From contig CANQKC010000001.1 of assembly GCA_947624305.1 (NCBI GenBank), forward strand, positions 124,001 to 188,000: DNA of 64,000 nt, read 5' to 3'. Positions 1-64,000 of the stretch are shown here, one piece after another. The notes under the pieces are model-generated. The model was not told the origin of the DNA. It saw only the letters and a program-made list of their open reading frames with translations, and ran no database searches. Source of the stretch: an uncultured Monoglobus sp. GTDB lineage: Bacteria; Bacillota; Clostridia; Monoglobales; Monoglobaceae. Position numbers and translations under genes: made by a program. How positions within the stretch are numbered: the stretch's first letter is position 1; each line of letters opens with the position of its first letter.

Positions 1-148
1 CCCCGCCAAGCTCGAACAGGCCTCCGAAGCCGCCTATTCCCGAAATAACTCCGGGTATGTTTGTTCTTTTGACGTGCTCCTTGATCAGCTCGACCGATCT
101 GTAACCCGCCTCAACGTCAACTCCGGCGTTTTTATACGCTTCGCTCAT
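1..148 (-). CDS. purM: Phosphoribosylformylglycinamidine cyclo-ligase (AIR synthase), N-terminal fragment
   Basis: Only the first 49 codons are inside the window; the gene runs off the left edge. The reading starts [18 protein letters not shown] and continues through [14 protein letters not shown], which matches the conserved start of PurM, the enzyme that closes the imidazole ring of AIR in purine synthesis. The ATG lies 12 bases downstream of the purE stop with a GGAGGC ribosome-binding site in between, so purE and purM form an operon in the order of the pathway. The identification rests on the N-terminal signature alone. Confidence 0.85.
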
Positions 149-160
149 TACATCGCCTCC

Positions 161-661
161 CTATATATTGTCATAAAGCTCTTTTTGCAATTTTTTGTCT
201 TTTTCGTCAACGGCCGCCGCCATGTCGGCCTTGAACTTTTCAAGCGCCTCGGAAAGCTTCTCATCGCTGAGCGCCAGCATCTGCACGGCCAGAATTCCCG
301 CGTTGTCCGAGCCGTTCACTCCGACCGTCGCCACCGGGATACCCGTCGGCATCTGAACCATTGAGAGCAGCGAGTCAAGCCCGTCCATAAACGACGATTT
401 GATCGGCAGCGCGATGACCGGCAGCGTGGTATACGCCGCGATAACTCCGCCCAGATGAGCCGCCTTGCCCGCGGCCGCGATTATCACCTTAACTCCGCTT
501 GCCTTGGCGTTCTTCGCGAACTCCTCGGCCTTTGCGGGGGTCCTGTGCGCCGAGATCACATGCGCCTCAAAATCAACGCCGAACGATTTAAGCACGTCGA
601 TCGCGCCCTTCACCACAGGCAGATCAGAGTTGCTTCCCATTACGATTGCTACTTTTGCCAT
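161..661 (-). CDS. purE: 5-(carboxyamino)imidazole ribonucleotide mutase
   Basis: A 166-residue protein of usual class I PurE length. It shows the N-terminal MGSNSDLPV phosphate-binding loop, the SAHRTP motif carrying the catalytic His, and AAGKAAHLGGV followed by PVIALPIKS. It converts N5-CAIR to CAIR in de novo purine synthesis. PurE normally works with PurK, which is not in view. The ribosome-binding site AGGAGG sits just upstream, and a good promoter lies about 30 bases further up. It is the first gene of a purE-purM operon and divergent from the histidine kinase gene. Confidence 0.95.
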   Translation of the reverse strand: MAKVAIVMGSNSDLPVVKGAIDVLKSFGVDFEAHVISAHRTPAKAEEFAKNAKASGVKVIIAAAGKAAHLGGVIAAYTTLPVIALPIKSSFMDGLDSLLSMVQMPTGIPVATVGVNGSDNAGILAVQMLALSDEKLSEALEKFKADMAAAVDEKDKKLQKELYDNI

Positions 662-690
662 TAGTTTTCCTCCTTTTTTATGCTAATTTG

Positions 691-719
691 ATTGTATATC
701 AAGTTACGCGTTTTGTCAA
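691..719 (-). promoter_or_regulatory. Promoter for purE-purM
   Basis: On the minus strand TTGACA (714-719) and TACAAT (691-696) are 17 bases apart and upstream of the purE ribosome-binding site. The spacer holds the palindrome ACGCGT, which also occurs in the purL promoter spacer. Confidence 0.7.
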
Positions 720-818
720 CATATTACAGCATTAAAAATACCAAATCCGCCGTATATTTTAATAAAAAACGGCCTTTGATTTTTATGTAAAATAACCCAA
801 AATAATGCTAAGTTATAA

Positions 819-847
819 TTGACTTTAATTAGCCCTTATGATAAAAT
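819..847 (+). promoter_or_regulatory. Promoter for the histidine kinase gene
   Basis: TTGACT (819-824) and TAAAAT (842-847) are separated by 17 bases. Transcription would start about 45 bases before the chosen ATG at 900. Confidence 0.65.
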
Positions 848-899
848 AAGTTGAATGATAATGGGCGGAATTACGCAAATGATTGTAAGGAGCGTAAAT

Positions 900-3869
900 A
901 TGTTTAAGAAGAACAAATTCGGCAAAATAATAACGCCGCTTTTGCTTTGCCTGCTCGCAGCCGCGGTGCTTCTGATCGGAATTGCATATTTCAATTTTAT
1001 CTCAAAGAAGATCTATGAGGACAGCACGGATCATCTTTCCGAGATCTACGATCAGGTCAACCGCTCTTTCGGCGCGTTCGTGGACAGGAACTGGGGCCTG
1101 CTTGAAAGCTGGGACGAGTATTTCGCGAAGGAAAACCCGGATCCCGCCGCGGTCTCGGATTTCATCGCGAAGGAAAAGGAATACTGGGGATTTTCCGACT
1201 TCTACTTTCTCTCGGGCGGCGAGGCGTATATGACTGCCTCGGGCTCCGCCGGAACAATGGATTTGGGAGATGCCAAAACAAACCTGACCGAACAGGGCGA
1301 GCCGATCATGGCGGGCGACACTCCGGAGTCGGGCAGGGACGTTATCGTGTTCGCCGCGCCCGCCGCGCCCGGCAGCTATAACGGATTTGAATATGACGCC
1401 GTCGCCGTCAGCTACAACAACGCCGACATGGCGAGCTCGCTGAACGTAGACGCTTTTTCGGGCAAGGCGAAATGCTTTGTTGTACATAACGACGGCAGCG
1501 TCCTGCTCTCCACGCAGACCGGCGGAAACGTGTTTGAAAACTTTCTTGTTTACCTCAAAGCCGCGTCGGATATTTCGCCGGATGTCCTCAGCCAAATCGG
1601 CGGCGATTGGCAAAACGGAAGATCGGGCCTGCTTCAGTGCAAGATCGGCGGCGTGAACTATTGTATTCTCTATCAGCCCGTGGGCTATCAGGATTACATA
1701 CTTTTGAGCGCCGTGCCGCAAAGCGTGTTAAGTGCGGGATTTTTGTCGGTGCAGAAGGTCACGATGAACGTGCTGATAATTATATTCCTGCTCATCGGCG
1801 CGGCTGTGATCGCGCTGCTTATTCTGCGCGGTCGCAGACTCTCAAGGCTCAATAAGACCGAGCTTCGTTACCGCGAGCGCATGTTTGACTTGCTTTCAAA
1901 CAGCGTTGATGATATATTCATCATGCTCGATTCCGCAAATCATAACGTTGACTATATAAGCCCGAACATAGAGCGGCTGCTCGGCATACCGCTCAAGGAC
2001 GCGCAGGCCGACATCAGAGTTCTTGAAAAATGCGCGCTCGGCGGCGACATTGTTATCCCGCGCGACGAGCTTGAGGCGATACCGCTTAACGGCAGCAAGC
2101 ACCGCGATTATGAGTACATGCACCAGAGCACAGGCGAGCGCCGCTGGTACAGAATGACGGTCTATCATATGAGCATCGCCGATGTTAAAAAGTACATAAT
2201 CGTGTTGTCCGACAGGACGCGCGACCAGCTTATGAACCAGAAGCTGCAGGAGGCGCTGGACGCGGCGAAAAGCGCGAACGAGGCCAAGAGCAACTTCCTC
2301 TCGAATATGTCGCACGACATACGGACGCCGATGAACGCCATTGTCGGCTTCTCGGTGTTGCTTGAGAAGGACGCTGACGACCCCGACCTCGTGCGCGAAT
2401 ACACGCGTAAAATAACCGCCTCAAGCCACCATCTGCTGAGCCTTATCAACGACGTGCTTGACATGAGCAAGATCGAGAGCGGCAAAACGTCGCTTAACGT
2501 TGACTGCTTCAGCCTCCCCGCGCTGTTTGAGGAGCTCGGCATTATACTCATGCCGCAGGCCAAGGCCAAAAAGCAAACATTTAAGACGATCGTCAAGGGC
2601 GCCCCGCCCGAGCAGCTTGTCGGCGACAAGCTCCGCCTTAACCAGATCCTGATCAATCTGCTTTCAAACGCGATAAAATACACGCCCGACGGCGGCGAGA
2701 TAGAGTTTATAGTGAGCGAGCTTCCGAGCCCAACGCCGCAGTTCGCCAAAATAAGGTTCACCGTCCGCGACAACGGAATTGGGATGAGCGAGGAATTTCT
2801 TGAACAGGTGTTTAATCCGTTCAGCAGGGAAATAAGCTCAGTCACAAACAAAATCCAGGGAACGGGCCTCGGCATGGCGATCACCAAAAATCTCGTTGAC
2901 CTTATGGGCGGCATAATCAACGTTGAGAGCGCTCCCGGCAAGGGCAGCACGTTCACTGTCGAGCTTACGTTCACGGTTCCCGACGCTGAGGAGCCCGAAA
3001 CATGGCTGCGCCGAAAAATTCCGAGAATGCTCGTGGCCGACGACGAGGAGGACATATGCCTGAGCATAAAAGAGCTTATGCGCGGCACGGGCGTTGACGT
3101 TTCCTTTGCCACCGACGGCGCGTCCGCCGTCAGCGCGGCGGTCAAAGCGCATAAAAGCGGCAGCGGCTTTAACGTTATTCTGCTTGACTGGAAAATGCCC
3201 GGAATGGACGGCGTTGAGGCCGCGCGCGAAATCCGCGCGGAGATAGGCGCCGACGTGCCGATTTTGGTTCTGACGTCATATGACTGGACAGATATCGAGA
3301 CAGAGGCCCGCAAGGCCGGCATAAACGCCTTTATGCCCAAACCGTTCTTCGTATCAACGCTTAAACAGACGCTTGAACCGCTTTTTACGGACAAAGACGG
3401 AACCGCGGCCGAGCGGACAGCCGAGGATGACAAGGTTATGGAAGGCCTGCGTTTCCTCGTCGCCGAGGATAACGAGCTTAACGCCGAGATCCTTAAAGAG
3501 CTGCTCGGCATGGAGGGCGCGGAATGCGAGATCGCGGTCAACGGCAAAGAGGCGGTCGAAATATTTGAAAATTCAGCTCCCGAATATTACGACATGATAC
3601 TTATGGACGTGCAAATGCCGATAATGAACGGCTATGACGCAACGAGAGCGATCCGCTCGCTTGAGCATCCGTCGGCGAAAACCGTTCCGATCGCGGCTAT
3701 GACCGCGAACACATTCGCCGAGGACGTGCGCGACGCGCTCAATTCGGGTATGGACGGCCATCTTTCAAAGCCGATCGACATGGCCGCCGTCAAAGAGCTT
3801 GTCGCGAAGCTTATAAACAACAAAAACAATTCGGGTGACGGCCCCAAAAATGAAAACGGCGGTGATTGA
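900..3869 (+). CDS. Hybrid sensor histidine kinase with two receiver domains
   Basis: A 989-residue membrane sensor. Transmembrane segments lie near residues 9-31 and 287-308 and enclose an extracellular sensing region. A PAS-like domain follows (about 325-430), then a HisKA domain with phosphoacceptor H472 in SHDIRTP, an HATPase with N-box (NLLSNAIKY) and G-boxes (DNGIGM, GTGLGMAI), and two receivers with predicted phosphoacceptor aspartates D763 and D903. There is no DNA-binding output domain, so phosphate probably passes to a separate partner. I chose the ATG at 900 because AAGGAG lies seven bases upstream; an in-frame upstream start at 855 has no such site. The next gene, a solute-binding lipoprotein, starts one base after the stop, suggesting a ligand-capture partner. 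Confidence 0.92.
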   Translation: MFKKNKFGKIITPLLLCLLAAAVLLIGIAYFNFISKKIYEDSTDHLSEIYDQVNRSFGAFVDRNWGLLESWDEYFAKENPDPAAVSDFIAKEKEYWGFSDFYFLSGGEAYMTASGSAGTMDLGDAKTNLTEQGEPIMAGDTPESGRDVIVFAAPAAPGSYNGFEYDAVAVSYNNADMASSLNVDAFSGKAKCFVVHNDGSVLLSTQTGGNVFENFLVYLKAASDISPDVLSQIGGDWQNGRSGLLQCKIGGVNYCILYQPVGYQDYILLSAVPQSVLSAGFLSVQKVTMNVLIIIFLLIGAAVIALLILRGRRLSRLNKTELRYRERMFDLLSNSVDDIFIMLDSANHNVDYISPNIERLLGIPLKDAQADIRVLEKCALGGDIVIPRDELEAIPLNGSKHRDYEYMHQSTGERRWYRMTVYHMSIADVKKYIIVLSDRTRDQLMNQKLQEALDAAKSANEAKSNFLSNMSHDIRTPMNAIVGFSVLLEKDADDPDLVREYTRKITASSHHLLSLINDVLDMSKIESGKTSLNVDCFSLPALFEELGIILMPQAKAKKQTFKTIVKGAPPEQLVGDKLRLNQILINLLSNAIKYTPDGGEIEFIVSELPSPTPQFAKIRFTVRDNGIGMSEEFLEQVFNPFSREISSVTNKIQGTGLGMAITKNLVDLMGGIINVESAPGKGSTFTVELTFTVPDAEEPETWLRRKIPRMLVADDEEDICLSIKELMRGTGVDVSFATDGASAVSAAVKAHKSGSGFNVILLDWKMPGMDGVEAAREIRAEIGADVPILVLTSYDWTDIETEARKAGINAFMPKPFFVSTLKQTLEPLFTDKDGTAAERTAEDDKVMEGLRFLVAEDNELNAEILKELLGMEGAECEIAVNGKEAVEIFENSAPEYYDMILMDVQMPIMNGYDATRAIRSLEHPSAKTVPIAAMTANTFAEDVRDALNSGMDGHLSKPIDMAAVKELVAKLINNKNNSGDGPKNENGGD

Positions 3870-3870
3870 T

Positions 3871-5160
3871 ATGAAATTTTTTAAGAAAAAATGCCTTATA
3901 CTTTTGCTGGCCGCAGCCGCGGCTGTGCTTATGACGTCATGCTCGGGCCTTGCGCCCGACAAAAATTCAGATAAGGTCACGCTTTCGGTCATGGGCAAGG
4001 AAAGCGATCTGAACAAAAGCTATATGACCAAAATATTTGACCTGTATGAAAAATCCACCGGAAACAAGCTGGATATAATGTCATTCGAGGACAGCGAATA
4101 TGAAACCACGGCAGTCCGTAAATTCGCGAAGGGCGATGTTCCGGATATATTCCTGCATTTCCACAATGCCGATCTGAACCGATTTAACGTTGCTGACAAC
4201 TTTTGTTTTCTGAATGACGAAAAATGGGTCGACGACCTGACCGACGGCGCCGAAGCCTATTGCCGCGACAAGGACGGAAACCTTCTCGGCCTGCCCTTCT
4301 GGGAAAACTCGGTTTCGGGCTGCTATTACAACAAGACGATCCTCGACGGCTTAGGCCTTAAGCCCGCGACAAATCAGGCGGAGTTTGACGTTCTCTGCCA
4401 GGTCCTCGCCGACACGGGCTACACGCCGATCTGCTGGCCCGCCGACGGCTGCTCGTGGATGGCGCAGTTCGGACTTGATCCAATCTTCGCCGACGACCCG
4501 GCGCTGCTTGAAAGACTTAACAAAAACGAAGTGTCCTACGCCGATATTCCCGAGGTCAACAATATGGTTAACTGGATCTCGAATGCAGCCGATAAGGGCT
4601 GGTTCGGCGCGGATTATCTTGAAACCGGCTGGTCGGAGATCAGCCCCGCGATCGCCTCGGGCGAGGCAGTCATGACCTTTATCTGGGACACATGGTTCGA
4701 CACCGACTTTGAGCCCGGCGGCAAATACTCCAAAGACGACTTCGCGGTTATGCCGGTGTTTATGAACACCGCCGACAGCGGCACCTACGAGGGCGGAAAC
4801 CTCAATATGATGATGGTCAACAAAAACAGTGAAAATCTTGAAGCGTCTCTTGATTTTCTGGATTTTTGCGCCGATCCCGAAAACTATAACAAAGCATTTG
4901 ACGGAATCTCAACAGTCAACTGCTTTAAGGGTCAGACTACCAATATCCAGTCAAAGCCCGTTATTGACGCCGCGGCGTCGATCGCGGCAAATGAGCGCGT
5001 TTCCACCGCGGCTTCCAGAATTAACGGCTACAGCGCCGACGACGTCGCTGCCGCGCTCCACGATATGCTGAGCGGCAAGACCGACGCGCGCGGCTGCATA
5101 AAACGCATGGATGAGTACAGGATAACCGAGGCGCAAAATCAGGTTTCGGATGAGTTTTAA
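3871..5160 (+). CDS. Extracellular solute-binding lipoprotein (ABC family 1 type)
   Basis: About 429 residues. The N-terminus is KKK plus a hydrophobic stretch ending in a lipobox (LMTSC, lipidated Cys24), so it is anchored outside the membrane. The body resembles family 1 sugar-binding proteins: an early phrase FDLYEKSTGNKL, then GNLLGLPFWEN, a mid-protein region ending WDTWF, and GTYEGGNLNMMM near the ligand pocket. No ABC permease or ATPase gene is adjacent; the only neighbour on this strand is the histidine kinase, one base upstream. It may therefore present a sugar to the kinase rather than, or as well as, to a transporter. The start codon is chosen from the signal peptide; an in-frame ATG exists at 3850. 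Confidence 0.85.
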   Translation: MKFFKKKCLILLLAAAAAVLMTSCSGLAPDKNSDKVTLSVMGKESDLNKSYMTKIFDLYEKSTGNKLDIMSFEDSEYETTAVRKFAKGDVPDIFLHFHNADLNRFNVADNFCFLNDEKWVDDLTDGAEAYCRDKDGNLLGLPFWENSVSGCYYNKTILDGLGLKPATNQAEFDVLCQVLADTGYTPICWPADGCSWMAQFGLDPIFADDPALLERLNKNEVSYADIPEVNNMVNWISNAADKGWFGADYLETGWSEISPAIASGEAVMTFIWDTWFDTDFEPGGKYSKDDFAVMPVFMNTADSGTYEGGNLNMMMVNKNSENLEASLDFLDFCADPENYNKAFDGISTVNCFKGQTTNIQSKPVIDAAASIAANERVSTAASRINGYSADDVAAALHDMLSGKTDARGCIKRMDEYRITEAQNQVSDEF

Positions 5161-5174
5161 CTTTCAAAAAAATT

Positions 5175-5198
5175 AAGCCGCGGTCGCAGCCGCGGCTT
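5175..5198. terminator. Bidirectional intrinsic terminator
   Basis: A 9-bp stem (AAGCCGCGG / CCGCGGCTT) with a 6-base loop, T-rich on the right and A-rich on the left. It lies between the convergent solute-binding protein and deaminase genes. Confidence 0.85.
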
Positions 5199-5201
5199 TT
5201 T

Positions 5202-6401
5202 TCAGCGTTCATAAACTATTTTTCCGTTCACCATTGTGTATTTGACGTCACTGCATTTTGCGGAATAAACAATGCTCGATACCGGGTTGTTGACCGGTCT
5301 CAGGTGCGGCGCGTCAAAATCGACCACGATCATGTCGGCGAGAAATCCCTCTTTTATCATTCCAAGGTTGTCAAAGCCGAGCGCCCTCGCTCCGTTGACA
5401 GTCGCCATTTTAAGCGCTGTCTCCGCGGGAACAGCCGTCGGATCAAGCCCCGCTCCCTTGTGGATAAGCGCGGCGGTCTTGATCTCTTCAAACATGTCGA
5501 GGCTGTTGTTGCTCGACGCGCCGTCCGTGCCGATCGCGACGTTTATCCCAATCTCAAGCATTTTCGGAACCGGCGCGATCCCCGAAGCAAGCTTTAAATT
5601 GCTTATGGAATTGTGAGCTACCGAAACGCCGTGCTTTTTTAAAATTTCAAGGTCCTTGTCCGTCATAACAACGCAATGGGCCGCGATCGTCGGGTTCTCA
5701 AACAGTCCCGTACTCTCCATATAGGCGGTCGGCGTCATATTGTGCTCGATCTCACAGTCCGAGAACTCGGTCCGCGTCTCGGCAAGGTGGGTGTGGATAG
5801 GCATGTTGTGCTCTTTCGCATAAGCGGCGCACTTTTCCAAAAGCTCAAACGAGCATGTGTATATCGCGTGGGGCGAAAAAGTGAAGCTTATAAGATCATT
5901 GTCCTTGAACTCCTCCGCCATTTCCTCCATCAGTCTGACCTTGCGGTCATAGCCGTCAAAATTCACACAGTCGCTGAGGACAGCGCGTATTCCTTTTTCC
6001 GCAGCGGCTCTGCCTGTCTCGACTTGATAGAAATACATGTCGCTGAAGCATGTGGTTCCGCCCGCGAGCATTTCGTCTATCGCGATCTCACTGCCGCGGC
6101 GCACATCTTCGGGCGTCATCTTATCCTCAAACGGAAAAATTTTGTTATACAGCCAGTCCTGCAAATTCATGTCGTCCGCGTAACCCCGAAGCAGCGTCAT
6201 GGCCGTGTGCGTGTGGGCGTTTATAAGCCCCGGCAGAAGCGCCTTGTTTTCACCGTCTATCACGCGGTCAAAGCTGCCCTCGGGGCGCGTTTTGCCGACA
6301 TATCCGATAAGCTTTCCGTCGGTCAGAACAAAGCCGTTTTTGATGACGCCGGCATCGTCGTCCATGGTTATGATCGTTATGTTTTCAAATAAAGTTTTCA
6401 T
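5202..6401 (-). CDS. mtaD: 5-methylthioadenosine/S-adenosylhomocysteine deaminase (amidohydrolase)
   Basis: A 399-residue amidohydrolase. Metal ligands are visible in order: HTHTAMTLLRGYADD (HxH), HLAET (His), AHCV (His) and GTDGASSNNSLDMFEE (Asp). This arrangement and the last motif are typical of the MtaD/SsnA-like branch that deaminates MTA, SAH or adenosine to the inosine form. It is the last gene of a minus-strand run with luxS and a purine-nucleoside phosphorylase upstream, which fits a role in SAH and purine nucleoside turnover. The ribosome-binding site GGGAG precedes the ATG. Substrate preference among MTA, SAH and related nucleosides cannot be read from sequence. Confidence 0.85.
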   Translation of the reverse strand: MKTLFENITIITMDDDAGVIKNGFVLTDGKLIGYVGKTRPEGSFDRVIDGENKALLPGLINAHTHTAMTLLRGYADDMNLQDWLYNKIFPFEDKMTPEDVRRGSEIAIDEMLAGGTTCFSDMYFYQVETGRAAAEKGIRAVLSDCVNFDGYDRKVRLMEEMAEEFKDNDLISFTFSPHAIYTCSFELLEKCAAYAKEHNMPIHTHLAETRTEFSDCEIEHNMTPTAYMESTGLFENPTIAAHCVVMTDKDLEILKKHGVSVAHNSISNLKLASGIAPVPKMLEIGINVAIGTDGASSNNSLDMFEEIKTAALIHKGAGLDPTAVPAETALKMATVNGARALGFDNLGMIKEGFLADMIVVDFDAPHLRPVNNPVSSIVYSAKCSDVKYTMVNGKIVYER

Positions 6402-6429
6402 AAATTATTCTCCCATAATATTGTCGGCG

Positions 6430-6888
6430 CTATTTTTCGTATTCCAGATCGTTCTCGGTGAGTTCTTTTATCTTTTCGTAATAATCCCTCGCCTCCCAGT
6501 TGGCAAGCTCCACGCTTAGATTGCGGAAGTTGCCGCACTCGACCTCACTCGCGCCGGGCATTTCGCCGTCATAGACCGAAATATCCTTGAATATTTTTTT
6601 GATAAGCTCAACGACCTTTTTGTTGTCCGCGTTCCGCATAAGCAGATAAAATCCTGTCTGGCAGCCCATCGGGCCGAAGTAAATAACGTCGTCCTTAAGT
6701 TCCGAGTTCCGCGCCATGGTGGCGAATAAGTGCTCCAGAGAATGCATGGTCGCGTTATCGAGCAGGCGGCCCGTGTTCGGTTTCCGCATGCGTATGTCAT
6801 AGGTCGTTATGTCGCCGTCAATTCGGGATATATAGACCCAAGGCCTTATTTTTCGGTGGTCAACAGTAAAACTCGCGATTTTTTCCAT
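6430..6888 (-). CDS. luxS: S-ribosylhomocysteine lyase (autoinducer-2 synthase)
   Basis: A 152-residue protein of normal LuxS length. The Zn-binding HxxEH motif is at H49-S-L-E52-H53 and the third ligand is C118 in ECGNFRNL; the MGCQTGFYLL segment is also conserved. It splits S-ribosylhomocysteine into homocysteine and DPD, the precursor of AI-2. The start codon directly follows the stop of the RAYT gene, and the ribosome-binding site GGAGGGAG lies inside the last codons of the RAYT gene. The nucleosidase that supplies S-ribosylhomocysteine (Pfs) is not in the window. Confidence 0.96.
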   Translation of the reverse strand: MEKIASFTVDHRKIRPWVYISRIDGDITTYDIRMRKPNTGRLLDNATMHSLEHLFATMARNSELKDDVIYFGPMGCQTGFYLLMRNADNKKVVELIKKIFKDISVYDGEMPGASEVECGNFRNLSVELANWEARDYYEKIKELTENDLEYEK

Positions 6889-7404
6889 TTAATCTCCCTC
6901 CTCTTTGATATAATAGCAATCCTGTTCCCATTTAAACAAATTGGTATCTATATAATTCCATATCCTCTCATAATCTTTCTCATTGCGTATCACATGATCG
7001 TGATATGAGCGCTGCCACAATGATCTGCCCGTCTTTTTATTCGTAAACCTTTTAAGCATTGACACAAAGGACGGCACTATCTCATTCGTAGGGGACGGCG
7101 CCCTCGACGTCCCGCTCTTGTCATCGTTTTCAACAATCAAAATCATATGAACATGGTTAGGCATTATTATATATTTGTCTACTTTTATATTTTCATAAAT
7201 CACTGCGGATTTTTTTATTTCATCGTCAACAATTATTCCGAGTGCAGACGGCTTCATTTCAGGGACGTCGAGGGCGCCGTCCCCTACAACCACTTTGCCA
7301 AAAATACACTTTTTATCCTTTGTGCATATAGTTATAAAATACGCACCGTTTTGAGAATAACTATAATATTCAAGCCTGTTTCGTTTTCTTGATTTGAATT
7401 CCAT
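6889..7404 (-). CDS. REP-associated tyrosine transposase (RAYT), IS200-like Y1 family
   Basis: A 171-residue single-domain Y1/HUH nuclease. The histidine motif is MPNHVHMIL and the candidate catalytic tyrosine lies in YERIWNYID near the C-terminus. Phrases such as NGAYFITICT, SLWQRSYHDHVI and a basic N-terminus are typical of RAYTs, which act on short palindromic REP sequences and are usually kept as single-copy domesticated genes. It abuts purine-nucleoside phosphorylase upstream (TAAATG) and luxS downstream (TAAATGG) with no intergenic bases, so it is part of the operon. Two perfect 26-base inverted repeats lie inside its coding sequence (7088-7113 and 7262-7287). No separate ribosome-binding site is evident, so translation may be coupled to the upstream gene. 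Confidence 0.88.
   Translation of the reverse strand: MEFKSRKRNRLEYYSYSQNGAYFITICTKDKKCIFGKVVVGDGALDVPEMKPSALGIIVDDEIKKSAVIYENIKVDKYIIMPNHVHMILIVENDDKSGTSRAPSPTNEIVPSFVSMLKRFTNKKTGRSLWQRSYHDHVIRNEKDYERIWNYIDTNLFKWEQDCYYIKEEGD
7088..7287. repeat. REPIN-like inverted pair inside the RAYT gene
   Basis: Bases 7088-7113 and 7262-7287 are perfect reverse complements over 26 bases, separated by 148 bases. Each arm is itself partly palindromic (GGGACG...CGTCCC with a 10-base loop). On the coding strand they encode VVGDGALDVP and GTSRAPSP. This is the layout of two REP sequences in opposite orientation. Confidence 0.8.
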
Positions 7405-8211
7405 TTACAACTTATTTAACAAACATTTTAACAATCCGATCAGTTTTTCACGGATAACGGGCTCGGCGTTGTCTATCGCCTCGCGGTTAAAGCCTCCGCC
7501 CTCAACTCCCGCGGCCATGTTTGAAACTCCGGACAAGGCGAGAATCCGCACTCCGCAGTGAGCTGCCGCGATAACCTCGGGCACGGTCGACATGCCCACC
7601 AGATCCGCTCCCAATATTTTAAGCGCGCGTATCTCGGCGGGCGTCTCAAACTGCGGCCCGGCCATGTAAGCGTACACGCCCTTCGGCAGGCTCATGCCGA
7701 GCCCGTCCGCGCACTTTTCGCAGAGCCTGATCAATCCTTTGTCATACGCGTTTGTCATGTCAAAGAACCGCTCGCCGAGCTCGTCGGGATTTCTGCCGCG
7801 AAGCGGAGACTCGGCGCAAAGCTTGATGTGGTCTCGTATTATCACAATATCGCCCGGGGCGTATTCATCGTTGAGCGCGCCCGAGGCGTTGGTGAGGATT
7901 ATCGTGTCGATCCCCATAGCCTTGAGCATATGTATCATAAACGCGGTCTCGGCCATGGTGTAGCCCTCGTAATAATGGAGCCTGCCCTGCATGAACGCGA
8001 CCGTTGCGCCCTCAAGTCGACCCACGACCATGCGGCATTTGTGGTAATTCCCGTCGATCGGCGGAAAGCCCGGAATCTCGCCGTACGGTATCACGATTTT
8101 ATTATCGAGAGCGTCCGCAAGGTCACCCATACCGGTGCCGAGCACCACGGCGACGTCGGGCGCGCGGTCAATTTTTGAATTTACATATTCGGCAGCTTGT
8201 GTGTATGACAT
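7405..8211 (-). CDS. punA: Purine-nucleoside phosphorylase (trimeric, NP-II family)
   Basis: A 268-residue phosphorylase for inosine and guanosine type nucleosides. It shows VVLGTGMGDLADAL (phosphate loop), QGRLHYYEGY, LTNASGALN, YAYMAGPQFETPAEIR and VGMSTVPEVIAA, the core motifs of trimeric PNPs. The start at 8211 is fixed by AAGGAG seven to eight bases upstream and by homology of MSYTQAAEYV; an open frame continues upstream only because it runs through a repeat. It lies downstream of purL and leads into RAYT, luxS and mtaD, linking purine salvage with SAH degradation products. Confidence 0.93.
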   Translation of the reverse strand: MSYTQAAEYVNSKIDRAPDVAVVLGTGMGDLADALDNKIVIPYGEIPGFPPIDGNYHKCRMVVGRLEGATVAFMQGRLHYYEGYTMAETAFMIHMLKAMGIDTIILTNASGALNDEYAPGDIVIIRDHIKLCAESPLRGRNPDELGERFFDMTNAYDKGLIRLCEKCADGLGMSLPKGVYAYMAGPQFETPAEIRALKILGADLVGMSTVPEVIAAAHCGVRILALSGVSNMAAGVEGGGFNREAIDNAEPVIREKLIGLLKCLLNKL

Positions 8212-8247
8212 AATAATTCTCCTTTTTGTTTCCCAAATATGCTCGCC

Positions 8248-8366
8248 TCCCTCTCCGTCGCCTTCGGTGCCACCTCTCCCTCCTAAAGGAGGGAGAGGCT
8301 GATATTTGGCTCTCCTCCTTTTAAGGGGGAGAGCTGTCAGCGCAGCTGACTGAGAGGGAGTCACAT
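8248..8366. repeat. REP-like cluster of hairpins between purL and punA
   Basis: Three palindromes in tandem: a 12-bp stem with AA loop (8273-8298), an imperfect GCTCTCC...GGAGAGC hairpin (about 8309-8334), and GTCAGC/GCTGAC (8336-8350). The sequence resembles the second cluster at 50490-50600 (shared CCTCTCCGTC, ACCTCTCCC and GAGAGGCT), so both belong to one dispersed family. Confidence 0.75.
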
Positions 8367-8404
8367 CTTATTTGCACGGCCAAATTGCGTTTTTGGAAGG
8401 CCGA

Positions 8405-11400
8405 TCATGAAAAATACTTAACTCCGCTTTCAAATATCTTCTGGTCTATGTTTCCTGTGATGTTTTTAAACACGTTTTTGCCTATGCGCTCCGAATGGCC
8501 CATTTTTCCGAAAACTCTGCCGTCGGGGCTGGTAATTCCCTCGATAGCGTAATACGAGCCGTTGGGATTATAAGGCATCTCATAAGTCGGCTCGCCCGAC
8601 AGATCAACATACTGAGTGGCGATCTGTCCGTTCTTCTCCATTTCGGCGATTACCTCGGGGCTCGCCACAAAGCGGCCCTCGCCGTGGGACACGGCCACCT
8701 GATGTATATCTCCGAGCTCCACTCCCGCGAGCCACGGCGATTTTACCGATGAGATACGCGTCGAAACGATCTGCGAAACGTGCCTGCCGACCGTGTTATA
8801 GGTAAGCGTCGGGCAGGCGTCGTCAACCTTTCTTATCTCACCGTAAGGCACGAGGCCGAGCTTGACCAAAGCCTGAAATCCGTTGCATATGCCCAGGATA
8901 AGTCCGTCGCGCTTGTTTAAAAGCTCCATGACAGCCTCGCGCAGCTTCTCGTTCTCAAATGCGGCCTTGATGAACTTTCCGGAGCCGTCGGGCTCGTCGC
9001 CGCCGCTGAAACCGCCGGGGATCATGATTATCTGCGCCTCGTTGACCGACTTCACAAATCTGTCGATCGACTCCTCAACATGCGACTGCTTCAGATTTCT
9101 GAATATCCGCACGTCGGTCTCGGCACCGGCCTGCTCGAAAACTCTTGCGGAGTCATACTCGCAGTTGGTTCCGGGGAACGCGGGGATAAACACCTTCGGC
9201 TTCGCCGTCTTTATCGCGGGCGCCTTTGTGTTTCTTTTGTCCCACGAGAACGCCTTCATGCCCACGTCGTCATATTTCGCCTTGGTGGGATAAACGCCTT
9301 CAAGCGGCTTTTTCCACGCCGTTATTATCTCGTCTATATTGATCTCCTCGCCGCCTATTCTGATAACGCCGTCGTCGGTGGTCCTGCCGAGCTTTATCGT
9401 GTCAACACTGTCGCCCAGATAGCCGGTCGCGTTGTTGCCCTCGACCTCAAGGATAATGCCTCCGCTCATCGCGCGGAACAGATCCTCTCCGCTTCCGCAG
9501 TGAGTGAACGCGAAGCCGAGCTTATTGCCCATAGCCGCCTTGATCACGGCCTCCATTGCTCCGCCGTAGCCCACGGCATACGCGCTTCTGATAACGCTGC
9601 TTGGATCCGAGATCATTATGTTAAGCATTCCGTAAAGCTGCTTTAAGCTGTCAAAATCGGGCAGGTTGTTTTCATCATATTTCGGGCGCACGAGGAAGAC
9701 CATGTTGCCCGCGCCTTTGAATTCGCAGGACACCGCCTTGTTTGAGTCAAGAGGCGCGACCGCGAACGAGACGAGCGTGGGCGGCACGTCAATATCGTTG
9801 AACGAGCCCGACATCGAGTCCTTGCCTCCGATAGCCGCGAGGCCCAGCTTCTCCTGCGCGTAATAACCGCCGAGCAGCGCCGCGAGCGGCTTGCCCCAGC
9901 GCTCCGGGTCGGTTCCGAGGCGCTCAAAATATTCCTGGAACGTAAGATAAATGTCCTTATAATCGGCTCCCGCGCACACGGCCCTTGTCACCGACTCGAC
10001 AACGGCGTAAACCGCGCCCGCGAACGGGTTGGCCTCCGAAACCTTCGGATCATAGCCGTAGGCCATTACCGTGGCGGTCTCGCTCTCTCTTCCTCCGCCG
10101 AGGACAGGGATTTTCGCGACCATGCTCTGTTGGGGCGTGAGCTGATATTTTCCGCCGTAAGGCATAAACACCGAACCACCGCCGATAGTGCTGTCAAAAC
10201 GCTCTACCAGGCCTTTCTGCGAGCAGACGTTAAGATCGCTCATAAGCGACATGATCTTCTCTTTATATGTATCTCCTTTTGCGTTAAACTCATATTTATC
10301 AAGTCCGAAATCGTCGGCAGTAACAGTGACGTCGGCGTTTTTCTCGGCTCCGTTGGTGTTTAAAAACGCCCTTGAAATGTCGCATATCGTCTTGCCGCGC
10401 CAGCTCATAACAAGGCGCGGACTCTCGGTCACAACAGCCACAACGACCGCGTCAAGGTTTTCCTTATCGGCCTCGGCAATGAATTTTTCCGCGTCCTTTT
10501 CGCGCACAACGACCGCCATGCGCTCCTGTGACTCCGAGATCGCGAGCTCGGTTCCGTCAAGGCCCTCATACTTTTTGGGGACCTTGTCAAGGTCGATCTC
10601 AAGTCCGTCGGCAAGCTCGCCGATCGCGACCGACACGCCGCCCGCTCCGAAATCGTTGCAGCGGCGGATCATGGTCGTCACCTCGCTCTTGCGGAACAGC
10701 CTCTGAAGCTTTCTCTCAACCGGCGGATTACCCTTCTGGACCTCGGCGCCGCAGGTTTCAAGAGACGAGCTGTCGTGAGCTTTGGACGAGCCCGTCGCTC
10801 CTCCGCAGCCGTCGCGGCCCGTCATTCCGCCAAGCAGAATAACCACGTCGCCGGGCTCCGGAACCTCGCGTATAACGTTCTTTTTAGGGGCAGCCGCGAT
10901 AACTGCACCGATCTCCATGCGCTTTGCGACATAGCCCTCGTCATATATCTCGTTGACCACGCCGGTGGCGAGGCCTATCTGGTTTCCGTATGAGCTGTAA
11001 CCCTCGGCCGCGCCGAGGACCAGCTTGCGCTGCGACAGCTTACCGGGCAGCGTCTCCCTGAGCGTCTTTCTCGGGTCGCCCGCTCCGGTTACGCGCATCG
11101 CCTGATAAACATACGAGCGTCCGGACAGCGGATCGCGGATAGCGCCGCCGAGACAGGTGGCCGCTCCGCCGAACGGCTCGATCTCGGTTGGGTGGTTATG
11201 GGTCTCGTTTTTAAACATTACCAAATAATCCTCGGTCGTGCCGTCGGTCATTTTTACCTCGACCTCGATCGAGCAGGCGTTGATCTCCTCACTCTCGTCA
11301 AGAGCCGTGAGCACGCCGCGCTTTTTAAGCTCCTTGACCGCGATCGTGGCGACGTCCATAAGGCATACGCTCTTTTTGTCAAGCCTCTCGCCGTACACGA

Positions 11401-12172
11401 ATTTTCTCGACTCGAGATAATCGCCGTACACGCTCTTTATAAACTCGTTTTTGATCTTAACGTTGTTAAGCTTGGTCGCGAACGTGGTATGGCGGCAATG
11501 ATCCGACCAATAGGTGTCGATCATCCTTATCTCGGTCAGCGACGGGTCGCGCTTTTCATCATCGCGGAAATACGCGCGGCAGAACTTAATATCGTCCTCA
11601 TCCATCGCGAGGCCGAGCTCGCTTATCATATTGACAAGTTCTCCGTCCGACATTGTGATAAATCCGTCTATTGTCTTAACGTCGGCGGGATCCTCGAGCC
11701 TGTCGCTCAAGGTCTCGGGCTTATCCATTGAAGCCGGACGCGACTCAACAGGGTTTATGTAATAATTTCTCGCGGCAAGCAGTTCCTCATCGCTTATCTC
11801 TCCCGAGAGGATAACTATCTTAGCCGTTCTTACGATCGGCTTTTCGCCGCCCGTCAAGATCTGGGCGCACTGCGCCGCGCTGTCCGCCCGCTGATCGAAC
11901 TGGCCGGGCAGATACTCGGACGCGAAATATTTATCGCCCGCGGGAATATCAAGCGTCTCAAAATACACGTTATCGACCTGAGGCTCGGCAAAAACGACCG
12001 GAAGCACGGTCTCAAGCTCGCTGTCGCTCAAGCCGTCAATATCATAGCGGTTGATCACGCGGACGGATTTAAGGCCGCCAAGCGCGAGATTTTGAACAAA
12101 ATCATCGCAAAGCGCGCGCGCCTCGATATCAAAGCCTTTTTTCTTTTCAACGAATAATCTCTTAATGCTCAT
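8405..12172 (-). CDS. purL: Phosphoribosylformylglycinamidine synthase, large single-chain form
   Basis: A 1255-residue FGAM synthase that carries both the synthase and the glutaminase parts, unlike the split PurS/PurL/PurQ system of Bacillus. The N-terminal region has WSDHCRHTTF, followed by FKNETHNHPTEIEPFGGAATCLGGAIRD in two AIRS-like halves and GGKDSMSGSF. The C-terminal glutaminase shows PGTNCEYDSARVF, GICNGFQALVKLGL with the nucleophile Cys, and SHGEGRF and GHSERIG. It uses ATP and glutamine to convert FGAR to FGAM. The ATG is preceded by AGGAGC, and a perfect promoter lies upstream. The salvage genes downstream may be cotranscribed through the 193-base repeat-filled gap. Confidence 0.97.
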   Translation of the reverse strand: MSIKRLFVEKKKGFDIEARALCDDFVQNLALGGLKSVRVINRYDIDGLSDSELETVLPVVFAEPQVDNVYFETLDIPAGDKYFASEYLPGQFDQRADSAAQCAQILTGGEKPIVRTAKIVILSGEISDEELLAARNYYINPVESRPASMDKPETLSDRLEDPADVKTIDGFITMSDGELVNMISELGLAMDEDDIKFCRAYFRDDEKRDPSLTEIRMIDTYWSDHCRHTTFATKLNNVKIKNEFIKSVYGDYLESRKFVYGERLDKKSVCLMDVATIAVKELKKRGVLTALDESEEINACSIEVEVKMTDGTTEDYLVMFKNETHNHPTEIEPFGGAATCLGGAIRDPLSGRSYVYQAMRVTGAGDPRKTLRETLPGKLSQRKLVLGAAEGYSSYGNQIGLATGVVNEIYDEGYVAKRMEIGAVIAAAPKKNVIREVPEPGDVVILLGGMTGRDGCGGATGSSKAHDSSSLETCGAEVQKGNPPVERKLQRLFRKSEVTTMIRRCNDFGAGGVSVAIGELADGLEIDLDKVPKKYEGLDGTELAISESQERMAVVVREKDAEKFIAEADKENLDAVVVAVVTESPRLVMSWRGKTICDISRAFLNTNGAEKNADVTVTADDFGLDKYEFNAKGDTYKEKIMSLMSDLNVCSQKGLVERFDSTIGGGSVFMPYGGKYQLTPQQSMVAKIPVLGGGRESETATVMAYGYDPKVSEANPFAGAVYAVVESVTRAVCAGADYKDIYLTFQEYFERLGTDPERWGKPLAALLGGYYAQEKLGLAAIGGKDSMSGSFNDIDVPPTLVSFAVAPLDSNKAVSCEFKGAGNMVFLVRPKYDENNLPDFDSLKQLYGMLNIMISDPSSVIRSAYAVGYGGAMEAVIKAAMGNKLGFAFTHCGSGEDLFRAMSGGIILEVEGNNATGYLGDSVDTIKLGRTTDDGVIRIGGEEINIDEIITAWKKPLEGVYPTKAKYDDVGMKAFSWDKRNTKAPAIKTAKPKVFIPAFPGTNCEYDSARVFEQAGAETDVRIFRNLKQSHVEESIDRFVKSVNEAQIIMIPGGFSGGDEPDGSGKFIKAAFENEKLREAVMELLNKRDGLILGICNGFQALVKLGLVPYGEIRKVDDACPTLTYNTVGRHVSQIVSTRISSVKSPWLAGVELGDIHQVAVSHGEGRFVASPEVIAEMEKNGQIATQYVDLSGEPTYEMPYNPNGSYYAIEGITSPDGRVFGKMGHSERIGKNVFKNITGNIDQKIFESGVKYFS

Positions 12173-12237
12173 AACAAAAGCTCCTCGTCTGTATTTATTT
12201 TAGTATTATTATCCGAAATCAAAATAATCACAGAAAT

Positions 12238-12266
12238 ATTATAAAATAACGCGTCTTTGTTGTCAA
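12238..12266 (-). promoter_or_regulatory. Promoter for purL
   Basis: On the minus strand TTGACA (12261-12266) and TATAAT (12238-12243) match consensus at 17-base spacing. The spacer contains ACGCGT, as in the purE promoter. Confidence 0.85.
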
Positions 12267-12320
12267 CCGTTTATTGACCAAACTTAGCGCAAAGACTTAC
12301 AATAAATTTTATTTTTCATG

Positions 12321-12349
12321 TTGAAATTTTTGACTGAATATGATAAAAT
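12321..12349 (+). promoter_or_regulatory. Promoter for the pectate lyase gene
   Basis: TTGAAA (12321-12326) and TAAAAT (12344-12349) are spaced by 17 bases, about 40 bases before the ATG. Confidence 0.6.
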
Positions 12350-12388
12350 GAAAAAAATAAGTATCATTAATATACGGGAGGTACAGAA

Positions 12389-15300
12389 ATGAAAAAATTT
12401 TTCTCATTGATTTTAGCGTTATGCGTAACGCTCTCGGCTTTGCCGATATGCTCGGCTTTCGCCGAGGGTGAGCCCGATTTGAGCGCCGCGGAAGCCGCGG
12501 CGTCCGCTGATCCCCTGCCCGCGTTCCCGGGCGCCGAGGGCGGCGGAAAGTACACCAAGGGCGCCAGAGGCGCGCTTGACAGCGGCGGCACGGTTGAGGT
12601 CTATCATGTCACGAACCTTGATCCCGACGGTCCCGGCAGCTTAGCCGACGCGGTCGGCGACAGCGTTAAGGAAGGCGATGATTCCGAGACAGTCGGCAGG
12701 ATCGTCGTGTTTGACGTGGGCGGAATTATTGAGGTGCCCGACACGCTTTATATCAACCGAAACAACATCACCCTGCTCGGCCAGACCGCGCCCGGTGACG
12801 GCGTTACTCTGACGGGCGGAGATCTTAGGATAGGCAACGGCAGAAAGAATGTTATGATCCGTTATATGCGCGTGCGCCCCACCAACAAGAACGGCGGCGA
12901 GCCCGACGGAATTGGCGGACAGTGGAACCAGGACGTTATCATTGACCACTGCTCAACAAGCTGGTTTGTGGACGAGGGCCTGACGCTCTACGCGGGCAGC
13001 GCCGAGAACGCCACCTACAAGCAGGGGCAGCGCCTCACCGTTCAGGACACGATTGCGGCGGAAAGCATGAGGCTTTCGGGCCACTTTAAGGGCGCGCACG
13101 GCTACGGCGGAATTTTGGGCGGAACGAACGCGACCTACTACCGCAATCTGTTCGCCCACCACGACAGCCGCTCGCCCAGACTTGACCGCGTGCTGCAAAA
13201 GACCGATATTCAGAACAACATGGTCTACAACTGGGGTGTTACCAACTCGGCCTACGGCGGCGAGCCTACCTCGCCCCACAATCAGGTGCTCAACCCCTCA
13301 AAGATCAACTACGCGAACAACTATTACAGCTTCGGCCCCAGCACCCGCGAGGACAGGAAGCCGAGAATATATGACTTTGACAAGCTTGCCAAAACGGTTG
13401 ACGGCGTGACATACAAGAGCCAATTCTATATGGAAAACAACTATGTTGACGGCTATTCCGACGTCACCGCCAATAACTGGCTTGACAAGGCGGTCAACAA
13501 GGCCGCGGATCAGGTCGAAAGAATGAGCGAGCCGTTCTCGCTCGGCGATGAGCTTTATCCCGACTTGAACGTCAGCGAGGTTATCCCGGGCGCCGAGGTG
13601 AAAGACGCTATACTTCCCGGAATTGGAGCCACGCTGCCCAAACGCGACGCGACCGACGCCAGGATAATCGCCGACGCGAAAAACAGGACAGGCAGGATAA
13701 TCAACAACTCCGACGAAGTCGGCGGCATCAGTGGATTTGAAAAAGTTGAAAAGCCGTTTGAGATCCCCGCGGATTGGAAGACCGCAAACGGAATGGGCAG
13801 CGCGAAGGATGAGGATATTATACAAAGCGGCGCAAACGCGGGCTACACATGGATTGAGGCTTATGTCAACGATTGGACTGCGGAGCAGAGCGCGACGCTT
13901 CCGACCAATCCCGAGATCGTTGTCACATCGCCCGCGATCGCATCGGTAAGCAGCAAGGTGGGTGACACGACCGTCAACAACGGAAGGTGGACGGTTATAA
14001 ACGACACGCAGACAGTGGCTTATAAGGCGCAGGCTTCGGCGGTCGGAAACACAACTGTCACCAAAATGGAGCTTTGGGACGGCCCGAACAAGATCAAGGA
14101 ATATCCGGGAGCATCGTCTATCGACGACGCGATTTCTCTCGAGATAGGCGAGCATTATCTGTCATGCATGGCGTATAACGACGCGGGCGAGAGCACACGC
14201 AGCACCACCTCGATCGTATACGTTAACGGAACCAACTCTCCCGAGGGCTGGCAGATGGCAAAAATCGGCTCACCCGGATACGGAAACGGCGCCGTTTCGG
14301 TTGACGAAAACGGAGTATATACGATCGGCGGCAGCGGAAAAATAGGCGGCAAGAGCGACAGCTGCAACTTTATGTATAAGCAGGTCAGCGGAAACTTCGA
14401 CATCTCGATCAAGATGCAGGACATGATGGACAACGAGAACGGCCCCGTTATGGGACTTATGGTACGCAGCACTCTGGACTCCAACTCGGTATCGGCGGCT
14501 CTGGTCGACGGCTGGATAAAGCTCGGCCGCAATCCCAGGATCGTCGCCAGAACCACCAAGGGCGGGGCGCTTGCGACAGACCCCGACGAGACCAACTCGA
14601 CCGACATGAAAACGGGCATATTCTTTAAGGACAAAAACGGCGGCGTTATCTCGGCGAATGTTCTCGGCGAATATAACGACGGCAACAAAAAGGGCTACAA
14701 CTGGCTGCCCGGCGAGGCGCATGAACTTCCGAACTATCTCAGGATCCAGCGCGACGGCGATAACCTTGTGTTCTCGGTTTCAAACGGCGGCGAGAGCTAC
14801 ACCGACAATATCAGACAGCCGTACATCATGAACATCAAGGGTCTCCCCGAAACGATGTATGTCGGCGTCGCGATCGACTCACATCAGGGACAGTCGGACG
14901 CGTCGCCCAAGGCATATTACTCGATGGCGAGCTTCAGCGATCTGAAGCTTGACAACAAGTCCAACTTCGCGGGTCTGCCCACTCCCGAGCCGACGGCCAC
15001 CCCGGCTCCCTCGGTTGAGCCGTATATCGCCGAGCAGTATGACATATGGCAGGACGGCGCCTCGACCGAGAACGGAGCGCTGAGCACCAACAGCGTCGTT
15101 TATAAGGACGGTGAGCCCGCCCTCTATGTTGAGACGTTCAACGTATACCGCGAGCTCGCGCAGCCCTACAGCGACGGAGTTGTGGACTTTGACTTTGACG
15201 TGTATGTGGATAAAGATGTTGACCGCAGCTTCAGAGTTTATTTCGAGAATAAGGCGGGCAACTGGCAGAACGGCGAGAACGTGTTTGCCGAGATAATTAA

Positions 15301-15865
15301 CAACGCGAACAGCCAGATCAACAAGGGCCCCGCGCTTGACGACAGAGCAAATCCGTTTGTAACATACGCTCAAATCGGCGGCAGCGGATGGGTTCACTTT
15401 GACACAAAGATTGACTACTCAAGGGCCGGTACTGACGGTTTTATCACAATGACCGCCTCAAAAAAGGACGGCACGATCCTCGGCGAAACGACGATCGGCA
15501 GCATTGAGGGCAGAGACACTACCCTGCGCTCGATCCGACTGGTAAAGACCGCGGACCCCACATATTTCGCCAATATGAGGCTCGAAAAGGAATTCTCAAG
15601 CGACAAAGTGTTCTATGTGAGTGAGCCGACCATGGACGGCAGAACGGTCAACGCGACGATAAAGAATGTCGGCGAACAAAGCGGCGCTCTGTTTATAGCG
15701 GCCGCGTATGAAAACGGCGTGCTTGCCGACGCGAAGATCGCCGAAATTCCCATGTCCGACTCGGATTACACCGTCAGCGACATGACGTTTGACAAGGATT
15801 ACACAGACATAAGGTTCTACCTCTGGTCAAGCGACTCACTCGAGCCTTACACCAACATGAAGTAA
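12389..15865 (+). CDS. Secreted multidomain pectate lyase (PL1 family)
   Basis: A 1158-residue exported protein. Residues 1-26 form a signal peptide. A PL1 pectate-lyase beta-helix spans about 45-430: FPGAEGGGKYTKGARG, the VYHVTNLDPDGPGSL phrase, FDVGGIIEV, VIIDHCSTSW and HHDSRSPRLDR with the likely catalytic Arg. Downstream are an Ig-like region (about 510-610), a beta-sandwich region (about 615-860) starting near NSPEGWQMAKIG, a Pro/Thr linker (about 866-878), another beta domain, and a C-terminal 85-residue module ending FYLWSSDSLEP. No SLH or sortase signal is seen, so it is probably released. GGGAGG precedes the ATG. It cuts demethylated galacturonan, the product expected from the methylesterase encoded at 26067-34316. 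Confidence 0.88.
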   Translation: MKKFFSLILALCVTLSALPICSAFAEGEPDLSAAEAAASADPLPAFPGAEGGGKYTKGARGALDSGGTVEVYHVTNLDPDGPGSLADAVGDSVKEGDDSETVGRIVVFDVGGIIEVPDTLYINRNNITLLGQTAPGDGVTLTGGDLRIGNGRKNVMIRYMRVRPTNKNGGEPDGIGGQWNQDVIIDHCSTSWFVDEGLTLYAGSAENATYKQGQRLTVQDTIAAESMRLSGHFKGAHGYGGILGGTNATYYRNLFAHHDSRSPRLDRVLQKTDIQNNMVYNWGVTNSAYGGEPTSPHNQVLNPSKINYANNYYSFGPSTREDRKPRIYDFDKLAKTVDGVTYKSQFYMENNYVDGYSDVTANNWLDKAVNKAADQVERMSEPFSLGDELYPDLNVSEVIPGAEVKDAILPGIGATLPKRDATDARIIADAKNRTGRIINNSDEVGGISGFEKVEKPFEIPADWKTANGMGSAKDEDIIQSGANAGYTWIEAYVNDWTAEQSATLPTNPEIVVTSPAIASVSSKVGDTTVNNGRWTVINDTQTVAYKAQASAVGNTTVTKMELWDGPNKIKEYPGASSIDDAISLEIGEHYLSCMAYNDAGESTRSTTSIVYVNGTNSPEGWQMAKIGSPGYGNGAVSVDENGVYTIGGSGKIGGKSDSCNFMYKQVSGNFDISIKMQDMMDNENGPVMGLMVRSTLDSNSVSAALVDGWIKLGRNPRIVARTTKGGALATDPDETNSTDMKTGIFFKDKNGGVISANVLGEYNDGNKKGYNWLPGEAHELPNYLRIQRDGDNLVFSVSNGGESYTDNIRQPYIMNIKGLPETMYVGVAIDSHQGQSDASPKAYYSMASFSDLKLDNKSNFAGLPTPEPTATPAPSVEPYIAEQYDIWQDGASTENGALSTNSVVYKDGEPALYVETFNVYRELAQPYSDGVVDFDFDVYVDKDVDRSFRVYFENKAGNWQNGENVFAEIINNANSQINKGPALDDRANPFVTYAQIGGSGWVHFDTKIDYSRAGTDGFITMTASKKDGTILGETTIGSIEGRDTTLRSIRLVKTADPTYFANMRLEKEFSSDKVFYVSEPTMDGRTVNATIKNVGEQSGALFIAAAYENGVLADAKIAEIPMSDSDYTVSDMTFDKDYTDIRFYLWSSDSLEPYTNMK

Positions 15866-15906
15866 TCAGCCTCACCGTTTGGTGGAAAGAGGTCAAACAC
15901 GATAAA

Positions 15907-15938
15907 AAACGGATAGAGAAAATTTTCTCTATCCGTTT
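15907..15938. terminator. Bidirectional hairpin terminator
   Basis: A 32-base near-perfect palindrome made of AAACGGATAGAGAAAA and its complement, A-rich on the left and T-containing on the right. It separates the pectate lyase gene from the convergent AbrB-type gene. Confidence 0.8.
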
Positions 15939-15961
15939 AATATTCCTATCAAGCTGCGGCT

Positions 15962-16246
15962 TTACTCGGTGAGCTTTTTGATCTCGTCAAGACAGAATTT
16001 GCATATGTGGCCGTCTCTGTATTTTACGGCGAGATTGCTCTCGGTGCCGCAAAAAACGCACGACGGATTTTTGCGCTTGATGATCAGCTTGTCGTCCTCC
16101 ATGTACATGCTTACCTCAATCGTGTTGGTATCCAAATTCGGATTGTCGGGATCATCGATTTTGCGAAACATTAGCGCCTTTCTTATGTCTTTCGGAATTA
16201 CAATTCTTCCGGAAAGATCCATTTCTCTGCTAATTTCTTTTCTCAT
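15962..16246 (-). CDS. AbrB/SpoVT-type regulator with C-terminal zinc finger
   Basis: A 94-residue protein. The N-terminus (REMDLSGRIVIPKDIRKAL) is the swapped-hairpin AbrB DNA-binding fold found in transition-state and sporulation regulators. The C-terminal half carries CVFCG and CKFC, two CxxC pairs about 18 residues apart, typical of a small zinc ribbon seen in clostridial members. The ATG at 16246 follows AGAGGTG; an upstream GTG at 16255 lacks a separate site. It has its own promoter, overlapping the end of the germination operon. Its targets cannot be told. Confidence 0.85.
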   Translation of the reverse strand: MRKEISREMDLSGRIVIPKDIRKALMFRKIDDPDNPNLDTNTIEVSMYMEDDKLIIKRKNPSCVFCGTESNLAVKYRDGHICKFCLDEIKKLTE

Positions 16247-16278
16247 ACAAAACACCTCTGAAATAAATACTTTATCAC

Positions 16279-16307
16279 ATTATAACATACAAAAAGAATT
16301 TTGTCAA
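16279..16307 (-). promoter_or_regulatory. Promoter for the AbrB-type gene
   Basis: Minus-strand TTGACA (16302-16307) and TATAAT (16279-16284), 17-base spacing. It overlaps the stop codon of the upstream germination gene. Confidence 0.8.
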
Positions 16308-18247
16308 TTTATGGCAATAAAATTTATTTCTAAATTATCCATTTTTATTTTCGGGCCGCTTTCCATATAAGCATCATACTTTTTTTCGGTTCTGAAATCG
16401 AGTCTCGCGCGCTTCTTAAACTCAAAAATATCCGCGCCTTCCGCGTAAATTTTTTCAAAAACAGCTCGGATTTTCTGTTCAAATTCTGCCTTTGGCTGAT
16501 CGGTCCCAAAACCTGAAGCAGACTCCGGGCCCATGAAACAAAGCCGCGCAGTTCCGCGGATTTCGCCGTTTAACGCGTCAGCCTCAATATCCGGCCTTTT
16601 GCCCTTGATTGAGTAAGAAACGCCGTTTTCGGATGTAAAGAAAAGCTCTTCGTCGCATCTGCCGAGCGCTGAATTTACAAGCCTGCACTCATCGCCGCTA
16701 AGCCTTGCCGCGGGGAACCGCCCGTTAAACACAATTCCGCCGCCTATGCCATCTTTGGAAACAATTGGCATAACCGCGCCCGAGCCGATGCCAGAGACGC
16801 GCGAGTTAAAGTCGATCAGATTTGTCTCAAGGCCGCCGACTGCGGACTTTTCCGAAAACAAAAGCTCGTAATATCTCGCGGCGCTTTCCTCAAGCGAGGG
16901 TTCGGCCCCGGTCAGATAATCCTTGGCCGACTCCGCGGCGCACAGCTTTGTCTCTAGCCTCACTTCGTCTATGCCGAGAAAGCTCCCGCACAGCTCCGCC
17001 GCCGCTCCGCTTTTCAGCACGTCGTCGGAAAACACTATCAGCTTAAGATGCGAGAGAGTCGGCGACTTTCCGAGATACGACTTAGAGTCCTCGACCGCCT
17101 CGTAAATATTGGGCGCGGCGAGGATCAAATTGTTAGTCGGCTTCTCGCCGCTCTCCTCCTGCTCTTTATTCGCGCTCGCGTCACGCTCCGGTGCGGTCGC
17201 GTCAGTGTCACTGCCGCTGCTCAAAGGATTTGAAAACTGCAGGGTGAAATTATAGCCGTCACCCTCCGCCGCGTCAACTCCGACCGCTATCACATACGCG
17301 GTGTTCTCGACCTCTCTCGCCGCGCCGCAGCCTGCAAGCGGAAGCAGCATCAGGGGCAAAAGCAAAACAGCGGCTTTTTTCGCGTTTGGAATTTTTTTAA
17401 ATCCCAACTCGCCTAAAAGCTTCCCGATTATTATAAACTCCGCGGAAAGATATAGAACAGCGGACGCAGCGGATATTATTATGTTCACCGCGTCAAGCCT
17501 CATGTTAAGGCGGCTCATGCCCGAAAACCTCGCCATGCTGCGACCGCCGAGCTCCGACATGCCGCGCGGAACCGCGAGAAACAACACAACATAATACGCG
17601 GCGTAAAGCGCGAGCGCGATCAGTATCGAGGCGAATATCCCCCTGCTCTCACGCTCCTCTTTGCAGACGAGCATATATGCGGCAGGCAGCAATATTTCGG
17701 AAAACGCGAACACGTTTTTAAAAGCCGACGCCGCCAGAACCCCGGCTCCGTTTCCGAGGGCGGGCGCAGCGCTATACGGATCGCAATGCCCCGCGGCGTT
17801 CAGCGTGATCGCTGCAAGCCCGAGCGCGATCACAGGAACGCAAAGGCCGCAGAGCTTAAACAGCGGCCCCTTTCCTCCTCTCGCGATCATCAAAACGGCG
17901 ATAAGGATGATCGCTGCCGCTAAAAAGCGCGAAACGCCGATATATGACGAGCCGCCGAGGACGCGTGAAACGGAATAAACATAATATACCGCGCCGCAAA
18001 TAAAATAAGCGGCAAGCAGGGTATAAACAAATTTTTTAACTCCGCTTTTTTCAAGAAAAGCGCAAATCGGTTTTCTCAGCGCCCAAACCGCCCCGACGAT
18101 GATCAGGAAGAATATCACGCTCAAAATCAGCGAAAGGCAGGCGGCGGAGCCGTTTTCATAGACAAGGCCGCCCGAAAAATCAAGGAACAGCTTAACTATC
18201 ACGCTGTTTATCACAAGACAGCACAGGTTAAAATTTATTTTGCTCAT
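16304..18247 (-). CDS. Fused GerAB-GerAC spore germination protein
   Basis: A 647-residue protein joining two germinant-receptor subunits normally made separately. Residues 1 to about 290 are a multi-pass membrane part like GerAB, an amino-acid permease relative (usual length about 365). A segment with a lipoprotein-type signal then follows: KK, a run of hydrophobic residues and LAGC with Cys307. After it comes a GerAC-like part beginning AREVENTAYVIAVGVD and ending with a typical GerAC C-terminal domain. No stop or frameshift separates them. The ATG at 18247 lies 7 bases past the gerAA stop, and a TTG at 18253 is also possible. It should sit in the inner membrane of the spore and help sense germinants together with GerAA. 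Confidence 0.8.
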   Translation of the reverse strand: MSKINFNLCCLVINSVIVKLFLDFSGGLVYENGSAACLSLILSVIFFLIIVGAVWALRKPICAFLEKSGVKKFVYTLLAAYFICGAVYYVYSVSRVLGGSSYIGVSRFLAAAIILIAVLMIARGGKGPLFKLCGLCVPVIALGLAAITLNAAGHCDPYSAAPALGNGAGVLAASAFKNVFAFSEILLPAAYMLVCKEERESRGIFASILIALALYAAYYVVLFLAVPRGMSELGGRSMARFSGMSRLNMRLDAVNIIISAASAVLYLSAEFIIIGKLLGELGFKKIPNAKKAAVLLLPLMLLPLAGCGAAREVENTAYVIAVGVDAAEGDGYNFTLQFSNPLSSGSDTDATAPERDASANKEQEESGEKPTNNLILAAPNIYEAVEDSKSYLGKSPTLSHLKLIVFSDDVLKSGAAAELCGSFLGIDEVRLETKLCAAESAKDYLTGAEPSLEESAARYYELLFSEKSAVGGLETNLIDFNSRVSGIGSGAVMPIVSKDGIGGGIVFNGRFPAARLSGDECRLVNSALGRCDEELFFTSENGVSYSIKGKRPDIEADALNGEIRGTARLCFMGPESASGFGTDQPKAEFEQKIRAVFEKIYAEGADIFEFKKRARLDFRTEKKYDAYMESGPKIKMDNLEINFIAIN

Positions 18248-18253
18248 AATCAA

Positions 18254-19753
18254 TCACTCGTTTTCATTATATTTCCACTTGCGGCTTATTTCCGGCTGCT
18301 TGATCTCATCCTGCGGCATAAGCTCGGGCGGGCGCTTTTCCTTTTTCCAGATCGGCTTTACCAGCACCGACTCGGACGAATGACCGCCCGCGCGGTAGCG
18401 GCTCAAAAACGGAACGCCGAAGGTGGTCGTCTGCGCGAGCAGGCTGAGCGTGATAAGCACCGACGCCGTGAGACCGATAACTCCCAAAAAATACGCGGCA
18501 AAAATGTATATAAACTTAAGCACGCTCAAAGATCTGGACAGCGAAAGCGTCGGGGTTGAAAACGCGCCTATTCCGCCGATCGAGACAATAATAATAAGCA
18601 GCGGGCTGACAATACTGGCCTCGACCGCGGCCTGACCGAGAATAAGGCCCCCGATAATTCCGAGAGTGCTGCCGATAGGGTTCGGGACTCTGACCGAGGC
18701 TTCCTTGATCAGCTCAAACGCGAGCTCCATCAGCAGCAGTTCCACGATCAGCGGGAACGGCACCTTCTCGCGCGTGGCTGAAATCGCGATAAGCAGATCA
18801 GTCGGGATGACCTCCTGATGATAGAGCATTACCGCAATGAACAGAGACGGCAGCAGCACCGACACCGCCATACCGAACAGGCGCACAAGCCTCATCAGGT
18901 TCGCCTCGGGAACGCGCACATAGTTATCCTCGGTGGCCTCGATCAAGTCCATTGTAGTCGTGGGCAGAATAAGCGCGAAGGGGCTTCCCTGAACGATCAC
19001 GGCCACCTTTCCGTCAGCGAGCATCGCGGCGACTCTGTCGGGCCGCTCGGTCTTGAGAGTGCGCGTCATCGGGAAGTATGTCGAGTCCTCGATCATCATT
19101 TCAACATCGCTCGAGGAAAAAATATACTCGGTCTCTATCCCCCTGAGCCTGCGCTCGACCTCGGCGACAATATCATGGTTGGCGATATTTTCAATGTACA
19201 TAAGCGCGCAGGGCACCTGATTGCTGTTTCCCACGGGTATGCTTACCGCGGTCGTGTCGGGGCTGCGCAGTATCTTTCTGACCAGCGCGATGTTTGTCAT
19301 GATCGACTCCGCGAACGCCTCCTGAGGCCCCGCGAGGCTCACTTCCTGCGTCGGAGCTTCAACGCCTCGGGCGTCCCAACCCTTCACGTCCGCTGAAAAG
19401 CAGCATGCGCAGCCGTCAATGAACACGGCGCAGTCGCCGAACGAAACCTTTTGTCCCACCTCGGAATAATCATTCACGACGGAAAGCGGGGCAACCGATA
19501 AAATACGCTCGCTCACCACAGCTTTTTTGCCGCGCTCGCTTGTGTCAAACTCGCCGCATGTCAAAAGCGACCGCATTATGTCGCGGTTCAAATAAGTCTG
19601 GTTGGTCATGCCGTCATAGTATATTAAAAATCCGTCGGAAGTCTCGTTCTTAAACTTCACACGAAACTCGCGCAGATTAAAATCCATATTGCTGTCCGGC
19701 CTGAACATTTCTTTTATTATCCTTTTGTTCTCGGAAACGCTTGAACTGATCAC
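18254..19753 (-). CDS. gerAA: Spore germination protein, GerAA family
   Basis: About 499 residues. The N-terminal cytosolic half contains VISSSVSENKRIIKEMF, FLIYYDGMTNQTYLN and the SPDTTAVSIPVGNSNQVPCALMYI region; EDSTYFPMTRTLKTERPDRVAAMLADGKVAVIVQGSPFALILP is broken here into the usual phrases ERPDRVAAML and VQGSPFALILP. Membrane helices follow, with GGLILGQAAVEASIVSPLLI in the C-terminal half, all hallmarks of GerA A subunits. I chose the GTG at 19753 because GGTGAT lies four bases upstream; the GTG at 19762 falls inside that site. The next gene is the fused B-C subunit, so the two genes encode a complete receptor. This is direct evidence for a spore-forming host. Confidence 0.93.
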   Translation of the reverse strand: MISSSVSENKRIIKEMFRPDSNMDFNLREFRVKFKNETSDGFLIYYDGMTNQTYLNRDIMRSLLTCGEFDTSERGKKAVVSERILSVAPLSVVNDYSEVGQKVSFGDCAVFIDGCACCFSADVKGWDARGVEAPTQEVSLAGPQEAFAESIMTNIALVRKILRSPDTTAVSIPVGNSNQVPCALMYIENIANHDIVAEVERRLRGIETEYIFSSSDVEMMIEDSTYFPMTRTLKTERPDRVAAMLADGKVAVIVQGSPFALILPTTTMDLIEATEDNYVRVPEANLMRLVRLFGMAVSVLLPSLFIAVMLYHQEVIPTDLLIAISATREKVPFPLIVELLLMELAFELIKEASVRVPNPIGSTLGIIGGLILGQAAVEASIVSPLLIIIVSIGGIGAFSTPTLSLSRSLSVLKFIYIFAAYFLGVIGLTASVLITLSLLAQTTTFGVPFLSRYRAGGHSSESVLVKPIWKKEKRPPELMPQDEIKQPEISRKWKYNENE

Positions 19754-19800
19754 ATTTATCACCGTTAATATTTTTGCCGATAAAGTAATTAATATACATG

Positions 19801-19829
19801 TTGACTATTTTGTTCATTGCGTATATAAT
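19801..19829 (+). promoter_or_regulatory. Promoter for the flavodoxin-like gene
   Basis: TTGACT (19801-19806) and TATAAT (19824-19829) are 17 bases apart, about 30 bases before the ATG. Confidence 0.75.
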
Positions 19830-19861
19830 ATAAATAACCAAATTTTGAAAGGATGATTTTC

Positions 19862-20485
19862 ATGAAAGTATTATTGATCAACGGCAGCCCGCATCCGAAG
19901 GGCTGCACATACACGGCGCTCAGCGCGGCTGCCGATGAGCTTAACAAAAACGGGATCGACACAGAGATAATCCAGGTGGGCGCAAAGCCCATTGTCGGCT
20001 GCATCGGCTGCGGCGCCTGCGGAAAGCTCGGCAAATGCCAGTTCGGCGGCGACCCGGTCAACGAGACCGCGGCGAAATGCGCCGAGGCTGACGGAATAAT
20101 CGTCGGCACGCCCGTTCACTACGCCGCTTCCTCGGGAGCCGTAAAATCGTTCATGGACCGCCTTTTCTACTCCGCGGGCAAGAACCTTACATACAAGCCC
20201 GCGGCAGCGGTGGCAAGCTGCCGCAGGGGCGGCGCGTCGGCGGCGCTTGACCAGATCAACAAGTATTTCACGATCAATCAGATGCCTATCGTCAGCTCGA
20301 ACTACTGGAACATGGTTCACGGCAGCGCGCCCGAGCAGGTTCTTGAGGACAAAGAGGGCATCCAGACCATGCGTCTGCTTGGCCGCAACATGGCGTGGCT
20401 GATAAAGGCGATCGACGCCGCCAAGCAAAACGGCATAAACCACCCCGACCCCGAGCCCAAGGAATACACCAATTTTATAAGATAA
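19862..20485 (+). CDS. Flavodoxin-fold NAD(P)H-dependent oxidoreductase with Cys cluster
   Basis: A 207-residue protein. The N-terminus VLLINGSPHPKGCTYTAL is the FMN-phosphate loop of the NADPH-dependent FMN reductase/iron-sulfur flavoprotein superfamily. It is followed by GCIGCGACGKLGKC, a compact four-Cys pattern found in many clostridial members, and by GTPVHYAASSGAVKSFMDRLFY, here cited in parts: VGTPVHYA and MDRLFY. It probably transfers electrons via FMN; whether the cysteines hold an Fe-S cluster is unknown. The start follows GAAAGGATG. The gene stands alone between the germination operon and the phosphopantetheinyl transferase gene. Confidence 0.82.
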   Translation: MKVLLINGSPHPKGCTYTALSAAADELNKNGIDTEIIQVGAKPIVGCIGCGACGKLGKCQFGGDPVNETAAKCAEADGIIVGTPVHYAASSGAVKSFMDRLFYSAGKNLTYKPAAAVASCRRGGASAALDQINKYFTINQMPIVSSNYWNMVHGSAPEQVLEDKEGIQTMRLLGRNMAWLIKAIDAAKQNGINHPDPEPKEYTNFIR

Positions 20486-20498
20486 TTCCGTATTTAAA

Positions 20499-20528
20499 GC
20501 GGCGGCACAGTCTATGCTGTGCCGCCGC
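20499..20528. terminator. Hairpin between convergent genes
   Basis: A 12-bp GC-rich stem (GCGGCGGCACAG and complement) with a 6-base loop TCTATG, followed by a short T run (CTGTTTTG). It serves the flavodoxin gene and possibly the convergent transferase gene. Confidence 0.7.
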
Positions 20529-20542
20529 CTGTTTTGAGGGCG

Positions 20543-21154
20543 CTAACCGTTAAGCTTATCTTCGCATATTGATATTTCGTAGTCCTTATACTCTTTATTA
20601 ATCAGCCTGCACCGGACCTCGGTTCCGCCACGCAGAATGACGTTTGCTTCGGGAATTATCTCAATACTCCGCGGAGAGAGGCTCAAGCCCTCTCCGGTCA
20701 TTTTTAAGTAACTCTCCTTCATTGTCCACAGCCTGAAAAATCTTCGGTTCCTGTCCGCGGCGTCTTGAGACCCCAAAACATATTCCCGCTCGCGCGGAGA
20801 AAATACGCGCTTCATAATTTCAAAGTGTGCGTCCGTGACACGCTCAATATCGCAGCCCACCGGCGCGTCGGCCATGGTGCACATAACCATCTCACCCGAG
20901 TGTGAAATATTAAAGTGCGCGCCCTCGCAAAAAAGCTTTCCGTTTTCGCCGACTTTCACATAATCCGCGGAAAAGCCGCGCTTTTTAAGCGTCTCAGCCA
21001 AAAGCTGCCACGCGCCGAGACTCAGCTTCCTGTCTCCCGCGTTACGATATTTTAAAATGTATTCGATCCGCCAATCGGGAATTCCGCGGAACGCCGCGCG
21101 GTCAAACGCGGGATCGGGCAGCGCGGAAACGTTTTTCAGATAAAATTCCGCCAT
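20543..21154 (-). CDS. 4'-phosphopantetheinyl transferase, Sfp type
   Basis: A 203-residue Sfp-like transferase that moves phosphopantetheine from CoA to a Ser of carrier proteins. It shows FNISHSGEMVMC, the Mg-binding VGCDIERV, and FFRLWTMKESYLKMTGEGL (WxxKES) in the expected order. The ATG at 21154 has GGGGTGAT upstream; a longer frame lacks support. Its own promoter is divergent from the promoter of the hydrolase-condensation-carrier-ligase operon, so it is the likely activator of the carrier protein at 23774. Confidence 0.92.
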   Translation of the reverse strand: MAEFYLKNVSALPDPAFDRAAFRGIPDWRIEYILKYRNAGDRKLSLGAWQLLAETLKKRGFSADYVKVGENGKLFCEGAHFNISHSGEMVMCTMADAPVGCDIERVTDAHFEIMKRVFSPREREYVLGSQDAADRNRRFFRLWTMKESYLKMTGEGLSLSPRSIEIIPEANVILRGGTEVRCRLINKEYKDYEISICEDKLNG

Positions 21155-21179
21155 TTTTATATCACCCCGCCTTAAGAAT

Positions 21180-21208
21180 ATTATACCACACAGATATAAT
21201 GATTGCAA
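21180..21208 (-). promoter_or_regulatory. Promoter for the phosphopantetheinyl transferase gene
   Basis: Minus-strand TTGCAA (21203-21208) and TATAAT (21180-21185) with 17-base spacing. Confidence 0.7.
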
Positions 21209-21291
21209 GAATTTTGCCAAAAACAGAACGGCCTACGCATCAAAAGCGGACAGAATTTAAGTTCTTCCGTCCGTTTAAATCTTATTTGCAC

Positions 21292-21320
21292 TTGACAAAC
21301 AACGCTTAAATAAATATAAT
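21292..21320 (+). promoter_or_regulatory. Promoter for the hydrolase-condensation-carrier-ligase operon
   Basis: TTGACA (21292-21297) and TATAAT (21315-21320) match consensus with 17-base spacing. The leader to the first ATG is about 70 bases. Confidence 0.85.
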
Positions 21321-21399
21321 ATACATATACAATTTCTGTAAAAAGTCTGTTATCGCTTTTTGAAATTTGATTGTCGAAAATTATACAAATGGTGAGGCT

Positions 21400-22332
21400 A
21401 TGTTAATATTTTTTATCGCGGTTATTCTGATCATCCTCGGTTTTTTGATCGGATCGGTCTATTTGTTCATAACGACCGTGCGGCGCAGCGACAGCAGCGC
21501 GAAGGCGACAAAGATGTCGGGCGGCTCGTGGGACAAGCACCGCGCGCTGCTCAGCGAGAGCCGCGAATGGCTGAACGCCGCGAAATGCGAAAAACTTCAT
21601 ATAAAGAGCTTTGACGGGCTGACGCTCGCGGGATATTACTATCCCGCCGAAAACTGCGGCGGTAGTCTTGTTATGGCGTTCAACGGCTATCGCTCGGACT
21701 CGCGCGGACAGTACAGCCACATCACGCGGTACTTAAACGGGCTCGGGATAGACGTTGTGCTGGTCGACGACCGCGCCCACGGCGAGAGCGAGGGAAAATA
21801 CGTCGGCTTCGGAACGCTTGACAGATATGACTGCAAATCGTGGGCGGAATATATTGACAAAAGGTTCGGCGGCAAACGAAAGATATATCTTTACGGCGTG
21901 TCGATGGGCGCCGCGTCGGTGCTTATGGCGGGCGCGCTCGGCCTTCCCGCCTCGGTCAAGGGGATCATCGCCGACTGCGGCTTTACCTCGACATACGACG
22001 TGTTTAAGCACGTTTTGAACAGTTGGTACCACCTGCCCGCGTTCCCGCTGCTCAATATTTCGGACTTGATGTGCCGCGCCTTCGCTGGGTACGGCTATAA
22101 GGACGCGGACGCGGTCTCGGCGGTCAAAAGCTCGACCCTTCCTCTGCTTGTCATCCACGGCGAGAACGATACCTTTGTGCCCGCTTATATGGCCCCGATG
22201 ATATACGAGGCGTCGGCCTCAAAGCACAAAAGGCTGCTTATCGTCAAGAACGCCGAGCACGCCGAGAGTTATTTTATTGATATGCAAAACTACAGAAAAA
22301 CAATTACCGACTTTATCAGGGAGACACAATAA
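21400..22332 (+). CDS. Membrane-anchored alpha/beta hydrolase
   Basis: A 310-residue protein. Residues 1-28 are a membrane helix (LIFFIAVILIILGFLIGSVY), followed by a serine-hydrolase domain. The nucleophile motif is YGVSMGAAS with S168; the acid is in VIHGENDTFVP and the His in NAEHAES. It resembles the large clostridial family of anchored hydrolases related to BAAT/DUF-type peptidases. As first gene of an operon with condensation, carrier and ligase genes it could act as a releasing or editing esterase, but it may equally be unrelated. GGTGAGG lies close to the chosen ATG (short spacing), so the start is less certain than the frame. Confidence 0.8.
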   Translation: MLIFFIAVILIILGFLIGSVYLFITTVRRSDSSAKATKMSGGSWDKHRALLSESREWLNAAKCEKLHIKSFDGLTLAGYYYPAENCGGSLVMAFNGYRSDSRGQYSHITRYLNGLGIDVVLVDDRAHGESEGKYVGFGTLDRYDCKSWAEYIDKRFGGKRKIYLYGVSMGAASVLMAGALGLPASVKGIIADCGFTSTYDVFKHVLNSWYHLPAFPLLNISDLMCRAFAGYGYKDADAVSAVKSSTLPLLVIHGENDTFVPAYMAPMIYEASASKHKRLLIVKNAEHAESYFIDMQNYRKTITDFIRETQ

Positions 22333-22362
22333 ATATAAATTTTTGAAAGGCAAGGTGATTTT

Positions 22363-23751
22363 ATGCCCGAAACCTATCCACTGACACCCGCGCAGAAAAT
22401 GCACTTTTACACACAAATGAGCTGCGCGAACCACCCCGAGGTGCTTAACATCGGCACGAGCGTGCTGCTGAACAGCGAAATGGATTTTGACGCGCTGCGC
22501 GACGCGTTCATCAAATCATACGGTCGCTATGAGGCCGCGCGAATAAGGTTCGGCAAAGATAAAAACGGCGAAATATTTCAATATATTACCGATGAGCCAA
22601 TGAGGGAGCCGAATTATCTCGACTTCGCCGCGCAGGGCGTGAGCCAGGAGGATGCCGAGGCTGAGATCAGGCGTCTGGCATCGGTTCCGCTTGAGAGATA
22701 CAACTCGCAGATGTTCAGAGTCTATTTCCTCAAAATGCCGAACGGCTACAACGGAGTTTTCTTTCTGGTCGATCATATGATAATGGACTCTTCGGCGATA
22801 ATAGTTTTTATCGGCGATATTATCGAGATATATTGCAATGCTATTTATGACACCGAACCGCCGAAGGAACTGAAATCGTACATTGCCGCTCTTGAAAAGG
22901 ATTTGAAATACGCGGGCAGCCGCGCCGAGGAAAGAGACAGGCAGTTCTGGGAGGAAACGGTGCTGACTCACGAGCCGCTTTTCACCGACATTCTCGGCCC
23001 CGCGCGGCTTGACGGAGCACGAAAAGAAGCGGGCGATCCCAACAAGCGAAGCGCAAGGGTAACGTCAAACACCGTTGAGGCCGACATATGCACGTTTTCG
23101 CTTGAGGAGGACCCGTCGAACCGGCTCATGGATTACTGCCGCGAGAAAAACGTGCCCATGGTCTGCCTGCTGCTTTCGGCGCTCAGGACGTATCTTTCAA
23201 AGTTCAACAGATACGCCGAGGACATCAGCGTCAAGACCACCATTTCGCGGCGCGGCACAGTGCTTGAGACAAAGAGCGGCGGAACGAGGATACACTTCTT
23301 CCCCTTCCGTATGCAGTTCAGCAACAGTATGAAATATATCGACTCGCTGAGGAAAATCCAGGAAATGCAGAACAAAATTTTCCGCCACGCCAACTATGAT
23401 CCGATAAAGCTCAACATGGAGATCGCCAAGCGGTTCGGGAACCGGCCCGGCGAGAGCTATGACTCGGTATCGCTGACATATCAGCCGATGTCAATGCGCG
23501 AGAGCAACAGCATGCTCAAGGACATCGACTATTTCGCGAAGTGGATTTCAAACGGCGTGGCCGCACAGCCGTATTACCTGACGGTCATGCACAACCCTGA
23601 GACAAAGGGGCTTGACTTTTTCTGGGAATATCAAAAGGGCGCGGTCACTCCCGAGCAGCTTGAGTACATCTACTATTACCTCTGCAAGATACTTTTCGAG
23701 GTCATAAAGGACGACGAGAGAACGATCAACGAAATAATAGAAACGGTTTAA
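22363..23751 (+). CDS. Free-standing condensation-domain protein
   Basis: A 462-residue protein with the fold signature of NRPS condensation domains and related CoA-dependent acyltransferases. It starts YPLTPAQKMHFYTQM, as condensation domains do. The catalytic HHxxxDG is present as DHMIMDS, with H138 and D142 kept, and the late VKTTISRRG and FFPFRMQF phrases fit the latch region. It would join an acyl group on the carrier protein to an amine or alcohol acceptor. It lies 30 bases after the hydrolase gene and 22 before the carrier gene, with AAGGTGA before the ATG. The acceptor cannot be predicted. Confidence 0.82.
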   Translation: MPETYPLTPAQKMHFYTQMSCANHPEVLNIGTSVLLNSEMDFDALRDAFIKSYGRYEAARIRFGKDKNGEIFQYITDEPMREPNYLDFAAQGVSQEDAEAEIRRLASVPLERYNSQMFRVYFLKMPNGYNGVFFLVDHMIMDSSAIIVFIGDIIEIYCNAIYDTEPPKELKSYIAALEKDLKYAGSRAEERDRQFWEETVLTHEPLFTDILGPARLDGARKEAGDPNKRSARVTSNTVEADICTFSLEEDPSNRLMDYCREKNVPMVCLLLSALRTYLSKFNRYAEDISVKTTISRRGTVLETKSGGTRIHFFPFRMQFSNSMKYIDSLRKIQEMQNKIFRHANYDPIKLNMEIAKRFGNRPGESYDSVSLTYQPMSMRESNSMLKDIDYFAKWISNGVAAQPYYLTVMHNPETKGLDFFWEYQKGAVTPEQLEYIYYYLCKILFEVIKDDERTINEIIETV

Positions 23752-23773
23752 AATTTTAAGAAAGGTGATAAAT

Positions 23774-24001
23774 ATGTTTGAAGAAATCAAAAAAATCATT
23801 TGCGAATATACCGAGACCGACCCGGGCGAGATCACCGAGGACTCGCGTTTTATCGACGATCTGGGAATGAACTCGTACAACATCATGTGCGCCGTGGGCG
23901 ACCTTGAGGACGAGTTTGACATAGAGGTCAACGAGAGCGACGTGGCCGGCATGCGCACGCTGGGCGATGTCGCCGAGTATGTTAAGTCAAAGCAAGGCTG
24001 A
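23774..24001 (+). CDS. Acyl/peptidyl carrier protein
   Basis: A 75-residue carrier protein. The attachment site is S34 in DDLGMNSYNIM, where most ACPs have DSL. The acidic helix II and the LEDEFDIEV phrase are typical. AAAGGTGATAA precedes the ATG at 23774; an in-frame ATG three codons earlier lies inside the ribosome-binding region. It is the likely substrate of the Sfp-type transferase and the tether between the ligase (24016) and the condensation protein (22363). Confidence 0.9.
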   Translation: MFEEIKKIICEYTETDPGEITEDSRFIDDLGMNSYNIMCAVGDLEDEFDIEVNESDVAGMRTLGDVAEYVKSKQG

Positions 24002-24015
24002 GCGGAGGGATTGGT

Positions 24016-25512
24016 ATGGACGGAATTAATTCCATAAAAGATCTGGTATACGCCGCCGCGGAAAAATACGGCGATAATCCGTATTTAAGATACAAAAGCG
24101 GCAAGGAGATAATCGACAAGTCATTCAACGAGACAAAGGCCGACAGCGACGCTTTCGGCGCGGCAATAAACGACCGTTTCAGAGATACAGCCGCGCATAT
24201 CGCGGTTATCGGCGGCACGAGCTATGAATGGATAATAACCTTTCTGGGAAGCGCGATAAGCGGAAACGTGATCGTGCCGCTTGATAAGGAGTCGGAAAGC
24301 ATTGACGACATGATGCAGCGGGCCGACGTCAACGTTCTTGTCTATGACAACGCGTATAAGGACAAGGCGCTCGGGGCCGCGGAAAAATGCCCGAAGATAC
24401 AGCTTACGCTCAACATGAGCGGCGAGCTCGCGGATTTCATCAGGCCCTACGCAGGGAAGGCGCCCGAAAACGAGATAGACTGCGACGCGCTCAGCGCGAT
24501 CCTGTTCACCTCCGGAACCACCGGAAAGAGCAAGGGCGTTATGCTGACCCAGCGCAACATCGCCGACAACGCCACCTGCATTGATGCGGGCGAAAAGCCC
24601 GGCGACAGGGTGATGACAGTTCTGCCGATCCACCACGCGTTCTGCTTCACCTGCGACGTGCTACTCGGAATGCACGGCGGAATGTGCCTCTGCGTCAATG
24701 ACTCGATCATGAGAGTCGCCCGCAACCTGCTTTTGTTTAAGCCGCACATTATTCTGGCCGTGCCGATGATATTCGCGTCAATGCTCAAGAGCGTGCAGAG
24801 CGCTGCGGAGCAAAAGCCCGACGTTCCGAAGCCCGAGATCGCAAAGGCCGCGTTTGGCGGCTGCCTCAGAACGCTCTACAGCGGCGGCGCGTACCTCAAC
24901 CCCAACATAGTCACGGGCTTTGAGGAATTCGGAATTCAGGTGCTTCAGGGATACGGCATGAGCGAGTGCTCGCCGAGGATAAGCTTCAACTCGAAATTCG
25001 AGTCAAAGCCCGACTCGCTCGGCAAGGTCGTTCCCAACTGCGAGGCGAGAATACGGGACGGCGAGATCCAGGTGCGCGGCACGAGCGTTATGCTCGGCTA
25101 TTACAAGGACGAGGAGCGAACACGCGAGGCCTTCACCGAGGATGGGTGGCTGCGCACGGGAGATCTCGGACGGCTCGATGAGGACAACTTCCTGTTTATG
25201 ACCGGAAGGGCGAAAAATCTTATCATTCTCTCAAACGGCGAGAACGTTTCCGCCGAGGAGCTTGAAAACAAATTTGACGGATTTCCCGAGGTTTCGGAAA
25301 TCGTCGTATACGGAAAAGACGATGTGATCACAGCCGAGATATATCTTGACCCCGACCTTGAAAAAGAAAACGCCAAAGCAAAAACCGAAGCGAAGATCGC
25401 CGAGATCAACTCCGGAATTCCGATGTACAAGCGGATAAACGCGGTCGTCTTCCGTGATGAGCCGTTCCCGAAAACATCGTCGCATAAAATAATCAGACCG
25501 AAAATACAATAA
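24016..25512 (+). CDS. AMP-forming acyl/amino acid ligase (ANL superfamily)
   Basis: A 498-residue adenylating enzyme. It shows the P-loop LFTSGTTGKSKGVML, YGMSECSPR, LRTGDLGRLDE, GRAKNLIILSNGENVS, and a C-terminal FPKTSSHKIIRPKI carrying the catalytic Lys. The length and motifs fit acyl-CoA synthetase or fatty-acyl-AMP ligase more than an NRPS A domain. It should load an acyl or amino acid group onto the carrier protein 14 bases upstream. The substrate pocket cannot be read by eye. A strong terminator follows the stop. Confidence 0.9.
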   Translation: MDGINSIKDLVYAAAEKYGDNPYLRYKSGKEIIDKSFNETKADSDAFGAAINDRFRDTAAHIAVIGGTSYEWIITFLGSAISGNVIVPLDKESESIDDMMQRADVNVLVYDNAYKDKALGAAEKCPKIQLTLNMSGELADFIRPYAGKAPENEIDCDALSAILFTSGTTGKSKGVMLTQRNIADNATCIDAGEKPGDRVMTVLPIHHAFCFTCDVLLGMHGGMCLCVNDSIMRVARNLLLFKPHIILAVPMIFASMLKSVQSAAEQKPDVPKPEIAKAAFGGCLRTLYSGGAYLNPNIVTGFEEFGIQVLQGYGMSECSPRISFNSKFESKPDSLGKVVPNCEARIRDGEIQVRGTSVMLGYYKDEERTREAFTEDGWLRTGDLGRLDEDNFLFMTGRAKNLIILSNGENVSAEELENKFDGFPEVSEIVVYGKDDVITAEIYLDPDLEKENAKAKTEAKIAEINSGIPMYKRINAVVFRDEPFPKTSSHKIIRPKIQ

Positions 25513-25517
25513 AAATC

Positions 25518-25544
25518 AAGGCTCCCGAAGCTTTCGGGAGCCTT
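25518..25544. terminator. Bidirectional terminator
   Basis: A perfect 12-bp stem (AAGGCTCCCGAA) with a 3-base loop, ending CCTTTT. It closes the ligase operon and the convergent membrane protein gene. Confidence 0.9.
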
Positions 25545-25548
25545 TTGC

Positions 25549-25959
25549 TTACGCGATAACATTCATTATTGTCAGTATAAACACGATCGCCAGCGAGGCC
25601 GCGTACAGCTTAGCCTCCTTGCGGATCGTTTTTAAATTCGGGTCGTTCTGATAATCAGTGTTGAACATGCTCTGAAGCCCTATATAAACCGGGCGCTTCA
25701 CCTCTTTTTGGCCCGTGACAAGCACATTATAAAATCTGTCATACAGATCGCGGTGGTTCTCTTTAATATATTGGTCGCTCTTTTTTGCAATTTTCCAGTA
25801 CGCCACAACCATTGTTATAAGCGAGAGGAAAAAGTATATCCCCTTGAACCAGCCCGAAAGTATCGCGGCGCTCGCGTTGCCCTTAAACGTGCTGTACAGC
25901 ACATAGAGCACACCGCAGATTATAAGATAAATATATAAGTTTGACTTGTATTTCTTCAT
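25549..25959 (-). CDS. Small membrane protein, function unknown
   Basis: A 136-residue protein with three hydrophobic segments: near residues 7-24 (LYIYLIICGVLYVLYS), 32-53 (a stretch containing GIYFFLSLITMVVAYW) and the C-terminus (LYAASLAIVFILTIMN). The cytosolic middle carries YDRFYNVLVTGQKEVKRP. I do not recognise a family. GGAGAGG lies upstream of the ATG at 25959, and a promoter precedes it, so it is a real single-gene unit. Confidence 0.75.
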   Translation of the reverse strand: MKKYKSNLYIYLIICGVLYVLYSTFKGNASAAILSGWFKGIYFFLSLITMVVAYWKIAKKSDQYIKENHRDLYDRFYNVLVTGQKEVKRPVYIGLQSMFNTDYQNDPNLKTIRKEAKLYAASLAIVFILTIMNVIA

Positions 25960-25989
25960 AATGCCTCTCCTATAAATCAATATAAGAAT

Positions 25990-26018
25990 ATTTTAGCACT
26001 CTCTTTAAGTTTTGTCAA
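25990..26018 (-). promoter_or_regulatory. Promoter for the small membrane protein gene
   Basis: Minus-strand TTGACA (26013-26018) and TAAAAT (25990-25995), 17-base spacing. Confidence 0.75.
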
Positions 26019-26027
26019 TATCGTATT

Positions 26028-26055
26028 AAAAAACGGCGGGGCTTTTGCCCCGCCG
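26028..26055 (-). terminator. Terminator of the giant pectin-enzyme gene
   Basis: Minus-strand stem CGGCGGGGC/GCCCCGCCG with a 4-base loop and six T residues, directly after the stop at 26067. Confidence 0.9.
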
Positions 26056-26066
26056 CTTGCGCGGAA

Positions 26067-29000
26067 TTATTCCGCGTTAATTCTTGACATTGTGGCCGCC
26101 GCCTCCGCGCGTGTTATGTTCGCTTGCGGAGCGAATGTGCCGTCGTCATTTCCTGTCATAATTCCCTTCATGGTGCAGAACATTACGCCGTCCGTCGCCC
26201 AGTCGGAAATCGAGGCAAGATCGGTGTAGTCAAGTCTGATAGCCCATGCGCCTGTCGGGCCCTCGCCCTTATAGGCGTAGTAACCGAGAATTATCTTCGC
26301 AGCCTGCTCGCGCGTTACAGCGTCGTCGGGGCCGAACAGTCCGTTTCCGTAACCGTTCACAATTCCGTTCGCGCTTGCCCACGCGATGTAGGGCGCGTAG
26401 TACTCGGCGGGATTGACATCGGTGTAACCGCTGTCGGTCGAGCCTGTCTGAACGCCGTCCATGCGGCCGAGGATCGTCACCAGCATGCCGCGGGTGAGCG
26501 AGTTGTTCGGGCCGAACGTTGTCGCGGATTCGCCGTTCATTATTCCGAGTTTCCATACGTCCTCAACATAGCCGTAGAACCAGTCGTCGGGTGCAACGTC
26601 GGTGAAGGGCATTGATGATCCTGTTCCGGGCGCCGCCGTGGCCGCTCCGGGAGCAGCTGTCGCGTTCGGATCAGCCGTTGCCGTCGGCGCGGGCGTCGCA
26701 GTCGCAGTGCTTGTTCCCGTTGAGAAGTTAGAACCGCTTGAAATCGTTCCGCCGCCGGTGCTCGGTCTGCGTGTGGGAGTCGGCGAAGGAGCTGCCGTCT
26801 CTCCGGGTGCAGCCGTCTCGCCCGGTTCGGGTGTCGCGGTCACATCGGGTTCAGGTGTCGCGGTCGGCTTGGGAGTTTCAGTCTCAACGGGTTCGGGTGT
26901 CGCGGTCTCAACGGGTTCCGGTGTTGCGGTCGCAGCCGGCTCAGGTGTCGCCGTCTCACCGGGTTCGGGTGTTGAAACGGTCGGCGCTTCGCATACGACC
27001 TTGACCGTTACATCCTGCGAAGGCATTACAAACGTATTGTCTTTTACGGGAATGTCGCTGTTATCCGTGCCTGTTACGGTTATCGTGATCTGCGATTTGC
27101 CTTCTTCGGGTGTTACGTTGACCGTTACGGTCGAGCCCTCGATTATACTGTAACCGTTCTTATCAGCCGGTTCATTTGTCGGCTCAGCCGTGGGCTCCTC
27201 CGTCGGCTCGGCGGTCGGTTCGGCAGTCGGCTCAGCCGTAGGTTCAGCAGTCGGCTCGGCTTCGCTTTCGGGTATAAATTCCGCTGTATTAATAGCGATC
27301 CTTGTGCCGTCTACATACGCGTAGTAATCATAACCCGGCTCTACAACAAAATCGCTTTCATAGAAATTCTGGGTTCCGTCTCCGGGCACGTCTACAACAA
27401 GCTCGCCGATGATCGATCCTTCGAAGCATCTAAGCACTCTGTATGAGCCGTTCTTTACTCCGTAGAACCAAATTACAAGTTTTACCTCGCCTTTCTGGGC
27501 CGCTGTAAACTTAAACGCGGAACCGACTGTCGGCGCGGTTTCTTCATTCGGAACGGAAACATTGGCTCTGCCCTGAACGCCGTTGATCGGGTCAAGTCCC
27601 GGAGCTGCGTCCGTGTTGATATAATACGTGTCGGGTACAAAGCTCATTGTGAGACCGCCGATTTGGACAGGTTCGGGATTGACCAGATCATTATACTCAT
27701 CAAGATGATCGATCGCGATCCACTTTGCAGACTCCGCCGCTGACTCCGCCGCAGACTCCGCCGCTGCTTCAGCCGCCGTCTCGGCAGCGTCAGTATCGGC
27801 TGCTTTAACTTCGTTGTTTACAATGCTGTCTCCCGAAAGCGTTGCCGTTCCGCCGCTTACCTCAAGCGAGGCGTTATAAGCCTCTTTGCCGGGTTCCGGC
27901 GTAGCCGTCGCGTCGGCGTCCGGCGTGGGAGTCGGCAGATCCGGAATTAATGTGGGTTCCGCTGTCGGCTCGGGCGTCGGTGTCGCGGGTGCCGGTGTGG
28001 GCAGTTCTTCCTCGGAAATGCCGGTGTAAGGCGTTGAGGGAGCCTGCTCGTTGGGAGCCGCGATGTCAGCCACGGTCATAGCCGCCTTGTTTGTGTTGCC
28101 GGGTATGAGCTGGCTCTCGTTCTTTAAGGGTTGAGTCAGTATGTAGCAGAATACCAGCGTCTTGGCAGCCTTGGCTCTTGTTACCTCGTCCTTGGGCTGG
28201 AGCTGATTACCATTCTGTATAGCGCCTCTCTTAATGCCTTGCTCTGTTCTCATGAGGCCTAAGTTATACGCTTCCTTGACCTTCATGTATAATCCCAGAT
28301 CAATCTGATCTGTGTCAGTGAGAAGTCCCCAACCCGTCTGCGGAATATAAGGCGTTCCATCATACTTTATGTTCGGGTCATAGTTCGGGTCATCGGGCGA
28401 AAGCGCCGCGCCGTTCTGGTCCATATAGGGAACCTTGTTCCATGTTCCGTCTTCCTTCTTGCCGTACGCAGCAAGATATGCGTCATACAGGATAGCTCCC
28501 ATCGCCTCACGCGTCAATGCAGCATCTGAGGCAATCAGCGTTTGCTTATATGTCTCGGGTTCCTTCTCAAATACAGCCGAAACTGTTGTGTTCGCCTCTA
28601 CCTTTATGGTATGCTCTCTTGTTGCAGCGGCTTCTTTTCCGTCAACAAGGATAGCCTTGAACACATATCCGCTGTTTGCGCTTGCGGCAATCTTAACGCT
28701 GTCGCCCGCGTTTACATTAAGCGAGGTATCACTCTGAGGATAGCCTGCCTCATACATTAATCCGTAGAGCTGTCCTGTGCCGCCGTTGCAATATAATTTG
28801 TATTCGTTTCCTTCTGTTACATCGAAAACAACTTCGTTTATAGCGGCAGTATTGCGATGATCTGCGTCAGCTTTTTCACCCTCGATATATTTGTCAACCT
28901 TTGATCCGTCGGCTAAATTCTCAATAGAAATTGCCTTAGTATTGTCAAATTTCATGTACAGAGTTATTGTGCCTGACGCTTTTGCGGTGTAATAAACTTC

Positions 29001-32000
29001 CTTATCGCCGTTTTTCTCATCAGCCTTTCTGAATTCAACACCGTTGACAGTGATATCCGGATTATTTTTAAAGACAGCGTTCTTATCAGATTTTTTAACA
29101 ATGGTTTTAGGAGCCTTCATGGTATAATACTCGTTGTCCCATGTCTGCTCAGCCGTTACGCTGTCTGTAATATCGGTTGTCGCCGTTGTGTGCTGTGATT
29201 CGTTGTAAATAACAACTTTTCCGCCTTCAGCGGGCTGCTGAACCGTTACCGTAAATTCTCCGTCGGCTGCCTGCGCGGTCTCGTCAACGGAGGCTGCCTC
29301 AATAGGCTTAGCGTTCTTTTCCTTAAGCTCGTCGTATGTGAGAACATAGTTGTTCAGGGTATTTGTCGGCAGACCGAATACTGTCTCCATGCCTCTTGCG
29401 AACTCGCCTACCGTGATCGTCTGCGTGGGCTTAAAGTTGTTGTCCTTATCCTTGTGGAGCGCGCCTATCTGCAGCGCCTTTTCTATGTTGGGTCTGTAAT
29501 AATAATTATCCTTAGACTGCTTCTCGGCTCCGGGAACAACGTCAACCGCACTTACGTCGCCGGCCATCTCCGGGAATACCGCTGACCAATCGCCGCTCTT
29601 AGCCGCGTTCTGAACCGTAACGGGCATATATGATACCAGCTGCGCCATGATATTCTTGTCGGTGTATGTATCGGTTCCGGCAACGCTCTGATCATACATG
29701 CTCTGGAGCATTATGCGGCACCACTGTCTGGCAGCCGCCTCGCGGTAATGCGTGCCGTCGCCGCTGTTGCCGTTCGCCGCTCCGTCAGCGGGAGTCTCGC
29801 CCGCTTCGTAGGTATTGTAAATATAATATACCTCGTTCGCGTCAAGCTTATCGATATAGGCTTTTGCGCCCGCGTACAATTCAACCAATCCAACCTCGGA
29901 ATCCGACGTGGCCTTCGCTCTCATACGTCCCGGCGAGTCGGGGTTAAAGCCGTTGGGCTTAGCCGAACTCTCGCTGTACTTTCCGCTGCCGGTTCTGGGC
30001 ATCGCGGTAACCAATACGGGCGTCATGCCGCGCGCCTTTATCATCTTGACATACATGTCAAGCCATCTGTCATAGTTGTCATTGTTTGCCTGTAAATCAG
30101 ATCCAACGGACGCGCCGCGCACAAATCTGCCCGTGCTGACAGTCTCGTCGTTATGAGCCGAGTGAATGAATACGAAGTCGCCCTTCTTGCCTCTGATCAA
30201 AGGCTCGTCGGTTCTGCCCTCGTTGTAGTTGCTCTTCATTGCTCTGCCGCCCATTGAGTAGTTAATAACATTTACTTTATTCGCGTCAAAGTACTGATAG
30301 AGCGTCTGGCCCCATGAGCTTATCGTCTCGTTGAACGAGTATGTCTTTTGCGTCGAGTCGCCAAGGATATGGATCGTGGGCTTGTCGCCCGCCGGATTTA
30401 CGCCGAGAGGCGTAATCTTTATCGACTTAACGCCGACTGTCTGTGCCGCGTCTTTTGTGGGCAGCTTGTTGGGCTCGATCTCTATCTCTATAAAGTCTTC
30501 GCCGGTAGCGAAATCATACGACCATACGTTGCCGCTCCATGAAGCCGAAACTGTTCTGGGAACGTTGCCGCAGTTATCCCATGTGCTTGTGCCTGTCAGC
30601 CTTCCCGCTTCCATGCCTGTGGGAGCGACCCATGTGTTTGCGGCGTCCGCGACCTCAACCTCAAGGCGATAAGCGCCGGGAGCGCCTGTGTCATATCTGT
30701 AAATCAAACCGCCGTTATTGTAATCATCGGATGCTTTATTGTAAAGATACGCTCCGTCGGACTCTGTTACGCTCGCGCCGTTTTCGCCGATCGTGATCTT
30801 GCTTGTGTCCGCAACCTGTCTTCTGTATGCATCGGGCATGATAGCGTCAGACTTTGAAACAAAGCCCTGCTTGCTGTCCGCGCTGTATACCGGAACGGTC
30901 GTCATCTTTGTGAAGTCAACGTTTGCGATAGGCTCCAAAGGCTCGGCAGTCGCCGGAGCAGGAGCCTGCGTTGCGGGCGCCGCTGTTGCGGGAGCCTCTG
31001 TCGCGGGCGCAGCCGTTGCGGGCGCTTCCGTTGCAGCCGGCTCTCCGGAGAGCTCAGAGCTTCCGACAACAGCAACGCAGTATGTATCGGGAAGCCATTG
31101 TTCTGTCGAATCAAATGTTATTGTGCTGTTGTCGCTTATCATCTCAATATCTATTGTATAGTAATTAAGAATATAGTTCTCATCAGCACTTCTTTTCGCG
31201 AGTTGTTTGCCTTCTCCCGCTGTATAAGTTTTGCCGTTAACTATTGCCTGAATGTTACCTCCGTGATTATATCCGACATAGTAAATTCTGTACTTGCCCG
31301 CGGGCGCGTTAAGAGTTATGGTGGGATGAGTAGCATTGCTGCCCGTGCCGCCGACATAGTTCTTATAATTTGCCGTGAATGCCGAATCAATAACCGTCTT
31401 GTCGGCAGCGCTTGCAAACAGAGCGACAACACTTTCGTCAACTCCGTCAACGAATTTGTAGCTTTGGTCATCAGTGCAAAGATTACCGCCTACAACATCG
31501 GTAAACGTATATTCGCCTTCACCCTCGGGCGTCTCGGGAAGCTCACCTGTTACGACTTTTTTATATGTAACTTTGACATCCTGAATATTAAATTCTTCAC
31601 CGCCGGCATATATGGCCATTTTAAGATCGCCTTTTACGGCGTTTGCCGGGAAAGAACCGTATGTAACAGGGGTCGCTGTTTTGCCGCTTCCGCTTCCTGA
31701 AGCGTCAAGAGATACAGTCTTATCCTTATAATTTATAGTCACGGCTACTTTATTCGGAGTTGTGCCGTCGAATTTACCGGATACATTAAGAACCTGATGT
31801 TCGCTGTTGCTTGCTCCGCTGAAACCCTGCGTGTTGTCAACCGTATCAAGCTGCGTCCAGTGACCGAGTTTCGCAAGTACAAATCTGTTTTCAAGCTTGC
31901 CGTTTGTCGCGTTTTCGGTGGGCGTGCCGTGAACAAGATCAATAAAGCTGTTTCCTTTTGTATCTTTGTTGGTTACATTCAGAGTGTACTCTACTTTAAC

Positions 32001-34316
32001 AATATCACTGCTTAAAAGATTTTCGGCATCAGCGCCGGCAGCTTTGGCAAGATCAATAAGGTCATACACTTTATTTTTTTCGGTAGAAGCGTATTTAACA
32101 TCAAGATTAACCGTGTCATCGATCTGATTTTGTGCCGTGATCGTCAGCGGAACATCAGTTCCGGTAACGCCTTTGACTGTGGTTTTGCCGTCAGCGGGTT
32201 CTGTAATGGTAAAGTCACTGCTTGATGATGAAATACTTACATCGTATTCGATGCCGTCAGCGTTTGCCGGTATGTTTTCGATTTTAGCTTCAACAGTGTT
32301 TTTGCCCGCGGGCATAACTATTGACTGGCTCTTTATATCAGCGCCGTTTTTAGAAATTGTGATGTCATAGCTGTAGTCCTGGGAAACAGACGCCGAAGCG
32401 TTGACAGTCACAGGAATAGCAAACACGTTTGTCGTGTCCGTTGTGGGCTGAATAGTGATCGGAACCGTTACCTTATCACCGATTAATTTATTGCTCTTGT
32501 CTCTAACATAGAGCGTGATCTCGCTGTTTATCGCGGGCTCGCCGGCGGCGGGTCGAGTTACAACTAACTTGCCGTCTTTCAAAACAGCGTTGGGTGAAGA
32601 TGATTCCCACTTATACTCAACGTTGTCGGGCGCTGTGGGCAGATCAACCTCGGTCGCGTTGCCGGCAGGGATCTCAACCTTTACATTTTTGATAGCCTCG
32701 TCAACATTTGCGTATTGAGCCGTAATTCCCATCGGATCCCAATCATCTTTAAATGTTTTTCCCGTTGTGTCACAGGCAGCCGAGAGGTAATTTCTGGGAT
32801 TGAATTCCAAAATTTGCCATTCGTCGAGCACGGTTCCCATGCCGGTGCCGCCTTCTGCAACAGATTTGTTTTTAACACGCTTGGTAAGATCAACAGCCGT
32901 TCCGCTTGTGTTCTTTGTTCCGTACTCGTAAAGACGCGCGAGTCCGTTTTCGGCTCCGAAACGCGCCCAACCCTTTGGATCAATCGTCACTTTTGAATTT
33001 CCGATGCTGCCGTTGTCGTCGATCGTTGCGTTGACAAAAGTTGCCTGACCGCTCGCGCCCCAAGGGCCGCCGAGGTTTGACGTGCCGCCGAGAGCGTTCT
33101 CATTGTAGATCGTGCAGTTCCAGAAAAGATATCCGTACTTTCTGCTCGGGTCGGTATTGGGAGTTGTGAGCGGATTGCCGTATGCGTAATCGCTGAATCC
33201 CGCATAGCCGAGTTTGCAGCTATCATAAACAACAGAACCGCTGCCGTAAATATAATCGGTGCCGCCGATAAGCGTGCAGTTTTTAAAATACGCTCTGCCG
33301 TCGGAAGCCCAAACCGAGTCCTGATTACCTCTTACGCGGATGTTCTCAAATGTTATTCTGTCACCCAAAGTGGCTATGGCGTGGCCTCTCTCGTTATAAA
33401 CGGATGATCTTGCGAGCCATGCGCTTTCGCCGGCATCAAAAGTGCCGCCGTCTGCGACATATTTTTTGACCTTATTGAGATCAACTGCGCCGTTAGAGCC
33501 GAATATGTCTTTGCCTTCGGGCTTTTTCGGAACCGTATTCTCATCGCATATAGCGAGACCGAACTTGTCACCGCTGCGAAGAGGCAGAGTTGAGCCTTCC
33601 TCGGGTGTGACATGACCGTCGATCTGGCCCTGCGTAACCATGACCGGAATGCTGTTCACAAGATTAAAGTCCTTAACAGTAATATCGGTCGACGTGCGGG
33701 TCACGATCAGCGGTGCCATCTTGTCGTATGACCAGCCGAGACCGCCCAGATTTTTGAGCTGGCTGTTCACGGGTTCATCTTTATGTTTAACGCCGTCGGT
33801 GTCGTAGTACGATATCGTGGTTATGCCGTCAAGTTTCTGACCGATTTTGTACTCCGTAAATTTTTCATCGCCGTCATTATAGCCGTTCCATGTCTCCGGT
33901 TTTGACCAGTCGATCTTGGGGTTATAAAGTCCTGTGAGGTCAGTGTTGGATGTGCAGTAACCGGTGCAGAAGTACCAGCTGAGGTTTACCTTGCCCTCTG
34001 TGCCGGGTGTCTGCTGAAGCGTGATAAATTTCGCGCCGTCAATACGCACCTGCTCCTCGTAGTTGCCGGGGTTCACGTTGATCGTAACCATGTCGGCAGC
34101 GCTCTGAGGATTGAGTTTCTTTGCAGCCTCGACCGCCGCGCTGATGGTTTTGAAGGTTGTGTCCGTCTCGGACGCAGCCGTGGGATCAACCGTCAGCGTT
34201 GTCGCCGCCGCTGCCTGAGCCTCACCGTCGGTCGCGGCAAACACGGTCAGACCCGTGAACATCGTTCCGATCATCGCAACGGCCAAAATCAGGCTCAGCA
34301 ATCGTCTTTTTAACAT
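26067..34316 (-). CDS. Giant secreted pectin methylesterase / rhamnogalacturonan acetylesterase with SLH domains
   Basis: A 2749-residue surface protein. Signal peptide 1-27. A CE8 pectin methylesterase beta-helix spans about 30-510 (RGNQDSVWASDG, GGTDYIYGSGS). Ig-like and beta-sandwich, perhaps carbohydrate-binding, regions cover about 540-1085; a TEAPATAAPA-type linker is near 1090-1130. A CE12-like SGNH acetylesterase covers about 1130-1575: GDST with S1321, GGRAMK, HNDE, and DGTH with D1520 and H1523. An SLH-like half (about 1600-1650) is separated by a beta-rich insert of roughly 250 residues from another SLH-like unit (about 1930-2055). Pro/Thr/Glu linkers alternate with small beta domains to about 2530, and three SLH repeats end the chain. 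It would be bound to the cell wall by SLH and strip methyl and acetyl groups from pectin. AAAGGAGG precedes the ATG at 34316. Confidence 0.9.
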   Translation of the reverse strand: MLKRRLLSLILAVAMIGTMFTGLTVFAATDGEAQAAAATTLTVDPTAASETDTTFKTISAAVEAAKKLNPQSAADMVTINVNPGNYEEQVRIDGAKFITLQQTPGTEGKVNLSWYFCTGYCTSNTDLTGLYNPKIDWSKPETWNGYNDGDEKFTEYKIGQKLDGITTISYYDTDGVKHKDEPVNSQLKNLGGLGWSYDKMAPLIVTRTSTDITVKDFNLVNSIPVMVTQGQIDGHVTPEEGSTLPLRSGDKFGLAICDENTVPKKPEGKDIFGSNGAVDLNKVKKYVADGGTFDAGESAWLARSSVYNERGHAIATLGDRITFENIRVRGNQDSVWASDGRAYFKNCTLIGGTDYIYGSGSVVYDSCKLGYAGFSDYAYGNPLTTPNTDPSRKYGYLFWNCTIYNENALGGTSNLGGPWGASGQATFVNATIDDNGSIGNSKVTIDPKGWARFGAENGLARLYEYGTKNTSGTAVDLTKRVKNKSVAEGGTGMGTVLDEWQILEFNPRNYLSAACDTTGKTFKDDWDPMGITAQYANVDEAIKNVKVEIPAGNATEVDLPTAPDNVEYKWESSSPNAVLKDGKLVVTRPAAGEPAINSEITLYVRDKSNKLIGDKVTVPITIQPTTDTTNVFAIPVTVNASASVSQDYSYDITISKNGADIKSQSIVMPAGKNTVEAKIENIPANADGIEYDVSISSSSSDFTITEPADGKTTVKGVTGTDVPLTITAQNQIDDTVNLDVKYASTEKNKVYDLIDLAKAAGADAENLLSSDIVKVEYTLNVTNKDTKGNSFIDLVHGTPTENATNGKLENRFVLAKLGHWTQLDTVDNTQGFSGASNSEHQVLNVSGKFDGTTPNKVAVTINYKDKTVSLDASGSGSGKTATPVTYGSFPANAVKGDLKMAIYAGGEEFNIQDVKVTYKKVVTGELPETPEGEGEYTFTDVVGGNLCTDDQSYKFVDGVDESVVALFASAADKTVIDSAFTANYKNYVGGTGSNATHPTITLNAPAGKYRIYYVGYNHGGNIQAIVNGKTYTAGEGKQLAKRSADENYILNYYTIDIEMISDNSTITFDSTEQWLPDTYCVAVVGSSELSGEPAATEAPATAAPATEAPATAAPATQAPAPATAEPLEPIANVDFTKMTTVPVYSADSKQGFVSKSDAIMPDAYRRQVADTSKITIGENGASVTESDGAYLYNKASDDYNNGGLIYRYDTGAPGAYRLEVEVADAANTWVAPTGMEAGRLTGTSTWDNCGNVPRTVSASWSGNVWSYDFATGEDFIEIEIEPNKLPTKDAAQTVGVKSIKITPLGVNPAGDKPTIHILGDSTQKTYSFNETISSWGQTLYQYFDANKVNVINYSMGGRAMKSNYNEGRTDEPLIRGKKGDFVFIHSAHNDETVSTGRFVRGASVGSDLQANNDNYDRWLDMYVKMIKARGMTPVLVTAMPRTGSGKYSESSAKPNGFNPDSPGRMRAKATSDSEVGLVELYAGAKAYIDKLDANEVYYIYNTYEAGETPADGAANGNSGDGTHYREAAARQWCRIMLQSMYDQSVAGTDTYTDKNIMAQLVSYMPVTVQNAAKSGDWSAVFPEMAGDVSAVDVVPGAEKQSKDNYYYRPNIEKALQIGALHKDKDNNFKPTQTITVGEFARGMETVFGLPTNTLNNYVLTYDELKEKNAKPIEAASVDETAQAADGEFTVTVQQPAEGGKVVIYNESQHTTATTDITDSVTAEQTWDNEYYTMKAPKTIVKKSDKNAVFKNNPDITVNGVEFRKADEKNGDKEVYYTAKASGTITLYMKFDNTKAISIENLADGSKVDKYIEGEKADADHRNTAAINEVVFDVTEGNEYKLYCNGGTGQLYGLMYEAGYPQSDTSLNVNAGDSVKIAASANSGYVFKAILVDGKEAAATREHTIKVEANTTVSAVFEKEPETYKQTLIASDAALTREAMGAILYDAYLAAYGKKEDGTWNKVPYMDQNGAALSPDDPNYDPNIKYDGTPYIPQTGWGLLTDTDQIDLGLYMKVKEAYNLGLMRTEQGIKRGAIQNGNQLQPKDEVTRAKAAKTLVFCYILTQPLKNESQLIPGNTNKAAMTVADIAAPNEQAPSTPYTGISEEELPTPAPATPTPEPTAEPTLIPDLPTPTPDADATATPEPGKEAYNASLEVSGGTATLSGDSIVNNEVKAADTDAAETAAEAAAESAAESAAESAKWIAIDHLDEYNDLVNPEPVQIGGLTMSFVPDTYYINTDAAPGLDPINGVQGRANVSVPNEETAPTVGSAFKFTAAQKGEVKLVIWFYGVKNGSYRVLRCFEGSIIGELVVDVPGDGTQNFYESDFVVEPGYDYYAYVDGTRIAINTAEFIPESEAEPTAEPTAEPTAEPTAEPTEEPTAEPTNEPADKNGYSIIEGSTVTVNVTPEEGKSQITITVTGTDNSDIPVKDNTFVMPSQDVTVKVVCEAPTVSTPEPGETATPEPAATATPEPVETATPEPVETETPKPTATPEPDVTATPEPGETAAPGETAAPSPTPTRRPSTGGGTISSGSNFSTGTSTATATPAPTATADPNATAAPGAATAAPGTGSSMPFTDVAPDDWFYGYVEDVWKLGIMNGESATTFGPNNSLTRGMLVTILGRMDGVQTGSTDSGYTDVNPAEYYAPYIAWASANGIVNGYGNGLFGPDDAVTREQAAKIILGYYAYKGEGPTGAWAIRLDYTDLASISDWATDGVMFCTMKGIMTGNDDGTFAPQANITRAEAAATMSRINAE

Positions 34317-34382
34317 ATAATTTCCTCCTTTTCCGTGCGCCATCGGTAAATTTTGTTAAAATGGCACAATAATTGTACTTTA

Positions 34383-34410
34383 ATTATACCATTGTATAAT
34401 GCAAAATCAA
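34383..34410 (-). promoter_or_regulatory. Promoter for the giant pectin-enzyme gene
   Basis: Minus-strand TTGATT (34405-34410) and TATAAT (34383-34388), 16-base spacing, about 70 bases before the start codon. Confidence 0.6.
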
Positions 34411-34449
34411 TAGCCAGTTTTAAAAAAAATAAGATACCAGATGACAAAA

Positions 34450-34483
34450 AAACAGTGGTATATCCAAAAAATACCACTGTTTT
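34450..34483 (-). terminator. Terminator of the ABC exporter operon
   Basis: Stem AAACAGTGGTAT/ATACCACTGTTT around a 9-base loop, followed on the minus strand by a T run. The stem overlaps the stop codon of the exporter gene. Confidence 0.85.
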
Positions 34484-36206
34484 AATGCGCCAGCTTCACA
34501 AGACCGGCATAGGTGCCCGGTATGTTTTTGAGCTCTTCGTGTGTTCCGGATTGTGTCACCCGCCCGCGCTCAAGCACATAAATTTTGTCAGCCTTTTCGA
34601 TCGTTGACAAACGGTGTGCAACCACGATAACCGTTCGGTTTTTCATCAGCGCGTCGATGCTTTTCTGAACGATCAGCTCGTTTTCGGTGTCAAGCGCGCT
34701 TGTCGCCTCGTCGAGCAGCAGTATCGGCGCGTTTTTCAAAAACGCGCGGGCGATCGCTATCCGCTGCCGCTGCCCGCCCGACAGGCTCTCGCCGCGCTCG
34801 CCGACCTGCGTGTCATAGCCCTTCGGCATCTCTCTTATAAACTCGTGCGCGCCCGCGGCCTTCGCCGCCTCGATAATTTCCTCATTCGACGCGCCGGGCC
34901 TGCCGTAGCTTATGTTCTCGCGCACGGTCGTGTCAAACAGGTACGCGTCCTGCGGCACATATGAGATCATGCTCCGCAGCTCTGACAGGGAATAAGCGTC
35001 TATGTTCCTTCCGCGAAAATATATCTTCCCGCTGTCGATCTTGTAAAATCCGGAGAGGAGCTTGATAAACGTGCTCTTTCCTCCTCCACTCGGGCCAACA
35101 AGCGCCGTCACCTTTCCCTCGTCAGCTGTCAGCGTCAGGCCGTTGATAACGCGGCCCCGCTTGTCGTCATAGGTAAACCGCACATCTTCAAAGCTTATAT
35201 ACTCCGGGCTCAGATCGGAATTCCTGTCAATGAGCGGCGAGCGCGTTTCCTGCTCCTCGGACAATATGTCATTTATAAGTTCCGCCGCAGCGACGCTCTC
35301 CTGCATCATACCCCACGAGTTTCCGAACGTCAGCAGCATTCCGCTGACGTTGCCCTGAACGCTGAGTATCGCGAACACCGTTCCGAAATCACAATAGCCG
35401 AGCGCCGCCATGACCGCGCCCGCGGTGATCAGCACAAAGTTATTAATGAAGTTAAGCAGGTTGCTTATGCTGCCGAGCGCGCCCATTTTTGAGATGCGCC
35501 TTATTCTTTTTTCGGCCACGCTGTCATTGGCATCGTCGTAACGCCTGACGCTTGAGCCGTCAATGTCAAACAGCTTTATTATTCTGAAACCGGCGAGCAG
35601 ATCAGACAGCCTCGCGAGCAGCGCAGACTCGCCTTTTTGTATTTCCTTGCCCAGTCCGCGCAGGGGCGCCGCGAATTTCATGTTGATAACAAAGGTTATA
35701 ACGCAGGTCGCGAGCGACAGCAGGCCGAGCCTCAAATCAAGCAGCAGGATAAACGCGCACGAGGCCGCGCCGCCCAGCATCGCGTGAACTATGTTCGGAA
35801 AGCTGTTGGCCAAGGCGCGCTTTATGTTCTCGACATTGCTGTTGAGTCTGAAAATGCTGTCGGCGCTGTGGTTTTTTTCATAATAACCGACCGACAAAAA
35901 TTCCATGTGGCGGAACAGTCTGCACCGTATGTCCTGCATAATTCGGCGGATCGCCCTGATTTTGAAAAACCGAACAATGACGTTTAAAACATACGCGGCC
36001 ATCGCAAAAGCGGCGAACCACAGCGACGCCTTGAACAAGCCGAAGTCCATGCTAGTGACCGAGTTCACAACGCCGCGGTTGAGCAGCGCGAAAAACACGT
36101 CCGCCAGATACATGAACGCCACCTCAAGCACGACCATTGAGAAGTACATTCCGCGCCGCGTTTTGATTATCGAAAAACAGATTTTAAAGCCCTCAAGCGC
36201 TTTCAC
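34482..36206 (-). CDS. ABC exporter half-transporter (permease-ATPase fusion), second subunit
   Basis: A 574-residue MsbA/LmrA-type half-transporter: an N-terminal six-helix domain and a C-terminal ATPase with Walker A GPSGGGKST, signature LSGGQRQRI, Walker B ILLLDEATSALD and the switch His in VVAHRLSTI. I favour the GTG at 36206, five bases after GGGAGGTGG; this overlaps the upstream subunit gene by 14 bases, so the two are translated as a pair. Both ATPases look catalytically complete. The cargo is unknown: the flanking genes are secreted pectin enzymes, but exporters of this kind move lipids, drugs or peptides. Confidence 0.9.
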   Translation of the reverse strand: MKALEGFKICFSIIKTRRGMYFSMVVLEVAFMYLADVFFALLNRGVVNSVTSMDFGLFKASLWFAAFAMAAYVLNVIVRFFKIRAIRRIMQDIRCRLFRHMEFLSVGYYEKNHSADSIFRLNSNVENIKRALANSFPNIVHAMLGGAASCAFILLLDLRLGLLSLATCVITFVINMKFAAPLRGLGKEIQKGESALLARLSDLLAGFRIIKLFDIDGSSVRRYDDANDSVAEKRIRRISKMGALGSISNLLNFINNFVLITAGAVMAALGYCDFGTVFAILSVQGNVSGMLLTFGNSWGMMQESVAAAELINDILSEEQETRSPLIDRNSDLSPEYISFEDVRFTYDDKRGRVINGLTLTADEGKVTALVGPSGGGKSTFIKLLSGFYKIDSGKIYFRGRNIDAYSLSELRSMISYVPQDAYLFDTTVRENISYGRPGASNEEIIEAAKAAGAHEFIREMPKGYDTQVGERGESLSGGQRQRIAIARAFLKNAPILLLDEATSALDTENELIVQKSIDALMKNRTVIVVAHRLSTIEKADKIYVLERGRVTQSGTHEELKNIPGTYAGLVKLAH

Positions 36207-37944
36207 GCGGACCACCTCCCATGTTGTTAAGCTTCGCGTAAACGCCGCCGAGCCCGATCAGCTCGCTGTGCTTTCCGCACTCTGCGATAACGCCTCCGTC
36301 AATGACCGCTATGCGGTCGCTGTCTTTTATTGTCGAAAGGCGGTGCGCCACAACGAGCACGGTCCGTCCGGCGCTTAAATTGTCGATCGCCTTTTGAACC
36401 TCGGCCTCGGCCTTGACGTCAAGCGCGCTCGTGGCCTCGTCGAGCAGCAGTATCGGCGCGTCCTTCAATATGGCGCGCGCAATCGAGATACGCTGCACCT
36501 GGCCGCCCGACAGACGGCAACCCCGCTCGCCCACGGTCGAGTCATAGCCTTTCTCGGTATTCATAATAAAATCATGGGCATACGCCGCCTTGGCCGCGGC
36601 GATAACATCCTCCTTTGAAGCGTTCGGTCTGCCCATCGCGATATTCTCATAGATCGATACCGGGAACAGATAAGCCTCCTGCGACACATACGAGATCAGG
36701 CTCCGCGTCGACTTGAGTTCCCTGTCGTTTATGTCGATCCCGCCGATCGACACGCTGCCGGACTTCGGCTTATAAAATCCGCAGACAAGGCCGAGCAGAG
36801 TGCTCTTTCCGCAGCCGCTGGCTCCGGCGAAACCGACCTGCTCGCCGACCCTCACGCTGAAATTAATATCGGTCAGCACCGGCTTTTCGGGCTCATACTC
36901 AAAAGCCGCGTTTTTAAACTCTATGGCGGGAACGTTTTCGGGAAGCTCGTTTGAAACAATTCCGCCCTCCCGCTCCGCGGGCTCTTTGAGGATCGAGAAT
37001 AGACGCTCCAAAGACGCGGCAGCTGAACGGAAGTTAAAGAACATCTGCGACAAGCGGATTATCGGGTTAAGGAGCTGATTGATAAGCGTCGAGAACGCGA
37101 CCAGCGAGCCCAGCGTCAGCTCGCCGCGGAAGCAGAGCAGGCCGCCGTAAATCAAGCATATGCACAGCGGCACATGTCTTGCCAGCGAGAAAAAGAAAAT
37201 TCCGCGGTACTGTATCTTGTCGTTACCCATGGCCATGTTTGTCGCCTTTTGTATGCCCGCGTCATATTTGTCGGCGAGCTTATCCTCAATATTATACGAC
37301 TTCACGACCGAGATGCCGCTCACCATGTCCGAGACCGTGTTGCTCACAAGACCGAGATAGCGCATGTATTTTTTGGAGCCGATCTTGAACGGTATCGAAA
37401 AGCACGCGCCGATCGCGACAAACACCGGAGCCGTGCAGATCGAGGCGATGAGCAGGCGAATATTGATCCCGCCAAGAAATGTCAGATAAAACACAAACGT
37501 AAAAGGGATCTCGATCATTCTGATAAAGTCATTTTCCATGAAAAACTGAACGGTGTCGGCGTCAGAGCTCATTTTTGAAAGCATCTCGCCGCTGCGCACC
37601 GAGTTCATGTAGTCGATCGGAATTCTTGAAATACGCTTGGCGCTGTCGCGCTTTATGTCGTGGATTATGCCGGTCGAAAACTTTCCCGCCGCGAAGCTGC
37701 TCATATAAACAGCCGCCATTATTCCCGCGATCGAAAGCACGGCGAACAAAAATATCCTCGGGATCTCGGAAACGCTTCCCGCCTGCGCCGCGTCCACTAT
37801 GCGGCGCAGGTAATCGGTCTTTTTTACCTCGAGCCATGAGGAAGAAACCATCGCGGCTACTGCCGCGGCGGCCCAAAAAATATAAACTTTAGCGTACCTT
37901 GCCAAATCGGTATAAATACCCGGCGTCTTTCTGTTCTTTTTCAT
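36193..37944 (-). CDS. ABC exporter half-transporter (permease-ATPase fusion), first subunit
   Basis: A 583-residue partner of the downstream half-transporter. Walker A is GASGCGKST, the signature LSGGQVQRI, Walker B LLLDEATSALD, and the switch region VVAHRLSTIKD. The N-terminus MKKNRKTPGIYTDLARYAKV precedes six membrane segments. No ribosome-binding site precedes the ATG at 37944; instead a consensus promoter ends seven bases before it, so the message is probably leaderless. A GTG two codons upstream (37950) would lie even closer to the promoter. Confidence 0.9.
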   Translation of the reverse strand: MKKNRKTPGIYTDLARYAKVYIFWAAAAVAAMVSSSWLEVKKTDYLRRIVDAAQAGSVSEIPRIFLFAVLSIAGIMAAVYMSSFAAGKFSTGIIHDIKRDSAKRISRIPIDYMNSVRSGEMLSKMSSDADTVQFFMENDFIRMIEIPFTFVFYLTFLGGINIRLLIASICTAPVFVAIGACFSIPFKIGSKKYMRYLGLVSNTVSDMVSGISVVKSYNIEDKLADKYDAGIQKATNMAMGNDKIQYRGIFFFSLARHVPLCICLIYGGLLCFRGELTLGSLVAFSTLINQLLNPIIRLSQMFFNFRSAAASLERLFSILKEPAEREGGIVSNELPENVPAIEFKNAAFEYEPEKPVLTDINFSVRVGEQVGFAGASGCGKSTLLGLVCGFYKPKSGSVSIGGIDINDRELKSTRSLISYVSQEAYLFPVSIYENIAMGRPNASKEDVIAAAKAAYAHDFIMNTEKGYDSTVGERGCRLSGGQVQRISIARAILKDAPILLLDEATSALDVKAEAEVQKAIDNLSAGRTVLVVAHRLSTIKDSDRIAVIDGGVIAECGKHSELIGLGGVYAKLNNMGGGPRESA

Positions 37945-37951
37945 GAACACG

Positions 37952-37980
37952 ATTTTAGCACAGCTTTAATTTTTTGTCAA
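37952..37980 (-). promoter_or_regulatory. Promoter of the ABC exporter operon, apparently leaderless
   Basis: Minus-strand TTGACA (37975-37980) and TAAAAT (37952-37957) at 17-base spacing. Only seven bases separate the -10 box from the ATG, so transcription should begin at or next to the start codon. Confidence 0.75.
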
Positions 37981-38082
37981 TCATTCGGAGCGAATTCAAT
38001 AAATATTCAAAGAAAAGAGAAGTTTTTTATTATATTTTACATATATGTCATAGCAATTTTTTCATGTTTTGAGTATAAAAAC

Positions 38083-38104
38083 AGGCGCCCGACGTCGGGC
38101 GCCT
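38083..38104 (-). terminator. Terminator of the 48-residue ORF
   Basis: A perfect 22-base palindrome (AGGCGCCCGAC and complement). On the minus strand it is followed by GTTTTTAT. Confidence 0.75.
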
Positions 38105-38112
38105 ATTATGGT

Positions 38113-38259
38113 TCAGTCCTCTAAAATCTGCTGTAAATTGTCAATAACTTTTTGCAGCTTTTCTCTCTCTTTGCCATCGGGCATATTGGCAATAACTTCT
38201 GTGAGGTCATCTAAAATAAAGCGGATAAATCCATTAAATTGTTTATCTGTCATTCCCAT
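38113..38259 (-). CDS. Small acidic protein, 48 residues, function unknown
   Basis: Reads MGMTDKQFNGFIRF, then LDDLTEVIANMPDG and ends with KVIDNLQQILED. It is predicted helical, with a charged amphipathic pattern. An AGGAGC ribosome-binding site lies 9-10 bases upstream, and a strong terminator follows the stop. Short proteins beginning MTDKQF are known to me from clostridial genomes without assigned function. It lies 88 bases after the acetylesterase-like gene and may be cotranscribed with it. Confidence 0.65.
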   Translation of the reverse strand: MGMTDKQFNGFIRFILDDLTEVIANMPDGKEREKLQKVIDNLQQILED

Positions 38260-38347
38260 TTTTAACAGCTCCTTCCAAATTATTGTTTCCTATGCTTTGA
38301 TTTTAATTATCATTTCTGCTCCATAAATAATTTACGAAGTAGATATA

Positions 38348-41300
38348 TTATTCAACCGTTTTAACCTCGCTGAGCGGCTTAATACCGTCGGTACCGCTCC
38401 AGATAAACAGCTTGACCGTGCCGCTTCCGGGCTTTTTGAAGTCAAGACCGCCGATCTGCGTTCCGGTTATGTCATATACACTCGCTCCGACAAGGATGTC
38501 GTCCGCGCTGTACACGCCGATTATAAGCTTCGCCTTAGGCTCGGCCTCCGTGCCGTAATATGCGACATCAACGCTTAACGCGTTATCGCCGCCGTAAACC
38601 GCGTTTGTTATCTCATAGGGATAATCATGTACTACGGGTGTTGCCGTGGACGTGGGGGTCTCCGTCGGTACAGGCTCGGGCGTCGCAGTCGGCTCCGGTT
38701 TGGGCGTCTCTGTCGGTAGAGGTTCGGACGTCGCAGTCGGTACAGGCTCGGGCGTCGCTGTCTCTTGCGGGTCGGTGTCAAGCTCCGCGATATAGATATT
38801 GTCAACGCTGAGTTCAATTGTTTCACCCGGGTCATTTGTTCCCTTTGTCATTACCGCCATACCGGTCATAACAAGATGCGGAATTGCGCTTTCATCAACC
38901 TTTATGGTGCCTTGCGCCAAAGTTATTTCGCGGTTAAGCAGATATTCCTCGCCGTCTTTTTTGGTATAAACCTTAACAACGTTTTCCGCCTCGTTTTCCG
39001 CCTTGTGATACTCTACTCTCAGACTGAACCATTTTCCGGGCGTAAAATTGAAATTCGGAATGGCATAGTCAAATCCCTTTTCATTGTCATCAGAACCACC
39101 GGCGGAGAAATAGTCGGTCAGTTTCAAGGTCGCGCCGTCGCCGGTCTTTACCTCAAAAGCTCTGCCGTCATCGTTGCCGGCGGAATAGCTGTTGTCCGGG
39201 CCGACATTGTTCTTGTCGTAAAATCTCAACAGAACATTGTCTTTCTGAGGGCCGCCTATATTGAACTCCTGCTCAATAACGATAACATCCGAGTCAATAG
39301 GCGATGATGGATTATAAGTAAATCCGTCCTGACCTTTGCCCGTATCGGTAAATTTCAGATAATTGTCTCCCTCGCCCCTTTCGGCAATTGAAGGAGCAAC
39401 GGCATTCTCAATTGATACGGTTCTGAAATTTAATGTCAGCTCCTTGCCGTTTCCGTTCGCAATCTTTGAAGTTCTGTCAGCGTATTTCGTACCCTCGGGG
39501 ATCGAGTTAAAGTCCCACTTCTCGCCCTTGAGCGGTATCGGTGTTACCACGGGCGTCGGCGACGGTGTAACGACGGGGGTCGGCTCCGGAGTGGGCGTGG
39601 TCTCCAAACGATAAGGCAGAGCCTCAATATCAGGATTTGGCTCCTCGATCTCGGCTGTCTCCGCGCCGTGGTTCTGAAGCGTCTGGCTTTCGTCATTTAT
39701 CGGCAGCGTGAGTATATACGCGAACAGCATAGTCTTTGCGGCCTTGGCGCGCGTGACCTTAACCTTCGGCTCAAGCTCGGTGCCAAAGCTTACCGCGCCG
39801 CGCTCAATGCCCTTTTCGCTGCGCATAAGACCTAAGTTATACGCCTCCTTGACTTTGCCGTACAGCACCGGTGAAATATCGTCCTTATCGGTCAATGCGC
39901 CCCAGCCTACAAGCGGAAAGTAAGGTGTTCCCTCATATATCATGTTTTGGTCATAATTCGCGTCTCCGGGAGCGGGCAGGCCGTTGTTGTTCGTCATATA
40001 ATCGACCTTGTTCCAGGCTCCGCCGTCATCCTTGCCGAATTTCGCGAGATACGCGTCATAAAGGATTGCGCCCATTGCCTCGCGTGTCAGAGCGGCGTCA
40101 GACGCGATCGCGCCGGTGTCCACAAACTCGGGCTCTTTAATATATGTCGCGGAAACCGTAATATCTTTGTCAACATAAATGGTGTACTCTTTTTCATTGG
40201 TCACGGACTCGCCGTTGATATATATCTCGCCGTTCAAATATCCGGGGTCCGCAACGGCGGTTATTCTGATCTCGTCTCTGTCATCCACGTCAAGCCAATC
40301 GGTGCTTTGCGGATAGTTAAGCGAGTAGTACCTCAGACCGAACAATCTGCCGGTTCCGCCGTGTGCCCAAAGCGTATATTCCGTGTTCTGGTCAACGTCA
40401 AATTCAACAGTGCCGTATATCGTTTTTCCGCTTCCGTTCGTCGTGTCATTCAGATACTTGCTTTGAATGGTTTTGTTCACATTGTTCCTAAGCTCAATAT
40501 ACTTATTGTCATCAAAACGCGCATAAACAACGAGCTTGCCTTTCGCCTTTGAGAAATATGTGACATGCTTTTCGGGCGTTGAATTTCTCATCTCAATATA
40601 ATTTCCCGTTATGTCGTTGTTGTCAAAGCTTGCCGAGCTGTCAAATCCTTTGACAAAGCTCTCGGGCAGCGACGGATCCGAGCCGTTCAACGGGGCCGTA
40701 ACGGTCATGAAGTAATCATCAGCGATCTGTCCTCCGCTCGTAATATTCTCGGTAACATCAACATCGGAATAATCAAATTTACTGTCGTTATAGATCGTTA
40801 TCGTTCCGCCCTCGGACTGGCTGACCGTGACACGGTGCTGTCCCTCGCCGGGAACAGCCGCCTCAGCCGCCGACGCTTGGGCCTCAACCTCGGGTCCGTA
40901 TTTCTCCAGAAGCTGCGCGTATGTCAGATTATAGCTTCCAAGCGCGCCCTCGTCTAAACCGAAGACCTTTTCCATGCCGCGGGCAAACTCGCCTACGGTG
41001 ATTATATCGTTGGGCTTAAAGAGATTTTCGCTGTTCTTATGCATCGCGCCGACGCGCAGAATTCTTTCAATATTGTCTCTGTAGTAATAATTCTCTTCGG
41101 GCAGCGCGGTAGCTCCGGGAGCAACGTCAACTTGGCTCACGTCGGCCGCCATCTCGGGGAACAATCCGGTCCAGTCGCCCGACGCCGCGGCTTTCTGCGC
41201 CTCAGGCGCCAGGTATGACAGCAGCGTCTCCATAAACTCCTTGCTGGTATACTCATCGGTTCCGGACGTCGCCTCGTCATAGATATACTGGATGATTATT

Positions 41301-42643
41301 CTCGCGAACTGCTTGGCCGCGGACTCCTTATACGTCGTTCCATCCCAGTTGGAAACGCCGTTTGCGGAATTTTCCGCGGGCGTCTCTCCGGCCTCGTAGG
41401 AGCTGAATATATACTTGCTCTCGTTCTCGCCGAGTTTGCTCACATAATCCTTAACACCCTCATAAACGCCGATATAACCAACTCCGGGATCAGCCTTCGC
41501 GGTCTCGCGCATAATTCCGGTGGAGTCGGGATTAAATCCGTTGGGCTTATCCGCGCCCTCAAGAGAAAATCCGTTTCCTCTCGGAACAGCAGACACCAAA
41601 ATCGGGTACATTCCTCTCGCCTTTATCGCGGTTATGTACATATCGAGCCATTCTTTATAGAGGGCGTTGTTCTGGTCGGGCGTGCCGTAATTTAAGCCTC
41701 TGTCATAGCGGGTGTCGCCGTCTGCCTCATCGCCCTGCGCAGATGTGAGGAAAACATAGTCGCCCGGTTTTCCGGTCAGAAGAATATCATTAAATCTGCC
41801 CTCGTTATAACTTCTCTTCATGCTTCTGCCGCCCATGGAATAGTTAACCACGTCGGCCACTTTTTCCGGGTCGATATAATACTCAAGCACCTGTCCCCAG
41901 GAGGAATACGACGACTCGTTGGTATACGACTTCTCAGTCGAGCCGCCCAAAATAAATATCGTCGCTTTCTCGCCGGCGGGAGACGGAGCGATCGGGGTTA
42001 TCGAAATCGACTTAACCGTAACAGTCTGCGGATTTGCGCGCGAGGGGAGCTCAACAGGCTCGATCTCTATCTCAACAAAATCCTGACCGGTCGCGAAATC
42101 ATAGCTCCACTTGGTGTTGCCTTCGGACCATGTCACCGTCGTGTTTCTCGTGACGTTGCCCGCGTCATCCCACGCCGAAGTTCTTCTTATTCTGTCGTAT
42201 TCCATCCCTGTCGGCTGGACCAATGTGTTGCTGCGGCTGCAGCCGCCCCCGAGCACGACCTCCAAATGATAAGCTCCGGGAGGCATGTCGGCCCTGTATA
42301 TCAAACCGCCATGATTTGGATAAACCGAATCATCGCTTATATATCTTCCGCCGGATTCCGTAATACTTGCACCGTCAGAGGAAAGGTTAATCAATGAAAT
42401 TCCGCCGACTTGACGAGCCTCTCTGGGAGGCATGATCGCGTCTGAAGCAGTGACAAAACCTTTTCCTTTCTCGGGCAAATATTCAAGATCCTTTTTTGTT
42501 GCTCCCGCGGCAAATTCTTGGGCAAAATCAACGCTGACCGAGTTTAAGCCTCCCGTTTCGCCGTCCTCAGCGAAAACCGCCGGCATAACCGAAACAATAA
42601 GAGCCAAAACAAGTGTCAAACTGAGCAGTCGTCTTTTAAACAT
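38348..42643 (-). CDS. Secreted CE12-like protein with degenerate active site, SLH-like and binding modules
   Basis: A 1431-residue paralogue of the central part of the giant enzyme at 26067-34316. Signal peptide 1-25 (MFKRRLLSLTL start). The N-terminal beta domain and SGNH region align closely with the larger protein (PTGME, WSYDFATGQDF), but the catalytic blocks are altered: GDST reads GGST (S235 kept), HND reads QGD, and DGTH reads DGTT (T437 in place of His). SLH-like halves flank a beta-rich insert, a PTPEP linker leads to a LamG-like binding domain starting KGEKWDFNS, then more linkers and a C-terminal module ending LFIWSGTDGIKP. No C-terminal SLH triplet is seen. It is probably a binding or structural protein rather than an esterase. 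AAGGAGG precedes the ATG. Confidence 0.85.
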   Translation of the reverse strand: MFKRRLLSLTLVLALIVSVMPAVFAEDGETGGLNSVSVDFAQEFAAGATKKDLEYLPEKGKGFVTASDAIMPPREARQVGGISLINLSSDGASITESGGRYISDDSVYPNHGGLIYRADMPPGAYHLEVVLGGGCSRSNTLVQPTGMEYDRIRRTSAWDDAGNVTRNTTVTWSEGNTKWSYDFATGQDFVEIEIEPVELPSRANPQTVTVKSISITPIAPSPAGEKATIFILGGSTEKSYTNESSYSSWGQVLEYYIDPEKVADVVNYSMGGRSMKRSYNEGRFNDILLTGKPGDYVFLTSAQGDEADGDTRYDRGLNYGTPDQNNALYKEWLDMYITAIKARGMYPILVSAVPRGNGFSLEGADKPNGFNPDSTGIMRETAKADPGVGYIGVYEGVKDYVSKLGENESKYIFSSYEAGETPAENSANGVSNWDGTTYKESAAKQFARIIIQYIYDEATSGTDEYTSKEFMETLLSYLAPEAQKAAASGDWTGLFPEMAADVSQVDVAPGATALPEENYYYRDNIERILRVGAMHKNSENLFKPNDIITVGEFARGMEKVFGLDEGALGSYNLTYAQLLEKYGPEVEAQASAAEAAVPGEGQHRVTVSQSEGGTITIYNDSKFDYSDVDVTENITSGGQIADDYFMTVTAPLNGSDPSLPESFVKGFDSSASFDNNDITGNYIEMRNSTPEKHVTYFSKAKGKLVVYARFDDNKYIELRNNVNKTIQSKYLNDTTNGSGKTIYGTVEFDVDQNTEYTLWAHGGTGRLFGLRYYSLNYPQSTDWLDVDDRDEIRITAVADPGYLNGEIYINGESVTNEKEYTIYVDKDITVSATYIKEPEFVDTGAIASDAALTREAMGAILYDAYLAKFGKDDGGAWNKVDYMTNNNGLPAPGDANYDQNMIYEGTPYFPLVGWGALTDKDDISPVLYGKVKEAYNLGLMRSEKGIERGAVSFGTELEPKVKVTRAKAAKTMLFAYILTLPINDESQTLQNHGAETAEIEEPNPDIEALPYRLETTPTPEPTPVVTPSPTPVVTPIPLKGEKWDFNSIPEGTKYADRTSKIANGNGKELTLNFRTVSIENAVAPSIAERGEGDNYLKFTDTGKGQDGFTYNPSSPIDSDVIVIEQEFNIGGPQKDNVLLRFYDKNNVGPDNSYSAGNDDGRAFEVKTGDGATLKLTDYFSAGGSDDNEKGFDYAIPNFNFTPGKWFSLRVEYHKAENEAENVVKVYTKKDGEEYLLNREITLAQGTIKVDESAIPHLVMTGMAVMTKGTNDPGETIELSVDNIYIAELDTDPQETATPEPVPTATSEPLPTETPKPEPTATPEPVPTETPTSTATPVVHDYPYEITNAVYGGDNALSVDVAYYGTEAEPKAKLIIGVYSADDILVGASVYDITGTQIGGLDFKKPGSGTVKLFIWSGTDGIKPLSEVKTVE

Positions 42644-42695
42644 CTCTTTTCCTCCTTAAAAAATGCGCAAATATCAAATTCGTCATATCATATTT

Positions 42696-42724
42696 ATTAT
42701 ACAATATTATTTGAAACATTGCAA
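42696..42724 (-). promoter_or_regulatory. Promoter for the CE12-like gene
   Basis: Minus-strand TTGCAA (42719-42724) and TATAAT (42696-42701), 17-base spacing, about 50 bases before the ATG. Confidence 0.7.
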
Positions 42725-42832
42725 TAGAAACTTTGAAAATTTTTCAAAAAAAATGGCCAAAGAAAAAGTGACCGGTAAACAGAGAAACATCCGCGGACAG
42801 ACCGAAACGTTTTTCGCCGCTTTAACTCCGCG

Positions 42833-42862
42833 TATTCCCTATTCCCTAATCACTATTCCCTA
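42833..42862. repeat. Short tandem repeats of ATTCCCTA
   Basis: Three imperfect copies of TATTCCCTA (42833-42848 as an overlapping pair, 42853-42862) lie immediately 3' of the tRNA-Arg gene. Similar short repeats are scattered in other bacterial genomes; no role is evident. Confidence 0.6.
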
Positions 42863-42865
42863 CGT

Positions 42866-42940
42866 TGGCACCCTCTACGCGAGTCGAACGCGTGATCCGC
42901 CCTTAGGAGGGGCGTGTTATATCCACTTAACTAAGAGGGC
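42866..42940 (-). tRNA. tRNA-Arg (anticodon CCT)
   Basis: Cloverleaf on the minus strand: acceptor GCCCTCT/AGAGGGT, D arm with TTAAGTGGAT, anticodon stem CGCCC/GGGCG around loop CTCCTAA, T arm CGCG-TTCGACT-CGCG. The CCA end is encoded (42866-42868). It reads AGG codons. Confidence 0.93.
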
Positions 42941-42968
42941 ATGTGCGCGCGGAAAACCGCGCTTATTC

Positions 42969-42997
42969 ATTATACATAATTCGGCCTTCCGTGTCAA
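42969..42997 (-). promoter_or_regulatory. Promoter for tRNA-Arg
   Basis: Minus-strand TTGACA (42992-42997) and TATAAT (42969-42974), 17-base spacing, about 30 bases before the tRNA. The GCGCGG/CCGCGC hairpin in the leader may also terminate the methyltransferase gene. Confidence 0.85.
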
Positions 42998-43000
42998 GCC

Positions 43001-43735
43001 CTATTTTCGGGCAACAAAGAACAGGCGCTCTGTCTCGGGGCCGGGCCCGTCAAAAGTCAGGTCCCCGAAAACCGAAACCTCGGAAAAGCCGCGCTCAATG
43101 AGCAGCGTTTTAAGCTCGGCGGCCGAAAATATCGTTTCCTCCTGATACTCGCTGTATCTCCTGTAGCCGCTGTTTTGCTCTTTTATGAAAAAATTCAGTT
43201 CAAAACTCACGACCTTATCATCGGGAAAATATCCGCAGTCCCACACGCAGAACGCCGAATCGTCCTCATATACAAATGTGTTGTTCCCCAAAATGCTGCT
43301 CAGCTTATACTCCGAGTTAATGTCAAAGATAAACACGCCGCCGTCGCGCAGGCTGTCATAAACCCGCTCAAATGCCGCTTCCGCGTCATCAAGGCCCTCA
43401 AGGTAATTCACGCAGTCAAGCGCCGAGATCACGCAGTCAACGGGCGTGGGGAGCGCGAACGTCCGCATATCCATGTTGAGGAACAGGATATCAAGCCCCG
43501 CCTCGTCAGCCTTATTTTTGGCAATCGCGAGCATTTCGGGCGAAATGTCAATGCCCGTCACCTCATATCCCGCGCGGGCGAGCGGGACCGTCACAGCGCC
43601 CGAGCCGCAGCCGAGATCGACCACGGTTTTCGGCGTGAAGTTCAACCGCTCAAAAACGGACCCGTAAAACCGAATAAACTCGTCATAATCGGTTTTCTGG
43701 AACCTGTCGTATATTTTCGCAAAATCGTCATACAT
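43001..43735 (-). CDS. Class I SAM-dependent methyltransferase
   Basis: A 244-residue protein with motif I VVDLGCGSGAVTVPLA, motif II-like VTGIDISPEMLAIA and motif VDCVISALDCVNYLE. It begins YDDFAKIYDRFQ, a common start for small-molecule or tRNA-type methyltransferases of this family. The substrate is unknown. It starts 12 bases after the pcrA stop, with GCGGTGA as ribosome-binding site, so it is the last gene of the iscS-iscU-mnmA-pcrA run. Confidence 0.88.
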   Translation of the reverse strand: MYDDFAKIYDRFQKTDYDEFIRFYGSVFERLNFTPKTVVDLGCGSGAVTVPLARAGYEVTGIDISPEMLAIAKNKADEAGLDILFLNMDMRTFALPTPVDCVISALDCVNYLEGLDDAEAAFERVYDSLRDGGVFIFDINSEYKLSSILGNNTFVYEDDSAFCVWDCGYFPDDKVVSFELNFFIKEQNSGYRRYSEYQEETIFSAAELKTLLIERGFSEVSVFGDLTFDGPGPETERLFFVARK

Positions 43736-43746
43736 ATTATCACCGC

Positions 43747-46107
43747 TTAAAGCTTTCGGAAATTGGCATAAGCCGCCATCATCTTCTTCTGTCCGACCGA
43801 CTCAAAGTCCACGATAACGAACCAGTCCTTGCCCATCTCCTGCGCGGACACGACCGTGCCGACTCCGAATTTTCTGTGCTCGACCCTGTCGCCCGGGCTG
43901 TAGCTCTCGCCGCCCGCGATGATCTCGGGCTCGGGCGCTTTCTTTAGGAACGCACTGTCGCCAAATCCGCCGGAGGCCGCGCTTCCGCCGCGGATTTGGG
44001 TCCGCTCGTACGCCGGCGCGTCCTCGGTCTTATCGACCAGCTTCTCGGGTATTTCCTCAAGAAATCTCGAGGGCATGTTGTATCTGGTCTGGCCGAACAG
44101 CGTTCTCTGCCTCGCGGCAGACAAAAACAGCCGCTTTTTGGCGCGCGTGATCCCGACATAGCACAGCCGCCGCTCCTCCTCAAGCTCCTCGGGGTCGCCA
44201 AAGGCCCGCGAGTTCGGGAAAACGCTCTCTTCCATGCCTATTAAAAACACGTTCGGGAACTCAAGCCCCTTGGCGCTGTGAAGCGTCATGAGCGTGACCG
44301 CCTCCTGCGCCTCGTCATAGTTGTCAATATCCGAGATCAGCGAGATGTTTTCAAGCAGCTCGCTCAAGGTTATGTCCTCGTTGTCTCTGACCGCCTCCTG
44401 GACCATCGAGACAAACTCCTTGAGGTTCTCGAGCCTTGTGCGGTTTTCAACAGTTTTGGATTTTTCGAGCGCGTCGATCATGCCCGAAGCGCGCATAACT
44501 GTCCTAACCAGAAGCTCAAGCCCCATTCCGTCGGCCAGATCGGCCCTGAACCCGTTTATCATCTCGGTAAACTTTTTGAGCTTTCCCGCCGCCGCGGAGC
44601 CGAACTCCGAAAACTCGTCCGCCCGCTCGCAGACGCGGAACATGCTTATATTTTCCACCGCTCCTATCGCCGCGAGCTTATCGACCGTAGCCGCGCCGAT
44701 GCCGCGCTTGGGTTCGTTAATGACCCTGCGCAACGCCACGTCGTCGTCGGGATTTGCTATCAGTCTTAAGTATGAGCCGATGTCCTTGATCTCTTTTCTG
44801 TCATAGAACCTCAGGCCGCCCACGACCTTATACGGCACCGCATTTCTCAGCAGCATGTCCTCAATAACGCGGGACTGCGCGTTGACGCGGTACAGCACGA
44901 CCGTGTCGTTCAGATTGCCTCCGAGCCTGTAAATATTCGTCACGACCGACTGCGCCTCGCTGTGCTCATTGTCGGCAATGTGCAGGCTTATCTTCTCCCC
45001 GCCGCCGTTCGAGGTCCATAGTTCCTTGCCCTTCCTTCCGTCGTTATGCTTGATGACGCTGTTGGCGGCGTCAAGAATATGCTGGGTCGAGCGGTAGTTT
45101 TCCTCAAGCTTAATTACCGCCGCGTCGGGAAACTCTTTCTCAAAGCCGAGAATATTTTGAATATCGGCGCCGCGGAATTTGTATATGCTCTGATCATCGT
45201 CGCCCACAACGCACAGATTGCGGTGCTTTTCGGCGAGCAGGCTCACAAGGCGGTACTGCGCGTGGTTCGTGTCCTGATACTCGTCAACCAATATGTATCT
45301 ATACTTGTTCCGATAGTACTCCAGAACCTCGGGACACTCCTCAAACAGGCGCACCGTGAGCATTATCAGATCGTCAAAGTCAAGCGCGTTGTTGCTTTTG
45401 AGCTTGCGGCTGTAGAGCTTGTAAAGGTCCGCCACGGTCTGCAGATAAAAGTCTGCGCCCACGCCGTCTTTGTATTCCGCGGGCCCGATCAGCTTATCCT
45501 TCGCTCCGCTTATCAGCGACAGCATTGTGCGCGGCGCGTATTTTTTGTCGTCTATCTCAAGCTCTTTTAAACATTCTTTCATCACCGTCAGCTGATCCGC
45601 CGTGTCGTATATGACAAAATCCCTGGCATAGCCGATCTTCTCAATATCGCGGCGCAGCATGCGGGCGCACATCGAATGGAACGTGCCCGCGTGCACGTCG
45701 TTCCCGATCTCTCCGAGCCTTGCGGTCAGCCTCGCCTTGAGCTCGCCCGCGGCCTTGTTGGTAAAGGTGATCGCGAGTATGTTGTACGGGCGCACCGGTT
45801 CCTCCGCCAGACACGCCTCAAGCTCGGGGCTGAGCTCGTCAAGCTCGCCGTCGCGGTACCACTCGAGGAACTCAAGCTCGGCGTCGGAAAATTCGCGCGG
45901 AACATTTTCGCTGTTATACGCCTTTCCGTATTTGATAAGATGAGCTATCTTATGAATGATTACCGTGGTCTTTCCGCTTCCGGCGCCCGCCAGAACAAGC
46001 AGAGGCCCCTCGGTGGTGAACACCGCCTGCCTCTGCCTGTCGTTCAGGTTTTTATACTCGTTTTCGATTATGCTTCTGCGCAAGCTTAAAAATTCAGAAT
46101 TATTCAT
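43747..46107 (-). CDS. pcrA: ATP-dependent DNA helicase PcrA/UvrD (superfamily 1)
   Basis: A 786-residue helicase. The Q-motif LNDRQRQAVF, Walker A LAGAGSGKTT, IRVDEYQDTN-type motif II (LVDEYQDTN), GDDDQSIYKFRGA, LEENYRST, and late TLHSAKGLEFPNVFLIG and YVGITRAKKRLF motifs are all present. The C-terminal tail (VEHRKFGVGTV, FVIVDFESVGQKKMM) is the PcrA RNA-polymerase-binding type. It acts in repair and in removing stalled replication or transcription complexes. The ATG at 46107 is preferred to an upstream ATG at 46137 because AAGGA precedes it and the homology begins there. Confidence 0.95.
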   Translation of the reverse strand: MNNSEFLSLRRSIIENEYKNLNDRQRQAVFTTEGPLLVLAGAGSGKTTVIIHKIAHLIKYGKAYNSENVPREFSDAELEFLEWYRDGELDELSPELEACLAEEPVRPYNILAITFTNKAAGELKARLTARLGEIGNDVHAGTFHSMCARMLRRDIEKIGYARDFVIYDTADQLTVMKECLKELEIDDKKYAPRTMLSLISGAKDKLIGPAEYKDGVGADFYLQTVADLYKLYSRKLKSNNALDFDDLIMLTVRLFEECPEVLEYYRNKYRYILVDEYQDTNHAQYRLVSLLAEKHRNLCVVGDDDQSIYKFRGADIQNILGFEKEFPDAAVIKLEENYRSTQHILDAANSVIKHNDGRKGKELWTSNGGGEKISLHIADNEHSEAQSVVTNIYRLGGNLNDTVVLYRVNAQSRVIEDMLLRNAVPYKVVGGLRFYDRKEIKDIGSYLRLIANPDDDVALRRVINEPKRGIGAATVDKLAAIGAVENISMFRVCERADEFSEFGSAAAGKLKKFTEMINGFRADLADGMGLELLVRTVMRASGMIDALEKSKTVENRTRLENLKEFVSMVQEAVRDNEDITLSELLENISLISDIDNYDEAQEAVTLMTLHSAKGLEFPNVFLIGMEESVFPNSRAFGDPEELEEERRLCYVGITRAKKRLFLSAARQRTLFGQTRYNMPSRFLEEIPEKLVDKTEDAPAYERTQIRGGSAASGGFGDSAFLKKAPEPEIIAGGESYSPGDRVEHRKFGVGTVVSAQEMGKDWFVIVDFESVGQKKMMAAYANFRKL

Positions 46108-46144
46108 TACCGCTTTTTCCTTTTTGCATCTTAACATTTATTTT

Positions 46145-47218
46145 TTATTGTTTTATCGTGCCGCCGCCTATGCAGCGGTCGAAATCCATGTCATAGAAAA
46201 CCACCGCCTGGCCCGGCGTCACGGCTCTCTGCGGCGTCTCAAATTCGACCGACGCGCATCCGCCGCCGATCGGAGCGACCCTGCACGGAGCGGGGCTCGC
46301 GGCATAACGCACCTTGGCGAGAGCTTCAAACGGCTCAAAATCGACCGCGTCAAACGTAATAAAATTAAGCCTGTCGGCGATGAGGCTCGATGAAAACTCG
46401 CTGCCCTTCTCGCCCAGAGTAATCTCTCCGGTCTCGGGATTTATTCGCGTGACGAACATTGGTTTGCCGAAAGCTATGCCCAAGCCCTTGCGCTGGCCGA
46501 TCGTGTAATTTATTATACCCTTGTGCCTGCCCAAAAAATTACCCTGCGAGTCAATAAAATCTCCGGGTTCCGACTTGGCTCCGCCATAGCGCTCGATAAA
46601 CGAGGCGTAGTCATTGTCGGGCACAAAGCAGATCTCCTGGCTGTCTGGCTTGTCCGCGATGTCAAGGCCGAGCCGCCGCGCGATCCCGCGGACCTCGTCC
46701 TTGCTCTCAATATCGCCCAAAGGCAGATACATTTTTGAGAGCTGGCTCTGGGTCAGCGAATACAGCACATAGGTCTGATCCTTCTCCTTGGCCCTGGCGC
46801 GGCGCAGGATATATCTGCCGCTTTTTTCGTCACGCTCGACTCTGGCGTAGTGCCCCGTCGCGATCAAATCGGCGTCGAGCAGACGCGCTTTTTCAAGCAT
46901 GGCGTCGAACTTTAAAAAGCGGTTGCAGGCAATGCACGGGTTCGGGGTGCGCGCGTTTTTGTACTCGTCGACAAAATAATCCACCACGTTTTTTTCAAAA
47001 TCCGAACGGAAATCAAGCACATGGTAGTCTATCCCGAGTTTATAGCAGGCCCTGCGCGCGTCCTCGACAGACGACAGGGAGCAGCACGAACCTTCCTCCT
47101 CGCCGTCCCAAAGGCGCATGGTCACGCCGATCACCTCAAAACCGCGCTCTTTTAAAAGGGCGGCGGCGACAGTGCTGTCAACGCCGCCCGACATTCCGAT
47201 TACTATCCGCCTAGGCAT
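46145..47218 (-). CDS. mnmA: tRNA-specific 2-thiouridylase
   Basis: A 357-residue enzyme that makes s2U at wobble position 34 of Lys, Glu and Gln tRNAs. It has the PP-loop GMSGGVDSTVAAALL, NPCIACNRFLKFDAM with the first catalytic Cys, ATGHYARVE, and SQEICFVPDNDYASF with the second Cys. The ATG at 47218 overlaps the iscU stop (ATGCCTAG), giving tight coupling to the sulfur-supply genes iscU and iscS. Longer upstream frame is a shadow of iscU. Confidence 0.97.
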   Translation of the reverse strand: MPRRIVIGMSGGVDSTVAAALLKERGFEVIGVTMRLWDGEEEGSCCSLSSVEDARRACYKLGIDYHVLDFRSDFEKNVVDYFVDEYKNARTPNPCIACNRFLKFDAMLEKARLLDADLIATGHYARVERDEKSGRYILRRARAKEKDQTYVLYSLTQSQLSKMYLPLGDIESKDEVRGIARRLGLDIADKPDSQEICFVPDNDYASFIERYGGAKSEPGDFIDSQGNFLGRHKGIINYTIGQRKGLGIAFGKPMFVTRINPETGEITLGEKGSEFSSSLIADRLNFITFDAVDFEPFEALAKVRYAASPAPCRVAPIGGGCASVEFETPQRAVTPGQAVVFYDMDFDRCIGGGTIKQ

Positions 47219-47669
47219 TATCGGCACCGTGGACCTCGTCCGCCACCGTGCAGGACGAGCAGCAGCCGCTGCACTGAGGAATGGCCGAAGCGTCCATGCC
47301 GCGGCTCTCGTAATAATTCGCAAGCGCCGCGTGAACAGCCTCCTCGGCAAGGTTTGAGCAGTGCATCTTGATTGGCGGCAGTCCGTCAAGCGCGTCGGCG
47401 ACCGCCTGATTGGTGAGCTGAAGCGCCTCGTCGATCGTCTTGCCCTTAACGAGCTCGGTTGCCATGCTGGACGTGGCGATCGCCGCGCCGCAGCCGAAGG
47501 TCTTGAACTTAACATCCTCGATAACACCCGTGTCGTCGTTGATCTTCATATATATCTTCATTATGTCTCCGCACTGGGGGTTTCCGACCTGACCGACCGC
47601 GTTGGCGTCGGGGATCTCGCCCACATTGCGCGGATTTGAAAAATGATCCATTACTTTTTCACTGTACAT
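47211..47669 (-). CDS. iscU: Iron-sulfur cluster scaffold, IscU/NifU type
   Basis: A 152-residue scaffold. The three cluster ligands are C33 (GNPQCGD, with D35), C60 (FGCGAAIA) and C104 (KMHCSNLAEEA). The protein is slightly longer than usual IscU and ends in a Cys-rich tail (PQCSGCCSSC) found in some clostridial NifU-like proteins. It accepts sulfur from the cysteine desulfurase encoded four bases upstream, and overlaps mnmA by eight bases. Confidence 0.95.
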   Translation of the reverse strand: MYSEKVMDHFSNPRNVGEIPDANAVGQVGNPQCGDIMKIYMKINDDTGVIEDVKFKTFGCGAAIATSSMATELVKGKTIDEALQLTNQAVADALDGLPPIKMHCSNLAEEAVHAALANYYESRGMDASAIPQCSGCCSSCTVADEVHGADNA

Positions 47670-47672
47670 ATA

Positions 47673-48854
47673 TTAATCCTCCTTATTGTTCTTAACAAAA
47701 TCCTCATAGAGCGGCGACATGCTGCGGAGCAGCGGAACTATCTCCGCGAGCGCGTCCGCTATGGCGTCGGCCTGTTCCTTGGTGTTGCTCGTGTCAAACG
47801 TCACGCGCAGCGAGCCGTGCGCGTCCTCGTGCTTGAGGCCGATCGCGAGCAACACATGAGACGGGTCAAGCGAACCCGAGGTGCAGGCGCTTCCGCTGGA
47901 CGCCGAAATTCCCTTCATGTCAAGGCGGAGCAGCATGCCCTCGCCCTCGATAAATTTGAAGCTTATGTTTGTGTTGCCCGGAAGACGCTCGGTCGGGTGA
48001 CCGTTCAGCCACGCGTAGGGCACCTTGTCAAGCACCTGTTTTATATAATAATCTCTGAGTTCTGTAAGCTGTTTTTGCTTTCCGGGTATATCAGTGGTGG
48101 CAAGTTCAATTGCTTTACCGAGCCCCACAATGCCCGGAACATTCTCGGTGGCAGCGCGTTTCCCGCGCTCCTGCGCTCCGCCCGTGATGAAAGACGTCAG
48201 CTTTACACCCTGCCGAACATACAGCGCGCCCACGCCCTTCGGGCCGTGGAATTTATGCGCCGTCAGCGACAACATATCAATGTTAAGCTCTTTCACGTCG
48301 ATCTCGATCATTCCAACCGCCTGAACCGCGTCGGTGTGGAAAATAACCTTATGCTCGCGGCAGATCGCGCCGATCTCCTTGATCGGCATTATGGTTCCTA
48401 TCTCGTTGTTGGCGAACATGACCGATACCAGAACTGTGTCGGGGCGGATCGCTCTCTCAACGTCCTCCGCGGCGACTCTGCCGTATTTGTCTACAGGCAG
48501 ATATGTCACTTCCCAGCCCTGCTTTTCAAGATCCTGGCAGGTGTGCAGGACCGCGTGATGCTCAACGGCGGTCGTTATAATGTGTTTGCCCTTGTCCGCG
48601 TAGGCCTTGGCGGTGCTTCTGATCGCCCAGTTGTCCGCCTCGGTGCCGCTGCCCGTGAAGTAAATTTCCCTGGGAGAAGCCCCGATCGCCTTTGCGACTT
48701 TTTCTCTCGCCGTCTCAACGGCCTTTTTTGCTTCCCGTCCCTCGGCGTAAATACTGGACGGGTTTCCGGGTATCTCTTTGATACACGAAATCATTTCCTC
48801 GGCGACCTCATCGCTTATCTTCGTGGTCGCCGCGTTGTCAACATAAATTCTCAT
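47673..48854 (-). CDS. iscS: Cysteine desulfurase (IscS/NifS)
   Basis: A 393-residue PLP enzyme that takes sulfur from cysteine for Fe-S clusters and for MnmA. It has YVDNAATTKIS at the start, TAVEHHAVL, HTDAVQAVG, the PLP lysine in SLTAHKFHGPKG, and the mobile loop SGSACTSGSLDPSHVL with the catalytic Cys. The ATG at 48854 follows AGGTAGGACAGG; the longer upstream frame has no support. The iscS-iscU-mnmA order couples cluster assembly and tRNA thiolation. Confidence 0.96.
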   Translation of the reverse strand: MRIYVDNAATTKISDEVAEEMISCIKEIPGNPSSIYAEGREAKKAVETAREKVAKAIGASPREIYFTGSGTEADNWAIRSTAKAYADKGKHIITTAVEHHAVLHTCQDLEKQGWEVTYLPVDKYGRVAAEDVERAIRPDTVLVSVMFANNEIGTIMPIKEIGAICREHKVIFHTDAVQAVGMIEIDVKELNIDMLSLTAHKFHGPKGVGALYVRQGVKLTSFITGGAQERGKRAATENVPGIVGLGKAIELATTDIPGKQKQLTELRDYYIKQVLDKVPYAWLNGHPTERLPGNTNISFKFIEGEGMLLRLDMKGISASSGSACTSGSLDPSHVLLAIGLKHEDAHGSLRVTFDTSNTKEQADAIADALAEIVPLLRSMSPLYEDFVKNNKED

Positions 48855-48957
48855 TATGCCTGTCCTACCTTTCGTTAAATATTTTTGGCGGAAAACCCCG
48901 CCGCTCATACGTTCAACCCATGAAAAGTAGATCTACGTATATCGGAAAATCAAAGGA

Positions 48958-49407
48958 TCATTCGGCGAATTTTTTGGACTGCTCGACAGCCATGCGGTCA
49001 CATTCCTCATTCTCGGGATTGCCGCTGTGGCCCTTTACCCAGTGAAGAGTTACCTCATGCTCCCTGAGCAGATCAAGGACGATCTCCCACAGATCGGGGT
49101 TCAGCGCCTTTTCCTTTTTATTGCGCATCCAGCCGTTTCGGCGCCAGCTCTCTGCCCAGCCCTTATCGACCGCGTCAATGAAATACTTTGAGTCGCTGTA
49201 AATATCGACTCTGCATTTTTGATTGAGCGCCCGAAGCCCCTCGATAACCGCGGTAAGCTCCATGCGGTTATTGGTGGTCTCTGCCTCGCCGCCGCTGAGT
49301 TTCTTCTCATAGCCGCCGTACCTGAGAATAACTCCGTAGCCGCCAGGCCCGGGATTGCCGCTGCACGCGCCGTCTGTATAAATCTGAACACGCTTTAGAT
49401 CCGCCAT
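48958..49407 (-). CDS. rnhA: Ribonuclease HI
   Basis: A 149-residue RNase HI. The four acidic catalytic residues are visible in [37 protein letters not shown] and [12 protein letters not shown]; the handle segment [11 protein letters not shown] is the E. coli type. It removes RNA from RNA-DNA hybrids. The ATG at 49407 follows AGAGGTG. A TATAAT lies about 40 bases upstream, so it is probably transcribed on its own, possibly reading into iscS. Confidence 0.95.
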
Positions 49408-49499
49408 AATACACCTCTCTGAATTTCCTAAACTATTATAGCACAACCCAAAAAGAAATAAAAGGGGTTTTTGAGAAAAATTTTTAACGCGCGCAAAAA

Positions 49500-49523
49500 A
49501 CGCCGTCCGTTTCCGGGCGGCGT
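49500..49523 (-). terminator. Terminator of rpsB-tsf
   Basis: Minus-strand hairpin ACGCCGCCCG/CGGACGGCGT (one mismatch), loop GAAA, followed by six T residues, just after the tsf stop. Confidence 0.85.
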
Positions 49524-49537
49524 TTTGAAATTCTGTG

Positions 49538-50455
49538 TTATTTAACCATTGACGCAACTTCAGCGGCGAAATCGTCCTGCTTCTTCTCAATGCCCTCGCC
49601 TGTCTCAAAGCGTACAAACTTGGTGATCTTGATGTCAGCGCCGATCTCCTTTGAAACCTGCTTAACGTAATCCGCAACAGACTCCTTGTTGACAGCCTTG
49701 ACATAGGGCTGATCAAGCAGGCAAACCTCTTTGAGTTCTTTTGCGAGACGGCCTGTGATCATCTTCTCGATAATGTTCTCGGGCTTGCTCGCGTTTTTCG
49801 GATCGTTCTTGGCCTGCGCGATAAGGATCTCCTTCTCGTGCTGCTTGTAATCCTCGGGAACCTCGTCGCTTGACAGGTATTTGGGGTTTAAGGCCGCGAT
49901 CTGCATAGCGATGTTCTTCAGGCACTCCGTAACCTGCTCGCAGGCGGGAGCCTGAGCCTCAACCATAACGCCGATCTTTCCGCCGGCGTGGATATAGTCA
50001 ACAACAACGCCGTCGGTTGAAATTCTCTCAAAGCGTCTGATGTTCATGTTCTCGCCGATCTTGGCGATCTTCTCGGTCAGAGCGTCGCCGACGTTCTGGC
50101 TGCCGCCCGAGATCGTCTTTGTCTTGAGCTCCTCAACGTCAGCGGGAGCCTCAGCCGCGATCGTCTTCGCAACGTCGAGCACGAAGGTTCTGAAATCCTC
50201 GTTCTTCGCGACGAAGTCCGTCTCGGAGTTGACCTCGACAACAACGCCCACGCCGCCGTCAATGTGCGACAAAACGATACCCTCGGCGGCAATTCTGCCA
50301 GCTTTTTTAGCGGCCTTTGAAAGGCCTTTCTCTCTCAGATACTCAACAGCCGCGTCCTTGTCGCCGTCAGTCTCAACAAGAGCCTTTTTGCAGTCCATCA
50401 TGCCGCAGCCGGTCATTTCTCTGAGTTCCTTAACATCTTTTGCTGTAAATGCCAT
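49538..50455 (-). CDS. tsf: Elongation factor Ts
   Basis: A 305-residue EF-Ts, the nucleotide exchange factor for EF-Tu. It begins [28 protein letters not shown]-type signature (parts VKELREMTG and GMMDCKKAL), has [12 protein letters not shown] and [11 protein letters not shown], and ends in a normal C-terminal domain. GAAAGGAAG precedes the ATG. It follows rpsB, the usual order, although the gap carries a palindromic repeat cluster. Confidence 0.97.
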
Positions 50456-50489
50456 TTATATATCTTCCTTTCTTGTGTTCAAAATTCGG

Positions 50490-50600
50490 GCTCCCCCACG
50501 GGGAGCTATTGTCTATAAGCGACTGAGGGGAACAAATTGATTTCAAAAATCACAGCCCCTCTCCGTCCGCTCCGCGGACACCTCTCCCCGGGGAGAGGCT
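50490..50600. repeat. REP-like cluster of palindromes between rpsB and tsf
   Basis: Contains GCTCCCC/GGGGAGC (50490-50506), GTCCGC/GCGGAC (50565-50579) and the 18-base perfect palindrome of CCTCTCCCC and its complement (50581-50598). It shares sequence blocks with the cluster at 8248-8366 and might attenuate tsf relative to rpsB. Confidence 0.75.
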
Positions 50601-50601
50601 A

Positions 50602-51345
50602 CTACTCGTCAAGAATGTCGAGGCTTACTTCCTCTTCCTTCTCGGAATTGTCCTCAAGCTGCTCGCCCTGCTTGCCCTCTAAGATCGCGTTTCCGATCGT
50701 GGTGACGATAAGCTTTACCGCGCGGATAGCGTCGTCGTTGCCGGGAATGGGATAATCCGCTTCCTCGGGATCGCAGTTGGTGTCAACGATAGCGATTACC
50801 GGGATGCCCAGCTTGTGAGCCTCGGCGATCGCGTTCTTCTCCTTGCGGGGATCAACAACAAAGATCGCCGCGGGCAGATCCTTCATTTCCTTGATGCCGC
50901 CCATGAACTTTTCAAGTCTCTCCTTCTCAAGGTTGAGCTTGATAACCTCTTTCTTGGGCAGAAGATCCATTGTGCCGTCCTCGGTCATCTTCTCGAGCTG
51001 ATACAGTCTGCCTATTCTCTGCTTAATGGTCTTGAAGTTTGTGAGCATTCCGCCCAGCCATCTCGCGTTGACATAGAACATGCCCGTTCTCTCGGCCTCT
51101 TCCTTGATCGCTTCCTGAGCCTGCTTCTTGGTTCCGACAAACAGAACCGAGCCGCCCTCGGCCGCGATGTCGCGCGTAAAGTAATACGCTTCCTCAATTT
51201 TCTTCACAGTCTTCTGAAGGTCAATGATATAGATGCCGTTTCTCTCCGTAAAAATGTACTCAGCCATTTTGGGGTTCCAGCGTCGGGTCTGGTGTCCGAA
51301 GTGAACGCCTGCCTCCAGTAACTGCTTCATCTGAACTACTCCCAT
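50602..51345 (-). CDS. rpsB: 30S ribosomal protein S2
   Basis: A 247-residue S2. The start [20 protein letters not shown] with RRWNPKM, then [36 protein letters not shown] and [13 protein letters not shown] are conserved. The acidic tail ([13 protein letters not shown]) is a feature of several Firmicutes. GGAGGTG lies seven bases before the ATG at 51345; the longer frame is not used. Confidence 0.97.
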
Positions 51346-51454
51346 GATTTTACACCTCCGTAAAGTTATACCTCCGCCCCGGTCTGCTTTTTCCGGAACC
51401 GACATGGGATCGCGGCACAACCGAAAAAATCGCGGGACGTGCGTATTTAATTTT

Positions 51455-51470
51455 TGTGTGACTTCACACA
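51455..51470. promoter_or_regulatory. Perfect dyad next to the rpsB transcription start
   Basis: TGTGTGA and TCACACA separated by CT, starting about eight bases downstream of the rpsB -10 box. It could be an operator or a 5' RNA hairpin of the S2 leader. Confidence 0.5.
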
Positions 51471-51477
51471 GAAAAGT

Positions 51478-51506
51478 ATTATATCACACCGTTTCCGGGA
51501 ATGCAA
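51478..51506 (-). promoter_or_regulatory. Promoter for rpsB-tsf
   Basis: Minus-strand TTGCAT (51501-51506) and TATAAT (51478-51483), 17-base spacing, with TGTG just ahead of the -10 box. The leader is about 125 bases. Confidence 0.8.
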
Positions 51507-51534
51507 GAGAAATTTTCAATTTTTTTGAAAAATT

Positions 51535-53016
51535 TTATCTTGAATACGTCTTGGCTATCTTGAGCAGTTTGGCGGCGAGCTCGTCGCTGAAAACGTCGGT
51601 GCTTCCGAGCCGCCATGTCCAGTTCCCGCCCATTGTGGACGGCGTGTTCATCCTCGCGCCGGCGCCCAGGTCAAGTATATCCTGCATTGTGATGATCGCG
51701 GTGTCCGCCGGGCTGCCGAGCAGCGACTTGATAAAGCCCCAGTTTAAACCTTCCTCTTTTGTCAGGCGCAGGTAATCGACCGCGAACCCGCGCATATGCT
51801 CGGGAAGAGTCTCAAGCCAGCCCTTGAGCGTGTCATTGTCGTGCGTTCCGATATACGCGACGGAGTTTTTTGGATAATTGTGCGGAAGGTAATCGCTGTC
51901 CTCTCCGGGCGTGAAGCCGAACTGCATGACCTTCATGCCGGGCATTCCGCTGAACCTCAGCAGCGCCCGCACATCGTCGGTTATGGTGCCAAGGTCCTCG
52001 GCGATAAGCGGCGGCGTCTCGCCGAACTCCTGCTTGACCCGATTAAAGAAGTCGCTGCCGGGGCCCTTGAGCCATTCGCCCTCAACCGCGTCGGGCTTGC
52101 CGTACTCGATCGCGTAGAACGCGTCAAAGCCGCGGAAATGGTCGATCCTAACTATGTCGTACATATGAAGAGCGGCCGACAGGCGTTTTATCCACCACTC
52201 GTATCCTGTCTCGGCCAGATAATCCCAGTTATACAGCGGGTTCCCCCAAAGCTGGCCCTTCGGCGCGTAGCCGTCGGGCGGGCAGCCCGCCACCTTGATC
52301 GGCGTTCTGTCGGGGTCAAGCATCAGCACCTCGTTATGCGCCCACGCGTCGGCGCTGTCCTCGGCGACATAGATCGGTATGTCGCCTATTATCTTTATTC
52401 CCTGCTTGTTCGCGTAGCTCTTCAGCCCGCTCCACTGCTCGTAAAACCGGTACTGGACATAGACCCAGAAGTTTATCTCATCGTCAAGGCGGTTGTAGAC
52501 CCTGACTATAGCGTCGGGCTCGCGGCGGACTATGTCATCGTCCCAGTCGCGGTACATTTTGAGTCCGCTGTCAAACTTAAGAGCCATGAACATGGCGTAG
52601 TTTTCGATCCAATATGAGTTTTCGACTCTGAATTTGTCTATCTCGGCCTTCTTTCGGGCCTTGTCACGATCATAAGCGATTTTAAGCACCTTGAATTTGT
52701 TGTTAAATATTTTTTCGTAGTCTACCGTCCCGGGATCGCCGCCCCAGTCGATATACGCGTAGTCCTCAAAATTAAGCGCCCCATCCTCGCGCAGCAGATC
52801 AAAATCAATAAAATAAGGATTTCCCGCGAACGTTGAAAACGACTGATAGGGCGAGTCTCCGTAGCCCGTCGGGCCGATCGGAAGTATCTGCCAGTATTTC
52901 TGCCCGCTCTTTTGCAAAAAGTCAACAAAGCGATGGGCCTCGCTGCCCATTGTTCCTATTCCGTAATTGCCGGGAAATGATGAGATATGCATCAAAATTC
53001 CGCTTCCGCGTTCCAT
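51535..53016 (-). CDS. malQ: 4-alpha-glucanotransferase (amylomaltase, GH77)
   Basis: A 493-residue GH77 enzyme that transfers maltooligosaccharide segments during glycogen or maltodextrin use. It has RGSGILMHISSFPG-type start (parts GILMHISSFPG and YGIGTMG), KYWQILPIGPTGYGDSPYQSFS in the usual position, the nucleophile region VRIDHFRGFDAFYAI, the acid/base in IAEDLGTI and YIGTHDNDTLKGW. AAAGGAG precedes the ATG. No other glycogen genes are adjacent. Confidence 0.97.
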   Translation of the reverse strand: MERGSGILMHISSFPGNYGIGTMGSEAHRFVDFLQKSGQKYWQILPIGPTGYGDSPYQSFSTFAGNPYFIDFDLLREDGALNFEDYAYIDWGGDPGTVDYEKIFNNKFKVLKIAYDRDKARKKAEIDKFRVENSYWIENYAMFMALKFDSGLKMYRDWDDDIVRREPDAIVRVYNRLDDEINFWVYVQYRFYEQWSGLKSYANKQGIKIIGDIPIYVAEDSADAWAHNEVLMLDPDRTPIKVAGCPPDGYAPKGQLWGNPLYNWDYLAETGYEWWIKRLSAALHMYDIVRIDHFRGFDAFYAIEYGKPDAVEGEWLKGPGSDFFNRVKQEFGETPPLIAEDLGTITDDVRALLRFSGMPGMKVMQFGFTPGEDSDYLPHNYPKNSVAYIGTHDNDTLKGWLETLPEHMRGFAVDYLRLTKEEGLNWGFIKSLLGSPADTAIITMQDILDLGAGARMNTPSTMGGNWTWRLGSTDVFSDELAAKLLKIAKTYSR

Positions 53017-53068
53017 AATTTTTCTCCTTTAATTCTATTTTATATCGCGGGAAATCCCGCATGAAAAG

Positions 53069-53098
53069 GCGCCCGCGCCGTTTCCGCGGTGCGGGCGC
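53069..53098 (-). terminator. Terminator of ilvE
   Basis: Minus-strand 12-bp stem starting GCGCCCGCACCG with one mismatch, 6-base loop and TTTTC tail. A second small hairpin, GCGGGA/TCCCGC, lies at 53047-53060. Confidence 0.8.
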
Positions 53099-53116
53099 AC
53101 TTTAATATGCCGAAAA

Positions 53117-54181
53117 TTAATCAACGGTTACGACCCAGCCCATGTCGTCATCGGCCTTGCCGGTCTGAATGTCGGTTATGGTGTCAAAGATCCTCTGAGT
53201 GATCTCGCCGATCTGATTGTTGTTGATATGCATTACCTTGTCTTCCCAGCGGAGCTCGCCGACCGGAGAGATGATAGCGGCAGTGCCCGTGCCGAAGCAC
53301 TCCTCAAGGGTTCCGTTGTCATACGCTTCGGCAACCTCCTGAATGGATATCCTCTTTTCTGAAACGGGAACGCCCCACTTCTTGAGCAGCTCAATCGCGG
53401 ACATTCTTGTGATGCCGCTTAAAATGCTGCCGTTGAGCATGGGCGTCACAACCTCGCCGTTGATCTTGAAGAATATGTTCATCGAGCCAACTTCTTCTAT
53501 ATATTTCTGCTCGACTCCGTCCAGCCAGAGAACCTGCGAATAGCCCTTCTCATGCGCGACCACCTGCGCCCTGATGCTGCTCGCATAGTTGCCGCCGGTC
53601 TTTGTGAAGCCCGTGCCGCCGCGGACGGCGCGCACATACGAGTCCTCAACATAGATCTTGACCGGAGCGAGGCCCTCGGGATAATAAAGTCCGCTGGGCG
53701 AGCAGATGATCATAAACTTATATGAGTTGGACGGTCTCACGCCAAGGAACGGATCGGTGGCGATAATGAACGGTCTGATGTAGAGCGAGGTGCCCTCCTG
53801 CTCGGGGATCCAGTCGCGGTCAAGCTCCACAAGCTGCTTGAGGCCCTCAAGACAAAGCTCCTCGTCGATTGGGGGAATGGCCAGACGCTCATTTGAAACG
53901 TTGAGTCTTTTAAAATTCTTGTCGGGTCTGAACAGGCGAACGTGTCCGTCAGCGGACTTGTAAGCCTTGAGGCCCTCGAAAACCTCCTGCGCGTAGTGGA
54001 AAACCATGGCGGACGGGTCAAGCTCTATCGGGCCGTAGGGAACAATTCTCGGATCATGCCAGCCCTTGCCCTCGTCATAGTCCATAACAAACATGTGGTC
54101 CGAAAAATACACTCCGAAAGGCAGATCCTGCATATTCGGCTTACTCTTTGGATTTTGTGTTTTGGTTATTGTGATTTCCAC
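53117..54181 (-). CDS. ilvE: Branched-chain amino acid aminotransferase (class IV PLP)
   Basis: A 354-residue aminotransferase of the longer BCAT type. It shows [26 protein letters not shown] in part, [28 protein letters not shown], the PLP lysine in [15 protein letters not shown], and [17 protein letters not shown]. It makes or degrades Leu, Ile and Val. I favour GTG at 54181 as start because AAAGGG lies nine bases upstream; a TTG at 54190 overlaps that site. No T-box leader was found in the 5' region. Confidence 0.94.
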
Positions 54182-54235
54182 TTTTATCAACCCTTTCTGA
54201 TATAAAAAATATAATGTTTTAATTTAAACTAATTA

Positions 54236-54264
54236 ATTATAACATATATTTTCCGCCTTTTCAA
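54236..54264 (-). promoter_or_regulatory. Promoter for ilvE
   Basis: Minus-strand TTGAAA (54259-54264) and TATAAT (54236-54241), 17-base spacing. Confidence 0.75.
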
Positions 54265-54348
54265 GAGTTTTTAACCAAAAAATCCTAAAATTTTTAAAGG
54301 CCTAAAAAGTTCAAATGTTACAAAATTGTTTCATTTTAAAAATAATGC

Positions 54349-54419
54349 TTGACATACATGAAAATCGTGCTATACTATATATATCGCAAATTTACAAAAT
54401 TAACCACTACATCTTGTGG
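54349..54419 (+). promoter_or_regulatory. nrdD promoter with two NrdR-type boxes
   Basis: TTGACA (54349-54354) and TATACT (54371-54376) form the promoter with 16-base spacing. Box 1 (54372-54387, core CTATATATAT) overlaps the -10; box 2 (54404-54419, CACTACATCTTGTGG core) is a better match to the NrdR consensus (acaCwAtATaTwGtgt). Their centres are 32 bases apart, about three helical turns, as for known NrdR box pairs. Confidence 0.75.
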
Positions 54420-54443
54420 TTTAGTAATACGGGAGGTTTTCTG

Positions 54444-56804
54444 ATGATTAAGACAATTGTTAAGAGAGACGGCAGAGAGGCGAAATTCGACATCTCAAAG
54501 ATCTCAAACGCCATATTCAAGGCCGCGGAGGCGCTCGGCGGAAGTGACCGCGAAACTGCGCTTGAACTTGCAGATCAGGTCGTGGATTATGTTGAAAACG
54601 GCCTCGGCATATCGAAGCCGGGAGTTGAGGAAATTCAGGACGCTGTTGAAAAAATTCTGGTTGAGAACGGCCACACAAGAACCGCCAAGGAGTTCATTCT
54701 CTACCGCGCGCAGAGAAGCAGGGTACGCGAGATGAACACTCAGCTCATGCGGGTTTACGAGGATCTGACATTCAAGGCGGCCAAGGACAACGACGTTAAG
54801 CGCGAAAACGCCAACATTGACGGCGACACCGCCATGGGCACGATGCTCCGCTACGGCAGCGAGGGCGCGAAGTGCTTCTATGACATGTTCATTCTTGACC
54901 CGCGCCACGCAAAGGCGCACAAGGACGGCGACATTCACATACACGACTTGGACTTTCTGACGCTTACGACCACCTGCTGTCAGATCGACCTTTTAAAGCT
55001 GTTTAAGGGCGGATTTTCCACCGGCCACGGCTTTCTGCGTGAGCCCAACGACATCGCCAGCTATTCGGCCCTGTGCTGCATAGCGATCCAGTCGAACCAG
55101 AACGACCAGCACGGCGGCCAGAGCGTTCCCAATTTTGACTACGCCATGGCTCCGGGCGTCGCTAAGACATACAAGAAAAAGTTCGCCAAAAATCTGTCGG
55201 CCGCGCTCAATCTTATGGGCGGCATCGACGAGCCTCAGGACAGCGCGATGAAAATAATTTCCGAGCTTAAAGAAGAAACCGGCGAGGAGCCGAAGCTTGT
55301 CAATTCCGACGAGTTTATCGCGGCGCTCACGTCAAAGCTCGGCGCGCTTATGGACGAGAAGGACGCGAAGCGCGCGGTTCGCTTCATTAAGAAAAACTCC
55401 GAGAAAGAGACAGACCGTGCCACATTCCAGGCTATGGAGGCGCTTATACACAATCTGAATACCATGCACTCCCGCGCGGGCGCGCAGATCCCGTTCAGCT
55501 CGCTGAACTACGGAACCGACACTTCCGAGGAGGCGAGAATGGTTATGCGCAACCTGCTGCTTGCCGAGGAGCGCGGACTGGGCAACGGCGAAACGCCGAT
55601 CTTCCCGATACATATTTTTAAGGTAAAAGAAGGCGTGAACTATAACAAAGAAGATAAGAACTACGACCTGTTCAAACTGGCCTGCCGCGTTTCGGCAAAG
55701 CGCCTCTTCCCCAATTTCAGTTTTCTCGACGCGCCTTTCAACAAGCAATATTACGTTGAAGGCCGCCCCGAGACCGAGGCGACATACATGGGCTGCAGAA
55801 CGAGAGTTGTCGCTAACGCTTATGACAAGTCAAGAGAGATAACCTACGGCCGCGGCAATCTGAGCTTCACCTCGATCAACCTTCCGAGAATAGCGATCAA
55901 GGCCAAGGGAGACATAGACTGGTTCTTTGACGAGCTTGACAGAAAGATCGACCTTGTTATAGATCAGCTTTTGGCAAGGTACAAGGTCCAGGCGGCAAAG
56001 ACCGTTAAGAACTATCCCTTCCTCATGGGTCAGGGAATTTGGATCGACTCCGACAAGCTCAAGGAGAACGACACCGTCGGCGAGGTATTGAAACACGGCA
56101 CCCTGACCGCGGGATTTATCGGCCTTGCCGAGTGCCTCAAAGCGCTGACCGGCGAGCACCACGGCGAGTCAAGGCGCTCGCAAAATCTGGGCCTTGAGAT
56201 CGTGGGCCACATGAGAAAGCGCATGGACGAGGCGACCGAGCAATACGGCATGAACTTCTCGCTGATTGCAACTCCGGCCGAAGGCCTTTCGGGCAGATTT
56301 GTAAAAATCGACCGAAAGCTGTTCGGAAGCATTCCCGGTGTTACGGACAGAGAATATTACACCAACTCGTTCCACATTCCTGTATACTATCCGATAAGCG
56401 CCTATGAAAAGATCGAGCTTGAGGCTCCCTATCACGCACTGACCAACGGTGGACACATCTCGTACATAGAGCTTGACGGAGACCCGACGACAAACCTCGA
56501 GGCCTTCGAGAGCGTTATAAGATATATGAAGGAATGCGGCGTCGGCTACGGCAGCATCAACCATCCCGTCGACCGCGACCCCGTCTGCGGCTATACCGGA
56601 ATAATCAACGACGAGTGCCCCGGCTGCGGACGCAAAGCCGTTGAGACAGGCGAGGACGGTGAAGTGATCGGAATTGAGCGCATAAGGCGCGTTACCGGCT
56701 ATCTTGCCGGAACGCTCGACAGATTTAACGACGCCAAAAAAGCCGAGGTGCGCGACCGTGTTAAGCACATGCATGTAGGTGCGCCCCCGAAAAGCGAAAA
56801 TTAA
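54444..56804 (+). CDS. nrdD: Anaerobic ribonucleoside-triphosphate reductase (class III)
   Basis: A 786-residue glycyl-radical enzyme reducing NTPs to dNTPs without oxygen. The N-terminal ATP cone spans about 1-90 (TIVKRDGREAKFDISKIS). The body has GDIHIHDLDF, HGGQSVPNFDYAMAPGV and SLNYGTDTSEE. The C-terminal zinc region has only three of the usual four cysteines (VCGY, ECPGCG), and the glycyl-radical site lies in RRVTGYLAGTLDRFND. The ATG at 54444 has GGGAGG upstream; the longer frame lies in the promoter. The activase gene nrdG is not adjacent. Confidence 0.96.
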   Translation: MIKTIVKRDGREAKFDISKISNAIFKAAEALGGSDRETALELADQVVDYVENGLGISKPGVEEIQDAVEKILVENGHTRTAKEFILYRAQRSRVREMNTQLMRVYEDLTFKAAKDNDVKRENANIDGDTAMGTMLRYGSEGAKCFYDMFILDPRHAKAHKDGDIHIHDLDFLTLTTTCCQIDLLKLFKGGFSTGHGFLREPNDIASYSALCCIAIQSNQNDQHGGQSVPNFDYAMAPGVAKTYKKKFAKNLSAALNLMGGIDEPQDSAMKIISELKEETGEEPKLVNSDEFIAALTSKLGALMDEKDAKRAVRFIKKNSEKETDRATFQAMEALIHNLNTMHSRAGAQIPFSSLNYGTDTSEEARMVMRNLLLAEERGLGNGETPIFPIHIFKVKEGVNYNKEDKNYDLFKLACRVSAKRLFPNFSFLDAPFNKQYYVEGRPETEATYMGCRTRVVANAYDKSREITYGRGNLSFTSINLPRIAIKAKGDIDWFFDELDRKIDLVIDQLLARYKVQAAKTVKNYPFLMGQGIWIDSDKLKENDTVGEVLKHGTLTAGFIGLAECLKALTGEHHGESRRSQNLGLEIVGHMRKRMDEATEQYGMNFSLIATPAEGLSGRFVKIDRKLFGSIPGVTDREYYTNSFHIPVYYPISAYEKIELEAPYHALTNGGHISYIELDGDPTTNLEAFESVIRYMKECGVGYGSINHPVDRDPVCGYTGIINDECPGCGRKAVETGEDGEVIGIERIRRVTGYLAGTLDRFNDAKKAEVRDRVKHMHVGAPPKSEN

Positions 56805-56809
56805 TATTA

Positions 56810-56837
56810 AACCCCCGCGCCGGTCGGCGCAGGGGTT
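56810..56837 (+). terminator. Terminator of nrdD
   Basis: 12-bp stem AACCCCCGCGCC/GGCGCAGGGGTT (one mismatch), loop GGTC, then GATTTTTC. Confidence 0.85.
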
Positions 56838-56866
56838 GATTTTTCAAAATCACTTCATAACAAAAA

Positions 56867-56886
56867 CCCGCGGAAACATCCGCGGG
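56867..56886 (-). terminator. Terminator of the 90-residue unknown gene
   Basis: Minus-strand stem CCCGCGGA/TCCGCGGG with a 4-base loop, followed by TTTTTG. Confidence 0.85.
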
Positions 56887-56898
56887 CTTTTCGGTGAA

Positions 56899-57171
56899 TT
56901 AGCTGTTTTTAAGCTTTATAATCCGCACACTGTTTGAAAGGGGCTCAAACTCGTCCCCGGTGACCTTCGCCTCATTCGGGCGTATGGTCAATTCGCGCTC
57001 CTCCTCCGCTTTCTCGTCAAACTCGTTGATAAGAAGAGAAATTTCGCGCTTCATCTCAGCAATGCGGCTCAGTGTGCCGCTCCTCAACGCTTCGGAACCG
57101 AGACGGAAATCATCCCGCGCGGTTCTTCTGTATCTGCGCTCAGAAAAAACATTAACTGCTGCAGCTCTCAT
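56899..57171 (-). CDS. Small basic-then-acidic protein, 90 residues, function unknown
   Basis: Begins MRAAAVNVFSERRYRRTARDD, then contains a likely amphipathic helix (SRIAEMKREISLLINEFDEK) and ends SNSVRIIKLKNS. I do not recognise a family. AGGAGTG lies seven bases before the ATG at 57171, and the gene has a consensus promoter and a strong terminator, so it is a real single-gene unit. The longer frame upstream overlaps its promoter. Confidence 0.7.
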   Translation of the reverse strand: MRAAAVNVFSERRYRRTARDDFRLGSEALRSGTLSRIAEMKREISLLINEFDEKAEEERELTIRPNEAKVTGDEFEPLSNSVRIIKLKNS

Positions 57172-57253
57172 GCTAACACTCCTAATTTCGGTTTTAAACC
57201 AATCTGCCTTAAATATTAATTTTACGTCGTGCGGCAATGATTTTGAAACATCA

Positions 57254-57300
57254 TTGTAACACTTTTGTAACATCATAGCACGGTTACATAAATTTGTCAA
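57254..57300 (-). promoter_or_regulatory. Promoter with tandem TGTTACAA repeats for the 90-residue gene
   Basis: Minus-strand TTGACA (57295-57300) and TATGAT (57272-57277), 17-base spacing. Two TGTTACAA copies (57254-57261 and 57265-57272), 11 bases apart, sit at the expected transcription start and look like an operator. The remaining bases up to 57450 are AT-rich with no other feature seen. Confidence 0.65.
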
Positions 57301-57450
57301 GACTTTTTTGCAAACTTTTTTCGGCAAAAACCGCGTTTTTTCGGGCTTTTTGATTTATAATCCAATTATAGCACGCGCAACACGCAAAAAATTGTACATA
57401 TATTAATAATCGTGATACATAAAAATAATTCAAAAAAATCAAAAAAACTC

Positions 57451-57479
57451 TTGACAAACAAGTCCCGCTGTTGTATAAT
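57451..57479 (+). promoter_or_regulatory. Promoter for tRNA-Leu
   Basis: TTGACA (57451-57456) and TATAAT (57474-57479) match consensus with 17-base spacing. Confidence 0.9.
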
Positions 57480-57504
57480 TTAAAAGTCGTGTTAAGCGGC
57501 ATAC

Positions 57505-57591
57505 GCGGATATGGCGGAATTGGCAGACGCGCATGGTTCAGGTCCATGTGAGAGCAATCTCATGGAGGTTCAAGTCCTCTTATCCGCACCA
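57505..57591 (+). tRNA. tRNA-Leu (anticodon CAG)
   Basis: 87 bases including CCA. Acceptor GCGGATA/TATCCGC, D arm with TGGCAGAC, anticodon stem CATGG/CCATG around loop TTCAGGT, a long variable arm (TGAGAGCAATCTCA) as in class II tRNAs, and T arm GGTTCAAGTCC. Confidence 0.95.
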
Positions 57592-57596
57592 TTACG

Positions 57597-57631
57597 AATG
57601 TTCTTACAGGACTTATGCCTGTGAGAACATT
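57597..57631. terminator. Terminator after tRNA-Leu and the serine recombinase gene
   Basis: 14-bp stem starting AATGTTCTTACAGG with G-T pairing, 7-base loop, then a run of seven T residues. It serves the tRNA and, on the other strand, may serve the convergent recombinase gene. Confidence 0.85.
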
Positions 57632-57634
57632 TTT

Positions 57635-59350
57635 TTATCCTGTTTTTTTGTTGTTTCCCGAAAAGTACATGTCTACTCCTTTCCGGGTGTTCATTTTTAT
57701 CTCGTTTGCGGGTATCGCTTTGAGCTTCGGTATCTCTATCGAGCCTATGCAGTTATAGTGTATTTTAAGCCGCTGAACTTTCTTTCCGTCGATTATTTCC
57801 GCTTGATATACCTCAATTTTTTCTATCAGCTCATTTAACATTCTCGGAGTAAGTTTTCTTGCCCGTGTATATTTCCTTACGACCGACATAAACTCATCCG
57901 TGGAAATGCTGCGGCTTTCGCTTTTGGATATCTCGGACTTGAGCGACTCTATCCGTTTTGCCAGCTCTTTCTGCTCGCCGTCATATTTCACCGACAGCTT
58001 TCCGAACCGCTCATCCGTTATTCGGCCCATTACGTTGTCCTCATATATGCGCTCGAATAATATGTCAAGCTCTTTGTCACGGGCGAGCAGGGCTTTAAGC
58101 TCATTTTGTTTTGCCTCGATTTTGTGTTCCGCGTCTTTTATCGACTGACCCATTACGAGCCTCATAAACTCGCCCTCATACTTTACGGCAAGCCTAGTGA
58201 GGCTCCGTATTTCTCCGAGCACCGCCTTTTCAAGAAAATCAACCCGTATATAATGAGTAGATGAGCAGATTTTTCTTGAGCCTCTGTTGTAGCCGGAACA
58301 GTTAAAGTATTCTATGCTCGGATTTTTCTGATTAAAATGATACCACAAATTGCTGCCGCAGTCAGCGCATACAAGCAATCCCGAAAACATATTTTTCTCG
58401 CCGTCGGCTTTCTTGCGTTTTCTTGTCTTACCGCACTTAGCCTGTATCTTCTCCCAGACCGAGCGCTCTATTATCGGCTCGTGAACGTCTTTAAATATTA
58501 CCCAATTTTCTTTGTCGTTCTCTATCCTTTTCTTGTTCTTATAGGATTTTGAGTATGTTTTAAAGTTGATCAGATCGCCGCAGTATTCCTGAGTATGCAG
58601 TATCTTTGTTATGGTCGAATTGTTCCACTTGTACGGTTCGGCGGTATTTATCCTGCCCGCTCTTTTTCTGCCCTTGCTCAGCCAATAGTTCATTGGCGTG
58701 AGTATCTTATCCTTTTCAAGCGCTCCTGCTATCTGCTCGGCTCCAAAGCCCGAAAGTGTCATCGAGTATATCCTTCGCACGACCGCCGCGGCTTCATCGT
58801 CAATTACCCACCGCTTATGATCATCGGGGTCCTGAATATATCCGTATGGCGGCTGGCCCAGAGGCTCGCCCGAATTGCCCTTGATTTTGTTGCTTATCCT
58901 GCGCTTTTTGGAAATGTCGCGGGAATACCACTCGTTAAACAGATTTTTTATCGGCGCTATATCATTCTCGCCTTCTTCCGTGTCGATACCGTCCGATACC
59001 GCAACAAGCCTTATGTCATGCTCGGGGAAAAATTCTTCCGTCAGCTTTCCGACTTCGATATAGTTCCTGCCGAGACGCGATAAGTCTTTTACAAACACCG
59101 CCGATACCTTGAAGTTTTTAATATCGCTCAGCATATCAGCAAAGCCGGGCCTGTCCATTGTCACGCCCGAAATTCCGTCGTCGCAGTATATGTAAAGTTT
59201 CGTATAGCCCTTTTCCTTAGCGACTTTTGTAAGCAGCTTTTTCTGATTGCCTATGCTGTAGCTGTCGCCTTCAAGATTATCGTCTCTGCTGAGACGGACA
59301 TACAGAGCAGCGGCTTCGTCTCGTTTGTAAGTTTTCTTCGACTGTCTCAT
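57635..59350 (-). CDS. Large serine recombinase (TnpX/TndX-like)
   Basis: A 571-residue resolvase-family recombinase. The catalytic Ser is S21 in LYVRLSRDD, followed by VFVKDLSRLGRN, DGIDT and the YSRDISKKRR segment. A recombinase domain with PPYGYIQDPDD follows, then a zinc ribbon (LLVCADCGSNLW, YFNCSGY, CSSTHYI) and a long coiled coil (about 400-500). Such enzymes excise and insert clostridial transposons, usually at GA dinucleotides. GGAGGC precedes the ATG. It is adjacent to tRNA-Leu, though tRNA ends are not the usual target of this family. Confidence 0.94.
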   Translation of the reverse strand: MRQSKKTYKRDEAAALYVRLSRDDNLEGDSYSIGNQKKLLTKVAKEKGYTKLYIYCDDGISGVTMDRPGFADMLSDIKNFKVSAVFVKDLSRLGRNYIEVGKLTEEFFPEHDIRLVAVSDGIDTEEGENDIAPIKNLFNEWYSRDISKKRRISNKIKGNSGEPLGQPPYGYIQDPDDHKRWVIDDEAAAVVRRIYSMTLSGFGAEQIAGALEKDKILTPMNYWLSKGRKRAGRINTAEPYKWNNSTITKILHTQEYCGDLINFKTYSKSYKNKKRIENDKENWVIFKDVHEPIIERSVWEKIQAKCGKTRKRKKADGEKNMFSGLLVCADCGSNLWYHFNQKNPSIEYFNCSGYNRGSRKICSSTHYIRVDFLEKAVLGEIRSLTRLAVKYEGEFMRLVMGQSIKDAEHKIEAKQNELKALLARDKELDILFERIYEDNVMGRITDERFGKLSVKYDGEQKELAKRIESLKSEISKSESRSISTDEFMSVVRKYTRARKLTPRMLNELIEKIEVYQAEIIDGKKVQRLKIHYNCIGSIEIPKLKAIPANEIKMNTRKGVDMYFSGNNKKTG

Positions 59351-59553
59351 AATTGCCTCCTTTCCCGACAGTCAAACAAACAGTATTACAATTTGATTAT
59401 ATCAAAAAAATTACTGCTTGTCAGCCTGTTTTTTAAAATTTATGACATCATTAAACGGAGCAGTATCGAGCCTAAAGTTTCAGCCGAACGCTTTTTGAAC
59501 ACAGGCTCGACTATGAAAGTTGCCTGCGGCGGCTTAATAAAAAATTGCAGTAT

Positions 59554-59711
59554 AGCAAGCACAGCAAACGGGTACCCAATTTTAATAAATCAAAATCGCT
59601 TTACTTGCAAATTATGAATAACAGCAAGCAAAGCGAATGGGTACCCGTTCGCGGTTTTGCGAAACGGACAAGCCGTTTTATACGCAAAAAAATATTGGGA
59701 AATTATCCCAA
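59554..59711. repeat. oriT-like repeat region upstream of mobC
   Basis: Two 24-base direct repeats (59554-59577 and 59623-59646, 21 of 24 identical, ending GGGTACCC) 69 bases apart, a CGTTCGC...GCGAAACG hairpin (about 59647-59668) and the inverted repeat TTGGGA/TCCCAA (59695-59711). Inverted repeats next to a MobC gene suggest a transfer origin. The rest of 59351-59553 shows nothing else. Confidence 0.5.
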
Positions 59712-59740
59712 ACCCTTTATTAAATTTCGGAGGTATACGC

Positions 59741-60202
59741 ATGGAAAACAGAAAGAGAAATATTCAGATAAAATTCAGAGTAACGGAAAAAGAACGCGAG
59801 CTTATCGAGAAGAAAATGGCGCAGCTACCCATACATAAAATCGGAGCGTACATGCGCAAAATGGCAATAGACGGCTACATAATCTACACAGACTTATCGC
59901 CGATAAAAGAATACGCCAAACAGCTTCAAGCCATCGGCAAAAACATAAATCAAATCGCAAAGCGCGTAAACGAGAAAGGCTCGATCTACAAAGACGACAT
60001 AGCAGCTCTACAAGTAACCGCTGATCAAATATGGTATGCTGATTGCGTCGGCAGGAATTTCGTCAGATTGTTCAAAAGTGACGCGGCATACTTTGTGTAT
60101 GGCAAGGAGCTTTTGGGCGATATGACGGAATTATCGCAAGCAAGCAGCGTGCCAAGCCGTAGGCGGTATTTAATCAGCGGTTACGAAGGAAAAAATGAAT
60201 GA
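59741..60202 (+). CDS. MobC-like relaxosome protein with an unusual C-terminus
   Basis: A 153-residue protein. The first 100 residues (RNIQIKFRVTEKERELIEKK, GAYMRKMAIDGYII, IGKNINQIAKRVNE) match MobC/ribbon-helix-helix mobilization proteins that open oriT for the relaxase. Normal MobC proteins end soon after this point; here the frame runs on from about residue 106 into an unrelated tail (VGRNFVRLFKSDAAYFVYGK...), as if a deletion joined two genes. GGAGGT precedes the ATG at 59741. The expected relaxase gene downstream is missing. Confidence 0.75.
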   Translation: MENRKRNIQIKFRVTEKERELIEKKMAQLPIHKIGAYMRKMAIDGYIIYTDLSPIKEYAKQLQAIGKNINQIAKRVNEKGSIYKDDIAALQVTADQIWYADCVGRNFVRLFKSDAAYFVYGKELLGDMTELSQASSVPSRRRYLISGYEGKNE

Positions 60203-60205
60203 AGT

Positions 60206-60319
60206 ATGGCAGCTCCAAAGAAAAATTTTAATGAGCTTGAAGTATTGATTGTGCGCTATATACAGACCAAACCGAATATTTTCTACGGTTATTTAAAAAT
60301 AAAAACTGGGCGACCATAA
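60206..60319 (+). CDS. Short ORF, 37 residues, possible gene remnant
   Basis: Reads MAAPKKNFNELEVLIVRYIQ and on to a stop. It starts four bases after mobC and has charged, coding-like content, but no good ribosome-binding site. It may be the stump of a deleted element gene. Confidence 0.3.
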   Translation: MAAPKKNFNELEVLIVRYIQTKPNIFYGYLKIKTGRP

Positions 60320-60353
60320 GGATATGTGATATAATGTAAATATCAAAATATAT

Positions 60354-60452
60354 ATGAAGGATGTTGATTATAAAAAATGGTTACGGAATATTATCCACAA
60401 TATTTCAAAACGCGATCAGATATGTGGTAACGGTGAAAGCATTGAATCTTAA
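60354..60452 (+). CDS. Short ORF, 32 residues, uncertain
   Basis: Reads MKDVDYKKWLRNIIHNISKR and ends GNGESIES. An extended -10 box (TGATATAAT, 60327-60335) lies just upstream and a terminator-like hairpin downstream, but there is no Shine-Dalgarno site. Could be a peptide or a small RNA. Confidence 0.3.
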   Translation: MKDVDYKKWLRNIIHNISKRDQICGNGESIES

Positions 60453-60480
60453 TTAAATAATTTAAGCGTATATCATAATA

Positions 60481-60513
60481 AATCAGGAAACGATATTTTC
60501 GCGTTTCCTGATT
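60481..60513 (+). terminator. Hairpin terminator at the right end of the element remnant
   Basis: 12-bp perfect stem starting AATCAGGAAACG with a 9-base loop, followed by TTTG. Confidence 0.65.
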
Positions 60514-60584
60514 TGTTAATTCTTTTGTAAGCTGATAAAACGGTTTCAAATATCAATAAAATATGTACAAAGTGACAAACAAAT

Positions 60585-60611
60585 TTTCGCATAACTGTAT
60601 ATTATGCGAAA
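60585..60611 (+). repeat. Recombination site L
   Basis: Arms TTTCGCATAA and TTATGCGAAA around spacer CTGTATA. Exact reverse complement of site R. Confidence 0.8.
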
Positions 60612-60825
60612 GCAAATTCAACCGATTATTTAGCGATATTATATCACAATTTATTAAAAAAAGCAATACATTTATCAAATTTTGTATGATTTGAAAACCG
60701 CCCAAATTGTATTCGCTAAAAAATCCGTATGCTTTACTAATTTTTAGCTGTGAAAATCGCAAAAATCAGTTAAAATAGGGTTATTAGCCGTCAAAAATCA
60801 CTGTATAATTTTCAATGATTTTTCT

Positions 60826-60889
60826 CGTTAATGTTATACGAAAATCGTAGGCATCTTTGTTAAAGCACGCCGTCAATGTTATGCGAAAA
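60826..60889 (+). repeat. Arm-type repeats H1 and H2
   Basis: H1 (60826-60844) is CGTTAATGTTATACGAAAA; H2 (60871-60889) is CGTCAATGTTATGCGAAAA. Start-to-start spacing is 45 bases. Each contains the core half-site TTATRCGAAA. They lie just upstream of the recombinase start codon. Confidence 0.75.
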
Positions 60890-60925
60890 TGCCGATAAAT
60901 TTACGATAAGACAGGGGGTAATTTA

Positions 60926-62017
60926 ATGCCAAAAAAAGGTGAAAATATTTACAAAAGAAAAGACGGCAGATGGGAGGGCAGGTATATAGTTTCGCGCGGG
61001 CTTGACGGCAAGCCCAAATATCAGTCGGTCTATGGAAAAACCTATAAGGAGATCAAAAGCAAAATGAGCGGCGATGCCGAAAAAACAGTTTCGGGAAAGG
61101 CAAACGCCGGAATGACAGCCGCCGAATGGACGCTAAGATATATTCAAAGCGTTAAGGGAGCGGTAAAAATTTCAACGTACAATATGTATCTTTTGCACCT
61201 TAAAAACCATATAGCGCCGTTTTTCGGAAAAATTAAACTTGACAGCCTTACCGAGACAGATTTGCAGAAATTCGTGTATTCAATGAGCGGCCTTTCGGCC
61301 TCGTCGGTCAGAGTGGTTTTTTCAACCTTGAAAGACGCTCTTTACGCTGCGTATAAACTCGGGTTCGTCAAAAGCAATGTGTGGAGCGACATTAAGCTGC
61401 CAAAAATGAAAAAGCATGAGACTTACGCCTTTTCACAGCTTGAACAACGCATGATCGAAAACGCTTTGAATATTGAGGGAGATCCCAACGAAATCGGCAT
61501 ACTCATTTGTCTGTATACCGGTTTGCGTATAGGGGAGCTTTGCGGTCTTAAATGGAGCGACATCAACTTCGCGGGCGCAACGCTTTCCGTGAACAGAACT
61601 ATTCAGCGTGTGACTATAGACGGCAAATCAATTTTGCAGGAAATGCCGCCCAAAAGCCTCAGTTCGGAGCGCAAAATCCCGATACAAGAATTTTTGCTGC
61701 GTCGGCTGAAAAAGCTCAAAAATAACTCGTCAAGCGTTTATGTACTCTCAATGAACTCACACGTGATGGACCCGCGGACGTACCAGAATTTATATAAGCG
61801 CGTGCTTAAACGCGCGGGTGTTGAATATATGAACTTTCACTGCCTCAGACACACTTTTTCGGTTAGAGCCCTTGAAAACGGGTTTGATATTAAAACGTTA
61901 AGCGATATTCTCGGCCATGGCAGTCCCGCAGTGACTATGAACATTTACGCTCATTCGCTCGATAAGCATAAGCGTGTGAGTATGGAACGATTATCGGAAA
62001 TTCGAGAAGTAGGTTAG
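60926..62017 (+). CDS. Tyrosine recombinase (phage-integrase family)
   Basis: A 363-residue recombinase. Residues 1-60 (KGENIYKRKDGRWEGRYIVS) form an AP2-like arm-binding domain, residues about 65-160 a core-binding helical domain, and the catalytic domain has R201 in LYTGLRIGELCGL, HCLRHTFSVRAL, GHGSPAVTMNIYAH with the tyrosine nucleophile. All five catalytic positions look intact. GGGGG lies eight bases before the ATG. Arm-binding integrases contact repeats at a distance from the crossover, which fits the repeat pairs H1/H2 and H3/H4 on either side of the gene. No excisionase gene is nearby. Confidence 0.93.
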   Translation: MPKKGENIYKRKDGRWEGRYIVSRGLDGKPKYQSVYGKTYKEIKSKMSGDAEKTVSGKANAGMTAAEWTLRYIQSVKGAVKISTYNMYLLHLKNHIAPFFGKIKLDSLTETDLQKFVYSMSGLSASSVRVVFSTLKDALYAAYKLGFVKSNVWSDIKLPKMKKHETYAFSQLEQRMIENALNIEGDPNEIGILICLYTGLRIGELCGLKWSDINFAGATLSVNRTIQRVTIDGKSILQEMPPKSLSSERKIPIQEFLLRRLKKLKNNSSSVYVLSMNSHVMDPRTYQNLYKRVLKRAGVEYMNFHCLRHTFSVRALENGFDIKTLSDILGHGSPAVTMNIYAHSLDKHKRVSMERLSEIREVG

Positions 62018-62103
62018 TTTTTTGACAGCCTAACAAAATATTGCATTACCAATATTTACCAAAATAAATTTTGTCTGATCACATTATGTTTTCAATGTAT
62101 GAC

Positions 62104-62167
62104 CGTAAATGTTATACGAATGTTTAAGTCATTTTTAAGCCGGTCAACCGTTAATGTTATACGAAAA
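62104..62167 (+). repeat. Arm-type repeats H3 and H4
   Basis: H3 (62104-62122, CGTAAATGTTATACGAATG) and H4 (62149-62167, CGTTAATGTTATACGAAAA) have the same orientation and the same 45-base spacing as H1 and H2. Several CCGTCAA motifs follow (62183-62215). Confidence 0.75.
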
Positions 62168-62244
62168 CATAAACATGGTTAAGCCGTCAATAACCGTCAA
62201 AAAATAAGCCGTCAAGGCCTTTGGAATCAACGTAAAATCGGGTG

Positions 62245-62272
62245 TTTACAACAAATTTTCGCATAATATACA
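62245..62272 (+). promoter_or_regulatory. Possible promoter across recombination site R
   Basis: TTTACA (62245-62250) lies inside the segment and TATACA (62267-62272) inside the spacer of site R, 16 bases apart. Inversion would replace the -35 with a poor one. The -10 match is modest. Confidence 0.35.
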
Positions 62273-62283
62273 GTTATGCGAAA
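62257..62283 (+). repeat. Recombination site R
   Basis: Arms TTTCGCATAA and TTATGCGAAA around spacer TATACAG. Lies 82 bases before the cohesin-dockerin start codon. Confidence 0.8.
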
Positions 62284-62364
62284 GGATAATCCAACCTCAG
62301 CTAAAAAATCGGCTGCGGATATTTTGTCATGTTTGCGGTCGGAATATACAAAGGAGTGACTTGC

Positions 62365-63393
62365 ATGGCAAGAAAAAAATTATCACTGCTGCTCGCGCTG
62401 ATTATCGTGCTGGTTCCGGTGTTCAATTCGGCGCCTGTGTCAGCCGCGGTGAATCCTACGGCGACGCTTACCGATGTAACAAACCTTTCGCCCGGTCTCA
62501 GGGGCGAGTGCAAAATTCGGGTGTCGATGAGCGGAGTTGACGAAGTGCTTTCGGCTATTCAGCTTTGCTTAAACTACGACAGCGCGACCATGGAATACCG
62601 TTCGATCGAGTGGGGCGATTTCTCGGACACAAGCACAAAGATAGCGCCCACAGACAACAACGGAACGTTGATGTTCTCGGTGAACGACTATGACGACGGC
62701 ATCAGAGCGACTGACGACATGACGGTATGCGTACTGACCTTCGCTGCGGCGGAGCCGAGCGGAAATGACCGCGTTAACGTGTCGCTCAACAATCTTGAGG
62801 ACTCTTACGTTATGACCGAGGCTCACAGAGGCGGCGGCGCAATAGGCGATGTTGTTGAATTTACGAATGCGGCAAGCGTTGAGGGAGTTGCCAGAACCGA
62901 GGGTGAGAGCGGACTTGCCGCTAAAATCTCGCTTGTATTTGACGGAGTTGACGGCTTTGCGACGAGCGGCGACAGCAGCGGCATTAACATAGAGCTTGTG
63001 AACAACGCGAGCGGCGCCAAAAGCTCATGGCGGCTTGACAAGAGCGCGGACCGCGACACATCCAAAACGGTGCCGACGTATGTGTTTAACGCCGAGGGTT
63101 TGGTTGCCGGAAGCTACACGATAAGTGTGAGCGGCGAGGGCTATGTTCCGTTTGCGCGCGAGATAAGCATGACCGACAGCACATCGTTTGAGATAACCAA
63201 CGACGCGTTTGTCCCGGGCGACATAAACTCCGACGAGAAGGTTGACGCCGCCGATTACAATCTTATCATGTCATACATAAAGAACGGCAGAATAGCCTAC
63301 ACGACAAACAGCTTTGACTTCAACCGCGACGGCAGGGTTGACAGATACGACCTTGCGGCGATGAAACGCGTGCTTGAAAAGGAGGCGGAATAG
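62365..63393 (+). CDS. Secreted cohesin-like, X-module and dockerin protein
   Basis: A 342-residue exported protein. Signal peptide 1-27 (ARKKLSLLLALIIVLVPV). A cohesin-like beta-sandwich follows (about 30-170; AIQLCLNYDSATMEY, VCVLTFAA). A regulatory or X-like beta domain (about 180-285) precedes a type I dockerin with two calcium loops, GDINSDEKVDAADYNLI and FDFNRDGRVDRYDLAAM. Having both partner types in one chain suggests an adaptor in a cellulosome-like surface complex. AAGGAG is eight bases before the ATG at 62365. It lies directly downstream of the putative inversion switch and is followed by a second cohesin-like gene. Confidence 0.85.
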   Translation: MARKKLSLLLALIIVLVPVFNSAPVSAAVNPTATLTDVTNLSPGLRGECKIRVSMSGVDEVLSAIQLCLNYDSATMEYRSIEWGDFSDTSTKIAPTDNNGTLMFSVNDYDDGIRATDDMTVCVLTFAAAEPSGNDRVNVSLNNLEDSYVMTEAHRGGGAIGDVVEFTNAASVEGVARTEGESGLAAKISLVFDGVDGFATSGDSSGINIELVNNASGAKSSWRLDKSADRDTSKTVPTYVFNAEGLVAGSYTISVSGEGYVPFAREISMTDSTSFEITNDAFVPGDINSDEKVDAADYNLIMSYIKNGRIAYTTNSFDFNRDGRVDRYDLAAMKRVLEKEAE

Positions 63394-63394
63394 C

Positions 63395-64000
63395 ATGAGC
63401 AAAACAGTGACTCTTAATATTAATAGGAAACGACTGATATTGACATTTTTCACGGCGGCGTTGATCGCGGTATTTCTGCTGATCTCGGTTCCCGCGCACG
63501 CGGCGGCGAGCGCGAACGTAAAAGCCGAGCCGTCGGCGGTGTCGGTCAAGACGGGAGACAGTTTTGAGATACTTGTGCAGATAAGCGAGCCCGCGGCGTA
63601 CACCTACGAGATCAAGGGTACTTACGGCGCCCAAGCGGAGCTTACCGGCGTGGAACTGCCCGCCACAATCGATGAGATAAACAAGGGCATAACCAAGACC
63701 GGCAGCGGCGCTTTTACGCTGATGAACACTATCGACGCACCGCAGAGCGACGGAACCGTGGCAAAGCTCAAGTTCCGCGCGCTCAGCTCCGGAACGTTTC
63801 AGGTTCGGATAAGCGGGGCGCGGGTGTTCGCGGAAGTGACCGGCCCGTCCGATTTGAACGAGGCTGAAATGACGGTCACAACCGACAACTGCTCGGTAAC
63901 GATCACGGGCAACACGGTTGAGCCAAGTGTTACGGCAGGCCCGGCACCCACTCCCACTAAGACTCCCTCAAGCACCGGCACCGGCGGTGGCGGCGGCGGA
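63395..64000 (+). CDS. Cohesin-like surface protein, truncated by the window end
   Basis: The first 202 codons are present with no stop. A signal peptide (about 1-37, LILTFFTAALIAVFLLISV) is followed by a cohesin-like domain (about 40-170, VKTGDSFEILVQIS, AKLKFRALSSGTFQV), then a PTPTKTPSS linker and a run of glycines. In the giant enzyme of this window a comparable glycine/threonine linker leads into three SLH repeats, so a wall anchor may follow here. The ATG comes one base after the previous stop region, with GGAGG upstream, so the two genes are coupled. Confidence 0.8.
   Translation, partial: MSKTVTLNINRKRLILTFFTAALIAVFLLISVPAHAAASANVKAEPSAVSVKTGDSFEILVQISEPAAYTYEIKGTYGAQAELTGVELPATIDEINKGITKTGSGAFTLMNTIDAPQSDGTVAKLKFRALSSGTFQVRISGARVFAEVTGPSDLNEAEMTVTTDNCSVTITGNTVEPSVTAGPAPTPTKTPSSTGTGGGGGG

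Follow-up and report, generated by a model that had tools for sequence, protein, structure and literature searches.

A RAYT gene of an uncultured Monoglobus with an inverted pair of its genome's own REP inside the reading frame

The REP-associated tyrosine transposases (RAYTs or TnpAREP) bind and process their cognate REPs in vitro. In the usual form of this association the REPs flank the transposase gene. However, according to the text of Quentin et al. 2018 (PMC6006769), in-frame REP insertions are a characteristic of subclass 2.4 of TnpAREP (Bertels group 4), where they generally occupy a variable loop between HuH and Y, besides the flanking REPs; the motifs given there for the subclass are NH[IFV]H, WQ and YIxNNP. 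Palindromes that are read through in frame are also described in the text of PMC3733652, for the Rickettsia palindromic elements and for other intragenic REPs, the latter being known from many genes. The preliminary description of the locus presented here had assumed that REPs and their RAYT normally lie in separate places, which needs to be corrected in view of subclass 2.4.

The window, i.e. the complete stretch of 64,000 nucleotides that was analysed, contains a reading frame of 171 aa (6889..7404, minus strand) that was annotated on basis of the open reading frame, NCBIfam and the predicted fold and that carries two REP arms in frame. In agreement with the earlier proposal, it encodes a REP-associated tyrosine transposase (RAYT/TnpAREP). 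The NCBIfam model of that name (NF047646) matched the window protein with E=5.6e-18 and 65.2 bits, which is below the curated cut-off of 80, and it matched 68/68 members (E<=0.001) of the family alignment A2, which was made from 68 of 99 stop-free genes and the window gene. A Pfam search of the window protein at 0.001 gave no match; in a search at E<=1 the Y1_Tnp family appeared with a value of 0.0096, under its family cut-off. The closest PDB entry to the predicted fold (mean pLDDT 79.8) was 4er8, a RAYT with a REP hairpin (Foldseek E=1.1e-7, TM 0.59), and the sequence-profile match to the same entry had an E-value of 3.8e-12. The combination of an HUH motif and a single tyrosine (Y1) by which RAYTs are recognized was found in the form of the metal-binding motif MPNHVH (residues 81-86; 7147..7164, minus strand), which is located between both arms, and of Y151 in the sequence YIDTN (6952..6954, minus strand). 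The motif, with M81, P82, H84 and H86, and the tyrosine are invariant in the alignment of 68 sequences, and a catalytic role of Y151 is presumed from the membership of the TnpAREP family.

The gene is tightly packed between its neighbours. Upstream, a gene for a purine-nucleoside phosphorylase (7405..8211, minus strand; NF006054, E=3.5e-95) is followed by the RAYT start codon with zero gap, and luxS, the gene for the S-ribosylhomocysteine lyase LuxS (6430..6888, minus strand; NF002604, E=1.4e-53), begins directly past the RAYT stop. An inverted repeat of another type is found near the start of the phosphorylase gene (8247-8360), with arms of 51 nt that are 76% complementary.

The inverted arms that had been reported within the gene were located at 7088-7113 and 7262-7287, both within the reading frame; they are 26 nt each, 100% complementary and separated by 148 nt, and their translations VVGDGALDVP and GTSRAPSPT (given before as GTSRAPSP) agree with that frame. 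Arm 1 (7262..7287, minus strand), for which a hairpin fold was predicted, codes for VGDGALDVP, and its 5' GTAG foot belongs to the coding strand. In arm 2 (7088..7113, plus strand; DNA hairpin of -9.6 kcal/mol) this foot belongs to the template strand, and the encoded peptide is GTSRAPSP. Each arm consists of a GTAG and a subsequent hairpin whose stem contains a G/A mismatch, and the GTAG feet of the pair point outward (head to head). As a result of the inversion, one complete 5'-GTAG hairpin, and no more than one, is present on either DNA strand of the gene. In the structure model the product of arm 1 (residues 40-48) is a turn that joins strands 36-39 and 49-52 upstream of the HUH motif, and the product of arm 2 is a low-confidence loop (pLDDT<50 for residues 96-106) that connects the HUH strand to the following helix. 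At <=3 mismatches the two arms in the RAYT are the only arm matches in the 64-kb window (100 shuffles yielded 0), so that flanking REPs, which are usual but not universal for a REPtron, were not found there in the form of further arm copies.

A search of the complete own genome revealed 64 arm matches at <=3 mismatches, of which 47 are exact (the two of the RAYT included), and none for the reversed pattern. The arm is a REP of the window genome, i.e. a dispersed GTAG-footed palindromic repeat. The preliminary description had considered that its case would fall if the arm were unique in the genome, which it is not; moreover, the REPIN-like arrangement it had noticed can be specified as an inverted pair, GTAG outward, of the genome's own REP within the gene. 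The surroundings were viewed for 30 exact copies among the matches listed (47 exact in all). Most of these copies miss an inverted exact partner nearby, and 27/30 lie outside any ORF of at least 150 aa; the remainder consists of the pair in the RAYT and of one copy at the start-codon end of an ORF of 514 aa. When the own genome was searched with the protein, three places were obtained, none with the segment between the arms alone. The possibility that the arm pair transposes as a unit of 200 bp is thus unsupported, as separate copies of such a unit were not found in the own genome. Several further GTAG-type palindromic families are clustered between genes of this genome (L003-L030), for example GTAGGGGCGGATATTATCCGCCCG.

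The fixed arrangement of the pair became clear from a comparison with related genes. Protein matches were present in 34/148 related genomes, and a scan of named genomes provided 80 loci, the best 80 of 533 candidates. From among the matches listed, and including extra gene copies within those loci, we drew 102 non-redundant full-length RAYTs, leaving out the genes that do not span profile positions 10 to 150, one gene with a failed HUH pattern and five near-duplicates. A GTAG hairpin is present in both of the corresponding loops, head to head, in 88/102 of these, counted without the requirement that the arms match, and in 1/102 both loops have the hairpin in the opposite orientation. A hairpin in loop 1 alone was seen in 4/102, in loop 2 alone in 4/102 and in neither in 6/102. 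The other objection foreseen in the preliminary description concerned RAYTs in which the two segments are conserved in the absence of an inverted repeat; RAYTs without the pair do occur, but as a minority of 14/102, in which one loop or both are devoid of a hairpin. When loop 1 was compared to the reverse complement of loop 2, a score of at least 12 was reached in 85/102 RAYTs, as against 12.2% of mismatched gene pairs and 12/102 in the same-strand (direct) comparison. The spacer between the arms varies from 120 to 188 nt. For 66/78 genes a copy of the own arm is absent within 1 kb; within 10 kb such a copy was seen at 18/61 loci, where most of the genomes were scanned in part. As far as these sequences go, the internal inverted REP pair is widespread in clostridial RAYTs, as had been surmised before.

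RAYTs without arms are represented by L032 and L155. The latter is a plasmid-borne RAYT of Leptolinea, 38% identical, that has no internal arms and is accompanied by seven REP-like hairpins within ~0.5 kb on either side. In the RAYT on a faecal scaffold labelled as phage (L157) the internal pair is perfect, and a RAYT on a Monoglobus plasmid (L158) has one REP upstream and one within the annotated gene. The pair-less RAYTs are scattered over a gene tree with few columns and weak support (14 changes against a shuffled mean of 16, with 39/500 shuffles as low).

The way in which the arms vary was studied in a set of 84 genes that were chosen for matching arms, so that small differences within a gene are favoured by construction (L088 was excluded, having no GTA at the matched arm). 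The arms of these genes comprise 108 distinct 24-mers. The two arms of one gene differ by 1.31 out of 24 nt on average, being identical over 24 nt in 30/84 genes and different in 54/84, whereas the equivalent arms of different genes are 9.7-11 out of 24 nt apart at a protein identity of 30-60%, with convergence only beyond ~70%. The small difference within genes, although favoured by the choice of the set, still stands for 84/102 genes. Among the differences between the arms of one gene, 17 stem pairs, distributed over 15 genes, have changed at both positions with retention of the pairing (random placement: mean 2.2, maximum 8 in 500), 8 stem pairs are broken versus a random mean of 81.7, and 123 differences fall at unpaired positions of the hairpin versus a random mean of 38.8. 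In addition, all 168 arms (168/168) fold below -3 kcal/mol, compared to 106/168 after shuffling, with a median of -9.6 versus -3.7. Since the differences between the arms are compensated within the arm, it is as an individual REP hairpin that each arm is maintained. The frame of arm 1 in which TAG would be read as a stop is used by 0/84 genes.

Within genus g1, a comparison to the window gene revealed 0/52 changes in the arms versus 58/464 (G009) and 53/458 (G003) elsewhere in the gene. For three other genomes the conservation of the arms is not significant (2/52 versus 51/461 in G011, 3/51 versus 24/464 in G006 and 1/52 versus 42/464 in G010). The gene of G003 (L035) contains an extra in-frame GTAGGG in the foot of arm 1, at coding positions 117-122.

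The relation between the arms of a RAYT and the repeats of its genome was evaluated by counting copies at up to 3 mismatches. For genus g1, the window arm is present in 64, 45, 22 and 60 copies in the genomes with an intact RAYT, in 50 and 55 copies in those with an interrupted RAYT, and in 0, 18, 12, 0, 0 and 1 copies in those without a RAYT match or with a fragment only. G005, which also has a distant armless RAYT, was counted in the last group; G002 and G004 retain their 18 and 12 copies with a RAYT match being absent. Three arms from other clades have 0 copies in 12/12 genus-g1 genomes, and at home the repeats number 52 (G029), 64 and 33 (G032, for two different RAYTs), 14 (G033) and 13 (G076). 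Chakrabartyella piscis has 94 copies of its own arm, and the two REP subtypes of its genome are mirrored in the two arms; the same pattern also matches 48 places in G000 and 20 in Ruminococcus flavefaciens, because the arms are related. R. flavefaciens SAb67 holds 33 copies of its own arm and Fonticella tunisiensis 30, and five other genomes have 1-42 matches to the common type of the latter. G032 has RAYTs of two different arm types, for which the repeats are present in 64 and 33 copies (contigs C2, C18 and C25). The window arm, too, is found in this genome, in 132 copies, although it was not observed in any of the three RAYT matches there, the MAG being 79% complete. Some of the arms from other clades also appear in genomes where the RAYT was not seen with the exact arm (31 in G084, 17 in G092, 36 in G060 and 100 in G131), partly as sub-variants. 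The commonest genomic copy equals the RAYT arms in G000, G029 and G032. Each arm of G011 is one base off its 31-copy genomic consensus, which implies that the gene-borne arms are not strictly the current template, and the RAYT of G023 has perfect arms with just two other related copies found. According to these counts, genomes are usually rich in the arm of their own RAYT and hold few or none of another's, with exceptions.

Broken RAYTs were encountered in 12 stretches, with two interrupted full genes (G006 and G010); the breakpoints were read by eye. Four stretches end at contig ends and are uninformative (L146, L149, L150 and L151). Four of the six informative fragments break within ~10 nt of an arm (L144, L145, L152 and L147, the last representing the same event as L033), and two break away from the arms (L143 and L148). 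The breakage at the arms hints at cutting there, yet the pattern is suggestive only, given that a local alignment is prone to end in a variable loop. In the interrupted genes (L153 on G010:C5 and L154 on G006:C12) the RAYT is disrupted by an insertion of 93 nt in the middle of arm 2, part of which resembles the sequence next to another REP copy in L024. L033 (G000:C7:36941-37093) and L147 (G010) are N-terminal remnants of 51 codons that end just past arm 1, and L148 (G005) is a C-terminal part. All three lie directly upstream of a gene for a Der/EngA-like GTPase, and they look like one ancestral RAYT that was deleted differently per species.

We consider it rather probable that the locus constitutes a one-gene REPtron, in which the RAYT gene carries its own cognate REP twice in frame, head to head, in the surface loops that flank the HUH motif. 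This reading derives from comparison, namely from the constancy of the sites and of the orientation, from the identity of the arms as REPs, from their concerted change and from the match to dispersed repeats in most genomes tested. When the RAYT gene becomes single-stranded, for instance as lagging-strand template, its own product could bind and process the REP within it, and the inversion would offer one substrate to the product whichever strand of the gene is single. Exchange between the gene-borne and the dispersed REPs, together with selection for a recognizable hairpin, would keep the arms alike. With one substrate per strand inside the gene, the RAYT gene would thus form a self-contained REPtron for which flanking REPs are unneeded and whose substrate travels along when the gene moves.

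Several other explanations were weighed. REPs might sometimes insert into tolerant loops of RAYTs, in which case the gene-borne copies have no role. Such a passive landing agrees with the location of both arms in stretches that encode surface loops or disordered ones, with the existence of armless RAYTs (L032 and L155) and with the intragenic REPs reported in the texts cited above for many genes (PMC3733652) and for subclass 2.4 RAYTs (PMC6006769). However, random landing should yield single arms and both orientations, whereas the same two sites and relative orientation recur in 88/102 genes and are wrong in 1, and of the 28 other genomic copies examined 0 lie inside a clear ORF, save one at an ORF start; we therefore regard it as unlikely. 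An old insertion could also have been kept alike merely by recombination or gene conversion with the genomic copies, without selection. In G000, G029 and G032 the arms are identical to the copy that is most frequent in the genome, which fits this homogenisation, as does the insertion in arm 2 of G006 and G010, by which foreign sequence evidently can enter that spot. It is nevertheless quite unlikely, considering that the pair persists in G023 next to two other related copies found and that the arms of G011 differ from the genomic consensus, two observations that each speak for their own lineage.

The two remaining explanations concern the RNA or single-stranded DNA and the protein. The preliminary description had envisaged a hairpin across 200 bases, and arms that pair over ~150 nt in the mRNA or in single-stranded DNA could control the translation or expression of the RAYT. 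The long stem of arm 1 and arm 2 is indeed part of the predicted minimum-energy fold (RNA -89.3 kcal/mol, z -8.6; as DNA, z -7.2). A search for Rfam families in 6400-8600 found none. Moreover, the arms differ in 54/84 genes in such a way that their own hairpins are kept (17 pairs compensatory and 8 broken, with a large share of the differences, 123, at unpaired positions of the small hairpins) and the long stem becomes mismatched; each compensatory change in one arm costs a mismatch in the long stem. The substitutions thus protect the small hairpins instead of the long stem, which was rejected as the main conserved feature because the changes between the arms are compensated inside each arm, and a controlling role for it seems decidedly improbable. 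Finally, the loops might be conserved for the sake of the protein, with the inverted repeat as a by-product. The phrases GTSRAPSPT and VGDGxxDVP do recur among relatives, but the peptides depend strongly on the clade while the inverted match stays (12.2% for mismatched gene pairs), and translation reads the two arms in opposite senses, with arm 2 occurring even in two frames (68/84 and 16/84 genes). Peptide conservation was rejected on account of these opposite senses and the variation by clade, and the covariation between the arms and within the hairpins makes it very unlikely indeed.

A further and more tentative possibility is that the RAYT ORF acts as portable founder of a REP family, with the catalyst and the substrate for both strands in one gene. 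Hints in this direction, for what we regard as a doubtful but possible extension, come from G023 with its perfect arms and two other related copies, from the phage-labelled L157 and from the subtypes of C. piscis. If true, the transfer of one ORF would suffice to found a REP population, and the REP family of a genome becomes readable from its RAYT. The arrangement bears on the origin and spread of REP families and on how these remain matched to their RAYT. A hairpin in the own frame provides, from sequence alone, a candidate enzyme-substrate pair per lineage, and makes the recognition code testable over >100 arm sequences. Another question that arises is why the gene of a nuclease should retain, on either strand, the sequence that its product presumably cuts.

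Judged by the description in the text of PMC6006769, the window family is very near subclass 2.4. In both cases an arm (here arm 2, residues 98-106) lies in frame between the histidines of the HUH motif (H84/H86) and the tyrosine (Y151). NHVH and WQ are present in the window RAYT, and the Y motif reads YIDTNL, not YIxNNP. Unlike subclass 2.4 as described there, the window family adds an arm upstream of HuH to form a fixed inverted pair, is usually without a copy of its own REP within 1 kb, and has arms that change in concert. The fixed inverted pair and the concerted change were not found in the literature text searched; the pair may be shown in Additional figures S6/S10 of Quentin et al. 2018. 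The presence of REPs in frame within RAYT genes had thus been reported already and, measured against that text, the second upstream arm, the fixed inversion, the usual lack of copies nearby and the concerted compensatory change are additional. The Rickettsia palindromic elements and intragenic REPs, as covered by the text of PMC3733652, occur in many unrelated genes at varying sites, whereas the REPs of the window are found at two fixed sites in the presumed mobiliser itself. With the classical REPtron of E. coli and Stenotrophomonas the locus shares the HUH-Y1 enzyme, the GTAG-footed hairpins in many dispersed copies and the cognate matching, but its REPs are inside the gene and not beside it; the Leptolinea locus (L155) represents the classical form. 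The REPIN, a REP doublet that forms a hairpin, likewise consists of two inverted REPs with GTAG outward, as in the window and 88/102 relatives; here, however, the spacer is 148 nt of coding sequence for the catalytic domain, and dispersal of the unit as such was not found in its own genome.

Follow-up and report, generated by a model that had tools for sequence, protein, structure and literature searches.

A probable self-contained phase-variation cassette with a Tn916-type recombinase beside a cohesin-dockerin gene of an uncultured Monoglobus

A tyrosine recombinase gene enclosed by two short inverted sites, upstream of surface-protein genes, raises the question of whether it belongs to a gene switch or to a mobile element. 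Such an arrangement is found at positions 60585-62283 of the window, i.e., the whole stretch of 64,000 nucleotides that was analysed (Table 1). Its interpretation as a self-contained phase-variation cassette, whose own recombinase inverts the segment and thereby moves a promoter that switches the cohesin-dockerin genes, is held here with high but not complete confidence.

Table 1. Features of the cassette and its surroundings (window coordinates)
Feature	Position	Strand	Details or basis
Hairpin, strong; possible terminator that the promoter faces as assembled	60476-60518	.	fold z-score ~-5 on either strand
Left crossover site	60585-60611	.	arms TTTCGCATAA / TTATGCGAAA, spacer CTGTATA
Outward promoter	60638-60666	-	TTGCTT-17-TATAAT, extended -10 (TGATATAAT); position conserved among family members
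Putative arm-type repeats left of int	60787-60878	+	GCCGTCAA, copies at ~60787 and ~60869; shared-motif analysis
Two direct repeats, site-arm-like	60826-60903	+	~GTTATACGAAAA; repeat family D1
Tyrosine recombinase (int), 363 aa, Tn916/Tn1549 type	60926-62017	+	profile and fold match
Putative arm-type repeats right of int	62183-62216	+	three CCGTCAA copies; shared-motif analysis
Right crossover site	62257-62283	.	arms as in left site, spacer TATACAG
Cohesin-dockerin surface-protein gene, proposed target	62365-63393	+	Dockerin_1 and Cohesin matches
Next gene, incomplete at window end	63395-64000	+	open frame directly after the target, same direction

The two sites are exact reverse complements over 27/27 nt and enclose the recombinase gene, as an earlier note on this DNA had claimed. 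The layout described in that note was also found at both ends, each site consisting of 10-bp palindromic arms around a 7-bp asymmetric spacer. Simple counting gives a chance match of 27 nt within 64 kb a probability on the order of 1e-7. Furthermore, a search of the 2.68-Mb genome for the palindromic pattern, with the 7-nt spacer left free, yielded these two sites only. The spacers match at 7/7 positions as reverse complements and at 0/7 in direct orientation. The cassette does not meet the criterion for attL and attR ends, namely matching core spacers in direct orientation at both ends.

This criterion concerns another reading, according to which the two sites would delimit a minimal integrated element able to excise in circular form, i.e., a conjugative transposon stripped to its integrase. 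The earlier note had considered such an element because bases just outside the arms seemed similar in direct orientation. This similarity is real and corresponds to a 17-nt direct repeat, AACAAATTTTCGCATAA, located at 60578-60594 and 62250-62266 and overlapping both sites. The repeat is unexplained and is unexpected under pure inversion. The partial direct similarity that it gives to the bases adjacent to the arms counts in favour of an excisable element. It is absent from the related cassettes whose flanks were examined.

The close relatives bear on the same question. Recombinases that are 45-56% identical to that of the cassette occur in its own genome and in five other genomes of the same taxonomic family. 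In the nearest clade, the left spacer of each cassette is the exact reverse complement of the right one, while their sequence differs from one cassette to the next. Besides the cassette of Table 1, there are four of them, with the spacer pairs TACAAT/ATTGTA (own genome, contigs C3 and C39), TCTATG/CATAGA, TCTAAT/ATTAGA and TATAAT/ATTATA. As a tyrosine recombinase requires matching spacers, differing spacers that obey a single inverted rule are what inversion requires. An excisable element is difficult to reconcile with spacers that are exactly inverted in all the resolved cassettes of the clade, since these predict inversion and not excision.

The second nearest-clade cassette of the same genome (L023, 1-3600 on C39; L025, 2700-2901 on C3) has insertion-sequence DNA at both contig ends. 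C3 and C39 could be the two ends of a single cassette interrupted by insertion-sequence DNA; this stays a guess because the same insertion-sequence end lies on both contig ends. This cassette ends on the right ~65 bp before a gene whose start is anti-anti-sigma-like and which also has a kinase-like part.

The recombinase matches the Phage_integrase profile (E 2.9e-27) and a SAM-like N-terminal domain (E 3.8e-12), and the best match of its predicted fold is the Tn1549 integrase (6en2, E 4e-16). Residues R201, K243, H305, R308, H331 and Y341 are invariant in nine relatives; their catalytic roles are candidate assignments, presumed from general knowledge of the family. The model of the N-terminal part displays strands at 4-10, 16-24 and 30-37 and a helix at 40-47 (moderate to low confidence). 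It meets the criterion of the IntTn916 subgroup, in which the N-terminal domain that binds the arm sites consists of three strands and a helix (PMC8138268). In the model of the catalytic domain, extra strands at 225-231 and 234-240 are compatible with the beta insertion located between strands 2 and 3 in IntTn916, a correspondence that does not rest on a residue-by-residue comparison.

Such arm binding would involve repeats inside the segment. Besides the putative arm-type repeats, repeat family D1 has two further copies at 62104-62136 and 62149-62181. The motif GCCGTCA is found on both sides of int in direct orientation in 18/54 family loci and is not one of the motifs that the two sides share as inverted copies. 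By inference, it is likely to be the arm-type site bound by the N-terminal domain of the recombinase. The fold match, the three-strand-plus-helix model and the direct repeats flanking int thus liken the cassette to Tn916/Tn1549 integrases. Membership of this enzyme family, which is that of conjugative transposons, also fits an excisable element. However, the cassette differs from Tn916 and Tn1549 by its lack of transfer genes, its inverted instead of direct spacers, its relatives that are flipped instead of excised and its conserved outward promoter.

This conserved promoter beside the left site, absent from the earlier note, is what makes the cassette a switch. It lies just inside the segment, ~26 nt from the left site, and reads leftwards as assembled. 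Its -35 box is weak (3/6), which explains its absence from the output of the generic promoter scan. Nearly every cassette of the family carries an outward sigma-70-like promoter just inside the site upstream of int, often a full TTGACA-17-TATAAT. Over 47 non-redundant loci, promoter scores are higher on the outward than on the inward strand (P 6e-8) and higher than in dinucleotide-preserving shuffles (P 3e-12), while those of the inward strand do not differ from shuffles.

The presence downstream of a cohesin/dockerin surface protein, which had also been claimed, is confirmed by the profile matches, and the gene that follows it is probably co-transcribed with it. After inversion, the promoter would lie at 62202-62230, the end of its -10 box being 134 nt before the ATG at 62365. 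As it points away from this gene in the assembly and inversion would bring it this close upstream, the assembled state is inferred to be probably OFF for the cohesin-dockerin gene. The hairpin on the left is without a classic T run after it. Of the features that define an inverton, the segment has the exact inverted repeats at its ends and, judged by sequence and family conservation, an outward promoter within it that faces a gene in one orientation. It is likely, by inference and with transcription not measured, that the promoter turns the neighbouring surface-protein gene on or off depending on its orientation. No strong terminator was seen 3' of the recombinase gene; therefore int transcripts might read into the target in the present orientation.

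The wider family, which the earlier note had not recognised, was obtained by scanning species-representative genomes and includes at least 80 loci from Clostridia and Enterococcus, 72 of which have enough flank for scoring. Among the matches listed, 62 of these 72 scorable loci have an inverted repeat between the upstream and downstream sides of int with a score of at least 14. A control that paired the upstream side of one locus with the downstream side of a different one gave a 95% limit of 13 and, rarely, values as high as 24. Around four tyrosine recombinases of the cassette's own genome that are more distantly related (L007-L010), scores are only 9-11 with equal flank length, so that such repeats are absent there. 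The recombinases of E. gilvus (L151) and Vescimonas (L153) adjoin surface-protein genes and were excluded as evidence because no site pair could be resolved there.

The neighbours of family cassettes often encode secreted or surface proteins (SLH, leucine-rich repeat, dockerin, CHAP). Others encode chemotaxis proteins (MCP, CheW) or regulators (Mga, LytTR, SpoVT, TadZ-like). In one Enterococcus raffinosus megaplasmid, a helix-turn-helix gene and an accessory Sec operon are found downstream of a cassette, and in the cultured relative Lacrimispora, homologous cassettes precede a chemotaxis-receptor gene. Among 40 classifiable non-redundant loci, both neighbours point towards the cassette in only 2. 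A gene points away on the right only in 16 (promoter reading away from the gene, OFF), on the left only in 3 (ON) and on both sides in 19. Loci with a single clear target, as assembled, are thus OFF in 16 cases versus ON in 3, hinting at a bias towards the OFF orientation.

These data are relevant to the possibility that the segment inverts without controlling the cohesin-dockerin genes, for example if these have their own promoter or if inversion mainly alters the expression of the recombinase. The weak -35 box is compatible with it, as are the 19 of 40 relatives in which the regulated gene is not always obvious. However, it leaves unaccounted for the strong family-wide enrichment of a promoter beside the site on one strand only, and the neighbours are typical targets of phase variation. 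In addition, the generic scan reported nothing promoter-like on the plus strand from the right site to the 62365 gene. An absence of control is consequently regarded as unlikely, without being negligible.

Family cassettes occupy many different loci and are also found on conjugative elements and plasmids, as could be expected from an excisable element. Carriage on conjugative elements and megaplasmids may itself explain part of their spread to new loci. In viral contigs, only two distant partial relatives were found. Homologues of the VTC-domain target of one cassette (L047) are too divergent (~50% identity) to tell anything about insertion.

The most direct evidence for inversion comes from homologous cassettes found in both orientations. 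The 1.38-kb cassettes L037 and L042 are homologous and opposite in orientation, within a flank of ~13.7 kb that is 99.9% identical. They are carried by a conjugative element that occurs in two species of the genus and that was recognised by reading alone, without a profile search, from its long VirB4-like and NlpC/P60-like ORFs. At base level, the exchange maps within the site: the outer half-sites remain attached to the flanks, and the inner half-sites, which differ at the two ends, move with the segment. On an element that is 75-83% identical (L038), the cassette is also flipped relative to L042. A third genome harbours a 93% identical copy of the element (L177), in which the left junction is flipped and no more than 113 bp of the cassette remain (4984-5096); this suggests an inversion and then a deletion. 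L040 and L041, which represent a further locus and come from two genomes of a different genus within the same taxonomic family, are flipped with respect to each other, both flanks being homologous (~78% identity). In the nearest clade, L035 and L036 also have opposite orientations; as only one flank is homologous, this flip is merely supportive. No flip was found within the Enterococcus raffinosus megaplasmids, where all the compared pairs have one orientation, so switching may be slow.

At one locus of these megaplasmids (L148 and L149), the left flank is 98.7% identical, the cassette 79% and the right flank 90%. Switch and target region seem to have been exchanged there as a block.

Both orientations are therefore seen in relatives, and the inversion claimed in the earlier note holds for homologous cassettes (L037/L042, L040/L041 and the L177 junction). 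For the 1.7-kb copy itself, known from a single assembly and in one orientation, it is only inferred, as is the role of its own recombinase as the agent. The search of other genomes for a flipped or absent segment, which the earlier note had advised, provided flipped homologues but no empty site. The closest other copy of the conjugative element (L177) is flipped and shortened, not empty, and the other 11 genomes of the genus contain no match to the target gene. Relatives that are flipped and not excised, together with the inverted spacers, led to the rejection of an excisable element as the main reading; the small integrated element of the earlier note is disfavoured and retains only a very slight chance.

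The single known orientation of the 60585-62283 copy and the existence of a shortened relative such as L177 would also be compatible with a dead relic that has lost inversion. Nevertheless, the recombinase gene is intact with all its candidate catalytic residues, and the two sites show no mismatch along their 27 nt, spacers included, a state that decay would erode. This makes a relic highly improbable.

For an active phase-variation cassette, the following mechanism can be proposed. The encoded recombinase would bind both 27-bp sites, probably with the help of its N-terminal domain, attached to the internal direct repeats. The sites would be paired with their 7-bp spacers matching, and strand exchange would take place there. 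Given the opposite directions of the two spacers, this would invert the entire segment together with the recombinase gene. In the assembled orientation, the promoter would read left towards the hairpin, leaving the right-hand genes OFF; in the inverted one, it would read from its new position into the cohesin-dockerin genes, which would be ON. The expected inverted left junction, deduced from the sequence, is the left flank ACAAACAAAT followed by the site and ATTTGTTGTAAACACC.

By its layout, the closest known system is the Hin flagellar switch of Salmonella, in which an outward promoter at one end of the segment drives a surface-structure operon in one orientation only. As in the cassette, the end sites are short and inverted. 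Another shared feature is the position of the recombinase gene within the segment that Hin inverts (PMC5903667). The enzymes are unrelated: Hin is a serine recombinase with a Fis-bound enhancer, whereas the cassette encodes a tyrosine recombinase with probable arm-type repeats. The Hin-type criteria of a recombinase inside the segment and of an outward promoter are met, but not that of a serine recombinase, given the Phage_integrase fold. The cassette works like Hin without belonging to the Hin family.

Tyrosine recombinases that invert a promoter segment for a surface structure are exemplified by FimB and FimE of E. coli. These are, however, encoded outside their 314-bp segment, and the fim-type invertase models of NCBIfam match the cassette enzyme only weakly (E 2e-5, far below cut-off). 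The RecV switches of Clostridioides difficile and gut invertons likewise rest on promoter segments that can invert and that, in Clostridia, act on surface and signalling genes (PMC5903667, PMC11892184). In the case of RecV, one enzyme serves several switches and is encoded outside them, whereas each cassette described here has its own enzyme and a private site sequence. An inverton example from Clostridia has ~200 bp between its repeats, which is too short for a recombinase gene (PMC11892184).

No published tyrosine recombinase located inside its own invertible promoter segment was found in the open-access literature; since subscription papers and preprints were outside the scope of this search, this is weak evidence of novelty. 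Whether the cassettes form a widespread class undescribed in the literature searched, i.e., self-contained promoter switches derived from Tn916-type integrases, spreading horizontally and installing phase variation on any adjacent gene, including genes of conjugative elements and megaplasmids, is judged to be an even bet. If true, integrase genes of this family that lie between inverted repeats could be recognised as gene switches and not as integrases of mobile elements. Dozens of candidate phase-variable loci would then exist in gut Clostridia and Enterococcus, involving surface proteins, chemotaxis, accessory secretion, regulators and genes of conjugative elements. Such cassettes would represent an enzyme of mobile elements turned into a regulatory device, which would have converged on the Hin design with a private site sequence for each copy.

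Directly left of the cassette, the window contains a large serine recombinase gene (57635-59350, - strand) and a NikA/MobC-like mobilization gene (59657-60202), which are perhaps the remains of a mobile element.
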